NCBI GenBank assembly: GCA_963971305.1
Contig: OZ020316.1
Location: 17,564,745-17,628,744 of the forward strand
DNA from: Arcuatula senhousia
Lineage: Eukaryota; Mollusca; Bivalvia; Mytilida; Mytilidae
Length of the DNA: 64,000 nt
Direction of reading: 5' to 3'
Shown here: positions 1 through 64,000 of the stretch, piece after piece
Numbering within the stretch: position 1 is the stretch's first letter
Layout: every line of letters starts with the position of its first letter
Program-made: the position numbers and the translations under genes
The notes under the pieces: model-generated
What the model saw: only the letters and a program-made list of their open reading frames with translations
Databases searched by the model: none
Told to the model about the DNA's origin: nothing

Positions 1-3000
1 CGATGGCTATTTTGGGTGGCATAGGGACTAGGTGGCATAGAGAGGGGAGGTATAGAGGTGCATGACCCAAGTCTCAAAAGTTGGCCACGGCTTCCGGTTC
101 CGGTCTGATAATGATAGCGATTTTGTTATAAAGTGTGCCTGGGTGGGTCCTTTCGACCCCGGATTTGACCCCGATGGCTATTTTGGGTGGCATAGGGACT
201 AGGTGGCATAGAGAGGGGAGGTATAGAGGTGCATGACCCAAGTCTCAAAAGTTGGCCACGGCTTCCGGTTCCGGTCTGATAATGATAGCGATTTTGTTAT
301 AAAGTGTGCCTGGGTGGGTCCTTTCGACCCCGGATTTGACCCCGATGGCTATTTTGGGTGGCATAGGGACTAGGTGGCATAGAGAGGGGAGGTATAGAGG
401 TGCATGACCCAAGTCTCAAAAGTTGGCCACGGCTTCCGGTTCCGGTCTGATAATGATAGCGATTTTGTTATAAAGTGTGCCTGGGTGGGTCCTTTCGACC
501 CCGGATTTGACCCCGATGGCTATTTTGGGTGGCATAGGGACTAGGTGGCATAGAGAGGGGAGGTATAGAGGTGCATGACCCAAGTCTCAAAAGTTGGCCA
601 CGGCTTCCGGTTCCGGTCTGATAATGATAGCGATTTTGTTATAAAGTGTGCCTGGGTGGGTCCTTTCGACCCCGGATTTGACCCCGATGGCTATTTTGGG
701 TGGCATAGGGACTAGGTGGCATAGAGAGGGGAGGTATAGAGGTGCATGACCCAAGTCTCAAAAGTTGGCCACGGCTTCCGGTTCCGGTCTGATAATGATA
801 GCGATTTTGTTATAAAGTGTGCCTGGGTGGGTCCTTTCGACCCCGGATTTGACCCCGATGGCTATTTTGGGTGGCATAGGGACTAGGTGGCATAGAGAGG
901 GGAGGTATAGAGGTGCATGACCCAAGTCTCAAAAGTTGGCCACGGCTTCCGGTTCCGGTCTGATAATGATAGCGATTTTGTTATAAAGTGTGCCTGGGTG
1001 GGTCCTTTCGACCCCGGATTTGACCCCGATGGCTATTTTGGGTGGCATAGGGACTAGGTGGCATAGAGAGGGGAGGTATAGAGGTGCATGACCCAAGTCT
1101 CAAAAGTTGGCCACGGCTTCCGGTTCCGGTCTGATAATGATAGCGATTTTGTTATAAAGTGTGCCTGGGTGGGTCCTTTCGACCCCGGATTTGACCCCGA
1201 TGGCTATTTTGGGTGGCATAGGGACTAGGTGGCATAGAGAGGGGAGGTATAGAGGTGCATGACCCAAGTCTCAAAAGTTGGCCACGGCTTCCGGTTCCGG
1301 TCTGATAATGATAGCGATTTTGTTATAAAGTGTGCCTGGGTGGGTCCTTTCGACCCCGGATTTGACCCCGATGGCTATTTTGGGTGGCATAGGGACTAGG
1401 TGGCATAGAGAGGGGAGGTATAGAGGTGCATGACCCAAGTCTCAAAAGTTGGCCACGGCTTCCGGTTCCGGTCTGATAATGATAGCGATTTTGTTATAAA
1501 GTGTGCCTGGGTGGGTCCTTTCGACCCCGGATTTGACCCCGATGGCTATTTTGGGTGGCATAGGGACTAGGTGGCATAGAGAGGGGAGGTATAGAGGTGC
1601 ATGACCCAAGTCTCAAAAGTTGGCCACGGCTTCCGGTTCCGGTCTGATAATGATAGCGATTTTGTTATAAAGTGTGCCTGGGTGGGTCCTTTCGACCCCG
1701 GATTTGACCCCGATGGCTATTTTGGGTGGCATAGGGACTAGGTGGCATAGAGAGGGGAGGTATAGAGGTGCATGACCCAAGTCTCAAAAGTTGGCCACGG
1801 CTTCCGGTTCCGGTCTGATAATGATAGCGATTTTGTTATAAAGTGTGCCTGGGTGGGTCCTTTCGACCCCGGATTTGACCCCGATGGCTATTTTGGGTGG
1901 CATAGGGACTAGGTGGCATAGAGAGGGGAGGTATAGAGGTGCATGACCCAAGTCTCAAAAGTTGGCCACGGCTTCCGGTTCCGGTCTGATAATGATAGCG
2001 ATTTTGTTATAAAGTGTGCCTGGGTGGGTCCTTTCGACCCCGGATTTGACCCCGATGGCTATTTTGGGTGGCATAGGGACTAGGTGGCATAGAGAGGGGA
2101 GGTATAGAGGTGCATGACCCAAGTCTCAAAAGTTGGCCACGGCTTCCGGTTCCGGTCTGATAATGATAGCGATTTTGTTATAAAGTGTGCCTGGGTGGGT
2201 CCTTTCGACCCCGGATTTGACCCCGATGGCTATTTTGGGTGGCATAGGGACTAGGTGGCATAGAGAGGGGAGGTATAGAGGTGCATGACCCAAGTCTCAA
2301 AAGTTGGCCACGGCTTCCGGTTCCGGTCTGATAATGATAGCGATTTTGTTATAAAGTGTGCCTGGGTGGGTCCTTTCGACCCCGGATTTGACCCCGATGG
2401 CTATTTTGGGTGGCATAGGGACTAGGTGGCATAGAGAGGGGAGGTATAGAGGTGCATGACCCAAGTCTCAAAAGTTGGCCACGGCTTCCGGTTCCGGTCT
2501 GATAATGATAGCGATTTTGTTATAAAGTGTGCCTGGGTGGGTCCTTTCGACCCCGGATTTGACCCCGATGGCTATTTTGGGTGGCATAGGGACTAGGTGG
2601 CATAGAGAGGGGAGGTATAGAGGTGCATGACCCAAGTCTCAAAAGTTGGCCACGGCTTCCGGTTCCGGTCTGATAATGATAGCGATTTTGTTATAAAGTG
2701 TGCCTGGGTGGGTCCTTTCGACCCCGGATTTGACCCCGATGGCTATTTTGGGTGGCATAGGGACTAGGTGGCATAGAGAGGGGAGGTATAGAGGTGCATG
2801 ACCCAAGTCTCAAAAGTTGGCCACGGCTTCCGGTTCCGGTCTGATAATGATAGCGATTTTGTTATAAAGTGTGCCTGGGTGGGTCCTTTCGACCCCGGAT
2901 TTGACCCCGATGGCTATTTTGGGTGGCATAGGGACTAGGTGGCATAGAGAGGGGAGGTATAGAGGTGCATGACCCAAGTCTCAAAAGTTGGCCACGGCTT

Positions 3001-3385
3001 CCGGTTCCGGTCTGATAATGATAGCGATTTTGTTATAAAGTGTGCCTGGGTGGGTCCTTTCGACCCCGGATTTGACCCCGATGGCTATTTTGGGTGGCAT
3101 AGGGACTAGGTGGCATAGAGAGGGGAGGTATAGAGGTGCATGACCCAAGTCTCAAAAGTTGGCCACGGCTTCCGGTTCCGGTCTGATAATGATAGCGATT
3201 TTGTTATAAAGTGTGCCTGGGTGGGTCCTTTCGACCCCGGATTTGACCCCGATGGCTATTTTGGGGTGGCATAGGGACTAGGTGGCATAGAGAGGGGAGG
3301 TATAGAGGTGCATGACCCAAGTCTCAAAAGTTGGCCACGGCTTCCGGTTCCGGTCTGATAATGATAGCGATTTTGTTATAAAGTG
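1..3385. repeat. 171-bp tandem satellite array, about 19.8 copies
   Basis: A unit starting CGATGGCTATTTTGGG recurs at 1, 172, 343 and so on to 3250, giving a strict 171-bp period. Units look identical by eye except the last, which gains one G (TTTTGGGGTGG) and stops after about 136 bp at TTATAAAGTG. The array continues past the left edge. Although 171 is a multiple of three, stops close all six frames, so it is non-coding. No transposon ends were recognised in the unit. Confidence 0.98.
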
Positions 3386-3911
3386 AAACGTTAATCTTCT
3401 GTGGTCGTCAGATCATAGCTATTCGTGGACACACTGAATCCAAGGGTAACTACAATGTATAAGGTGCTTTTACAGTACCGTGAAAAGTCCGATGAGTTGT
3501 TAGATGATCATTTGAATTATTTCATTTATTTATAAAGCTCGATATTTAAGATGATCATCGAAGACACAAAACGAGTCAGTAGATATTTGTGCTGTACAAT
3601 CACGGTCCAGTATCGTTCGTGACTTTTATTAAATACCATAAGTCGCACTCATTGCTGATGAAGCTTCAGATTCGTCAACAAAAGAACAGATATATCTGTT
3701 TGTGTTAGGTTTGTTGATAGATATGTCAAGGTTCCAGATCTAGAGCGGATCAATTTCTTACGCAGCTACATGTAGATAAATATGGAGTTTAAAAAGACAA
3801 AATTCGTGCACAATCGTACCAATATATGCTATAATCCAACAACAGTACCTGCTAGTGCCATATGTGCACTGTAAGATACATTGTCTAAATTTATAGCTGT
3901 TAGGCTTTAAA
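3386..3911. other. Intergenic, no feature seen
   Basis: Unique-looking AT-rich sequence between the satellite and the first TIR element. I see no coding frame, splice-bounded exon or repeat in it. Confidence 0.5.
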
Positions 3912-6664
3912 AGCCGCCTCACACTTAACCGAAAAAGGTGCGACGAAGGGTAACGAATGGGAAAATTGACAAAATAGGTGCGAAATGAACGAATTCAAAT
4001 AAAAATTTCCTCCGAATCATCCGATTATAAACTATTGTTAACTATGATCAACGAACAGTTAGCAGAGAATGAATATGACGTACGATGGGTTACGATTTTT
4101 CGGATGGCTACGTTGAGTAAATTATAGCCGAAGATGAGCGAAGAGTTGATATTACCCGATAACACGAACAGATAATGAACGACGGTTTACTATGGCGTGC
4201 GATTCGAAACAAAGGCGAACGAAAATATCGGGCGCATCAGGAAATTATGCAACAGCCACAATCCCCTCCTGCATCTCCAAGGTCTCCAACGCCACCACCT
4301 ATCTTGCAGCAGGAAGATGATACAGCCAGTGTTGATGACACTGCTAATATTATGATATTGGACTTCAAAGCTTTGGGAAAATAGGGGCTTTACATAATTT
4401 TAATAAAAGGTTATAACATTTTTTTCTGCCAAAACCCAAGACAGCAGTATATTAATGAGGGTCATCATGGGGGGTACCTGGGAATCAATTAATCATTAGT
4501 TTTATACGACCGCAAAATTTTTGAGATCGTATAATGTTATGGCGATGTCGTCGTCGTCGTCGTGTGTGGATACTTTGGTTTCCGTGCCATAACTTGAGTA
4601 AATGTTGACCGAATGTTATGAAATTTTGATATGATGTTTGTTACAGCTAAAGGAAGGTTGGTATTGTATTTGGGGATTGTGGTCCCTACGTACCGTTTAG
4701 AAAAAAGGGCCAAAAAGGGCTAAAACGGGTGTATTGACAACAATGTTGTATATGTTTATTATTCATTCGATTTTGAAAGTTCTTTTTTTTATTGAATTCA
4801 TCATTAAATTCTGTCAACAAATTGTTTAAATGGTTTTGATATATGTTGCACCGTTACATTGCTTCTTGGGGTCAAAAAAGGGCCACACCCAAAAAAATGA
4901 CTTTGTTATTTGTGGTCCGATTTTCAAAATATTTGTTTCATTGGAATCCTTGTGAAAATCCCTGCTTGCATTTTTCAATCAGATTTGCAATATCTCTTAC
5001 CGTTTTTAAGAAATTAGGGGTCAAAAGGGCCAAAAACACCATTTTTAAAAGTTTGTCAAGGCAAATATACCAAAAATTTAGTTGTAGTGGTCCAGTAAAT
5101 TGTTATGAAGTTTTGATATAATGATTATATCCACTAAAGGAATGTTGGTCTTGTATTTAGGATTTGTTGGCCTCTACTGTTTTAGAATAAAAGGGCCAAA
5201 AGGGGCGAAAACGGGTGTATTGTTAATACTGTTGTAGAATGTTTTTATTCATGCAATTTTGAAAAATTTTTCTTCGTTGAAGTGCTCATAAAATTCTTTC
5301 TACCAAATGTGTCAATGATTTTTTAAATGTATTTCACCATTACATTGCTTCAGGGGACTAAAGACAGGCCACCCTTAAAATCAACTTTTTTATTTTTGGT
5401 CCGATTTTTAAAATCCTTTTTTTCATTGGATTCCTTGTGAAAATCCCTGCCTTATTTTGCAATATCTTTTACCGTTTTTGAGAAATTAGGGGTCAAAGGG
5501 CCAAAAATGTCAATTAATACATGTATATAAATAAGGCTTTTTGTATTAGATGATGTAAATAAATATATATGTGTCAAAAATGCATTTTCAAGTCATCCAC
5601 ATGATGCATGTGTCAAAAAGCTTTGTGAGTCCACCATGGGCTCCATGTGACCAAAGCAATGGACTATCCATATTGGGCCTCTAACGTACAGGGTTCAACT
5701 TGTTGCGGTCATATCATGCTGCGCTCGGCGTAGCTTTTTATTTGCACTGGTAATCATTAATTATTTACTGGAAAACGTTATTTTCACAAAATTTTACAAC
5801 AAATGGTAATCAAATAATCAAAAAGAAGGGGGTATGGTAATCAAATAATCACTCAAAAATTATCCTTGTAATTAAATAATCATCCTAAAAATGGTCTAGT
5901 AATCACATAATCAAGAACCCCATGATGACCCTCAATAATAGTTATTAGGGCCCCGGATCAAAGATGAGCAACCCCTTTTCTTTTAACTTTGTTCGTCCGT
6001 CCATCTCTGTCTGTCCGTCCACAATGTCTTGTGAACACTTCAACTTAAAACTATAAGGCGTAAAGATCTGAAATTTTACATGTGATTCAGGACTTATTTC
6101 TTTATTCAACCAATATTGGCCTGGCAATTCGCTCATGTATGAATCTATTAGCTATCCATAGTTAGTTATAGTATATCATAGTCTTGCGTTCGTTTCTGTC
6201 TCGTTATTCAAATTTAGATAACGCTTATCTTCGTTACCCTTCGCAATAAGACTCTAAGCGAATTTACGTTTTCCAACGCAAGTCTTCGTTTCTATACGGT
6301 ATTCATATTTTATCATCGTACTGATTCGTCGGGATCAGAATGGTGCGATGAAGGACAATGCATGACGAATGATAAAAGAATGATAAACGAACAATTACCG
6401 TACATTAAATAAGAGGTGCGATTTCAAACAGATGATTAACGAATTTTAAATTCGTCGGGAAATTTTGAACATGTTCAAAATTAACCGACGAATTTGAAGA
6501 ATCGCAACTGTTAGTTCCGAAGGCTTCCGAAGGCTTACGAAACCGAAAACGAAGGGTAACTATGGTTTACTATCAATTACGATTACAAACTATTTTAAAA
6601 AAACTACTATTCGCCGGTCATCGCAACCCTTATTTTATGCAATTCGGTTAAGTGTGAGGGGGCC
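3912..6664. mobile_element. Non-autonomous TIR DNA element (outer, 2.75 kb)
   Basis: The ends are inverted copies: CCTCACACTTAACCGAA at the left and its complement TTCGGTTAAGTGTGAGG at the right. The match continues loosely outward (AGCCG/GGCCC), with AAA on both flanks as a possible 3-bp target duplication. Subterminal parts share TCG-rich motifs such as CGAAGGGTAAC. A 69-codon frame at 4175-4384 is not recognisable. Size, ends and possible 3-bp duplication would suit a PIF/Harbinger-type derivative, but the superfamily is inference. It is interrupted by the element at 4457-5933. Confidence 0.75.
4457..5933. mobile_element. Nested non-autonomous element with TIR GAGGGTCATCATGGGG
   Basis: A perfect 16-bp inverted repeat, GAGGGTCATCATGGGG, closes both ends (4457-4472 and 5918-5933), flanked by AAT-like bases on both sides. 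Inside, a block of about 450 bp is repeated directly (about 4600-5060 and 5085-5510; both have 'aaagggccaaaa...gggtgtattg'). A TTTATACGACCGCAAAAT hairpin, a (CGT)n run and a TCATGCTGCGC motif recur elsewhere in the window. No transposase frame is present. The element lies inside the 3912-6664 element and is therefore younger. Confidence 0.75.
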
Positions 6665-6914
6665 AAAGCCTGTTCTTAGCCCATAGTGAGAAACATTATT
6701 GATAAGGTTCAAGAAATTTCCTTTGCATATAGCTTCTCGGCAGAGATTGAATGCTTTTCAAGAAGATTTTAAGACGTTTCAAACGTCGAAGAAAATAAAG
6801 AGCTTGTACGTCGGTCTAAAATTCGTATGCTGTACAAAATACGAAGTGGTGCCTGTGCTGATGGGCTTTTCGTCATTCGATTTAATTGCTATTCGGATTT
6901 GATGAACACTAAAT

Positions 6915-7190
6915 CGATCTTTGGCAAACTGACGGATGTGCTATAGCAATCAGGAACTGCTTACTCTTCCGGAGCACCTGAGTTTACTCTCGTTTCGACT
7001 GGAGTTCACGTTGCTGAATGCGGTTTTGTTGTTATGTGTGTGTATGTTTTATTTTGTTGTGTGTTTTTTTTTTCGTTGTATTGATATTTTTTCTACCGGT
7101 TTTGTCTTTTCTTTACGGTTTTATGATATTGATAACCCCTTTGGTACACCCTTGTTTCTCTCTTGAAGAGTTGGATAACAAGAAGGACAA
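6915..7190 (+). pseudogene. Penelope-like element 3' tail
   Basis: From 'tcgatctttggcaa' through 'ggaactgcttactcttccgg' to 'cccctttggtacac', this matches the tails at 46370-46620 (+), 39550-39725 (+) and 31083-31345 (-), which follow Penelope-like reverse-transcriptase remains. It carries no reverse-transcriptase sequence of its own, so it is a severely 5'-truncated insertion. Short frames here are T-rich and not credible genes. Confidence 0.7.
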
Positions 7191-7563
7191 AAAGGTTTTA
7201 GCTAGGGACCTGCTGAAAGCAATACTATTTACTCACCTCGTACACAAGAGAAAATTCTTTTACTAACATAACAACTAACTGCCAGTTGCAATTTATCAAG
7301 CTTAATACATAATTTGCAACTTATTCGTCATTCAGATCATGAAAGATTATAATATATCATGATTTTTTTTTCGGTGTTAGATATACATGTACAGCTGTGT
7401 AAAGAAAAAAAAAACATGTGGTTTAGGAAGTAATATCCTTAGATTCTCTCTGCAATTTAGTTGAAACAAACCGCAAAATTTATAAAGAAACAAGACCGGT
7501 ATGCCAACGGTCAAAAGTTTCAATTCTATGAGTATAATCAAACTGGTACATGCACACTCACAC

Positions 7564-9651
7564 CTAGGAACACGCGAGTCGAGCCTGGTAATTTTTACCA
7601 AAGTTTAAACTTTAAATTCATATAGGTGAATTGAGTCTCATGATTTTTACTAACCCGTTAAGGATTTTTCATATTCAATTTTTCTAATGGCTTTCAGTCC
7701 TTTTTTAGCTCACCTGGACAAAAGGTCCAGGTGAGCTATTGTCATCGCTTGGCGTCCGTCGTCCGTCTGTCGTCCGTCGTCCGTCTGTCATCCGTCGTCC
7801 GTCGTCTGTCCGTTCAACTTTTCAAAAATCTTCTTCTCTTAAACCGCTGAATCAAATGGAATGAAACTTGGTATGATAGTTTTTTAGGGCGTCTTCTACA
7901 AAAATGCCGTTGGGATTTTTGATTCGGTGAAAAACATGGCTGCCAACATAGGGAAAATTGCAGTTTTTCGCAAATTACTCGAAACGGTCACAGATATCAA
8001 AATTCTGGCGTAGGTTAAGGTAATTAGCACCTCAAGATCTACCTGCCCTGAAATTTTTAAGAAGATCAGAAAACTTATGTAGGAGTTATTGCCCTTTTTC
8101 TGAATTTTTTCCAAATTTTGCACTTATTTAACCCTCTATCTTGAAAACTATACAAGATATCTGAAAATTTAAATTGCATATGATTAAGCACATCAAGATC
8201 TACAAATGATATAATGGGGGGGGGTCAAAGTCCTAGGAACATTCCTTATAGGAGTTTTCCCCCTAAGACTGTCAAAATTGACCATATTCAGTGTTTTTCA
8301 TCCTATTTTCAAACGTTAAGTTCTCTAACACCATAAGTCTCACAATTACCAAACTTGGTGTGGTAGACCTTTGAGGTATGGTTTACAAAACTATCGTTTG
8401 GATTTTGAAAAGTCTCTATAGGGTCGAAGTTGTCAGATGTCCCCTTATAGGGGTTACGGCTCTTAAAATAACGTTTTTTTTCAGGTTTTTGGCCTATAGA
8501 ATGAAAACTATTGCTGGCTTAAATGTTCAGTTCATTTAGCGCTACAAAAGTTTTCATAGGAACGAAGTTGTCAGATGACCCCTTATAGGGGTTACAGCCC
8601 CTTAAAGGTAAAAATAGCGTGTTTTCATGTTTTTGCCCTAAAGTATGAAAACTATTGCAGAAAGAGAAAAGCTGTTGCTTGCTTAAATGTTTAGCTCATT
8701 TAGCTCTACAAAAGTCTCCATATGGTCAAAGTTGTCAGATGACCCCTTATAGGGGTTATAGCCCCTAAAATAACTAAAATAACGTTTTTTCATGCTTTTG
8801 ACCTATAAAATGAAAACAGTAGCAGATAGACAGATGGTGTTGCTTGCTTAAATGTTCAGCTCACTTAGCTCTATAAAAGTCTCCATACGGTCAAATTTGT
8901 CAGATACCCCTTATAGGGGTTACGGCCCCTAAAATAAAGTTTGTTCATGTTTTTGGCCTATAAAATGAAAACTATAGCAGATAGAGAGAAGCCGTTGCTT
9001 GCTGAAATGTTCAGCTTATTTTCCTCTGCAAAAGTCTCTTTAGGGTAGAAATTGTCAGATGTCCCCTTATAGGGGTTACGGCCCCTAAAATAACGTTTTT
9101 TTCATGTTTTTAGCCTATAGAATGAAAATTATAGCAGATAGAGAAAAGCTGTTGCTGGCATAAATGTTCATTTAGCTCTCAAAAGTCTTCATAGGACCGA
9201 AGTTGTCAGATGACCCCATATAGGGGTTACAGCCCCTTAAAGGTGAAAAAAAAATGCTTTTTGCTTATAGGATGAAAACTATTGCGGATAGAGAAAGGCT
9301 GTTGCTTGCTTAAAAATTCAGATCATTTAGCTCTACAAAAGTTTTCATAGGGTGGAAGTTGTCAGAAACCCCTTATAGAGGTTATGGCCCCTAAAATAAC
9401 TTTTTTTCATAATTTGGGCCTTTACGGCTTCATAGAATGAAAACTATAGCAGATAGAGAAAAGCTGTTACTTGCTTAAATGTTCAGCTCATTTAGCTCTG
9501 CAAAAGTCTTTATAGGGTCGATATCAAGACCAGGTGAGCGGTTCAGGCTCCTGGGAGCCTCTTGTTTGTTTTTAAGATAATGTAATTGGTTATAAGAAAA
9601 GTATTTTGCAGAGTTGGTAAAAATTACCTGGCTCGATTTGCGTGTTCCTAG
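7564..9651. mobile_element. 2.1-kb TIR element carrying the AGCTCACCTGG block
   Basis: CTAGGAACACGCGAGTCGAG at 7564 pairs with the complementary end at about 9614-9651 (TTGGTAAAAATTACC...CGTGTTCCTAG), giving imperfect TIRs of about 38 bp. Inside is a repeat block opened by a perfect hairpin (7707-7737, AGCTCACCTGGAC arms), followed by a GTCCGTCGTCC tract. It ends near 9530-9565 with CCAGGTGAGC and a GGCTCCTGGGAGCC palindrome. No coding capacity was seen. Confidence 0.65.
8427..9400. repeat. Degenerate tandem repeat, about seven units of 138-164 bp
   Basis: The core GTTGTCAGATGACCCC plus TTATAGGGGTTACGG recurs with CCCC starts near 8441, 8579, 8743, 8907, 9063, 9213 and 9369. Each unit also repeats 'atgaaaactat(a/t)gcagatagag' and 'ttagctctacaaaagt'. 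Divergence between units is much higher than in the satellite at the left edge. Confidence 0.85.
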
Positions 9652-9858
9652 TACAGTGACACTTGCTATATGATATTTTAATATTTTGCAATGATAAAAA
9701 AATATATCTACATGTATTGGTATAAATTTGCGTCAGTAAAGACAAAGCATGGAAATTTCACCTGCAGGATGAAGTATGCCATAAACAAAAGGTGTCTAAT
9801 AAATAAAAATAAATAAATTTGATTAAAACAAAATTCAATTTGATTGGACATATTTTTT

Positions 9859-11207
9859 TTATATCCCCATCGGAAAAAAAAATCAAGGGGAATCGCCCAC
9901 TTTTTACAGGAAGTGAGCTGGCATACTACGGAGTCAACAACAAAACCACTTCATGGATCAGATCAGTCCTGGAGAACAGACGCCAAAATGTCATAATCGA
10001 AGGCGCAAAATCAACATCATCCCAAGTCTTTTTAGGCGTTCCACAAGGCTCTGTGCTGGGACCATTACTTTTTTCTTGCATATACCAACGACATGCCAAA
10101 TATGATAAACCACTCTGAAACCAGACTGTTTGCAGACGAAACAATTCTTTTTCGTGACATATCAAGTGTTGAGGACAACCATCTCTTCCAGAAAGATCTC
10201 ACAGCACTTGAAACTTGGGAAAACATGTGACAGATGTCATTCAACCCTACAAAAATGCACAGTTACCAGAGTAACATTAGGAAAGCCGAAAGCTCACCTA
10301 AATCTCCCGTACCACCTTCACGGTCACACACTAGATATTGAGGATGCCAGTTGATAGGAGTAACCCTAACCAGCAACCTCTCATTGGACAAACATGTAGA
10401 CAACGTTGTGGCAAAACGGAACAGTACACTTGGCTTCCTAATGCGTAACCTTAAAGATTGCACAAAGCAAGTAAAAGAGACCAGTTACATCAGCATAGTC
10501 AGACCAACCCTGAAGTACTTGTAGGCATCATCTGTATGGGATCCAACAAGCCAGAGTAAGATCAAGGCCCTGGAAAATGTCAAGAGAAGAGCGGATCTAT
10601 TCGTCTCAAATGATTACACAACCCGAACACCTGGATGTGTAACGCAGATGATACACCAACTTGAATGGCAGAACCTAGAGCAGATCAGAGGAGGAAATAC
10701 AACAGACTGTGCATGATGTTTAAGATACAGCACCACCTAGTTGAAATCAACAGTGAGCTTTACATTAGGGCCAGCGACACCACAACCCGAGGACAACACA
10801 AGCTGTATCAGGAAAGGACCAACAACACAGTATACCGCAACTAATTATCCTACCGACTACTACTACAGCAGCATACACAATCGAAGACTTCAGGGCTAAC
10901 CTTATGGCTAGCCCTGACTGCAACTAGATCAGCGTCTCCCTTTCATAGTTTTAGCTGTAAATAGCCAGGTTTAATTCAATTTATGAGACAACTGCTGTGC
11001 GTATCCTAGTATGGCAAAATAGTCCGCAGAACTTAAAGACAGTCGGAAACGACTCCAGTTCTATACATGTATAGAGATAATAACAACAAGAAGAAGAAGA
11101 CACTATGTTAGTTCTTTTCTGAATAAAACTTTCCTGTTTTTCAATTATTTTGAAAATTTATCTATAAAAAATGACTGTAATATTTTTTTTTCATTGGGGA
11201 TATGACA
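9859..11207. other. Inverted repeat flanking the LINE fragment
   Basis: ATATCCCCATCGGAAAAAAA at the left is matched inversely by 'ttttttttcattggggatat' at about 11187-11207. It could be the TIR pair of an element that picked up the LINE piece. The match is short and A-rich, so chance is possible. Confidence 0.35.
9905..10880 (+). pseudogene. Non-LTR retrotransposon reverse-transcriptase fragment, decayed
   Basis: The first frame contains the fingers/palm signature GVPQGSVLGPLLF (about 10030-10074), typical of RVT_1 in LINEs. A frameshift follows immediately. The next palm motif reads FADE (about 10130) where active enzymes have FADD. Downstream pieces in shifted frames still resemble LINE thumb sequence, but with several stops. 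The 3' side ends near 11068-11100 in 'ataataacaacaagaagaagaaga', a plausible simple-repeat tail. The endonuclease domain is absent. Confidence 0.85.
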
Positions 11208-11313
11208 AAAAGTTTTGCACACTTTAAGTATAATCCACCCCGCTTCGCTTTACAATGTGCAATTATTTTTTTCTTCATGCCAATATGAAAAAAATATGAC
11301 AGTGATGCCTTGA

Positions 11314-11904
11314 TTAACAAAATTTCCCAAATGTATTTTCGGTAAATAAATTATCGGTACTAGAAAAAGAATTTAAAAAATCTTGTATAGCATACAATGG
11401 ATTGACATTTTTACAAAATCCTCCGAGTAATTTGAAGAACCAACTTATGACAGCATTATTTACATTAGTAAAAATAAAACGTTCACTACGTAACTGAATT
11501 TCAATTGTTGTTGAATTACACCCGTTGCGTTGCCAATGATTCATGAAGCGCAAACCGAATTCGATAGAGTAGGACAATACATAAATGTTAAAATAAGCAA
11601 ACCAACAAACGTGTTCATCTGAGAAACCAAAATTCCGTATATGTCTATATTTCCGTTGACACAACATACATGTGCGAATAGGCACTATATGTAACAAGAA
11701 CGTGTACGGAAAACAATATGTTATCGTAGACAAATACACATAGATGTTCTTGTGTCGGTTGTTACACTTTTGTTGAATCATGATATATCTTACACGCTCT
11801 GAAATTCTGTTTTCGTTGTGAACCGCTTCAGCCGCTCCGGCGCTTGACCAGACAGTAAGCCACAATTGTTCACATTTAAATACGCCTTTCAAAGTAAAGT
11901 GCAC
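11314..11904 (-). pseudogene. Probable Penelope-like remnant with a chance 196-codon frame
   Basis: The 196-codon frame matches no family I recognise and is rich in F, Y, N and C. On the same strand, about 11480-11700 resembles the end of the Penelope-like copy at 31083-32215. Shared stretches are 'tctcagatgaacac...gttggttt' and 'ttggcaacgcaacgggtgt' against 'ttggcaacgtgacgggtgt', and another frame reads YGILVSQM where that copy has YGISISQM. I therefore call it an old retroelement fragment and not a novel gene. Confidence 0.4.
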
Positions 11905-13112
11905 TCCGCGCGGTGTAATGCTACCTTATTGAGGGAATCGTGTTCTACGATATAAGTATGTACAGTAAGGAAAATCCTTCGCTTAGTCAATGTTAAGACA
12001 AAATATTGTTTTCCGACCTGTATCATGCTTAAAAACGTTTAAAGAATTCATAGTTTGGGGATCTTTTTATATGTTTTCACCACTTTCACACTAGGTAAAC
12101 GCTGTCCGCGAGAGCAAAGATATTTCGCGTTTTCACTGTACGGATATTTCGGGTTGTTGTTGACATTGGACAACAGGACTGAAATCGGCGTATATGTTTA
12201 CTAAATGAAGCATAGAAATGTATATGCTGACCCTATGTCTTTTTTAAAGATATATTTCTATCTCCTTTCGGTTATCATGAAATTATTCGGTACTTTATCA
12301 CCAATATTTGTATTTTTTAGCAGCTGTATGATTTTTGAAAAGATTACGATAATTTACCTATTTTTCTAATATTCTGAATAAAAGGCGATTCAAAACACTT
12401 CAAAATAAGTTATTAATATTTACCCAAAATGCATTTACACCACTTTTTCCTTATTATAAATCGTAGAAAATGCTCGTAGCAGAGAACCTACTGTACTGAT
12501 ATTTCCTGTTCCGATTTGGCTGTCAAAATCTTACTGTACTGTTTTTTCTGTCAAACTGTACTGATATTCAGTGTTCTTGAAAATTTCAATCGTTTATAAA
12601 AAAACAGACTTTGAATTGCAAGATTGACTTACTGTCATATATACATGCAAAGCAATGTAATTTGTAATATATACTGCCTCCTGTTTTTCGAATGGTCGAG
12701 TTTGAGTATCCATAGCACGACTTGGTGCAGCCCCTTGTTACACAATACAATCATAATACAGCTAGATAGACAAGTAAATATTCAAACAGTTTACGATTTT
12801 TTTTAAGAATAGATATTAATACTTTTTTTTAATTAAATCATTGCAATCTTATTTATACCATCACAAAAAAAAAACTACTTGGAAAATCGACATAATATTT
12901 TGATATTCTATGTATTTTCTTCTCAACTCAATTCCATGAATAATACTACGTTCACGTACATAAACAAACAAAATGAAATTCATGTCCATTCATTCATAAG
13001 TTACAAATTATTGCCCCCCCCCTAAGAAAATTTCTTGATCTAGCTACCTACATGTACTTTAACATTGTTCTATGGGAATTTAGTGTAAGTTACACGTATG
13101 AAATCTGCTTAT

Positions 13113-14591
13113 GGCCCTGTCACACTATAACGTTTTAGCCAACGTGTGCCGAACGTTCGAATAATTTTCTAAAACGTTGGAACACGTTGGCAGTCGCTGT
13201 AAAAAGTTTCAAAAAATATCTCGGTGAACGACCACAGAGCGTCAGACTAACTACCTGCAACGCACGACAAACTTATTCAAAACTTATCTATAGCGTTTGT
13301 CCGGCGTACTTGACGTTTGGCTAGCGCATGTGTGACGACTGCAGAACGCATTCATAGCGAAGGTCTAACTTATAATGTTTTCTCTCGGTGGGGAGACCTA
13401 GGATTTCTGTTAATTTCTTTAGTATTATTTCATAATAAGCCAAATACATGTAGATCTATTATCTGGCTTAAATGTATTGCTGGGTTAATTAATAATTATA
13501 TAAATTTAGTTTCGTTATAAAAATATTGGTTTTCAGCGTTCTGGTAATATGAATGTATAATTATTCTAAAGCTGTTTTTTAACCAATAGTGATGATTTTT
13601 GCACTCAGTCTAAAAGAATAAAATATAGTGTAGATTTTATTTTTTGATATGTCAAAAATATACAGAGAGGAATGCATACGCTTGTTAATAAACTCTCAAA
13701 ATCTCAAATGAGAATATACATGTAAGAAATACCGGTCTGTAGATTTTGCCTAGTATCCTTTTTATAGCACTTGACTAATCCTAAATGATCGCAGACAGCA
13801 TGACGGATGTCCTAAATAGAAAAAAACGCGTGTGCTTATTGAATTTTTAAAATACACATTTCAAATGAGTATTGAAGTTAGACTGTCGTTACTCGTTGTA
13901 TTTGAGTATTTTTCTACCTAAACAATGTCAATTGTCAAAATACAATTTGCAAGAATTACTTTCAATTCCAGACCATGTAAGTTATCTTTGTTATATTCAA
14001 GATTTTTTTTGGCTTTGTTCATTGTTTTTTTGTAAATAGATTTTTTTTCAGGTTTGAATTAGTATTTGAAGCTTTTGAAATTGACTTTCCCCCTTGTAAT
14101 TCAATCTAACTTATATCTAACTTATAAAATTCTGGGGTTGATACGCTACTCGTTCGTTACAATGACGCTCTGTGCGCTCTGTACACGTTTTAAACACGTT
14201 GAATAGGTTTCTTGGTCGTTAGACTGACGCTAGACGTGCGCTGCATTATCGCTAGACACGTAAGTTTCCATTTAGCTCAGCGTTCGTCAAACGCATTCCA
14301 ACGTGCGCACAACGACCACATAGCGTACATCAGCGTGTGCATAACGTCCTTCTAACTTATGCCTAGCGTTCGAATAATTTATTTCTAACACGTTGGCGAA
14401 CGTCGGAAATTTTAAGCATGTTGAAAAATTTGCGACGCACTCGGCGATCACCAACGCACGCTGACGTTCGCTAACGTGTTTGTAGCGTGTTCAAAACGTG
14501 TACAAAACTTACGCAACGCACACCAGCGTGTTGAAAATATATTCTAAAACGTCGGCACACGTTGACTAAAACGTTATAGTGTGACAGGGCC
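13113..14591. mobile_element. PIF/Harbinger-like MITE with TTA target duplication
   Basis: The left end TGGCCCTGTCACACTATAAC is inversely matched at the right (GTTATAGTGTGACAGGGCCA), continuing through CGTTTTAG and the ACGTGTGCCGA motif. TTA flanks both sides when the TIR is taken from TGGCC. The outer 400 bp on each side is packed with ACGTT/AACGT words. TWA duplications with GGCC-rich ends are characteristic of PIF/Harbinger elements. No transposase is present. Confidence 0.85.
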
Positions 14592-14943
14592 ATTACGCAA
14601 ATGCGCGAGTTCGACTCAAGATGTAGCACATAGGTACCTAGCACATAGGCCTCTAGTGAAAATACATATTTAAAAGACCATACATAATACCGCCTTGTCT
14701 CCATTAAGCTTAATCAAATTTCAATATTTACAGGATACTTTTTGTGCTCACCATTCACTAATCTGGACCAAAAATATCATCAGTTTTCATCATGTAATGT
14801 ATACTTTTTATACGACCGTAAAAATTGTGGTCGTATATATGGCGATGTTTTTGTCTGTAGACATTTGGTGTCCGTACAGGGTTTAACACGGTTGTATCAT
14901 GCTGTGCGTCATTACTTTTTATTGATAGTATAACTTACAAATG

Positions 14944-15065
14944 ATTCCGAATATGATAAAATATTAAACGAGTGACCGAACAATGTAATAACTCACGGGT
15001 GCGCCCAGCTCATGATGAGTGAATTGTAAAGGTTGTTCGGTCACAAGTTGAATATTTCCCATATT
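14944..15065. repeat. Foldback hairpin
   Basis: Arms containing CCGAATAT and GAGTGACCGAACAA are matched inversely by TTGTTCGGTCAC and ATATTCGG around a loop of about 35 bp (GGGTGCGCCCAGC). It resembles a short foldback MITE inside E1. Confidence 0.75.
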
Positions 15066-15902
15066 CGGCTTCTTAAGTTAGTTATACTATTTATTACATA
15101 GATTAAACTATAAGTATGGCTTTATTTGTGGCTGACTTCCTAACATTTTCAGGTGAACTATTTTCATGCAAGCGTTATACTTTTAGATTGATTACCTCTT
15201 ACTTCGGATTTGGATTTCAAATAACTCTTGATTCTATATTCTACTTTTCAAAATATTTTAATACCCGAACTAACAGTACAGTGTTAATAGATTAATACAC
15301 GAAGTAACAGTACAGAATGATTCCATGAACACAGAATAACAGTACAGTCAATATTTTTAAGATTGCTGAATTTCAGTTAATGATCTATTAAATTACTAAT
15401 TTTATGAATTATACTGAATAAAAATTTTATCAAAAAGCATTTACACTAGCTTTTTCTTCAAACCCGTATATGTTATAACTGTGTTTCCACTGTTTTTCTA
15501 TTAATTATGCTTCATTGGTTATTTTTCTTCTGTTTTATGCAGATGTTTTTAAAGATTAACCAAATATGTCTAAGATAAATATTCAATGATTGAAATTTTT
15601 ACAACAAGCAGTTTTAAAAAGGTAAAAACTCACGAAAATAACATGTTTAATGAGCCACCCATGCCAGTAGAAAAGACAACATGAAATATCAGTACAGAAA
15701 AAACGCGAAATATCATTTCTCTCGCGGACAGCGTTTACCTAGTGTGATTAGGGTCAAATGACTCGAAAAAAAGACACACAAAAAAACGATAAAAAAACGA
15801 AAAACTGTACTATATAATTATTAGATTGAATTTGAAATTCCGTTTTTTTTTTTAGTTTTACGTTCCTCCTTTTGACAACACCCCATGGCAATTATAAATA
15901 TT

Positions 15903-16022
15903 GATCGAATGTTAAATGAATATGAAACGAATGTTAAATGAATATTAAACGAATGTTAAACGAAAGTTAAATGAATATTAAACGAATGTTAAATGAATAT
16001 TAAATGAATATCAAATGAATAA
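15903..16022. repeat. 12-bp minisatellite (AAAYGAATRTTA)n
   Basis: About nine degenerate units of AAATGAATATTA / AAACGAATGTTA run head to tail and stop at 'caaatgaataacg'. The 65-codon frame starting in it is a by-product. Confidence 0.9.
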
Positions 16023-16089
16023 CGAAAAAGTAACCAACTTCACATTGCCTGCAAGCCCTGTCCTTAATTGCCAATTAAACACCTTCTTC

Positions 16090-16250
16090 TTGGCATTTGC
16101 GAGGTATTTATTTTCACGGATTTCGCGGTCAAGAATTTTTCGCCAAATTAAATGCCCGAGAAATGAAATGAATAGAATTATGAGCAGAATTCGTGAAATT
16201 AAGTACCCGTGACTTTTTTGAAATCGTAAAATCGTGAAAATGAGAACATT
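16090..16250. repeat. Dispersed 'cgcgaaaataa'-type repeat fragment
   Basis: The segment has 'ttattttcacggatttcgcgg', 'aaattaaatgcccg' and 'cgtgaaaatgag'. It is related in wording to the sequence at 22366-22450. It is non-coding and looks like a worn MITE. Confidence 0.45.
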
Positions 16251-16959
16251 TACAGTACATTCATTCTTGTTGGTTACTATCCAAGCTTAAGATTTACGTA
16301 GGAAGCAACCATTTCATTTTCATGATTGCTAGAGATATCTGTTTCATCCGTTTAATTGTAAAAAAAACAACGCAATCTTTTTAAATTGTATTTAAATGTC
16401 ACAGCCAGCACCACCATTCTGCTTTTTGTTTTAGCCCAAGCACTGTTATGCCTCTTTTTTGTCCTGATTTTCGTCACACACTGCCTTTTTAATTCAAATT
16501 TCTATAGCCTGTTCACTCTTAACATCAAATGATTTCCACGTTACTGACCAAAGATTATCCGCTCTCAACATAAGATTGCTCAAAAACAATTCTCATCTTT
16601 TCAAAATGAGAATTTTATCTGAAAATCAGGCAAATTAAATACACTGAAATATTTCTACTGGTATTAAAAATCTCAATCGTACAAGTAATAGAAAAACAAG
16701 ACTTAAGACCTATGGTGGAAGTTGAAGATCGCAATGGTCCTGACTTGGTTCTTGGATTTCAAACTCGTATACCGCCTTTCTTTATTGGTTTAAAATCACC
16801 TGCAAAATCAGATACGTTTGTCTTTAAAGTAAAACACACATAAAGGTAAAACAACCATTTATACTATGATAATAAAACTAATGCCTAATGAAACACCTCT
16901 ATAAAAAGATAATAAACAAAGAAAATGTTCTATAAAGAGTTTAGATATTTTATAAAATA

Positions 16960-17234
16960 GGGGCGGTGTTTTCGACTTTATCATTGGATTAAGAAGCGTC
17001 TATTGACCAACTAAAGACTGACCATAGTCTTTAGTCGTGTTTTCGAAGCTGTCCTATTTTCTTTCAATAAAAATCTTATTAAAACTATAATTTAGACGTC
17101 CTTACAAAAGACGAGTCTTAGATAGCTTAAAAAACAGATTAAGATGGCTTAAAGATGATTCAAACTCGGTCTCAAAATTTGACTTTAGACGCGTCTTAAG
17201 ATACATTTTAAAATACTTTCGAATACACCACCCC
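16960..17234. mobile_element. Short MITE, 275 bp
   Basis: GGGGCGGTGTTTTCGA at the left pairs with TTCGAATACACCACCCC at the right. The interior is rich in GTCTTA/TAAGAC words. No target duplication is evident. Confidence 0.6.
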
Positions 17235-18436
17235 AGGAACAAAATCAAACGTCCAACAAAACTCAACAAATGAAGTTAAACTACCATTTAATCAAAATAT
17301 TCTAATTTCAAAAACATTGATATTTTATTGATAAACTCAAAATATGAATCGATGATGTTCTAAAATCAGATACCTTCTGATAAACAGAAAGCAGTTTTAG
17401 GTCCCGTATTTTTCCATTTTCAAATTTCAACAAAATCGATAAATGTCTTAAAAAAACATTGTTTCATTTTATTTTTGTTTTGTTTAAACATCTTAGATAG
17501 AATATTAAATGCTGTAAATAAACATTCAAAAAGAGTAGTACATTTTGTAAAACATTCGAACAAAAAAATTCGAAAAAAGGAATATTTTATATTCTAGAAT
17601 TTATATTTGCTTTTTGAAAAAAAAATCTATATAAAAAGCTTTTGTTTTTATACAAGATGGTATTGAAGCAAAATAAAAGCAAAAATACGATTTTGATAAC
17701 AGTTTGTGAAAAATATTTAAGAATGACAAAATCAATTTGAAATGACCTGTTCTTGGTCATCTGAATAAAAAAACGCATTATAGTTGAAGCAGTTATGTTT
17801 ATCATCATTGATTTATTCATTATTAAAATTGAGAAAATATTTTATGTCTATGCCATTAAAGTGTTAGGGGTCCACCAATTTTTTTCCTGAAAATATATTT
17901 TGAATCTTATTGTTGGTTAAAAATAAATTTGGCAGCAAAGTGTAAGAAAAAAATATTCTGAAGAAGGATTTCTGTCCTATAAATTTATAAACATTGACCA
18001 AAAACATGTCCGCCTTTATCGCATAACAAAATTCTGGTCAGTACATAAAGAAACTTTCAACAGAAATAGTGCATCCCCTGCTGCTCTAAAGTGAAAGTTA
18101 AAAATCAATTGGATAATGGAAGTAAATCTAATTAAATTTTATAATCAAGTCTTGAGATTAAAAAGACCGTGTTTCCCCCAACCGAAAAATATTTTTTATC
18201 TAATGTCCAATGTTTCAGTCCTTAATTTTCTATGATGAAAGGAAGAAACAAATTTGTTGTAAATTCAGTCGAGGAAATTTAATTCTAAAAAAAATGTGTG
18301 CTTTATTTTATGAATCTCCCATTGACACCGCCTGATTTCTCACATGATTTTTATAACAAACAAAAAACAGGCATGACAATACTTAAACATTTTGATTGGA
18401 GTGGTATATATTTTTAATGGGCATATTTGTTTTTGT
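17235..18436. other. Intergenic, AT-rich, no feature seen
   Basis: This lies downstream of the receptor gene. I see only A/T-rich low-complexity sequence and no repeat that recurs in the window. Confidence 0.5.
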
Positions 18437-18442
18437 TTTATT
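18437..18442 (-). terminator. Candidate polyadenylation signal AATAAA for the receptor gene
   Basis: On the minus strand AATAAA lies about 75 bases beyond the stop codon of the receptor gene, followed by an A-rich stretch. Position and motif fit a 3' end, but no transcript evidence is available here. Confidence 0.45.
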
Positions 18443-18516
18443 CTAGCAAAATCTATTTTGCAACTGGATCTTATAAATGAGCATAGCTCCAAACTTTTGG
18501 GGAAATTCCCTTAGTG

Positions 18517-19722
18517 TCAAAGCAACGTAAGACGATTTTTCAATATTGCCATTAAAGCAACAGTTGAAACTGCAAACAAAATCAGTAATACCCAGAACAT
18601 TACAAAATCGATGGTGGCAGTCACATCAGCCCACGTGGGTTCTGGTGGATCTTGGCTTTCCTCTTTTTTCTTCTGTTGGCCTTCTTCGTCGTCTACGCGG
18701 TTATTTTTACAACAACACTTGCACTTGATCAAAGAAGCAAGGCATCTAGGAACGGGACTTTCTCTATGGTGCAGGCGCAATTGGACTGAAGTTAGGGCCA
18801 CAGTTAGCACCCCGAAACCAAATAATTCCATCATATAGTAACCAAGATAGGAACCGGTAGATCGAGGAAGTTCCGAGCTAACAATGGTAAGGAAAACGGC
18901 AAACGAAAGGAACACCGTCATGGCATAACCCATTTTTTCTCCGCTGTCAGCCGGAATCACATAGGTGAAAACATTGAGAAGACCAAGAAAGATAACCGGT
19001 ATAATAATATTAAAGATGTAATATTCTGCATTGCGCTCAATAGTTAAGGTGAAAGTGACCTTAGATTCCATTCCTTCTTTATCTTCCTTGGCAGAAGTGG
19101 AAACTATTTTCCATTCGCCGCCGTCTTCAACTTCCTCCAGGCCGATGCCATTACTTCCAAGAGTTACGTTTACATCAAATATTTCGTATGACCATACTAC
19201 AAATACTAGATCACAAGTTTGCTGGTCGAAAGGAAAATATGTAATGGAGATGTCACATTTCGAATCAAATACCTCTAACGGCTGCCACCACACATGGCCA
19301 GTGGAAAGAATCTTTACTAAAACGAAATCTGAGCCTAGTTCGCTGAGCTTTTTGAATCCATTTTTAAGTGTAATGTCTGGTTTCCAAATCATATCTTGTG
19401 GCACGTAAATTTGCATAACATCCATCGGGTCATCCCAGGTCAGAAATTCGTCCCTCCAAAACATTGGAAGATACCCAGTGGTGGTCAGTTTACCTTCAAC
19501 TTCATTAAGGCCATTGATTCCAACCAACACAAAGTCAAGGTCAACTTGCATAGGAGTCATATGATCTGCCATCGGTCGAACGATTGGGTCATACTCGTTT
19601 GTTTCAAACAATTTTTTTATCAGAGCCTTAGTGGCATTTCCTGACTGACCATGGCACGCGGAAAATAAACACGTCGCAATAAGTATCATCATCTGCATCA
19701 GTGCAAATCTATTTGAAAACAT
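18517..19722 (-). CDS. Nicotinic-type Cys-loop ligand-gated channel subunit, intronless
   Basis: The 401-residue uninterrupted frame has the complete order of a pentameric ligand-gated channel. Residues 1-25 are a signal peptide. The extracellular domain has loop-A-like WKPDI (113-117), the Cys-loop C156-C170 with exactly 13 residues between, and Trp177 at the loop-B position. M1 is about 234-256, M2 about 262-284 (preceded by DSGEK, the cation-channel pattern), M3 about 293-316, and M4 about 371-394. The M3-M4 loop is short and has a CKCCC cluster (334-338) and an acidic/lysine stretch. The vicinal Cys pair of alpha-subunit loop C is absent from about 205-222, so it is either a non-alpha-type subunit or answers to another ligand. 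Lack of introns suggests origin by retroposition, as reported for expanded bivalve receptor families. The frame is intact, so function is likely. Confidence 0.93.
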   Translation of the reverse strand: MFSNRFALMQMMILIATCLFSACHGQSGNATKALIKKLFETNEYDPIVRPMADHMTPMQVDLDFVLVGINGLNEVEGKLTTTGYLPMFWRDEFLTWDDPMDVMQIYVPQDMIWKPDITLKNGFKKLSELGSDFVLVKILSTGHVWWQPLEVFDSKCDISITYFPFDQQTCDLVFVVWSYEIFDVNVTLGSNGIGLEEVEDGGEWKIVSTSAKEDKEGMESKVTFTLTIERNAEYYIFNIIIPVIFLGLLNVFTYVIPADSGEKMGYAMTVFLSFAVFLTIVSSELPRSTGSYLGYYMMELFGFGVLTVALTSVQLRLHHRESPVPRCLASLIKCKCCCKNNRVDDEEGQQKKKEESQDPPEPTWADVTATIDFVMFWVLLILFAVSTVALMAILKNRLTLL

Positions 19723-20330
19723 TATTCCAGTCTTATGAATTAAGCTAGAAGTTTGGAATCGTATATTTGAATTGTCTGATTTAGTTTTTGTTGAGAGTAT
19801 TTGAGCCTCTCAAGTAACGTTTTTCTTTGACCGATATAAGATAAAGCATATGATATATCTGAAAATAATCACATGCGTATTTTGAAAATAATTTCTATTC
19901 GAAAGTTCGGCGAAGCATATACATGCATTACACTTGCATAGCTGAACATAATTATGCAAAACTACTTTTCAATCATATATTTCTTGATGCATTAAAATAT
20001 TATACTCTTTTTAAATTGGTATAGAATAATCAATAGTGTCAACCCCCTTATAGAAGTGGGTGTGTTTGTAAGGTTAATGTTGTTAATTTTATAAAAGTGA
20101 ACATTTTTTGTGTAAATGTAAGTCATTCTTTTAAATTAAATTTTAACTTTTCAAACTAATATAGCCACCAAATGTATTTGTTGTTTTCCGATATGTGAAA
20201 ACTTATTAAAAGTTTTTATACCTATTAGGCAAAAATAAAGAAACCCAAATTTGTTTTGATTTTTCTTTAATAAATTAAAAAGAACATAATTAAACTCACA
20301 AATGGATTAAAAATAAACAGAGCATAAACC
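19723..20330. other. Upstream region of the receptor gene, no motif supported
   Basis: This should hold the promoter of the minus-strand receptor gene. A minus-strand AG following 'aaacttct' at about 19747 could be an acceptor for a 5'-UTR exon. No TATA box or other element stands out above the AT background. Confidence 0.3.
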
Positions 20331-20339
20331 CAAAAACAC

Positions 20340-21000
20340 CACAATGGAACATGATTAAATATCAAAGCGCTAAATTAAAGCGTTAAAAGGCAAGCGAAAT
20401 ATGAAAGCACTAAAATAGCAGATATTTTAAAAGATAATGAACACTCTAGAGCCCCCCTTTTTGGGCACAGAAGATTATTCAATCTATAAACAATCAGATT
20501 TTAAATTAAAATTATATAAAATTTCGGAAGCACATGCATTGTATTGTACACAAATGGTATCGATTCAAAAACCTCTTCGATAAAAATGAACTCGTCCAGC
20601 AAATATTAGAGTAATAATTGTGTTTTGAATTTTATGAATGAATCAGAAATTAACCTACACTATCAAACCAATGAAATAACAGCAATATTTGAAGGTAGAG
20701 TGCACGACCAATCAAGTTACATATAAATATTCATGCATGTTCTGGAGCCGATCATTAAATAGTTCGTTTTGAAAATTGCAAAGAAATTTATAAAACTTGT
20801 TGTGTGTCGTTTAGAAATAGAGATGTTTAAAAATGCATTCAATTCTAACATATTTGATCATATTTTAAAAAGAAATATAGAAGATAAAGAATTACACTAG
20901 GCAGATTACTCCGTCTAGACAGAAAAAAAACGCGAAAGCCAGCAGTAACCTTATGACTGCATAAGGCAGCTTACGCTTGCCTAAAAACTTTTTCAAAAAA
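20340..21000 (-). repeat. Dispersed repeat, inverted partner of 58590-59240
   Basis: Read on the minus strand, this follows the plus strand of 58590-59240. Shared landmarks are 'ttaggcaagcg', 'tctgtctagacggagt', 'tttctatatt', two 'ttgattggt' words, 'cattcataaaat' and, at the other edge, 'tttcgcttgcc...aaagcgtt..agcgctttg'. It is diverged, with indels. No frame or clear TIR was identified. Confidence 0.7.
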
Positions 21001-21959
21001 GGAAAAAAAAGAGAAAAAAATCATCAATTAATGTGACATTTGGATGCCGTTATTACCAAAAGTTAAAGACAAAATTATTTATTTAAAAAAAGAACAGCAA
21101 TAATCACATAGCACAACAAAACAAAATATATCATGTATATAGACACAAAACTACCTAACCGAACTGTAATCAGCAACTGCATTCAATTAAAAACAAAAAG
21201 CAATATTATATTCAAATATTTTGTTAGATCATGGAAGTTTTAAATTGACAGGAATTCCAACATGGTGCATTAACACAATTAATTTCCCATAGTTTCTCTA
21301 TAGATAATAAAAGTACCGACTCGGTTTATCAAGAACATGAAGAAGGCGATAACACGCTTGAAGACGGTCTGCACTTCTGCCACCAATTTCGAAGATAACA
21401 CATCACCTGGGTTAACTATCTGTGGCCTTATCATTTACCTTATTAATAATGATACGATACCGCCTGTGGTTCCCTTGCTACTGCTTATTCAAAAGTAAAG
21501 ATTTAAAAAATGGTAAAAATCGACCAACCGTAAGCAAAGTTATGACACGATGAAGAAAAAGAATCTATTTTTTTTAAGAAACACACAAGGTAAACGCTGT
21601 CCGCGAGAGGAAAGATATTTCGCGTTTTCACTGTACGGATATTTCGGGCTATTGTTGACATTGGACACCAAAACTAAAATCGGTGTTTATGTTAACTATA
21701 TGAAGAATGGAATTGTATATGCTGCTTCTATGTCTTTGTTTAAGATGTATTTCCATCTCCGTCTTAGATTTTTCCCAATCAACGAATCTGTTTTTGTTTT
21801 GTAATAGATATTGATTCATTTGTTTTTAAGTAAACAACTGCAATGTTATGGCGATGATTTTGTCTGCAGACATTTGGTTTCCGTACAGGATTCAACACGG
21901 TTGTATCATGCTGCGCAACCTTTTGCTTATATATTCAATTTCAGCAAATGTGCGGTATA

Positions 21960-22330
21960 AACCCGTGCGTGATAGGCCTGCACCAGCGCTATGCTTGTCG
22001 TTGAAGTCCAGTTACAGAGCACTCAAAACCTGACGTTGGGTCAGGTCTCTTAATCCGTAGATCGACTGGGTTGTGTTTCTAAGGTGGTTGAGTATGATAA
22101 TCCTGTCAAAATGAATGCCGGAATTGTCAGGCTATTATGCGGAAACCCTGACAGCTAAGATAGTGGTGCACAGTGTAGCCGAGGGAAAATGTCACGTTCC
22201 TCGCACCATAAAGAACCATACTGCAGTATGTCTGAATAAATGAACGACCCATAGGATTCACTGTAGTAGGTTAGATTGCCAGATCCTACCCATTCCTTCT
22301 TTTTTCAGTGACAGTTAAAACCCATAGGTA
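21960..22330. other. GC-richer unexplained block inside E2
   Basis: About 370 bp has higher GC than its surroundings and contains several short hairpins, such as ACCTGAC/GTCAGGT near 22029-22047 and CTGTCA/TGACAG pairs at about 22107-22156. It might be a SINE-like or structured segment. I found no promoter boxes or tail that settle it. Confidence 0.3.
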
Positions 22331-22365
22331 CCATATTTGTATATGATTTGCGTAAGGAAGATTAT

Positions 22366-22450
22366 TTCGCGGGATTTATTTTCGCGGTTTCCGTCGACCC
22401 GCGAAAATAAGCAAAAATTAAACCACCGCGAAAATAACCAGCTACGGTAT
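22366..22450. repeat. Dispersed hairpin repeat, CGCGAAAATAA arms
   Basis: TTATTTTCGCGG and CGACCCGCGAAAATAA fold back on each other, and a third CGCGAAAATAA copy follows. This is common-looking non-coding invertebrate repeat material. Confidence 0.6.
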
Positions 22451-22746
22451 TGCGTCTCTACTTCATCATTATTTGATGGAAAATGTGGAATAAGTGTATG
22501 TTACACAACCTACAATATAAACGGCAGTTTATGTTCACTTTATCACCCTTTTCATGTTTGTTATCTTTCTGATTGAAGAGTCGAATTCGTGCTGCTTGAG
22601 AGTAAAACCATAACTGTCTTATTTTATTGGTATGGTATAAAATTTGAGTTCTCTGTGGCATCACGATAGTTATGCCAAAAGTGATATATTAAATGCACTT
22701 GAGCTTAATTGTAAAAGAAGTCATTTTAACGTATTTTGGCACTTAC

Positions 22747-22764
22747 ATATGGGTCATTATCAAA
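22747..22764 (+). repeat. Left TIR of the 6-kb transposon
   Basis: ATATGGGTCATTATCAAA is identical to the reverse complement of 28753-28770. The GGG start marks the probable cleavage end. Confidence 0.85.
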
Positions 22765-23124
22765 AAACGTTAATATTCATGTAATTCGGGTATACACGGA
22801 ATATTTAAAGTTATTTAACTTATGTTTTAGATCAGATTAAATTTTAGCAGCACGGGGAACATTTTCTACAGAGGAAATGTTTGTTTTCAGATTTTTTCTT
22901 ATCATAAGTTGTTGCTAAACTGGTAAAAATGGGATAAAACTGCTTGTAATTTCGCCGTGGTCAGAGATTCTTCATTAAAATTTTCTTTTAAAAAACAAAT
23001 ATTTCAACAAGAAATTTTGAATAAATTTACTACTTAGCATATTCTTTAGAAATAAAAAACAACAATGATCCCTAGATTAAAGATTTTCAGAAAAAAATAT
23101 TTGTAAAGCTGTGTAACTGTCGCC

Positions 23125-24098
23125 GTGTCCCTTGTGTTACTTAATACATAAATAGGTAAGTAACAGTTGTCTCTCTTATATTACTGACATTTGGAGTATC
23201 CCCCCTTGAAGTCATACTTCCTGTATTGAATTATGGGTATTGGAGCAGACAACATGGCATTTGAAAAACAACTTTTTTGAAGTCTGAGGTATGTTTTCTG
23301 AAACCGTAATTTTTATTTATGTCCATATTGTTACTGCATGTTTGCAACCATATAATAATACTATAGTATCCAAAATATGTCCAAAATGTGTATTCAGTGG
23401 TATACTAAGGAAAACAAACTGATTATTTTTTCTAAACAGTGTACATTGTCATCAATACTGAAATAACTACCAAATATGTCCCTTGTGTTACTGTCCCTTT
23501 TGTTACCTTAAATTATGTAACACAAGTGACCAATTTCGTAACAAAAGGGACAAATATGGGATTTTTTCTGCGTTTTCAGGTTTACAAGTGAAAATTTTAA
23601 TGCAAAGATGTATAATAAAGAAATGTTTATGATATTTTTTTATTATGAATATTATTTTACATTAACCAAAGTCTATATTATTTAGTATTATAGAAAACGT
23701 AACAAAAGGGACAAACAAGGTAACAAAAGTGACAGATAAATAGTTGTTTTAAAAACAAGTGTATGCATGAAAAAAGTAATTTTTGATTCATGAATATTAT
23801 TAATATAGATGAATTTATAATATGCACAAGTAAATATTAGTTTATATATCACAAAAAAGACACAAAATTTGTATGTCTTGATAAAACGACCCTTATACTT
23901 TCCGGTAACACAAGTGACAACAAGCTGGTAAAATTATCAATGTTCCCTCCTTAAGGTTGTATACAATATTGGATTTTTTACTTTTAAATAAACTTTTTAT
24001 GCAATTTTATCTGCATATTTCGTTTTCTGCTTCAACATATACACACTTATTACTTTCATTGAAGATAACACATGACTCTGTCGGTAACATAAGTGACA
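23125..24098. promoter_or_regulatory. Left subterminal array of a 15-bp quasi-palindrome (nine sites)
   Basis: The consensus is GTAACAHAAGKGACA. Minus-orientation copies lie at 23126-23140, 23477-23491 and 23492-23506. Plus-orientation copies lie at 23517-23531 (last base C), 23538-23552, 23699-23713, 23720-23734, 23905-23919 and 24084-24098. Spacing is irregular, but two pairs sit exactly 15 or 21 bp apart. The half-sites GTAAC and GTGAC are nearly inverted, as expected for a site bound by a dimer. The location between TIR and gene suits transposase binding or promoter control. Confidence 0.85.
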
Positions 24099-24260
24099 CA
24101 ACATTAGTAATTATGATTTGTCAAAGCAATTAAAAGACAATATCAAAATAGGTTTGGATTGAAAACAATCTTACTGTATACAGAAATTGTAAGGAATACT
24201 TTAACTTATTGAATATTTTAATCTAATATGGAATTTTCAATTGTATTTTCAGAATTAAAG

Positions 24261-27200
24261 ATGCCACTGTCCAACGCAGAAAAACAGCGTCGATACAGAC
24301 AAAAGCGGGACGCAGATCCTATTAGAAGAGCTGAACATAAAGCAAAATGTAAAACCAAGTATCAAGAGGATCTGGCTGTTGGGAAACGGAAGTTGATAAA
24401 AGACATGAGTCCTAGAGAACAACGTGCTGAGAGAAAATCATGGAAAAAGAGAAAAACTTCCCAGCGCAAAAGAAAAAGAAATGACGAAGAGATTCTTACA
24501 CCACCTTCATCTCCCGTGCGTGATAGTCCAGATGTTCAACCTATGGCCATGGGACATCAGAATACTCGTAGGAAAAAGAGAAACATAGCCAAATGCTACA
24601 GAGACAATGCAAAATTAAGACAACAACTTGAAGCTCAAAAACGACGAAATAACAAATTGCTTGTACGAATACATAGACAAAAGTTAAAAGAAAAGACACC
24701 CGACTCACCAAGAACAAAAACCAACAAATTGTTGAGAAATTGGAGTACAGAAAAGGGCACTCATACAAGAAAGGAACGAAGAGATAAGAAAAAAAGAGCA
24801 AAGAAGGCACTAGTTTTTCAGTTAGCATTGAGTGAGGAACTGAAGGAGAAATATAAGCGCTCAAAACAAAAGGAAAAAAACTACTTATCGGAATTAACTA
24901 GAGGAAAACTCATGAAGAGATATAAATTGATTGACAAAACAAGAGAAGAGCTCAGGATGAAAGCAGGAACAAAACGCTTCAAAAAAGGAACATTGTCATA
25001 CAGACTAGAACCACAAGTATTTGCTTTCTACGAGAGAGATGATAACAGCAAAATTACAGCGGGTATGAAGGACACTGTTACAAAGCAAGGTGTGAAAAAA
25101 CAGAGAAGAATATTGACAGATACCATTGAAAGGATACATGAACGTTTCCTAATTGAGAACTCTGATATCGATGTGAGTTATACTACATTCTGCAGATTAA
25201 GACCATTCTGGGTTCAACCTCCAAAGGAAGCAGATCGGGTTACATGCGCATGCAAACAGCACGAAAACATGCAATTTCTTGCAGACGCCATGTATAATAT
25301 CGACCGCATTAAATCAAGATCTCTTTCTACACTTGTGAAGAACTTTAGCTGTGACATCAGTAACTTAGATTGTATGTACGGGCGTTGTACAAAATGCAGA
25401 GATGTAATTATCCCTGACTTTGGACACAATAAAGATGATGAAGAAAACAATCGCGATACAACAGTTAACAACGATGATGACGAAACGTCGTGGTTTCAAT
25501 GGGGGTCGATAAGGCCAAAGCGATTAATAAAAGGCAAGGAGAAAGAAGTCACAATTACAGTAAAGGAAAGGGTGAATGGCAGTATTAAAGAACTCAAGAC
25601 TAAATTTTCTGAGGATATGAAACGATTCAAGATTCATTCGTTTAATATAACAAATCAAATTGGTTATTACCGTAAGCTCAAGGAATCTTTAAAGGAAAAT
25701 GAAGCTCTTATTCATGTCGACTTTGCTGAGAACTTTCAATGTAAACTAGCAAGTGAAATTCAAGACGTGCATTTTGGGGCTTCAAAAAAGCAAATCACAC
25801 TCCACACAGGTGTCTACTACATGAAATCGGGTCCGGAAACGTTTTGTGGTGTGTCAGATAGTTTGGATCACAATCCCAGTTCAGTCTGGGCATTTCTCGA
25901 TCCCGTTTTAGATAAACTATTGCTAGAAAATCCAAGTATTGATACGATGTACTTCTTCAGCGATGGACCAGCAACGCAGTATAAACAAAAAGGAAATTTC
26001 TTTCTTTTTACGCATGAAATGTCAAAGAGAGATTTATCTGGATATTGGAACTTTCACGAGCATGGTCATGGGAAAGGGGTACCAGACGGTGTAGGAGGTG
26101 CGCTGAAAAGAAGGGCAAATGACGTGGTGCTTCACGGACAAGATATAACAAATGCCAAGTCTTTTGTTGAAAAGTGTAAGGCCGATTCGGCCGTGTTTAT
26201 ATATGAAGTGGCACAACAGGAGATAGACAATAAATCGCTTGTCCTTTCGAAAGAAACATTAAAGCCCATAGTAGGAACACAAAAGATTCATCAGATAAAG
26301 TATGCTGGATTTGGAGAAGTTATGTACAGGGATATAAGCTGTTCATGCAGGGATGACACCTTGCATCAAGGACATCAATTAAAATCCCATTCGCTCATCG
26401 AAAAAAGAACAGAAAAGCAGAGAAACAAAGCATGTGACAAGTCTACTGTAGAAACAGAACTTCATAAAAATGAATCGAAAAAAGTTAATATGACACCAAC
26501 AACAATAGACATAAGTGAAGATAAGACTATTGCGAGAAATTATTTTTTCTCAAGAATGTTGAAAGAACTAGGACAGTGTATAACGTTTGAGCAGATACAA
26601 AACAAATGTACTGAAATATATAGAGCGATTGAAGAAAAAGGGTATGATTTAGACGATACATACTCAGCATGCATTATAAATACAGGTCTAGAAATTGACG
26701 CAGATGCACTTTTGATATGCCCTACTGATATACCATGCAATACCGCAGCCCTGAATCCTATTAAGGTGACAGCTGATGGCAATTGTTTACCATATTCGGG
26801 TAGCATAATTGCGACTGGAAAAGAGGAATCAGGAGAGGAAATCAGAGTGAGAATAATTGTTGAATTAGCTCTCTACAAACATTTGTATTTGAATCAACAA
26901 TTCTTAGAAAAAGGAACTGAACACAGAAATCGAGATATTGCAAAGACTTATGCATTATATTCAGATGAATATGCTAATGAAGCCCTCTCGCCCTATCAAA
27001 TTGAACGAATATTTGAGAAAGAGGTAATTAAGATAACGAAGAACAAATCATACATGGGAATTTGGCAGCTATGTGCATTATCTGGTGTTCTTGGCCGTCA
27101 AATTTGTTCAATTTATCCCAAATTAGGAAACCCGGTGGTACGAAAAGATCTCCATCGCTTGATAGAGCCGAGGGAATTGAGAAATACTGAACGTGGATAC

Positions 27201-27728
27201 ATTCTTTGGACATCGACACGTCAGGATATGAACAGAGGCAATTGGATACCGAATCATTTTGTAGCTTTACTGCCAATGAATCCAGTATCTAACCCAGAAG
27301 CACATAAAGACAAAGCTTACAACTCAGAAGTGAGAAAAGACAATGATTCTAGCTTAGAAGAGTGTACAGACAAAGATTCATGCAGACATGAGAGCATAGA
27401 TAATGACTCTGGTAAATCAGTAGATGATGTGTCTGGTCGTCGTCCAGAAGATTTAAAGGGACTTTATGTACTTGTCAATTATGACAACCACCCTTATCCA
27501 GGCATTGTTTTAGATTGTGACAAGACTGAACTTTTTGTCCGCTGTATGCGCAATGCAGAAAAGGACCTTTCAAACAACTCATTTTATTGGCCTCTTGCGG
27601 TAAAGGATCAGTTGTGGTATGGTATGAGTGAAATCATTTGCCTCATTCCTGAGCCTAAGTCCGTCGGAACAAAGTATCATGTAGACAATGAACTATGGAA
27701 ACGAGCCCTGCAAAAGCTAAATAAATGA
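24261..27728 (+). CDS. Transposase with DDE-like core, OTU/vertnin-like and SH3/Tudor-like C-terminus
   Basis: The frame is open from an ATG at 24228 (1166 codons). I prefer Met12 at 24261, because TGTATTTTCAG (24242-24252) just before it looks like a splice acceptor for a 5'-UTR intron and MPLSNAEKQRRYRQKR is a natural start. Numbering from the upstream Met, residues 12-270 are very basic with coiled-coil-like stretches. A Cys/His cluster (CACKQH about 345; CDISNLDC to CTKC about 375-390) suggests zinc binding. Candidate catalytic acids are D498 (HVDFAENF), D579 (FFSDGPATQYKQKGNF) and E611 or D620 (FHEHGHGKGVPDGVGG). DGNCL (850-854) with NHFVALL (His1010) is the Cys-His pattern of OTU/vertnin-like domains. 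An acidic repeat linker (about 1025-1075) precedes a final module (about 1080-1166, GLYVLVNYDNHPYPGIVL) like SH3/Tudor folds. No frameshift or stop was seen, and it is the only gene between the TIRs. Confidence 0.9.
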   Translation: MPLSNAEKQRRYRQKRDADPIRRAEHKAKCKTKYQEDLAVGKRKLIKDMSPREQRAERKSWKKRKTSQRKRKRNDEEILTPPSSPVRDSPDVQPMAMGHQNTRRKKRNIAKCYRDNAKLRQQLEAQKRRNNKLLVRIHRQKLKEKTPDSPRTKTNKLLRNWSTEKGTHTRKERRDKKKRAKKALVFQLALSEELKEKYKRSKQKEKNYLSELTRGKLMKRYKLIDKTREELRMKAGTKRFKKGTLSYRLEPQVFAFYERDDNSKITAGMKDTVTKQGVKKQRRILTDTIERIHERFLIENSDIDVSYTTFCRLRPFWVQPPKEADRVTCACKQHENMQFLADAMYNIDRIKSRSLSTLVKNFSCDISNLDCMYGRCTKCRDVIIPDFGHNKDDEENNRDTTVNNDDDETSWFQWGSIRPKRLIKGKEKEVTITVKERVNGSIKELKTKFSEDMKRFKIHSFNITNQIGYYRKLKESLKENEALIHVDFAENFQCKLASEIQDVHFGASKKQITLHTGVYYMKSGPETFCGVSDSLDHNPSSVWAFLDPVLDKLLLENPSIDTMYFFSDGPATQYKQKGNFFLFTHEMSKRDLSGYWNFHEHGHGKGVPDGVGGALKRRANDVVLHGQDITNAKSFVEKCKADSAVFIYEVAQQEIDNKSLVLSKETLKPIVGTQKIHQIKYAGFGEVMYRDISCSCRDDTLHQGHQLKSHSLIEKRTEKQRNKACDKSTVETELHKNESKKVNMTPTTIDISEDKTIARNYFFSRMLKELGQCITFEQIQNKCTEIYRAIEEKGYDLDDTYSACIINTGLEIDADALLICPTDIPCNTAALNPIKVTADGNCLPYSGSIIATGKEESGEEIRVRIIVELALYKHLYLNQQFLEKGTEHRNRDIAKTYALYSDEYANEALSPYQIERIFEKEVIKITKNKSYMGIWQLCALSGVLGRQICSIYPKLGNPVVRKDLHRLIEPRELRNTERGYILWTSTRQDMNRGNWIPNHFVALLPMNPVSNPEAHKDKAYNSEVRKDNDSSLEECTDKDSCRHESIDNDSGKSVDDVSGRRPEDLKGLYVLVNYDNHPYPGIVLDCDKTELFVRCMRNAEKDLSNNSFYWPLAVKDQLWYGMSEIICLIPEPKSVGTKYHVDNELWKRALQKLNK

Positions 27729-28184
27729 CTTTTTATTATCTGAACAATCACAGCTAGTGCGAAAAGTGTACTATCATGTGATAATTTACCAATTACATAT
27801 CAAGGGGTTAACTATGGAAACGAGCTCAGATTTGTTTAAGTCACTGTTGTTACTAAAACATTTATGTTCCACATTAGTTTTTTTGGTCTAGCATTCGTCC
27901 ATTAATTGGTCCGACCGGCCGTTTGACAGCACTCCTCAAGTTAGTTCATGTTCCTGAAAGATATTGTCAATATAGCTAGTCAAATGTTTATGCTTTTAGG
28001 TAATAATTACTTGTAGCAACAGTAAAAATGTTCCACTTATAGGCTAATGCCGAACCTGGTTCATTGTAGGCACCCATCTTTAAGTAACAGTTTTTGAGTT
28101 GTATATTGACTAGATTGAAATGCCAAAGATGTTGCTATTGATACTTTAAAACAAAATGGTGTGTTAATGTTTGAATAGAACAAA

Positions 28185-28579
28185 TGTCACTTATGTTACT
28201 TTTTGTATTTTTGTGTTACTGTTTTGTCCCTTGTGTTACCGATACCAATCTTAACGATAAAAACTCCATTATTTCTAATAGAAGAACGCCTTCGGGTATC
28301 AAACTTTCCTTGTTTAGATACGTTATGATGATATAAAGAATTCATTGGCATCATATTAGTGTTAAGTTTAATGCTTAAAAGTAGAGAATGGAATTTAATG
28401 CTTTTTATTGGTATCATACATATTTCGAAAAAAACAGCAATATTTTTTACCAAAACTCAACAAAGCGTATAAAATTTTAATAATTTTCATCTATTAATTA
28501 AATTCATGATGTTACAGAGTTTTAATTGTTGAAAATGTTTTATTTTCTATTATATTTTATTTTGGTAACAGAAGGGACA
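28185..28579. promoter_or_regulatory. Right subterminal array of the same 15-bp motif (three sites)
   Basis: Minus-orientation copies lie at 28185-28199 and 28225-28239, and one plus copy lies at 28565-28579 (GTAACAGAAGGGACA). The same motif on both sides of the gene, inside the TIRs, ties both flanks to one element. The 85-codon frame at 28196-28453 on the minus strand is not a recognisable gene. Confidence 0.85.
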
Positions 28580-28752
28580 ACTGATGATACCAAGGAGGTA
28601 TTTTTTGTCATTTTTCAAAATTTCTTCGTTCAAAGTTAATGTTTGTTTGTGATTTTTATAACTTCAATAGTTTTTTGTTATTATTGAATAAAAATTGAAA
28701 GAAACTGAATCACTTCATAATTCCAAAAAATAAAAATTATATATTGACAAAA

Positions 28753-28770
28753 TTTGATAATGACCCATAT
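28753..28770 (-). repeat. Right TIR of the 6-kb transposon
   Basis: TTTGATAATGACCCATAT is the exact reverse complement of the left end. Confidence 0.85.
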
Positions 28771-28863
28771 ATTTAAGAATATCTTTAAAAGTAATACTTT
28801 TAGACTGGTTATTACTTTGGATTAGGATTTAACATAACCCTTGATTTTCAAAGAGGGATCTGA

Positions 28864-29056
28864 TGTTACAGGCTAGGGGGAAACATAACTAGCCCGTAGT
28901 TAATACTTTAAATAAGGCTGATCAAAAACACGTCTGCTGCCATTACAACATTTATTCTCTCTCAATTACGTCACATGTACAAACAATAATGTGGGAAACG
29001 GGACACAACTCTAAATTACAAAACCAATTACGACCATACAATACAACTACATAACA
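28864..29056 (-). repeat. 3' LTR of the miniature element
   Basis: 193 bp with ends TGTT...AACA. The polypurine tract lies at about 29057-29067 on the minus strand. Confidence 0.9.
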
Positions 29057-30293
29057 TCCCGCCCCTTAAACATAAAATTTCCAAAATTTTATATAATGGT
29101 CAAAAGGTTTTTGAAATTACAAAAATATATGCAATAAAAAATACAAATACCAAGGAACATTTGAAATAACTGAATCGAACTCTCTTAAATCACTCCCTCC
29201 ATCAGGTGAACATACAAGTACAAATATGCAGAAAAACCGGGAGTCTGGCATCAAAGTCAGCCGCCAGCTTACTTCATGCACGCATTACTCCCACACATAA
29301 GGGTTGAAGTCTGGCACCAGGTATCCAACTATCCGGATCTGCCATGCACGCATTACTTCCACACAGACAATATGTACAAAGACGTTACAGAAAAAAAAAC
29401 TATGCATAAAGTACTTTAACCAAACACATCGTTGGGAAAATTGTCTATTAAAATAGCTGTATAAAAATTGATATAGCCATCAGAGACCTTTGAACTCTTA
29501 ATGATATAAAAAATATATCGAGGTTTTATTTATGACATAAATCACACTGCTATAGACAATATCTTTTACAAATCAGACAAATTCAAATTCAGGAAAAATA
29601 CAAATATTCTATGCAAATATAAAAAATTTAAACATTTTAATACACAATATGGAAATGCTATCATTTCCATTCAAAATAGTCAACCTTTAAATCTGTAAAG
29701 CTGTTAAATTCTTATTTCTCTCAAAGTATAAGTCCTTCTTTTAAATGGAAATACAATTATTTCCAGTCTTCATTCTGTAAAATGTGCGTTAATCTTTAAA
29801 ACTGTAACCTCGAAATCTTCGAAAAATCTAATGTCCTGGAAAAATTATTTGCTATAGAAAATTGAAATCGTGGAAATACAATTATTTCCAATAAAAACTA
29901 AAAACGGATAGACACAATTGTTTTAACTTCCAAACACGGCCAATCAATTTTAAACTGCATGTCACTGTGGGTCAAACAGGTCAACGTTACACATAACTGT
30001 TACAAATCACAGTAATGGCAATACACAAATACATACGTTCAGTTCAGTTCAGCTATTACGTACGTTTCAAATGCATATATCTCAGTATACAAATTCATAA
30101 ATTCAAGTATCAAAAAATTCAATTTGAAGATGAAATAAGCGTCCAAGTCCGAAATGATGAAACCGGTTGAAAATTTGTTGACCACGTGGTAAAATTTCCA
30201 GCTTCCAATTGTTGATTCGAAAAAGATAAGTCCAATAATCCGTAAATCAATCACATAAAACATTGAACGGGATCCCTTTTAAGTTCTCCACCA

Positions 30294-30485
30294 TGTTACA
30301 GGCTAGGGGGAAACATAACTAGCCCGTAGTTAATACTTTAAATAAGGCTGATCAAAAACACGTCTGCTGCCATTACAACATTTATTCTCTCTCAATTACG
30401 TCACATGTACAAACAATAATGTGGGAAACGGGACACAACTCTAAATTACAAAACCAATTACGACCATACAATACAACTACATAAC
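30294..30485 (-). repeat. 5' LTR of the miniature element
   Basis: 192 bp, one terminal base shorter than the other copy. The candidate primer-binding site is adjacent at 30276-30293 on the minus strand. Confidence 0.9.
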
Positions 30486-31082
30486 TCTGATTTCTTCTTT
30501 AAAAAACATTTTAATAAGAATATGATACCCGAAATAACAGTACAATGTTGATAGATTAATACACGAAGTAACAGTACAGAATGATTTCATGAACACAGAA
30601 TAACAGTACAGTCAATATTTTTAGATTGTTGAATTTCAGTTAATAATCTATTAAATTACTAATTTTATTAATTATACTGACTAAAGATTTTATGATCATG
30701 CATTTACACTCGCTTTTCCTTCAACCCCGTATAGATTTCATATGAAATAACTGTATTTCCATTGTTTTTGTAGTAATTTTGCTTTATTGGTCATTTTTTC
30801 TTATGTTTTATGAATTTTTTGAAGATTTACTAAATATGTCCAAGACAATTATTCATTGATTTAAATTTTAACAACAAGCAGTATTAAAAATGTAAAAATT
30901 CACGACGATAACATGTTTAATGAGCCACCCATGCAAGTAGACCAGACAACATGAAATATCAGTACAGAAAAAACGTGAAATATCATTTCTCTCGCGGACA
31001 GCGTTCACCTAGTGTGAGAAAGCGCATACTTTTTAAACTGTGATTTCTTTTACATCTGTTCTTTTCGGATTATAAAAATATC

Positions 31083-32215
31083 ATGGAAGAAGCAAAGGTG
31101 TACCAAAGGGGTAATCAGTATCATATAACCGTAAAGACAAAGACAAAACAGGCAGACAAAAAATTATCACAACAAAACAAACCACATAACAACATAAAAA
31201 CACACACACATAACAACAAAACGGCATTCAGCAACGCGAACTCAAGTCAAAACGAGAGTGAACTCAGGTGCTCCGGAAGAGTAAGCAGTTCCTGCTTGCT
31301 ATAGCACACCCGTCACGTTGCCAAAGATCGAATAAATGTTGGTCAAATCCGGAAAGGATGACATTACAAAACTCTATGTCAAACCAACATATGTGCTCAT
31401 CTGAGAGATAGAAATCCCGTATTTGTAAACAAGCACATGATGTCGTCCGTAAAATTTCTTGAGTGGTGACAACAACCTGGGAGCAACGTACCCCTGTGTT
31501 AACAATTTGCTTGTCAGTCGTGTAGCTCTATCAAGGAAGTCGTTGTACTCCCCACATGCTCTGGAATAGCGAATCAATTATGATAACATAAACTCCATAT
31601 GCTGGAGCTGACGGAATGTTGCTACACAGAAAGGGAAAGTTAACTATTGGAAAGTTGAAGTCATCACGTTTGTCATAGAGCTTTGTACAAAGCCTTCCTT
31701 GTGTGTCATTTTCGAGAAATAGATCCAAATATGAAGCGGACCTCCTAGAATCTGTTGTGTCCTTTATCTCAAGTTCTTATGGATATATGAGATGTAAATA
31801 GTCACCAAATCGAGGATTGTTTAGTGAAAAGACATCATCAATATAACGAAATGTGAGTTTGAAGGATAAAGCAAGTTTGCGGTCCTTTTTGTCTAGAAGT
31901 GATTGTAAAAAGTCTGATTCATATGAATGAAGAAACAAATCGGCAAGCAATGGTGCACAATTTGTGCCCATTGGGATACCTATTGTTTGCTGAAAAACAC
32001 GTCCACCAAACTGTACAAATATGTTGTCGATTAGAAAATTGAGCATTTCTATTATTTTATCTTCTGTTAATTTGTTTTTCTTGCTAGACTCTTGGATGAC
32101 AAAGTAAGTCTTTTTAAAACCGACTACCAAACACTTGTACCTGCGTTTTCCGTTCTTTTTGATAAAGCTACGTTGAATCAGCTGTAAATAAAAATGACCA
32201 CTAAAATATGTCTAT
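31083..32215 (-). pseudogene. Penelope-like element: reverse transcriptase, thumb and 3' tail
   Basis: Reading leftwards from 32215, pieces show KKNGKRRYK, the fingers motif GIPMGTNCAPLLADLFLHS, the active-site box YIDDV, then DKRDDFNFPIVNFPFLCSN and KFYGRHH, all characteristic of Penelope-like reverse transcriptases. The frame is broken by a stop after IYP (31777-31779) and by a frameshift near 31570. The 3' tail at about 31083-31345 matches the other tails in the window. No GIY-YIG domain is attached in this copy. It is dead but less decayed than the copies at 38-39 and 44-46 kb. Confidence 0.9.
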
Positions 32216-32237
32216 GATGCGTTTGTTTTTAATTTTT

Positions 32238-32670
32238 TCAAATGCATACATGTGATTCTCCCGCCGGGAGACGAAATCTCCCGACTTTTTGATTCATCTC
32301 CCGTTCTCCCGACTTTATGTGTAATCTCCCGCTTTTTCAAGACGTGAGAAAATTTTAGTTTTATAGACATTTTAATCGTTCAGTCATAAAACATTTCCGT
32401 TGTTTTAGGGGTTTGTCAATAAGGTAGACGTTAATTTAACAGGTAAAGGTGTTAATTAAAGGTTTATTGCCATAATTGACCTGACGATTGTATAAACAGT
32501 TTGAGATTAATCAGTGAAGCCATGTATATTTGGCACACCCTAGTGCCCCCAATTGACATTGAAATGCAATTTTATTGAGCGTTGAAAATCTCCCGCTTTT
32601 TGGTCCAATCTCCAGCCAAAAATCTCAAAATCTCCAGCTTTGTCATCACAGATCTGTCACATGTATGCAA
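32238..32670. mobile_element. Short element rich in CTCCCG, TIR AAATGCATACATGTGA
   Basis: AAATGCATACATGTGA at the left is inverted as TCACATGTATGCAAAT at the right. The interior begins and ends with runs of CTCCCG/CTCCAG words. Its central wording ('aggtgttaatta') resembles the segment at 60090-60370, suggesting one family. Confidence 0.55.
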
Positions 32671-34504
32671 ATGATAACATTGCTTTTTATCTTTTATAAT
32701 ACAGAAAATGTCTAAATCATAAGTTTTTTTCGTCTAAAAATTCAAATGAACGACGGTCTCTGATCGTATACATCATACGTTTGCATATGCCCGTATCATT
32801 ACCTTAATCTACAACGGGTTTTGACGTATCATTGAAATAAATGGGTACCCCGAAAAATGAGCTTATAACATTTAAAGTATTTTAAATATCACCAAGCGCA
32901 TGGAATGTATCAAAGGAGAGATGCAATGACATCCAATATCTATCTTATTTGTTTTACAATATAAGGTTACAAGCGTGTGATTCCACGTGGAAGTTGAAAA
33001 AACGCAGTTTTTCAAATAAAATCAATTCAAATGCAATGCTCGTTGACACATGTGATAAATTTCTATAATGGACCAATAAATCTACCCTTTATCTACAAAC
33101 ACAACCTTAATTTCATTCAATAATAAAAGAAACGGAAATAAAAATAGCTTCTATCCTGCCAAGGCAAAAAATAATCCGGTGGGTGGTGATCGTATCCAAC
33201 GGGTGTCAAGTCGGTAATACGGTGTGGTGTCTCATAGGTGTAATACGCTTCATGATTCTAATTAACTTGAATATACTTGATAGACAAATATGTAACAACC
33301 ATAAAGAATCTCATCAAAATTATCAGGCTTGAAATCAAATACCAACAAACATTTTCCATCGTTATTATTATCATTTATTTACCAATCCCTACAAAGTGCG
33401 ACACGACAAAAATGTTTTTGCGTGACAACAGTAAGGTTTTTGCGGTGATAGGTAAATTTTACATACGACAAAAATGAAAACCTATCAATTATCAGTGTCT
33501 TAATGAACGAAATAGGTCTTTAAAAAGTATTGACATTTAACCCTGTATTCTAACGAATCGCTAGATTATTTTTTTTTAAATAAAAATGTTTAATAAAGAA
33601 GAAAAAATATAAGATTTCCATCTTGTAAGCCTTGTTTTTCTACCTTTACACGATTTATGACAAGGAACCTCACCGTAATGTAAGTTTATCTATACCTATA
33701 TAGACTTTACTTATTTGCCAAAACTCATGACTTGGAATCAGTCTTCTGTCACAAAGCAAAAGAACAAAAATGCCAACCAAAATATCTTATTTTGGTAAGG
33801 TTTTTTCGTGTGTTACCTTTTGCTATATAAGGTTTTTTAGTGTGTAGGCGACGGTTTTTGATGAACGAAGCAACTGTTTTTTCGGGTTAAAGTTGATCTT
33901 TTTTCGGTTTTAAATTGGACTTGAAAATAAATATAAAGAGCTTTTGGTTGTTTTTTTATCAAATAAATAAACTACATACTGATAAATGGATATTTTACTG
34001 TTAGTTTTATAACGAATGCGTGCAACAAATATAAAAATCTGTTCAAGAATAGTACTCAAATATTGTACAGTCGATTTATATAAAACTTTAGAAATTACTG
34101 TAATAAAAATAGAAGCGGAAATACCGAACAATTTTATAACGGAAATGTTATTTTACATTTTTATTTCACAACCTCATGCATCTACATATTCAACAATATA
34201 AAAGAAGCACGGGTACCAATGGGGAATCCGTATTTATACATCCTAAATATAAATGTATAGACGTTGGGTCACATTGGTACACGTAGGTACATTTGAAAAT
34301 TATGAATAAAACATTAGGTTAGTTTCACAATGAATGTACTTAATTCGTTAATAATAGTTGCTTTACCCCAAATCAACACAACTTCGGCTATCATGAAGAT
34401 GAACATAAATCGCGGTGATAAAATGGGCATAAAAGGACAGTGAAGTGGAGGATCGCGGAAATGCCGGGGGGAAAGACCATTCGGGATGAGACTTTTCTCT
34501 GTTA

Positions 34505-34740
34505 CTTCAAAAGGTTTAGCATAGGCGGATCAAGGGGGGCTGGGTTTGGCGGAAAAAATTGTTGAATATATGGGAAATCATTGAAGCGTGACAAAAGCGG
34601 CCCCCCTCTTAGGCCAGTCAGTAGGCCCCCTCTTTTCAGAATTTCTGGATCCCGGGGCGGCCTCTGTATAGAGATGGATAGGAGCGGCCGGAAAATTAAT
34701 CTCCTGCATGGCGATCCTACGGGTTTTTCTTTTAACGGGA
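34505..34740. repeat. Dispersed 'gaatttctggatcc' repeat
   Basis: GCGGATCAAGGGGGGC at the left and CAGAATTTCTGGATCCCGGG nearby are the same words that bound the repeat at 51300-51482. The C/G-run-rich sequence produces spurious frames. Confidence 0.5.
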
Positions 34741-34814
34741 CATGCATCTGGGTTATCTAACACGGGGTATGAATGTGGATTGCGATCAGGTTTTTCACAT
34801 AGGATTATGGCGTG

Positions 34815-35240
34815 ACGACCCCGAGTCTCCCGATACAGCGAGTACGGAGTGATATGATTTTCACGGAGCAATCTAAAATTGTCGAACATGATGTTAGATA
34901 TCAAACAACATGTATGTTGTTGTCAACGGAGTATATATTGGGCCTCATTGTCAGCAAATTTGGGCTAGTAGTAAAACAAAAAAATCTTTGGGCGACTTTT
35001 TCAATTTGTTTATTTGGAAGTGATCGTCCACAGATTTTTTGTTTTACTACATAAAAAGCCCAAATTTGCTGGGCATGGAGCCCAATATATATTCAGTTGA
35101 CAACAGCATACATGTCTGCTATAAACTGTTATGAATAAATGATACAAGATAAGTTTGACCAATACCTTCATTTTGACAATTTTAGATTGCTCTGTGAAAA
35201 TCGTATCGCTCCGTAGTCGCTGTATCGGGAGACCCGGTGT
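34815..35240. repeat. Long imperfect palindrome (foldback), arms about 190 bp
   Basis: The left arm runs outside-in through 'tctcccgatacagcga', 'ttttcacggagcaatctaaa', 'tatatattgggc', 'agcaaatttgggct' and 'agtaaaacaaaaaa'. The right arm has every one of these in reverse complement and reverse order. A loop of about 50 bp contains GATCGTCCACAG. Arms differ by several indels. Confidence 0.88.
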
Positions 35241-35639
35241 GGACCCCGGCTTTCATTACGACAGGGCTGCCCCATTCAACCACCTGAGGCACACACCTCA
35301 GCCGTTTCGAGGGCAATGCAGACTACCCACATGTCAGGTCTCTGCGCGCTCATAAGTGGACTTTTTCCGCGCTGCTACAGGCCTATTCGCCACCAGGAAC
35401 CCGCACGGGGGGAGAAATATTGGTTTAAGATTGAAATTGTTTAAAATTTTAAAATATAAGATATAAGTATATATTAAGCATAAGTTAATACAATTTCAAA
35501 AGCATTCATGGATTTTGTTTTAGTGTAAAAGTTAAAGGGCGTACTTTCGATTTTTGTAAAAATTACATTGATGTCATTGTTGTCCTTAATAAAAAATCTA
35601 AGAACAACTGAATTCTTGGTCAGTAATACAACAGATACT

Positions 35640-36090
35640 AGCGGTGGGTGTATATTTTTCGTTTTTTTTAATCGTTTTCTCCGAAGGGAAAATATTTGAC
35701 AGGGACATAATTATTTGATTTTTACCCCCTTTTGGCCCCTAATTTCTAAACGAAAAAAGAGGGGACACACAAAATCAAGCCTACCCTTTTTTTATGGCAA
35801 GTGACATTACTGTAAAGTTTCATAGCATTCGATCAACCACAACAAAAGTAATTGTGGAAACTAATAAAAAATCTGGTCAATTTTGGGCCCCTTATTTCTA
35901 ATCGGAATTATAAAATGACCCATAAGGAAAGGTACACATCCTCAATATATCAGTAATCACTGTGTAATATTTCAAAAAGATCCAGTGTTTAGCTTTGAGA
36001 TTCTGATTACACAAGACAGGCATTCCTACAGTGCGACGGACGGACGGACGGAGGCGGACGGACGTATAGACGGACGGAGTGACCCAATTA
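35640..36090. repeat. Dispersed repeat ending in (GGAC)n
   Basis: Sequence with 'tttggcccctaatttc', 'gtaaagtttcatagcattcgatc' and a terminal GACGGACGGACGG run (36036-36078). Similar GTCCGTCC-ended blocks occur at 7750, 44290, 55650 and 63910. Confidence 0.6.
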
Positions 36091-36161
36091 CTACACATGT
36101 TTTCTCATACGGAGACGCAGGTAAAATTCTAATTATAAGGAGGAAACCGTCGCAGTCTTAA

Positions 36162-37288
36162 AGGGAAAGTTCACAAAAAAATGAAAATTTGTCATATGAT
36201 TTCTAATGCATTATCTAATTATGCTATATCATTTAAACTTTTATATTCAACTCAATAAGCTGACAAAAATAGAATTTGATTTTTTATCTTTTGGTTTCTG
36301 TCATTTTAAATTACACAAAACATCTGAATACCACAAAGTCTCCTTTTAACAGTGACCCACCATTTACCTAATTATATAATATTTTTGTGTGCATCTTTGT
36401 TATGGCATTTTATTCCTTAATTAATAGTAATAATGATTTTTTGGTATAAAAATCAATTTAAATAAGTCATTTTTAATTATTTAAGTCATGTTGTGTTGTG
36501 ATAATCTTGCATATAAATCACATTATTGTTTTAAATGCTAGAATGAAAATAAAATGATCTAGTACATAAAACTTTGTTTCTGAATGTTTGTATATTAGGT
36601 TTTGACACCTGTAGGTATTGATAATTAGAATTTCCTGTTTATTTCACCCCAAGTCAGCTGTGACTAATTACATTTATGTTTTCCTAACCATTACACAGGT
36701 ACCTGCTGAGAGACAATGACAATAAATTCACATTAATTAACACTTTTAGCAAACCCAGTGGGGTGTTAGAAAAAGAATGACCTGTGATTTACATAATTAT
36801 ATCACAATTATTTTCAATGAAATATAATGGCTTACATTTAAATACACAACTTCTTTCTTAATAGTAAATAAAAATAATATTTTTTTGAATTATAGAATTT
36901 TAATTTTAATTAATTGATTACTAGTATAATGTTCAAATTAAAAGAAAAAAAAAGATAATTAAACCGTTTTTAAAAAGATTTTTATATAGAAAGTAATTTG
37001 AAAATATTAAATGATCTTGTTGACTTTTGATTATTTTAATTATTTTGTTGGTTATTGGACGTACCACATGATCACTTAAACGTTTGAACTAATATGATTT
37101 TTTGCTACTCAGTAGAAATTCTGATTCACTGAAGTAGTCCCCTAATGAAGAGTAGGGGACTATTTCAAATAAATAATCTCCAATATCTTTGTTATAAGTT
37201 AAGATATGAGAGAAAAAATTTGCACACTGTTATAAAACATTGTTCTGAACAATTTAAGACCATATGTCAAAAATCGTGAACTTACCCT
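36162..37288. mobile_element. TTAA-flanked AT-rich MITE, copy 1
   Basis: AGGGAAAGTTCAC opens and GTGAACTTACCCT closes the unit, with TTAA exactly outside both ends (36158-36161, 37289-37292). The 1.13-kb interior is very AT-rich and non-coding. The same element in opposite orientation lies at 56878-58058. TTAA specificity is known for piggyBac and Kolobok elements; which one applies is not settled here. Confidence 0.88.
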
Positions 37289-37989
37289 TTAAGCTGTGTC
37301 ACTCAAAAACCGTCACAGGTTCCCGAGCAAACCTTACAGTATTCACGAAAAAACCGTAACGTGTTTGGAGGAAAATGTAAATTACTTCAAGGTATCTTTA
37401 TAACTATTTGTAAGAAAGATGTTAAACGTTTCAGATTTGACAAAAGAGTCACAAAAACTTTTTTTGTTCATTTTAACAATTGTTTTTTGACGAAATAACG
37501 ATATTTTTGAAAATGGTAACAATGTTTAATTTTGACAATTAAATGATTTGAATTGTGCCAATATTCATTAGGTATATGTTCGGTACATTTTTAAAAACAC
37601 TTGACATATTTTTTTACAAATCAATTAGTCTATAAACTAAACTGACCTTGAAAAAGTCAATATCGTCTTAATTTTCCTCTGTTTTTCCCACAATGCATTT
37701 AGGAGATCATCAAAAACCTTACTGTTGTCACGCAAAAACAAATTTATCGTGTCGCACTTTGTAGGGATTGTTTACTTATTTTATTCTTCTTTTGTTTTAG
37801 TTTGTTAGAATTTATTTTCTAGATTTAATCTGTTTTGTCGCTTTCATATCATCACAACCTTTTACGGTGTACTTTCATACCAATGGCAAGCCTTGGAAGT
37901 ACGAGGTCCGAATATACTCGGTCTTCCTCTAAATCCACTATTCTTTCCCCATTACGACTATGGCACCAAAACTGTAACTGGTATCCCGG

Positions 37990-39725
37990 ATAAAGGTTAT
38001 ACAAGTTTTGTGGTATTACCAAATGAACAACCTTAAGGCTAAACCACCGGACTGTTCTGTGTGACAAATCCCCATTCAAATATAGTCCCTCTGGTCACGT
38101 CATTACCGGGGACCTCAACATCATGGAAAATGACCAACTCTGCGATGTTTGCCGAAGGACCAGTCCACGAAGGAAACGTTGCTTTACCAAACAGAACGGA
38201 AAACGCAGGTATAAGTACTTGGTAGTCGATGATACAAAGACTAATTTTTAGTAAAAAAACAAATACAGAAGAAGATTTTGTGTTTTGTGTTTCTTCTAGC
38301 TACAATAATGTAGCTCGTTTGACATCGTTGATTTGGCGGGGCTACTATGCGGTCTCATTTCTCTTGATGAAGCAAATCGGGTTTTTTTTTCTCCACTTCT
38401 AATATGCTTCGAAATTACCAAATGAATGATACTCTGAATAATATGTGGTCAATGATAAATTTGGGTAAGAGCCATTGATAGCTATTATATTGCCGGAAGT
38501 TCAGGATCAAGAAACTTCCCAAAAAATGATATTTTCACGAAAATCTTTTGAATATTGCTAAACGTCGGTATTTTTAAACTGCATTCGTCATTAAAATACT
38601 ATAAGCAATATTTAAGTACCAACTTTGACATCTAATAAATTGAATTGCGACCGGTGTTATTTCGCTTTCGGCGTCGCCTCGTTACGAGTAATGGGACCGC
38701 ATTGTAGGTCAGCCGATTCAAAGGTGTCAAAGGAGCTACACTATTGTAGCTATGTTTCTTCATGCTGTTCTTGTTCGTGTTTACCGGTTGCCCTTTCGGA
38801 CTTTTGACACTCGAATGTCCCATTGGTGCCTCTTTGCTTCTATCAAATAGAAATGCTCAACTTTCTTATCGACAACATATTTGCACAGTTTAGTGGATGT
38901 GTTTTTCATCAGACAAAATGTATCCCAATGGGCACAAATTTTGCACCATTGCTTGCAGATTTTTTTCTCCATTCATATGAAGCAGTCTTCTTACAATCGC
39001 CTTTAGACAAAAAGGACTGCAGACTTGCTTTATCCTTGAATCTCACATTTCGTCATTTTTAATGATGTCCTTTCTTATAACAATCTTCGATTTGGTGATA
39101 TTTCTGAAGGAACTTGAAATAAAGGACACTACAGATTCTAGGAGGTATGCTTCATATTTGGGTCTATTTCTCGAAATTGACAAACTAGGAAGGCTTTGTA
39201 CAAAGGTCTTTGACAAACGTGATGACTTCAACTTTCCAATAGTCAACTTTCCCTTTCTGTGTAGCAACTTTCCGTCCGCTCAAGCCTTTGGAGTTTTCGT
39301 ATCGTAATATAATTGATTCGTTATTTATGTTATTCCAGAGCATGAATGGAGTATAACGACTTCCTTGAAAGAGCTACACGGCTGACAAGCAAATTGTTGA
39401 CATATTGGTACGTTGCTTCCAGGTTGTTGTAATCACTAAAGAAATTTTACGGAAGGCATCATGTGCTTGTAGAAAAATACGCGTTTCTATATATCTCTCA
39501 CATGAGCACAGATGTTTTTGACATAGAGTTTGGTAATGTCATCTTTTCCGGATTTAAAGATCTTTGGCAACATGACGGGTTGTGTTTGTTTGTTTTTGTT
39601 TTTGTTTTTGTTTTTTTGGTTGCGTGGTTTGTTTCGTTGTGATGATTTTTTGTCTTCTGATTTTTTCTTTGTCTTTTCGGTATAATGATGTTTGATTACC
39701 CCTTTGGTACACATTTGCTTCTTTC
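37990..39725 (+). pseudogene. Penelope-like element remnant, duplicated copy 1
   Basis: N-terminal-side fragments (NNLKAKPPDCS, then KSPFKYSPSGHVITGDLNI in another frame) lie at about 38020-38125. Next comes a KRRYKYLVV piece at about 38200. A foreign block of about 570 bp (38278-38850) then interrupts the order. Reverse-transcriptase pieces follow: EMLNFLIDNIFAQF, IPMGTNFAPLLADFFLHS (38850-39050) and, frameshifted, DKRDDFNFPIVNFPFLCSN (39190-39280). The 3' tail lies at 39550-39725. Multiple frameshifts make it dead. Confidence 0.85.
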
Positions 39726-40189
39726 GACGACACATGCAATTTTTCTAGATTATTTATCAATATCTATAAGGAGCGACAATATAAAAATAAAGAGGTAGGT
39801 AAGCTGCAATCGTGAAGGTACATATTCGAATGTCAGGAGTGATAAAAAGTATCCCTTCCGAATGTCAGCAGTCGTAAAAACCATGAAAATCATCTTTTTA
39901 TTACGCTTCCGAAGGGAGCATTTATGGTAGAAATGTCAATATTTTAGTTGTACTATGATCTTAATTTTCCTTCAACGTCCGCTTAAGCACGCGCTTATTT
40001 TCCCGAACTTTCGGCGTCTTTTTAACGTTTTTATCTTTGAATGTTTTAGACGTCATTAAACGCTCACGTAACCCACAAGAAAAGCTTGTTTGTTTTTATT
40101 TTCGAACCAAAAAAAAAAATAATTGAAACTTCGGGAGCGTAACAGGTTTTAGCTGCCTCATATTACTATTGACATGAGAAAATTTTGCA

Positions 40190-40278
40190 AGGTGGTAGCT
40201 GGATTCGAACCCATTCTTATGTCATCTATGGTAACACAGCCTGCATTGTGTCCGGTGCCTCAGAATAGTCGAGATCCA
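40190..40278 (-). pseudogene. tRNA-Leu-like sequence (pseudo-tRNA or SINE head), copy 1
   Basis: The minus strand holds the B-box-like GGGTTCGAATCC, and 'ttctgaggcaccgg' lies where an A box would be (compare TCTAAGGCGC in copy 2). Spacing suits a long-variable-arm tRNA, but the T stem is weak and the acceptor stem does not pair convincingly. It is probably not a working tRNA. Confidence 0.4.
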
Positions 40279-41268
40279 TATGAACCTCACAACATTCTTC
40301 GTGTGGAAATCTTAGTGAAAGCTGAAGGAAAAAATGTCCTTCATTTTAAAGGGTATCCGATATGTATCTATGTTTTAACAAAGTTCTTCTGTAATATGTT
40401 TATATTTTGAATAGGTTTGTCTACTTATGTTTCAGTTTTTAACATGATAGTAGTTTTTTTTACTTCGTTTTGAAATCATGTTTAATGGGATGACCGAAAT
40501 GTGAACTTCTTCATGGTGTGGTATTTTACAACTGAAAAGACGGTTTATGATGAAATGCAGTCAAACAGTAAGTTAGATAAGGCCGTAAACTGTAAACAAC
40601 TTTTGAGTATAATTTGTAACATTTGCAAATTTCCGAAATTTATCCTCGGAGTTCAATGTTTTCAATAGGTGTTACTATTATACATTATTCGTTTTATTTT
40701 ATTTTATTTATTCATTCTTTTTTATTTTTTTTTGGGGGGGGGTAATTTTATCTTTTTTTTTTTTTGCTTTGTTCTTATCCAGATTTAAAAGAAGATAACG
40801 AATTGAGTGACATTATTTCTACATCTACATCTACAGCAATAATCCGTAAAGAGTCATTAGACTCATCACACGAATGAACTTAAAATTGTGGTGTCATCCA
40901 ACATGTGCTCCTGTACATATTTATATATACTTTTTTTCTGGTTCAACATATGACCTACTACTTCTTTCAAAACACTTGTCCAGATAATTATGAAGTTTTT
41001 CTTGGGTTTGTCATTTGGTATTTTATAGATTAGGGAGGCGTAAAAAATACCCTCCAAGGTTGGCTTAGGTCCTAAGACTATACAAACTTCTGTATCAACA
41101 ATTTGGGTACACATCAACAAAAAATGAAATTCATAATGTCAGGTTCACAGAACCAAGACATTTTATTTATGTAAAAGTAAACTTGTATGTTTTTATAACA
41201 AGAGATTTTATTGTTTTGTGACAAGCTTATGTCATCTGTTGCTAAAATTGAACCCAGCCATAAAAAGA

Positions 41269-41297
41269 TTATTCGTCTTCAACGATCTTCACATAAT
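41269..41297 (-). other. Candidate fourth exon of Frizzled-domain gene 1
   Basis: TTTATTTCTGTTTACAG precedes a short frame reading (x)YVKIVEDE and then a stop. Its 2-nt lead phase fits the phase-1 donor GG|GTAAGC just beyond the stop of coding exon 3. It may be a 3'-UTR exon or relic of a longer C-terminus. Confidence 0.45.
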
Positions 41298-41963
41298 CTG
41301 TAAACAGAAATAAAAAGCACTATATCAAAAGTATTAAAACTCAGAAAATTGGTCAAAAACAGAAATGACTGTGCTGCATTAAAATGTCATACAATTAACC
41401 ATAAAAACGGTAACAGAAAATAGATAAGTTACATAATCTTACGAAATGGGAGCCCAAGCTTATTAAAAACAGTTATATCAAGATGCTTTTGTACATGTAT
41501 GTAGTTGATTAATTGTGGATACTGTTAGGATGATTCATTACTTCCAACCTGTCCGTAGTCCGAGAGTCAATAGATACTTATGCCCCGGGCTAAAATATTG
41601 TGTATAGTAATCCTGTGTTTTTGCATAGTGAGATTATATCAAAGTGTTAAAGTTTTCAAGTGTTTTTCATAAAGTAAACTTTTCAAAATTATATATTTTC
41701 TTAAAAAAGAATATCAAGCTCAGTGGTGATAAGGCAGGGCCGATTGAAACTCCTTCATTTTTTAATGGAAACATAGCAAAATAGAAATATGTGGTTAACA
41801 TTTCTTGCGATTCTAATAGCAAAATAAAAGAGAATAAGTTAACAATAATTAACTTTTTTGTTACAGATGTTAGACTTGGTTCTTATAGTTTTCATTTGTA
41901 TTGTTTTGTTACATTCCATCACAATCAATAACATTAATTGAAAATGCTATCAAGCTTACCCTC

Positions 41964-43666
41964 TTATTCTGGCATAGATACACATTTCCCGGATGATCTA
42001 GTTGGAAATATACCACAAATAGTTAAAGCCATGCTTAGGCCGGGCAATTCATTCACTTTACAAGTTGTTATTACCTCTGAAAAAAAAAACAGAATCATAT
42101 CGGTATCTTGCAATACAATACTTACAAAACTACAAATGAATATATACAAATGATAAATAAAAGGAATTTGATAAAGAAAATTAAGCGTGGCTGCGATGAT
42201 TGTTTGAAAATATTAAAAATTTCAGCACATTATACTTTGTCAAAGTAGTATAACGAAAATCAGTTTCAATTTTGACTTTAATATTTCATCAGTTATGTAC
42301 TGGACAATAGTGCACTTGCCCTGGGTAAAAAAATAAATAAATGTTTTATGATACCTGACGATTTTTATAGTTGATCATTAGTCCGAGGCCCGCTGTATTG
42401 GCCTGAGGCTAATGTCATAACAATGAGGACATATTAAACCATAATTCTCTGGGAAATAATGACAGAAAAGAAATAAAAAGCGCAAACATGTAAATAATAT
42501 TTGAGCCATCTCTAAATACCCTCGCAACACGTGACACTCACCTTTACAATCTTCACTACAGGGTGGGATTTTTGCCCCATCCATACAAATAGGCACGTGA
42601 ATTGCACATGCGATCATTTCTGCATTGTGTCTGTTTATGGTACAAAATTTAATCTGGCCTAAAATGGCACCAAGTGTGATGTCAGCATCACGTACGGTCA
42701 TCTGGCCTATATAGTTTGGAAAAGACGTACTGTTGAATCCATATCTTGTGCAATGTTCGCTGTTTACTTCTGAACATACTACAAAGGAATAAGATATTTT
42801 GTTTTAAGCAGTGCATTAATGCGTTTTATATCCCCCGCTTTAAAAGTGGTGGATATATTATAGATCCTGGGTATAATGTCATGAATGTCCGTCCTTCCGA
42901 GTGACTCTTAACAACACAATAGCTTTTAACCAAACTTCCACGCTGTCTTTATAATGATCGATGAGTTTTGCTACGCCGCCTTACGCGTTTTGTCTATTTC
43001 AGACTAATCAGATCCGCTTTATTCAATAGATTAAAAACGCAAGGCAGTTAAATGACTTATAAATAAGAAGAGCATAGAACAAAAACATATGCCAAACGGG
43101 GACGCAAATATGACTTAGATCAAAATATGTCTAAGGAAAACCTTAGACTCTTGAACATTTTTCATTCCTTTCAATTAAACCAATTGTCGAATTCTTATTG
43201 GTTTACAACGAGCTTGAAAAATTTGATAATTAACAGTTTCAAATCATGCAACACAGGCACACACATAAACAGGCACATAAACAGGCACACACAAACAACA
43301 TCCATTTCATATAATGAACGTATTGATTAAATTATAATCAGAAAATTTAGAAATAAGGTTATCAATTTTAGAGCAATTTGCTTATCAGCTTAATTTACGC
43401 GGATTTTTTTATATGAAATCAGAAACTGTAAAAGTAAAATAGAAAATGCCATATTGCAAAATATGACACAAATCTGAAAAGGGTAAGTTAATTTACATCT
43501 AAAATTTGCATGAGATGATATTTTTAAAGTTCTTACTTTCTGCTACAGGTGCTACTGGTATATGTGCAGCCGCTCCAGATCCCAATCCCAAACCAAAACC
43601 CGAAACAACGAAGACACAAACACTAGAAAATATTATGGCAACGATGAAGGATTTCAAAAAGTCCAT
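41964..43666 (-). CDS. Secreted single Frizzled-CRD protein, paralogue 1 (three coding exons)
   Basis: The model is my reconstruction on the minus strand: exon 1 43666-43537, exon 2 42778-42542, exon 3 42076-41964. Donors are GTAAGA and GTGAGT; acceptors are TTCCTTTGTAG and a T-rich tract ending CAG. Every intron is phase 1, and the joined frame stays open for about 159 residues. Exon 1 gives a signal peptide starting MDFLKSFIVAIIFSSV and a short Gly/Ala-rich stretch. Exons 2 and 3 carry exactly ten cysteines in the Frizzled CRD order: CxxxxxxxC, YGFNSTSFPNYIGQ, then KFC, IACAIHVPIC, IPPCSEDC, TTC, TIC..FP and GKC. This fold binds Wnt-type lipid-linked ligands in known families. There is no transmembrane segment, netrin or other domain, so a small secreted protein is expected. 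Ligand and role are unknown. Confidence 0.82.
42820..42990. repeat. Dispersed 'atatcccccgctttaaaagtgg' repeat inside intron 1
   Basis: A short block with 'tatcccccgctttaaaagtggtggatata' and 'gtccgtccttccgagtgac' occurs in intron 1 of both paralogues, and resembles common bivalve repeats. It predates the duplication. Confidence 0.5.
43250..43305. repeat. (ACAGGCACACAYAA)n short tandem repeat in intron 1
   Basis: Four units of about 14 bp, also present at the equivalent place in copy 2 (about 49853-49905). Confidence 0.75.
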
Positions 43667-43789
43667 TTTAACGATTCGAGAAAAAAATATTACAAAAGAC
43701 AGGACAGAACACAAGAACCTTTTTTATTACTAATAAAACAACAAGCTTTGACATATTGATGACCATGTATGACCACTGGACGTCATCCC

Positions 43790-44345
43790 TTCAGTGGTTT
43801 CAGAGAAGAAGATTTTTGAAAAATAGTTAAAATTAATGGAAAAAAAAAACAGTTAAAGGGGAACAACTCTTCAAAGGCTTATCTGACAATTTTGACTCTG
43901 AAATCAATGTTGTAGATCTGAATAAGCTTAACAATTCTGCAATGCTAACTTTTCCTCTAGCTCTAATGGTTTTCAAGATATATTGTTCAAAAACTGCAAA
44001 AATGGTCAATTTTGACGATTAAATAGCAACATCGACCCAATGGAGAGATTCGTAGAGCTTTTGATGCTGAACAAGGATGGTTGCTTCGGATTTTCACTAT
44101 CTCTTATACTTTTTGAGTTATAAGCCAAAAACAATGGTCTGACCCCCCTGTTCTATTTTTAGCAACGGCGGCCATGTTGGTTGGTCGACATGTATATAAT
44201 TCACAAACTTGGTAGAGGACATCCTAAAGATCATGTATACCAAGTATCAATGCAATCCCTTCAGTGGTTTCAGAGAAGATCTTTGAAGAAAAGTTAACGG
44301 ACGACGGACGGACGGACGGACGGACGGACGGACGAGTGAGCTAAA
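43790..44345. repeat. Dispersed bivalve-type repeat ending in (GGAC)n
   Basis: The segment contains 'cttcagtggtttcagagaag' twice (start and near 44260), 'agcaacggcggccatgttgg', and ends in about eight GGAC units (44290-44332) followed by 'gagtgagctaaaa'. It lies only between the two duplication copies. Confidence 0.8.
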
Positions 44346-44454
44346 AATGTGGTATTAGAAATTTTTAAAACATGCGCTATTTAAATCACTGATCCACAAA
44401 TTAAGAGCAATTTAACCGTGCGTACAACATCGACAGTTGGGGTGATTTTAACTG

Positions 44455-46620
44455 TACATCTTCAAATGTAAATTACGCACTAGAATGCACATTGTGCGGA
44501 CTGATATATGTTGGGGAGACTTAAGTCAGATTGAATGCCCGTATTAGTGGCCTCAGATCCTGCATTAACACCGACAAATTCCCTTTCATTTACCAACATT
44601 TTTATCAACCGGACCATTCCATTTTGTCCATGAAAGTCTGCATTCTAGAAAAAAATATACCATTCCACCAACAATCCCATTTTAAGTACACAAATTCGAA
44701 AAGAACGAGAATTCTGGATTAGAATGTAAGGTACCGCATTACCTTACGGTTTCCACGACAATATTGGAAGTACAGGCATAGAAATCTTATCAAGTCCAAG
44801 ATGCAGTGATGTGAATGTGCATGATGAATCTTTTTGAATAGCAAGAAAGACGCAAACGCAATCATTGACATCGGGTTAAAATTCACCAAAGGTACACGAC
44901 TTCTATCAATGGACTGCTGTCGTCTATCCAACAACCTCTCGGGATTCATCACATTCGCACTAAATTGTATTCTATTCCTCTTTCCAAACTTCACACATTG
45001 TACAAAGAACGTCTCGAAAAAATCCAGTGACTGATTTCAAATTCAACCTTTACCGTCTTACAGCAATTGTTCATGACATTGGATACAACCGATTATTAAA
45101 ACCAGTCGGTGTTCCACACGAGAACAACAAGGACAATTTGAACAAATGTTTGGATGCCAGAAATTTAGGCAACATTTAACCTCATAAATCAGTTACAGAA
45201 CAACTTCCTCCTTAAGACAAAAGTGTTCCCATGATGGCATGCATTCATATACTTCGTACCATTGCACCTAAGGTATTTAACTACAAACAAGTTTTGCAGG
45301 ATTACCAAATCAACAACTTCAAGGCTAAACCACCGGACTGTTCTTGTGACAAATCCCCATACAAATATAGTCGTTCCTGCCATGCCATTACCAGAGACAT
45401 CAACATCGTGCGATGTTTTAACCGACGGACCACGAAGGAAACGTTGCTTTACCAAAAAGAAAAACGGAAAACCTAGGTACAAGTATTCGGTAGTCGATTT
45501 AAAAAAAACTTATTTTTTATCGAAGAGTCTAGTGAGAAAAACAAATTAACAGAAGAAGATTTTTTGTTTTGTGTTTCTTCTAGGTACAATAATGTAGCTC
45601 GTTTGACATCGTTGATTGGGCGGAGCTACAATGCAGTCCCATTACTCGTGATGGTGCAAATCGATTTTTTTTTTCTCCAACCTAATGAGGTTCAATGTGA
45701 ATCGAAATTACCAATAATAGTCTGAATAATATGAGGTGGTCAATGATAAGTTTGGTTAAAAGTCATAGTTAACTATTATATTGTAAGAAAATACACATTT
45801 TCAATATTCTGATCCTGAACTTAATTATAACGTTCAGGATCAAGAGACTTCAAAAATTGATATTTTCACGAAAATCTTTTAAATTCCACTAAATGTCGGA
45901 AAATTTTAACTGCATTCGTCATTACTATAAGCAATATTTTAGTATCAAATTTGACATCTTATGGATTTAATTGCGCCAGGTGTGATTTCGCTTTCGGCGT
46001 TGCTCCGTTACGAGCAATTGGACCGCATTGTTGTTCCGCCGATTCAAGGTATCAAAAAAGCTACACTATTGTTGCTATGTTTCTTCGTGCTGTTCTTGTT
46101 CGTGTTTACCGGTTTTGTCGATGCCCTTTCGGACTTTTGACACTCGAATGCTCCATTTGTGCTTCTTTGCTTCTATCAAATAAGTAAAGGATAAAAGCCG
46201 TGAGCAGTCCATTCGGTAAAATATAGAACAGGTCCAATATATTATGCGCCTCAGACCTGTCCAATATTTTACCGAATGGACTGTTTAAGGCTTACATCTT
46301 ACTTAAAACACAGTTTATGCATACAATCTTCAATATTCAAGCATAACACGATAAAAAAAAAATGTCGATCTTTGGCAACATGACGGGTGTGCTATAGCAA
46401 GCAGGAACTGCTTACTCTTCCGGAGCACCTGAATTCACTCTCGTTTCGACTTAGGTTCACGTCGCTGAATTCGGTTTGTTGTTATGTGTGTTTTTTTCTG
46501 TTTTTTGTGGTTTGTTTCGTTGTAATGATTTTTTTGTTGTCTACCGATGTTGTCTCTGTCTTTTCGGTATAATGATGTTTGATTTCCCCTTTGGTACAAC
46601 TTTACTCAGTTCTTTCGACA
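44455..46620 (+). pseudogene. Penelope-like remnant with N-terminal GIY-YIG, duplicated copy 2
   Basis: The order along the strand is: a GIY-YIG piece with ALECTLCGLIYVGE (about 44473-44516); a PDHSILSMK piece (about 44610); RRKRNHGH and LHHIRTKL-like linker pieces (44850-45010, here HHIRTKLYSIPLSKLHTL); KVFNYKQVLQDYQINNFKAK with KPPDCSCDKSPYKYS (45267-45375); KKNGKPRYK (about 45460); a foreign block of about 600 bp; then the 3' tail (46370-46620). The reverse-transcriptase domain is gone from this copy. GIY-YIG ahead of the linker, not after the reverse transcriptase, is the order of permuted (Naiad-type) Penelope-like elements. Stops and frameshifts abound. Confidence 0.78.
46205..46290. 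repeat. Foldback hairpin, 32-bp arms
   Basis: CAGTCCATTCGGTAAAATAT and AACAGGTCCAATAT fold onto GACCTGTCCAATATTTTACC and GAATGGACTG around a loop TTATGCGCCTCA. It sits where copy 1 has its reverse-transcriptase sequence. Confidence 0.85.
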
Positions 46621-46908
46621 ACACATGCAAATTTTCTAAAATGTTCATCAATATCTATAAGGTGCGACACCATCAACATGTATCTTAATGTAGAACACAT
46701 TGGCGCATTGCTATGGTCTGGCATGCAAATATGTCTATCAAGATAATATGACAATTGAGAGATGGTTATACATTTGTATGTAAGCTGCAAATGTTAAAGG
46801 TGCATATCCGAATATCAGAAGTGATCAAAATCATCCCTTTGGAATATCAGCAGTTGTGAAATCATGAAAATCATCTTTTAATACTATTGACATTGGAAAA
46901 TTCAGCAA

Positions 46909-47000
46909 GGTGGTAGCTGGATTCGAACCCATACTTACATGTAGGTCATCCATGGCAACACCGCCTGCACTGTGCCCGGCGCCTTAGAACAGTCGAGAGC
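46909..47000 (-). pseudogene. tRNA-Leu-like sequence (pseudo-tRNA or SINE head), copy 2
   Basis: The minus strand has TGTTCTAAGGCGC (A-box-like) and GGGTTCGAATCC (B box) about 50 bases apart, a spacing seen in tRNA-Leu/Ser. Pairing in the stems is poor. It is the duplicate of 40190-40278. Confidence 0.42.
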
Positions 47001-47884
47001 CATATCATCTGCGTTTTAAGTACTTCTGTAATATGTTTATACTTTGGCCACATTTATGTCTTGCAACCGATACAAGAGATACAAAAGTTGTATCTATAGG
47101 TTTGTCTACTTATGTTTTAGTTTTTAACGTAACGTTTATAAATAGCCGTACGTAGTACATTTTGTACCTCGTTTTGAAATCATGTTAAAAGGGACAGTGA
47201 AAGTTACGGTAAAAGGGTGAATAACTTAATTTTTTCATACCGAAAAGATACTTTATGATGAAAAGCAGTCAAACTATCCCAAACACTTTATGTTAGATAA
47301 GGACGTAAACTGTAAACTTAACTTATGAGTATAATTTGTAAACAGCAAATTTCCAGAAATTTATCCTCAAAGGTAATGTTTTCAATAGGTGTTTTTTTTT
47401 TGTTTTTTTTGGGGGGTTGTATTTTTTTTAATTCGGGGTGTTTTTGATTTTTATCTTTTTCTTTTGCTTTTAGTTTTGCTTTGTTTTTATCTTCTCTAGA
47501 TTTAAAAGAAGATGACGAATTTAGTGACATTAGTTATATATATTTTTTTTCTGGTTCAACATATGACCTACCACTTCTTTCAAAACTCTTGTCCAGATAA
47601 TTATGAAGTTTTTCTTGGGTTTGTCATTTGGTATTTTATAGATTAGGGAGGCGTAAAAAATACCATTCAAGGATGGCTTAGTTCTTAAGACTATACAAAC
47701 TTCTGTATCAACAATTTGTTTCCATACCAACAAAATATTAAATTCATAATGTCAAGTTCACAGAAACAAGACATTTTTATTTTTGTAAAAGTAAAGTTGT
47801 ATGTTTTATATCAAGTGAATTTATTGTTTTATGACAAGCTTATGTCATCTGTTGCTAAAATTGAACCCAGCCATTAAAAAGAAT

Positions 47885-47911
47885 ATTCGTCTTCGACGAT
47901 CTTCACATAAT
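47885..47911 (-). other. Candidate fourth exon of Frizzled-domain gene 2
   Basis: The same acceptor and short frame as in copy 1, differing by one synonymous change (GTT to GTC) within YVKIVEDE. Here the frame runs on three codons to a TAA slightly further left. Confidence 0.42.
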
Positions 47912-48575
47912 CTGTAAACAGAAATAAAAAGCACTATATCAAAAGTATTAAAACTCAGAAAATTGGTCAAAAACAGAAATGACTGGGCTGCATTAAAATG
48001 TCATACACTTAACCATAAAAACGGTATCAGAAAATAGATCAGTTACATAATCTTACGACATGGGAGCCCAAGCTTATTAAAAACACTAATATCAAGATGC
48101 TTTTGTACATGTATGTAGTTGCTTAATTGTGGAAACTGTTAGGGTGATTACTTCCAACCTGTCCGTAGTCCAAAATTCAATAGATACTTAATCCCCGGGC
48201 TAAAATATTGAGTATAGTAATCCTGTGTTTTTGCATAATGAGATTATATCAAAGTGTTAAAGTTTTCAAGTGTTTTTCATAAAGTAAACTTTTCAAAATT
48301 ATATATTTTCTCAAAAAAGAATAACAAGCTCGGTGGTGATAAGGCCGGGCCGATTGAAACTCCTTCATTTTTTAATGGAAACATTGCAAAATAGAAATAT
48401 GCGGTTAACATTTCTTGCGATTCTAACAGCAAAATCAAAGAGAATACTATAACAATAACTAGCATTTTTTTACAGATGCTGGACTTGGTTCTTATAGTTT
48501 TCATTTGTATTGTTTTGTTACATTCCATCACAATGAATAACATTAATTGAAAATGCTATCAAGCTTACCCTCTTA

Positions 48576-50236
48576 TTATGGCATAGATACACATTTCCCG
48601 GATGATCTTGTTGGAAATATACCACAAATTGTTAAAGCCATGCTTAGGCCGGGCAATTTATTCACTTTACAAGTTGTTAGTACCTCTGGAAAAAACAGAA
48701 TCATATGGGTATCTTTCAATACAATACTACAGATGAATATAAACAAATGATAAATTAAAGGAATTTGGATAAAGAAAATTAAGCGTGACTGCGATGAGTG
48801 TTTGAAAACATTAAAAATTTCAGCACATTATACTTTGTCAAAATAGTCTAACGAAAATCAGTTTTAATTTTGACTTTAATGCTTTCATCAGTTATGGACT
48901 GGACAATAGTGCACTTGCCCTTGGTAAAATAGTAAATAAATGTTTTATGGTACCTGACGATTTTTATAGCTGATCATTAGTCCGAGGCCCGCTGCATTGG
49001 CCCGAGGCTAATGTCAAAACAATGAGGACATATTAAACCATAATTCTCTAGGAAATCATGACAGAAAAGAAATAAAAAGCGCAAACATCTAAATAATATT
49101 TGAGCCATCTCTAAATACCCTCGCAAAAAGTGACACTCACCTTTACAATCTTCACTACAGGGTGGGATTTTTGCCCCATCAATACAAATAGGCACGTGAA
49201 TTGCACATGCGATCATTTCTGCATTGTGTCTGTTTATGGTACAAAATTCAATCTGGCCTAAAATGGCGCCAAGTGTGATGTCAGCATGAGTTACGTTCAT
49301 CTGGCCTATATAGTTTGGATAAGACGTACTGTTGAATCCATATCTTGTGCAATGTTTGCTGTTTACTTCTAAACATACTACAAAGGAATACGATATTTTG
49401 TTTTAAGCAGTGTATTAATGCGTTTTATATCCCCCGCTTTAAAAGTGGTGGATATATAGATCCCGGGTATAATGTCATGAATGTCCGTCCTTCCGAGTGA
49501 CTCTTAACAACACAATAGATTTTAACCAAACTACCACGCCGTCTTTATAATGATCGATGAGTTTTGCTACGCCGCCTTACTCGCGTTTTGTCTATTTCAG
49601 ACTAATCGGATCCGCTTTATTCAAAAGATTGAAAACGCAAGGCAGTTAAATGACTTATGAATAAGAAAAGCATAGAACAAAAACATATGCCAAACGGGGA
49701 CGCAAATATGACTTAGATCAAAATATGTCTTGGTAAGGAAAATCTTAGACTCATGAAAATTTTTCATTCCTTTCAAACCAATTGTCAAATTCTTATAGGT
49801 TTATACAACGAGCTTGAAAATTCTGATAATTAAACAGTTTCAAATCATGCAACACAGGCACACACATAAACAGGCACATAAACAGGCACACACAAACAAC
49901 ATCCATTTCATATAATGAACGTATTGATTAAATTATAATCAGAAAATTAAGAAATAAGGTTATCAACTTTAGAGCAATTTGCTTATCAGCTAAATTTACG
50001 CGGATTTTTTTATATGAAATCAGAAACTGGAAAAAAAATAGACAATGCCATATTAAAAATATGACACGGATCTGTTTGCATGAGATGATATTTTTAAAGT
50101 TCTTACATTCTGCTACAGGTGCTACTGGTATTTGTACAGCCGCTCCAGATCCCAATCCCAAACCAAAACCCGAAACAAAGAAGACACAAACACTAGAAAA
50201 TAGTATGGCAACGATGAAGGATTTCAAAAAGTCCAT
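48576..50236 (-). CDS. Secreted single Frizzled-CRD protein, paralogue 2 (three coding exons)
   Basis: Reconstructed on the minus strand: exon 1 50236-50107, exon 2 49377-49141, exon 3 48685-48576. Donors (GTAAGA, GTGAGT), acceptors and phase-1 intron positions equal those of paralogue 1, and the joined frame is open for about 158 residues. The ten-cysteine CRD pattern is fully kept. Differences in exon 2 are scattered replacements (for example SYPN for SFPN, NVTHAD for TVRDAD, QIEFC for QIKFC). NVT creates a new potential N-glycosylation site. The stop comes one codon earlier than in paralogue 1 because CCA GAA TAA became CCA TAA TAA. Both paralogues look intact. Neighbouring Penelope debris shows the duplication carried flanking junk with it. 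Confidence 0.8.
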
Positions 50237-50555
50237 TTTAACGATTCGAGAAAAAAATATTACACAAGCCAGGCCAGGACAGAACACAACAACCTTTTTT
50301 ATTACTAATAAAACAACAAACTTTGACATATTGATGACCATTTATGACTACTGGACGTCATTCTTTGAATGATTAGTGTATGTTCCCGTGTTTTTAAATA
50401 AAACAAAGACATCATATTTAATAGAATTATTCATATAAAACTTATATGATGACCATATTATATAAATGTACAAGCTAGTACATTAGTACTTTTAGTCACA
50501 TTGTGGCTGCCTTTATTTAACAGCTCTGATAGGATAGATAACAAAAATTAGAGAT

Positions 50556-50735
50556 TTGAAAGAGGGCTATTTTTCTTTTTTTTTAAGGGGGTTGGTTTTT
50601 GGGGTTTTTTTGTTTTTGTTTTTGTTTTTTTGTGTTTTTTGTTTTTGTTTTTGTTTTTGTTTTTTTAAGATTTTGTTTTTGTTGTTCTGTTGGGAGTTTT
50701 TTTTTTATATGAATAATATCTTTTTTTTTAAATGC
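50556..50735. repeat. Low-complexity (GTTTTT)n tract
   Basis: Runs of T broken by G, with period about 6 over part of the tract. The 60-codon frame here is an artefact of composition. Confidence 0.85.
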
Positions 50736-50879
50736 TAAAGGCGCAATATTAGTTTTTGCATTATTACATGTACTAGTATTCTATGTACTAGAAATACTTC
50801 TTTAGAATATTTTCCCTCTGATACTAAAATATCTAGAAAATCAGATTCAAAACATTCTTTAATTTAGTATTTAATTCCC

Positions 50880-50915
50880 CTTCAAGTTAAATGGTCGCGC
50901 GGCCCCTAATCTGTT
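50880..50915. repeat. Stray end of the MITE family at 55130-55409
   Basis: CCCCTTCAAGTTAAATGGTC followed by CCCCTAA matches the right end of that MITE. No partner end was found nearby. Confidence 0.5.
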
Positions 50916-51299
50916 TTTTTTAATTAGCAAATTGTCTAATGGTTTATGATTCATGAGATGATTATGGTGATTATGGTGGTTGAAAATTTATAGGTGGTAG
51001 CTCATATATATATTAACCTTTAATGGTCTTTAATTAAATGTTCTGAACTTTCGGACTTTAGACATTCACGCATGCCCCTTTGGTACCTCTCACAGGCGTT
51101 GGGGTCTAGGATTTATTATTTTCTTGATTGGGTGTATAGGAAAAAAATACTGACATCATTTTATTACTATTTCCATAGTTATATAGCGATGATCAGACTT
51201 TTTATATATATATATAAACACACAATAAATAGAAAACTAAAACCCTAGACCATAACGCCTGTGGTACCCTTCTGCTTCTTTCAGATATTTTTTTTCAAT

Positions 51300-51482
51300 C
51301 TGAATGTCCAGTGGCGCATCCAAAGAGGGGGGTTCCGGGGGTTGGACCCCCCCTTTCCTCCGATTTTTTTTATTTTTGTGTAGATTTTCAGCAAAATTGG
51401 TCTGGAACCACCCCTTTGGCCCACAGAACCCAGTATGTGGAACCCCCCCCCCTTTACGAAAATTTCTGGATCCACCCCTGTT
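51300..51482. repeat. Short C/G-run repeat bounded by 'ccagtggcgcatccaaagag'
   Basis: Left CATCCAAAGAGGGGGGTT and right 'tttctggatccacccctg' are weakly inverted. Runs of C in the middle give overlapping spurious frames on both strands. It belongs with the repeat at 34505-34740. Confidence 0.5.
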
Positions 51483-51539
51483 GTCCTTGCATTATGTAAA
51501 ATCATAGACCTGTGTAACGAGAGAAAAAAAAGAAAAAGA

Positions 51540-52060
51540 AAGAATTTACTTATATATGTTACAGTAAAAGTGTAAAATTAGGAATTATACATAATTCCTG
51601 AAATTTCAGTAAATATGTATAATTACTAAATGGGTTGGGAAATATATATAATTCCTAATTCTGACCAGTAATTATTCATAATTACTGATTTTTAAAGAAG
51701 GTTTTATACAAATTTACTGATTTGATTTTAGTAAATTTGTAGAATAGAGCACAAGCATTCCAATACATTTTGTACCATAACTGTTGAAATTATATGTCCC
51801 TTATTAAAAGTTAATAGTTTAGTAGTTTGAATAAGTTTCAAATTGATTGTTGTATTCACCCTCTCAATTATTCTCTTTATAGAAATAATAGAAATTTTGA
51901 TAATTTCAGTCGGTAAAATAATAAATAATACAATTTCTTAAGTCTTTAGGAATTATACATAATTACTGCTCAATATTTTAGTAATTATGCATAATTCCTG
52001 AAAAATTCAGTAATTATGTATAATAATTATGAGGCCAGTAAGTATATATGACCCGGGCTT
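51540..52060. repeat. AT-rich region with repeated TAATTATGCATAATTCCTGA words
   Basis: TAATTATACATAATTCCTG-like words occur in both orientations at about 51575-51690 and 51945-52030, giving a loosely palindromic region of about 480 bp. No gene was seen. Confidence 0.55.
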
Positions 52061-53300
52061 ATGATCCCTTTTTTCAATGGTACTATAGATATTAAAAAAA
52101 ATAATAATAAAACTTCGTTTAATGGTATTCCGAGATAAAATGCTTATTGTTGACTTAAAATGCAAAAAGAAAAATCCTTATCTGAATTACAGAAACGAGC
52201 AATAAATGTCTCGTTTCTTTAAAAAAAAAAAGAGGGAAAATCAGGGTCGATAACCATATAAAATTACAAAGTGCATGGCTACGATCAAGGCCGTAAATTG
52301 CCTCTGATGAAAGAGGAGGCAATACCAGAAGGCGGGGGTCTGGGGGCCTAGGCGGCCCCCAGAAGCTACAGACTTTTCAATAAAACAAATCCAGTTTTCT
52401 TGCAAATCCTGATACCATTTTCAATATTAATTTAGATAGTAGTTATACAAAAAGATAAAAGAAAAGACGCTGAATGCTATCTACTTTATACACTTTGCAT
52501 AAGTTTTAATTCCAAAAATCATTAACATCGAGCTTTTATTATTTTAAACATACAAACGAGAAGGAAACTAGAAACAAAGCTGTTCAAAACAAGACCCACC
52601 ATCCGGTGGTGCTAATGGCATTCATCTAGAGCTTGTTTACAAATCGGACTATGAACAGTTTTTCATTGCCCTTTTAAACATCTGAAATGAATAGACTGAC
52701 AAACATCAAAGAAGACCTGTTGTGATTTAAAATCGACCATCTTAATAATAAGACCGACAACAACATAACAAAAATTCGCAGACACGCCATGACATCAGAA
52801 TAAAACAGAAACTGAATCTACCAACAGTCAGTATAAAGACTGAAATAGACTGACAAAGAAGTGTGGCAGTGACAATCTGACAGTTTATTGCAGTATCCAA
52901 AACTACGATATATTGTATGAAGATATAGAAAAAAGATTTTTATCTAACAGTCGCCACTTTAACACTTAAACTATATGGTCATTCATTTATAAACTTGAGA
53001 GGGAGGTCATGCTGGTAGACAGAGAGAAATTACCAATTTGACCAGAATTATTAACTAAGGGAAAAGACAGAGCCCAAAATCTTATCACTTATGAACGGTT
53101 TCACGGTAAAACCTCCTTAACGTTTAAAACCAACATTTTCACCAACAATTAACTTTATTAATGCAACTAGAGACTAATACAGTCATGGCATACATTATAA
53201 AACAATGACATTGACATACATGAATAATAACAAATTGACATAGAGAATATGAAACAAACATATAGTTAGTAATATAAACATTTTATATTGACTATTTGGA

Positions 53301-53760
53301 CTAACTATGGTCTCCCCTCCTCAGTTCTAATGACCGATCTATAAAAGAGACAACAATCCCAATTTCTTCAAGTGCTGACGGGTTTAGAATTTTTATTAGT
53401 TTTTCATTATTATTAAGAAGATCAAAATTTGGATACCAATTTAAAAGGTTTTTAAGAAATGTATCCCTTTCTTTTTTGTTAATTATACAATTTAAAAAGA
53501 AATGTTGCTCATCATGCATTCACATAGTCTCAAATGTCTGGGAATTTTTAGACATCTACCAGTTTCAATAAATAACTGATGTTCACTAATTCTAAATTTG
53601 TTATGTTTTGACGTACTTTTTATTTGGATGTTTTAAGTAAAACTCCATTTGATTTTTTGTTACTTTAATACTTTTATATAAGAACAACTTATTGTCTTCT
53701 GTTAAATTTTCTATTTTGCTAATAGTTACATCATCTACAGCTTTCTGCTATTATATGAGA
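53301..53760 (-). pseudogene. Non-LTR retrotransposon ORF2 C-terminal tail
   Basis: A 72-codon frame has MHDEQHFFLNC...KERDTFLKNL and NNEKLIKILNP, matching the pattern (EDExHFLxxC...) at the end of LINE ORF2 proteins. Upstream on the same strand another frame continues with NKFRISEHQLFIETGR and KIPRHLRLC, typical just ahead of it. A frameshift near 53520 separates the two. Poly-T/A tracts are adjacent. It is a truncated remnant. Confidence 0.75.
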
Positions 53761-53894
53761 CGGTATATTTAGGTATGAAAGCTTTTTCAATTGTATTTAA
53801 TAATATTAGAATAGATCAATCAACCCGATTTTATTGAAAGACTGGTTCAAACATGAAGTAGAGACATGAAACCCTCTTCCATTTTCCTTTTTTG

Positions 53895-53940
53895 TAGTGT
53901 TTTTTTTTTTTTGTTTTTTTTTGTTTTTTTTTTTTTTGGA
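53895..53940. repeat. Poly-T tract with scattered G
   Basis: Long T runs just inside the right TIR of the 52285-53987 element. Confidence 0.85.
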
Positions 53941-53999
53941 AAACTGAGGAGCTGCCTCCTCTGCCTCTATGTAATTTACGGCCTTGACGATTACCTGGT

Positions 54000-55125
54000 T
54001 TTACCTAAAAAGTAAAAATAAGAATAAATAATTGAAACTTTACGCCAGAAGTCAAAGTAAAATTTAAATCAGGTTACGGATGCAGACCTTCTATTATGAA
54101 AGTAACAATAATTTATTTTTTTCTGTTACCTGCATGAAAACCTTGTAGATATTCATGAGCGTATTACATGTATTATAATAATACATTATACAGTGACATG
54201 AAAACAAAACAAAACACAATAATTATAGATTATAATATGCCATTTTTCATATCAGCCCCAGGTCATGATGTTGTTATATTTTTTGGCTTCTGTTTTTGTT
54301 TTATCAAATCTAATATTCAACCGGTTTTCCAAGTTTTCTACTCCTAGCGTGTCTGATGAAGGTTAATCCAGAAAAGCGCTTCACACGCAGTGAAATTTTG
54401 CTATTGTACATTTAATAAATCATTTCAATATGTGGACCGTGTCTTTATGGCACATATTCCATATTCTTTCGTTTTTAATATTAGCCCGAGAGCCGTAGGC
54501 TCGAGTGATGATCATGACCGCGGGCTGATTTTGGTCTGATATGACAAATGACATGTTATGATCTTTTTATCATATACTTCAATATCAGTGTGAAATATAT
54601 ATGGTATTTTGAAATGGCATTTGGATACAGCATCTTATTAAAATTTGTATTTTGTCAATGTAAACAAACAAATCAAACGTATCTCGTAATATCGTGGTAC
54701 GTAGCTACGTAGAAACGGTGACGTCACAGTTAAATATTTGGTTGGAATGAACGTAATTTATACCACCGAGAAAAGAAACCCACGGAGAAGTGGGAAGGGG
54801 GTATAATTCACACAAAAATTGCACTCTTTTAGATGCATCTGTGTCGTTTGCCATAAGTTTTGAAAATGTCTATAACTTAAATCGACTACGGTCAAGTCCG
54901 TTATACAATTCCGAATTTGGCGTTTGATAATAAAACGGAAGTAGTTGATAATAACCTGAACCAGTTGATAATGAAAGTGATTATCACACGGTGAAGGTGT
55001 TTTTGGAAAAAAATCAAATTCTCTTTAAAAATTACTCTTTTATCATGTTGTTAAATTTAAGCATAATTATGTCTAAGTATATCACTATGATAATAAAATT
55101 TATTACACATCCAGTTATTACATGT
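54000..55125. other. No gene seen
   Basis: AT-rich sequence with a GCCCGAGAGCCGTAGGCTCGAG hairpin-like word near 54483 and 'gaagtgggaagggggtataatt' near 54786. Neither supports a defined element here. Confidence 0.4.
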
Positions 55126-55129
55126 ATTA

Positions 55130-55409
55130 GGGACGGACCATTTAACTTGAAGGGGGGGGGGCTTGGTTTTTTGTTTTGATCAGAATTTTTTTTCCACGCA
55201 GGGCGCGGACAAAATATTTATTTTTCGAAGGCGTCGCGACAGAATATTTCTTTCATTATCAGCATTATTTTTTACAGCAAAAATCCTTCTTCAGAAATTT
55301 TTTTTCTTACCCTCAGCTGCCAAAATATTTTTTTCATCAAAAATAATTTCAGAATATTTTTTTAGGAAAAAAACCAAGGCCACCCCCTTCAAGTTAAATG
55401 GTCGGTCCC
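55130..55409. mobile_element. 280-bp MITE with TTA target duplication
   Basis: GGGACGGACCATTTAACTTG and its complement CAAGTTAAATGGTCGGTCCC close the unit. TTA flanks both sides (55127-55129, 55410-55412). The interior alternates 'aaaatatttttt' and 'cagaatatttct' words. A TWA duplication points to PIF/Harbinger-type transposition. Confidence 0.88.
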
Positions 55410-55609
55410 TTAACTTGTTTTTGGTGAATTTTTAGTCCGACACATGGCAGGTGATAGATATCATTCGCATACACGGAATATGGACATCGTCTGAACAAAT
55501 GAGACAATTCCACTAGGCCTCTTAACGTTTTGGTGTCATATTTTCATAGTTTCCGTTGCTGGTCTATCTCGGAAGCCATTTTGATACATTGTGAGCTTTT
55601 TTAGTCTCA

Positions 55610-55700
55610 AACTGGCGAAAGCCAAAAGGGGCTATAGGTTTGCGCTCTGTCCGTACGTCTGTCTGTCCGTCTGTCACGCCTCAGTTTTCCGCACTTTTTT
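55610..55700. repeat. Dispersed 'ggctataggtttgcgc...gtccgtctgtc' repeat start
   Basis: 'caaactggcgaaagccaaaaggggc' is followed by a GTCYGTCY run. The unit's diverged wording recurs after the MITE ('acgggagttatggccctttg' at 55799 and 56633). Confidence 0.6.
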
Positions 55701-55927
55701 TCTAAACGTTTATAGATAATGAACCGATTTTTGGTATGTAAGTTAATCATGATGAGTTACAGATCAAGTTTGAGTTTTGTGTCGGTCTACAAAGTTTTAC
55801 GGGAGTTATGGCCCTTTGAACTTTGAAAATTCACTGAAATTTCAGTTTTCCGCACTTTTTCCAAACACTTATACATTTGTACATGTGGATAATGAACTGA
55901 TTTTGGTATGTGAGATTACCATGATAA

Positions 55928-56587
55928 GGGAGCGACCATTTGATTTTTATGGGGGGGGGGCTATGGTGAAATTTGAAATAAAAAGGCAGGATGGTAAAAA
56001 TCCAGGAATAGTCCTTTTTAGAAAGTATTTTCCGGACGTGCAGACCTGAGAAATCTTTTACTTATGCACTACAGGTTAACGACTTCCGGGTAGGCCTCTC
56101 CATTGAAAATCTGTTGAAATTAACTAAATTCGTCAACTTGTTAAAACATTTTAAATCTGATTGCCAAAGTCTAAAATTACTAAAACATACGTTAACATCC
56201 AAGACTTCACTCCAAACCAGTTTATTTGTACCGGGAATGAGAAATTACGCCAAAATCGGATAGGGATAAATTGATGTTTTACCTTAGCTCAACGTTGTTC
56301 ACACCATGAGGCCGACCCACAAAGGGAAACTACTCTTGCAAAAATGAAAACAAAAGAATCGGAATCGGAATTCCGGGTGACTTTTTGAAAAAGGCAGGAC
56401 AGTGCTTTGAATGAAAAAAAAAAGGCAAGATGGTACCTTTGGTTGAAAAATTTATAGTAGCTTTAAAACTAAAAAAATTGCGCGCGCAAGCGCGAAAAAA
56501 AATCCAGGCTCTGTTTTTTTCCGAAAATAAAAAGGCAGGACGAAGAAAATCTCCATAGCCCCCCATAAAAATCAAATGGTTGCTCCC
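55928..56587. mobile_element. 660-bp MITE with TAA target duplication
   Basis: GGGAGCGACCATTTGATTTT plus TATGGGGGG is inverted at the right end (GGTTGCTCCC). TAA flanks both ends (55925-55927, 56588-56590). TIRs resemble those of the 55130 MITE. It splits a dispersed repeat whose wording resumes directly after the right end. Confidence 0.88.
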
Positions 56588-56877
56588 TAAGTTACAGAGC
56601 AAGTTTTAGTTTCGTGCCAGTCCACAAATTTTTACGGGAGTTATGGCCCTTTGAAGTTTGAAAATCCACTAAAATTTTATTTTCTCTTTTTTTTTATTAT
56701 CTCTTGTAGATAATGAACTGATAAAGTTAAGGTTTTTGTTTGTTTGACAAATTTTTACCAGTGACTGACATATGAAACGGTAGGGGACTTTGTATTGTTT
56801 TGCAATACTCTCAGAATGCTTGTTATCTTAAGCAGGAACATTAAATAAACACTTGTTTTAAAATGTTCCTGTCTTAA

Positions 56878-58058
56878 AGAGTAAGTTCACGATTTTTGAC
56901 ATATGGTCTTAAATTGTTCAGAACAATGTTTTATAACAGTGTGCAAATTTTTTCTCTCATATCTTAACTTATAACAAAGATACTGGAGATTATTTATTTG
57001 AAATAGTCCCCTACTCTACATTAGGGGACTACTTCAGTTAATCAGAATTTCTACTGAGTAGCAAAAAATTATATTAGTTCAAACGTTTAAGTGATCATGT
57101 GGTACGTCCAATAACCAACAAAATAATTTAAATAATCAAAAGTCAACAAGATCATTTAATATTTTCAAATTACTTTCTTTATAATAATCTTTTTAAAAAA
57201 CGTTTTCTTAATTTATTATCTTTTTTCTTTTAAATTGAACTTTCTAATCAATTAATTAAAATTAAAATTCTATAATTCAAAAAAAAAATTATTTTATTTA
57301 TTATTTAGAAAGAAGTTTTGTATTTAAATGTAAGCCATCATATTTCATTGAAAATAATTGTGATATAATTATGTAAATTACAGGTAATTCTTTTTCTAAT
57401 CCCCCACTGGGATTGCTAAAAGTGTTAATTAATGTGAATTTATTGTCATTGTCTCTCAGCAGGTACCTGTGTAATGATTAGGTAAACATAAATGTAATTA
57501 GTCACAGCTGACTTGGAATGAAATAAACAGGAAATTATAATTATCAATACCTACAGGTGTCGAAACCTAATATACAAACATTCAGAAACAAAGTTTTATG
57601 TTCTAGATCATTTTATTTTCATTCTAGCATTTAAAACAATAATGTTATTTATATGCAAGATTATCACAACACAACATGACTTAGATAATTACAAATGACT
57701 TATTTAAATTGATTTTTATACCAAAAATCATTATTACTAATTAAAGAATAACTCAATTTTGTTAATTTTAATAAGGATTTTCTATCACTTATTTAAAATG
57801 CCATAACATAGATGCACACAAAAATATTACATATTGGCAATTCAATAATTAGGTAAATGGTGGGTCACTGTCAAAAGGAGACTTTGTGGTATTCAGATGT
57901 TTTGTGTAATTTAAAATGACAGAAATCAAAAGATAAAAAATAAAATTCCATTTTTGTCAGCTTATTAAATTGAATATAAGAGTTTAAAAGATATAGCATA
58001 ATTAGATAATGCATTAGAAATCATATGACAAATTTTCATTTTTTTGTGAACTTTCCCT
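56878..58058. mobile_element. TTAA-flanked AT-rich MITE, copy 2 (inverted relative to copy 1)
   Basis: Read on the minus strand it follows 36162-37288 nearly throughout, with landmarks 'gtcagctgtgactaatta', 'gtacctgctgagagacaatg' and 'accacaaagtctcctttt'. TTAA flanks both ends (56874-56877, 58059-58062). Confidence 0.88.
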
Positions 58059-58204
58059 TTAAGGCCGCGAGTCAAAATATGGAGTTAGTTCTATGTGGAT
58101 TTTAAAAGTATATTTATCAGGCACTGGCTACATTTACACTTTTAGTTTGACTAAAGTTTATGAAACAACTTATTTCATGACAATATATTGTTGCAGATCG
58201 TTAC

Positions 58205-58235
58205 AATTTTTTTTTTTTTTTTTTTTTTTTTTTGT
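58205..58235. repeat. Poly-T tract
   Basis: About 30 consecutive T. Confidence 0.95.
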
Positions 58236-58589
58236 GGACGTCTGTTATCTTTGACCCCGGCCCTCGGTCAAAACACAAATATTGAAATGTGTTTATTTTC
58301 AGTAACATATTATCATGAAATAAGTATTTTTAACAACTGCAGTCATTCCTACACCTGACTACTTTCTCTTTTATAAAATAAGGTTTGGAATGACAATGAA
58401 GATGAAAAGATCAAGATCACTTTTCATAGTCGGGAAGTTATCCGATCGAATTTTCTCGCGTATCTAAAAGTTATGATTTAGAACATTGGTCATGTTGGTA
58501 GCCGTGTAAAAATAATATAAATATTTATTGGTTAATTCCATTAAAACAGGTCCGCATCAGTTACACGGTTTTAATTAGTCCTTTTTCCG

Positions 58590-59240
58590 GTGTCGGGTAA
58601 CAATACTTTTTAGGCAAGCGTCAGCGAAGCCTTATGGAGTCTATAGAGTAGTGATGATTTTCGCGTTTTTTTTTCTGTCTAGACGGAGTGATTTTCCTGC
58701 ATCCAGTCTGGAATAAAATGCTTTATTTTCTATATTACTTTTCAATATTTGTTAACATGATATACACTTCTTTAAATCTCAATTTTTATTGGCGTTTTAT
58801 ATGACCGGCACAAGTTTTATTTATATCTTTGCATCTTATATGACGAACTTTTTAGTTGAAGGCGATAGAATATACATTGTGTATTCCTCTATTACTTGAT
58901 TGGTTCGTATAAATATTTATCTCATTTGATTGGTTAATGCATGGAATCAGATTCTAGCTTCACCATTCATAAAATCAGTACAAATACACATACATGACAT
59001 AATTGGGACGAGTGCATTTTAATCGAAGGGGTGTTTCAATCGATACCGTTGTCTTGTGTGTGCAATTGTGTTCATTAACTTTAAATTTGAGGGCATCTGC
59101 ACGACGATCCTTTCTTCGCTCACCAAAATTAATGATTCGCAAACATTTTGAACAATATACTTTAACAGAGAACCTATTATAGTTCTTATATATTTCGCTT
59201 GCCTTTAAACGCTTTAGCGCTTTGATTTCCTATTGTTACT
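58590..59240 (+). repeat. Dispersed repeat, inverted partner of 20340-21000
   Basis: Matches the minus strand of 20340-21000 along its length (see that entry). No reading frame is shared. Confidence 0.7.
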
Positions 59241-59783
59241 TTTCCGTAACAGTATCCAGTGCCATAAAATTATTACTTCCTGTTTTGGTCACGAGAAAAA
59301 ATCCAGACAGAGCCACTTTTGGCAGAAAAACACCGATTTTCGATTATTTAGACAATGTCATTTTAATTTAACAAGCAAAAAAGGTAGGCAATCTAAAAAT
59401 TGTTCTTTTAAATTCTGAAGTTCTGATCATTTTGTTTTTTAAATTATAAAATTCTATAAACTGAAAAATTCATGTTTATTGCCTTGCATACATAATTACT
59501 CTTACAAACATCCATTCAGCTTAACAGGTCGCTGAAAGATTCGAATATAGAAAATATTAACCTTATTTTGTATTTTGAAAATTTTCAGATATTTTTGGCT
59601 ATTTACTTTTTATCAGGTTGGGTGTAATAAATAAAGCTCATTTGCGCTAGCTATATACATGTATATAGCTCGGGTTATACTTGTTAACGCCCGAGGGCGC
59701 CTGAGCACATATTTTGAATGTCTGATTAGTATTTACCTGGTATTTACCTTAGATTTTGGCGATGGAAATGAATATAGTTAATC

Positions 59784-61850
59784 AGGTTGGGTGTAATAGC
59801 TCACTTGTGCTATATAGCTCATTTGATGGTATTTAGTATCAAATGAACTATTATTTTCATGCAGTAAAAAACAAAATTTTTATTAATTTAAATTTTTTGT
59901 TGCATTGTCACATACACATGTATGTTCATGTTATGAGCAACATTTTTTGTAAAAGAAGATGGGCTGAAATATTTATGGTTTTCCTGATTGACACTACGAA
60001 AATTTGCAAATTTCTATGACCATGTCCAAGAAAAACCATTTGAAATAACTACCATGTTTCTTTACAAAAAATGATCAGCAATATATCATAGGTGTTAACC
60101 CTCCCGAATCCTGCGGGAGCCTCCTGAAAATTTAAGCTATCTCCCATGAAAAGAATTACTCCCGTGCGGGAGATGCTAATCAAAAAACTTATTAATTTGT
60201 TAGTTTTCAACAGGTGATTTACTCAATCAGCTGATTGAAAATCGATAATCTGTCCCTTGATTTACCTGTCCTGTTATCAAAACACATGTCAAGGTGTTAA
60301 TTAGTGAAAGGAGAACCATAAATTAGTCAAAATATAAACCAATTATAGCTGCTGGCTTGAAATATTTATTGCCCCCAGGCTTAGAAGACCCTTTCTGAAC
60401 ATAAAAAATACGATCTCATTGTAAACAAAAAATCAATAGAACAAAGGGAGAGCATTAAAAACTAAAATTATCTCCCCTTCCTATGTATAGATATTTATTT
60501 CTAGTTAGAAAATGTAAAAAAAAATCATAAAAAGAAATGATTTAGGATATAAATTTGTTCATGAATACATCCTAAATTACATTTGAATGTTTTAAGCTTT
60601 CTTTTAATTAAAATTGAACAAAAAGTCTATTAAAAATACCTCATTATAGAAAAAGAAGAGCTTTGGGAATCCAAATCTTTTAAGGATCATGGATTTGCAA
60701 AGGTGATGAACTTGATAATCCCAGCTAAATACTTGAAAATTTAAAGATGAAGTACCCTAGCTCTTCTAAACTTAGTCTCGATCACCCAGACGCTTATCAA
60801 TAGATAATAAGAGTCTGGAACAGTCCCATTACCTATTTTGTTATGTGTACGTTCGGAGTACTTTCAGGCTTTATCATAGTGTTTGACGAAAATCACTCAA
60901 CCGTATGTTCAGAATTCCGTGCCTATGGTTCAGTGAATTTATGCAAATGCAACAGCGAGATAACTTCTCGAATTGATGTGAGTTGTTCTCTTATAACAAA
61001 GCATTTCTTATTTTATAATAAGACATCATATTTTACATTTTTGAACACAAGTTGGTTTTGTTAACAATAAAAAAAAATCGTTTTATCGTTAAATTGTACT
61101 CACGGGCGTCTACCTGGTTTTGGAAATTGTTTATGTTTATTGGAGTTAAAAATTGGGACATTCTTGATTACAGAACCATACACGTTTGACCAATCCTATT
61201 CTCGATTTTGCAGAACCAGTTGTCAAAAACCACGGAAGACCAATGAAACGTTGAGTTTTTAAAGTTGGTTCATTTTAGATTGAAATGAATCTTGTATGCT
61301 TAACACGTCATATACACACATGGTAAAGGTTAAAAGGTATAACGATCGCCACCTAGTGGTTACGAGAAATCAATAGGTGTTTTCCCAGACTCACTACCTT
61401 GGTAGTATGAGTTTGGGTTCGAGACTATTCTAAACTATGAAAACAATACCCAACTGAAGCCAAATAATAACTCATCTTTAAAATTTAATAGAAAAATTCA
61501 AAACTCTTGAATATGAATGATAACACAAATAGACAATGAGCTTATTCATAACGGAAGACTTATTAATAACAGAGATTGACATGTTCTTTAATATATAATT
61601 TTTGCTCACAATTTTGAAAGCGAAAACGTCGCTACGCAAAATCTCCCTGAAACTCAAAGTAGTTTCAGGGAGATCTCCCTGATTGGAGTCCTAAAAGGTT
61701 AACACCTATGAATATATACATTTATGCGACAATCAAACAAAAAATTGAAAGTCTAAATTTTTTGTTTTACTTCATGAGAAAAATCGTCCATTTGATACTA
61801 AATACCATCAATTGAGCTATAAAGTGCAAATGAGCTATTACACCCAACCT
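59784..61850. mobile_element. 2.1-kb TIR element, AGGTTGGGTGTAATAGCTCA ends
   Basis: The left TIR, starting AGGTTGGGTGTAATAGCTCA and passing through GATGGTATTTAGTATCAAAT, is inverted at the right end (about 61750-61850), giving about 100 bp of imperfect TIR. A further left-end-like copy sits at 59616-59660. No clear target duplication was seen. Another inverted pair (AGGTGTTAACC at 60090 and GGTTAACACCT at 61697) marks an element nested inside. Confidence 0.8.
60090..61707. mobile_element. Nested element with AGGTGTTAACC ends and CTCCCG words
   Basis: AGGTGTTAACCCTCCCG at the left and CTCCCTGA...GGTTAACACCT at the right are inverted over 11 bp and then share gapped CTCCC/GGGAG similarity. 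The interior near the left end resembles 32238-32670. A partial inner inverted pair with 'agtctcga' lies at about 60772 and 61419. Confidence 0.6.
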
Positions 61851-61859
61851 GTTTATGCT

Positions 61860-62820
61860 GTCAAAACATGAAATGGGTCAGAAAACTCTGGTTCTTGACT
61901 CCCTGACAATTGCTCTATAGCAGAATAGGTAAATATTGTATCATAACATTGTTTAGCACTGTTATGATTACATTGCAGCCAGGAAACTTTGACAAAGCTT
62001 TCGTTTGTACTTGTCTTTTTGATGTTTTCTGTTCCTATTATAAGAAAGGGTTCTATCTGTGACTATTTCAAGACTGGATTTGAATTATATGCATTTTAAA
62101 TAGACCATGGGCCTATTGCAGAACCGTGAGCAGCGCATACTGGCCTCGTTAAAGGCTGCTGGCAGTTGTCCATTGTGGTTTTTCTAAATTGCCGCTTGAT
62201 TGTCGGCTTTGTCGCGTACACTTATTCCACATCTCATTATTTTCCATTCATTCTATTTTTGGAAAAAAGAAATTTCTTTGGCAAACACTTTTAAATATAG
62301 TCATGATAGTTGCTTTTATGTAACATCCAAATCATGCAAATAAATCATGCAAATAGCAGCAATTCCAAATGGGATGTATAATCAGGTAATGTACTTTTAA
62401 AACCACAGTGCTTGTAATGGGATAAACCAACCAAGGAATTATATATAGAAGGAATTTAATCTCGTGAAATCTCACCTTTTCTCGCAAGGCGAAACTTGGG
62501 GAAAATTGAAGAGGAATACATTGATATATAGCATTTATTTTCATCAAAGTTAACAAATGGATATAAATGATTCAAAAATTAACTTTAAAATTAATATTTA
62601 ATATGTAAAATTTTACATTTAGTGTTTAACAAAAATAAAATTAAAATGTATTTTTATCAAAAATAACACCAATACATGTGGGTAATCTCATAAAAATCTG
62701 GCCTTGCCAATGCTTGCAACACGTTGTTTACATAGTGTGTAAACTGTCATGAGATTCTTTTCCTTCAATGTAATTCCTTGCCCAAACCATATTTTATGCA
62801 AAGTTTCCTTATATATGTTC
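61860..62820. other. No gene seen
   Basis: AT-rich sequence without recognisable repeats or exons. Confidence 0.4.
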
Positions 62821-63061
62821 AAAATAATTTGTTCAAATAATCACTGGCCCAATTCAAAATTTACTGGCCATTGGCCAGTTGGGGGGGGGTCCCTATTTCA
62901 AGCACTGAAACCATAATAACCAGACACTGGACAGGAGAGACTAGATACCATCCGGATAGAAATAGAATGCATATTTTTATCAAATACAAATGAAATATCA
63001 TACCTACATTGTATAATCCATGGTTGTTCAAACAAGCACCACCCTTTGGACAAAAGATTTG

Positions 63062-63300
63062 AAATACATGTATATACATTCAGAAAATCTCATTTACGTC
63101 ATGACATGTAAAGGATGCGGGGAACATTATATAGGACAGACAGGTAGCACCCTGAGACAAAGAATGACAGTGCATAGGCAACAAATTAGAGTGCCGTACA
63201 CCAGGATGATTTCTCTAAGCGAGCACATCTCGAATTGTGCTGGATCTACAGTACCGAATTATTCTATCTTCCCGATGTTCCAATGTTCACCTACAATGTA
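63062..63300 (+). pseudogene. GIY-YIG endonuclease fragment from a retroelement
   Basis: The frame shows NLIYVMTCKGCGEHYIGQTG then STLRQRMTVHRQQIR and SLSEHI, the GIY-YIG signature with a CxxC pair and catalytic-type Arg and His, typical of Penelope-like endonucleases. It ends early at 63301 and no reverse transcriptase lies within reach, so it is a fragment. It is clearly different in sequence from the GIY-YIG piece at 44473. Confidence 0.75.
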
Positions 63301-63859
63301 ACACAACAGGAGATCAACAAATAAATAAGGAAAAACTATTTATTTCCAGGTACAAACACCTGTTTTAAATAGAACACAATCTATTAATTTATAGTACAAA
63401 ATGTACATTCTTGGATTGTTCTATGACGTTACATAACTTACACATTCTACAATTACTTTTATGACGTTACATATACGTTACTAAGACAAGATCATAACAT
63501 TTTGTTGTCACTTACCAGTTCAGCTATGATTATCTCGGAGAGATGAAACCGGTCGGTAAAGAACTGTGATAGAATATTTATTTATGTGAATTTTACACCA
63601 GAACTATAATAAACCGTTTATTTAGTGGATTTTTCAACTTTTATTTTGATATATGATGTGACTTGTGGAGATTTTACTTCAACATTTTGCGTACATTCAA
63701 ATATATAGGTATAAAACAAACTGAAATTTGGTTTAAGCTCTATGCTGTTCATATTCTACACAACTTTAAGTTATACGTGTACATGTAAAATAATGTTTGA
63801 ATATAAAGATTTTTTAAGTTAAATAAAAGAGCTTATTTTGCTACAAACAGTATATACAG

Positions 63860-64000
63860 TATTATACCCCCACTCGTAAGAGAGGGGGCTATATTGCAAT
63901 CACCTTGTCCGTCCGTCCGTCTGTCCGTCCGTCTGTACATTTCATACATTATGGGACTTTTTTTACATTGTGGGACTTCATAAAAAGTCCCACAAAAAAA
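63860..64000. repeat. Dispersed repeat with (GTCC)n tract
   Basis: 'tacccccactcgtaagagagggggc' is followed by GTCCGTCCGTCCGTCTGTCC. It continues beyond the window edge and contains a short GTGGGACTT inverted pair. Confidence 0.75.

Follow-up and report, generated by a model that had tools for sequence, protein, structure and literature searches.

The locus analyzed here raises the question of whether a 6-kb element in the genome of Arcuatula senhousia is a complete DNA transposon and, if so, of what kind. The window, meaning the whole stretch of DNA that was analyzed, is 64,000 nucleotides in length. An earlier note on this DNA took the element to be a DNA transposon whose transposase gene is intact. 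That reading stands, and to it are added an OTU fold, a conserved C-terminal tail, and subterminal repeats, all of which had been overlooked. The element is very likely an apparently complete, autonomous, cut-and-paste DDD transposon that is Sola-like, carries an OTU domain, and would move by the mechanism proposed below. Its features are listed in Table 1.

Table 1. Features of the element, by position in the window.
Feature	Position	Strand	Remarks
Left TSD, ATAT	22747..22750	.	2-bp alternative AT/TA; ambiguous because palindromic
Whole element, TIR to TIR	22751..28766	+	6016 bp
Left TIR, GGGTCATTATCAAA	22751..22764	+	
Left subterminal cluster	23126..24098	.	GTAACANAAGKGACA in both orientations: 8 perfect copies and 1 with a single mismatch
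Transposase ORF	24228..27728	+	1166 aa; alternative start ATG 24261 (1155 aa)
N-terminal segment, residues 13-90	24264..24497	+	Basic, helical, conserved; putative DNA binding
Cys/His segment ahead of core, residues 337-391	25236..25400	+	Conserved; putative zinc binding
RNase H-like catalytic core, residues 479-656	25662..26195	+	D498, D579, D620; from predicted fold and conservation
OTU deubiquitinase-like domain, residues 825-1022	26700..27293	+	Candidate catalytic C853 and H1010
C-terminal tail, residues 1073-1151	27444..27680	+	Beta-rich, conserved; putatively SH3/Tudor-like
Right subterminal cluster	28185..28579	.	3 exact copies of GTAACANAAGKGACA, both orientations
Right TIR	28753..28766	-	Exact reverse complement of GGGTCATTATCAAA
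Right TSD, ATAT	28767..28770	.	

Element Ends and Flanking Sequence

The two terminal inverted repeats (TIRs) are exact, ATAT is present on both sides of the element, and the ORF is uninterrupted between the TIRs. This bears out the earlier description of exact 14-18 bp TIRs, matching ATAT flanks, and one intact gene of more than 1,150 codons with no frameshift. Adding the ATAT on both sides to the 14-bp TIR extends the perfect repeat to 18 bp. ATAT is its own reverse complement and is therefore counted both as target site duplication (TSD) and as added TIR. The TSD can be read as 4 bp (ATAT) or as 2 bp (AT, or TA with a TIR beginning TGGGTC), and both lengths are possible. More loosely defined TIR arms are 30 nucleotides in length and 83% complementary. 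Exact matches to GGGTCATTATCAAA in the window are found only at the two element ends. With up to two mismatches, the window contains three matches, against 0.87 expected.

As a Markov control, the 2-kb flanks of the ORF were simulated 2000 times. In this simulation, which takes no account of real repeats in the DNA, exact inverted repeats of 14 bp were present in 217 trials, those of 16 bp in 18, and those of 18 bp in none. The 14-bp TIR alone is therefore weak, and the 18-bp repeat is convincing. The real 2-kb flanks share seven matching 14-mers, of which five come from the TIR repeat and two from one pair of the subterminal motif. Across the window, 75 pairs of inverted 18-mers with a spacing of 3-12 kb fall at 9 distinct centers, and that of the element is one pair.

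Subterminal Repeats

The window contains 11 exact copies of GTAACANAAGKGACA. All are in the non-coding parts of the element, and none is in the ORF. With one mismatch allowed there are 12 copies in the window against a shuffle mean of 0.05, a count flattered by the derivation of the pattern from these same data. With up to three mismatches there are 26 copies, 11 of them outside the element. It is telling that the exact copies are confined to the two ends of a single element, and the repeats are likely binding sites for the transposase.

Protein and Relatives

No Pfam family matches the window's protein at E <= 10. The N-terminal segment is present in 66 relatives, and in 29 of these the first residue matches M12; the natural start may therefore be the alternative ATG of Table 1. 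A single PDB-chain sequence match, IC97/Casc1 (E 0.0024), to helical residues 186-273 was rejected as a chance coiled-coil match.

Three protein searches returned 44, 28, and 36 matches, together 92 distinct proteins. The named homologues are from bivalves (Mytilus, Solemya, and Magallana), four fish, three insects, and one bacterial MAG, which is probably contaminated. By search and by tree, the proteins nearest to that of the window are P0001 (59% over 99%) and P0002 and P0003 of Mytilus, a placement that by itself points to a probable bivalve origin of the window. The source names shown for the relatives are "uncharacterized", "hypothetical", "Vertnin", and similar, and none is "transposase". 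Among the 22 Pfam families listed for the 45 members of one set of relatives (set A1), there is no named transposase or RNase H family. Because of the lack of a Pfam match and the uninformative source names, such genes are easily missed.

One of the 45 members matches DUF7869, which spans the second D and the third acid, at E 0.023. This single weak match is below the family's cut-off and was set aside as a family link. The literature search found no paper on DUF7869, nor on HGKG together with transposase. In the distant relative P0092, C2H2 zinc fingers precede the same DYSEN / SDNCRTQY / HGRGLVD core, a sequence arrangement that points to a wider, zinc-finger-bearing branch.

Predicted Catalytic Core

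The AlphaFold model contains an RNase H core at about residues 479-656 that resembles integrases and the IstA and Mos1 transposases, which agrees with the core expected earlier at residues of about 490-640. The likeness to the retroviral integrase core is one of fold only; the integrase matches listed have 7-14% identity and give no sign of sequence kinship. A Foldseek search with the core alone gave no match to PDB or viral structures at E <= 0.001. Neither hAT nor piggyBac transposases are among the 50 structural matches listed, and kinship with either is possible.

Of the 92 core sequences, the 88 in which the core profile matched 120 residues or more were aligned, and gapped rows were dropped from each count. 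D498 is conserved in 84 of 84 sequences, D579 in 81 of 82, and D620 in 78 of 78. E501 is also near-invariant (81/84). E611 is kept in 74 of 79 aligned relatives and differs in five; P0092, the most distant relative, lacks E611 and retains all three D residues. The third acid of RNase H-fold cores is usually in the helix after the fifth strand, and D620 lies in the first turn of that helix in the model. D620 is proposed as the third acid because of this position and its conservation. When the active-site numbers of the integrases are carried over through the aligned ranges on the assumption of no gaps, the third acid of HIV integrase maps within 3 residues of D620, and the avian one to a position between E611 and D620. 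Alignment and model together favor D498-D579-D620 as the most probable catalytic triad, DDD rather than DDE. Of the DDE core of D498, D579, and E611 proposed in the earlier note, the first two residues are well supported and the third is probably not catalytic.

Predicted OTU Domain

For the full AlphaFold model, the first Foldseek and VIA lists consist mostly of OTU structures. The sequence has DGNC, with C853, and NHF, with H1010. The predicted fold and the candidate catalytic Cys and His residues point to a putative OTU cysteine protease. Of the 45 members of set A1, 4 reach the Pfam OTU model, the best at E 0.001; the window's protein does not. This single protein appears, from its model, to combine a transposase that cuts DNA with a domain that removes ubiquitin. 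Relatives occur both with and without the OTU domain, and these form a natural comparison. In a literature search that reached a minority of subscription papers, no title or abstract opening among the papers listed dealt with an OTU domain in Sola.

Copies and Neighboring Features

Self-BLAST of the window (E <= 1e-4) detected no further copy of the element, whole or partial. The joined flanks gave no match across the junction within the window except ATAT itself, so no empty site was found there. Pattern searches confirmed no relatives among 507 stretches of genome contigs or 107 stretches of viral contigs. Matches to the TIR plus ATAT in six viral contigs, one in each, had no second TIR in the examined stretches and were rejected as chance.

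Downstream of the element, at 28859-30490, two identical direct repeats of 193 bp (28863-29055 and 30293-30485) surround about 1.2 kb in which no ORF reaches 100 aa, and TCTGA is duplicated outside the repeats. The structure resembles that of a recent non-autonomous LTR element. A reverse transcriptase fragment, perhaps Penelope-like, is on the minus strand at 31777-32130 (RVT_1 E 0.00036, below the Pfam cut-off). Upstream, an uninterrupted 401-aa ORF on the minus strand at 18517-19722 encodes a neurotransmitter-gated ion channel (Pfam PF02931, E 1e-42; PF02932, E 2.5e-13). The window also contains a satellite at 1-3385 (171-bp units, 19.8 copies, 99% matches) and a diverged tandem array at 8503-9521 (units of about 165 bp, 78% matches).

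Proposed Mechanism

The transposase would bind the GTAACANAAGKGACA repeats close to both element ends and would bring the ends together as a pair. The RNase H-fold site formed by D498, D579, and D620 would then cut the GGGTC termini. Insertion would occur into AT-rich DNA, with 4 bp (ATAT) copied. The fused OTU domain would probably deubiquitinate the transposase, or else chromatin or repair proteins present at the insertion complex, and the beta-rich C-terminal tail may recognize chromatin. Present-day mobility of the element is possible.

Alternative Explanations

The same mechanism could belong to a different lineage, namely a separate, undescribed DDD superfamily rather than Sola. This is a serious possibility, although we place it somewhat below even. 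The missing Pfam match, the Pfam families listed for set A1, and the source names shown for the 92 homologues all agree with it; against it, the TSD, TIR length, size, and DDD triad are inside the ranges given for Sola in the published passages used here. A bolder form of this reading is held a little more tentatively: in an undescribed animal DDD superfamily, one lineage would have inserted an OTU deubiquitinase between the core and the C-terminal tail and would edit ubiquitin at its own insertion complex.

The element may also be a real but immobile copy, with an intact coding sequence and defunct ends or regulation. The single copy seen in the window fits this, whereas the lack of any stop or frameshift, the exact 14-bp TIRs, and the matching flanks argue against it, and we consider it about as plausible as a separate superfamily. 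A 2-bp TSD, and with it a target choice unlike that of Sola, is improbable; the flanks agree with both 2-bp readings, but the longest matching duplication is 4 bp, which is less probable by chance. Finally, a domesticated host gene with inverted repeats around it by chance, as might be suggested by the long intact ORF, the single copy in the window, and the name "Vertnin" given by the source to P0002 and P0003, is very improbable in view of the 18-bp exact repeat with ATAT flanks, the exact-copy array restricted to the element, the intact DDD residues, and the published description of pig vertnin, compared by description only, as having a helix-turn-helix motif like that of the IS3/IS911 transposase (PMC3024977).

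Comparison with Known Transposons

We return to the preferred reading, a Sola-like transposon. Sola elements are described as having a DDD transposase, a 4-bp TSD, TIRs of 11-1124 bp, and a length of mostly 2-9 kb (PMC10741241), and curated bivalve Sola1 elements have a mean length of 5445 bp (PMC10294476). In the passages cited, the DDD triad, predicted RNase H fold, 14-bp TIR, and 6016-bp length of the element are all within the Sola ranges. The TSD given for Sola2 is AWWT, ATAT among them (PMC3627910). The ATAT on both sides agrees with this, in one copy whose palindrome also permits 2 bp. Sola had been judged earlier to fit the AT-rich 4-bp flanks better than most superfamilies; the size, TIR range, and triad agree with Sola as well. 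The Sola passages do not mention an OTU domain, whereas the element has a predicted one. The element thus fits the label Sola-like and is not filed as Sola, the likeness being one of published features.

The hAT/P/MuDR/Kolobok/Dada group has in common with the element an RNase H-fold transposase, with a C/DxxH signature described between the second D and the last acid (PMC9587614). No C/D-x-x-H is present in residues 579-620 of the window's protein. As described, Ginger2/Tdd has a 4-bp TSD in animals, an AT-rich target (RTATAY), TIRs of 50-180 bp, and TGTNR termini (PMC2836005). The element resembles it in its AT-rich flanks and, in the 4-bp reading, in TSD length, and differs in its termini and TIR length.

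The combination of a transposase with a deubiquitinase-like domain has precedents among other transposons. In Ginger1, as described, an OTU (or Ulp1) protease lies C-terminal to a DDE-type core; the TSD is 4 bp, the TIRs are 40-270 bp long and start with TGTNR, and the targets are CCGG/CCGT (PMC2836005). According to that account, the element shares with Ginger1 the predicted OTU domain C-terminal to the core and, in the 4-bp reading, the TSD length, and differs in its 14-bp TIR, GGGTC terminus, and ATAT flanks, which match neither TGTNR nor CCGG/CCGT. A role for a built-in deubiquitinase has already been proposed for Ginger1 in the same source, and the present element is an intact, well-bounded candidate for asking whether transposases use one.
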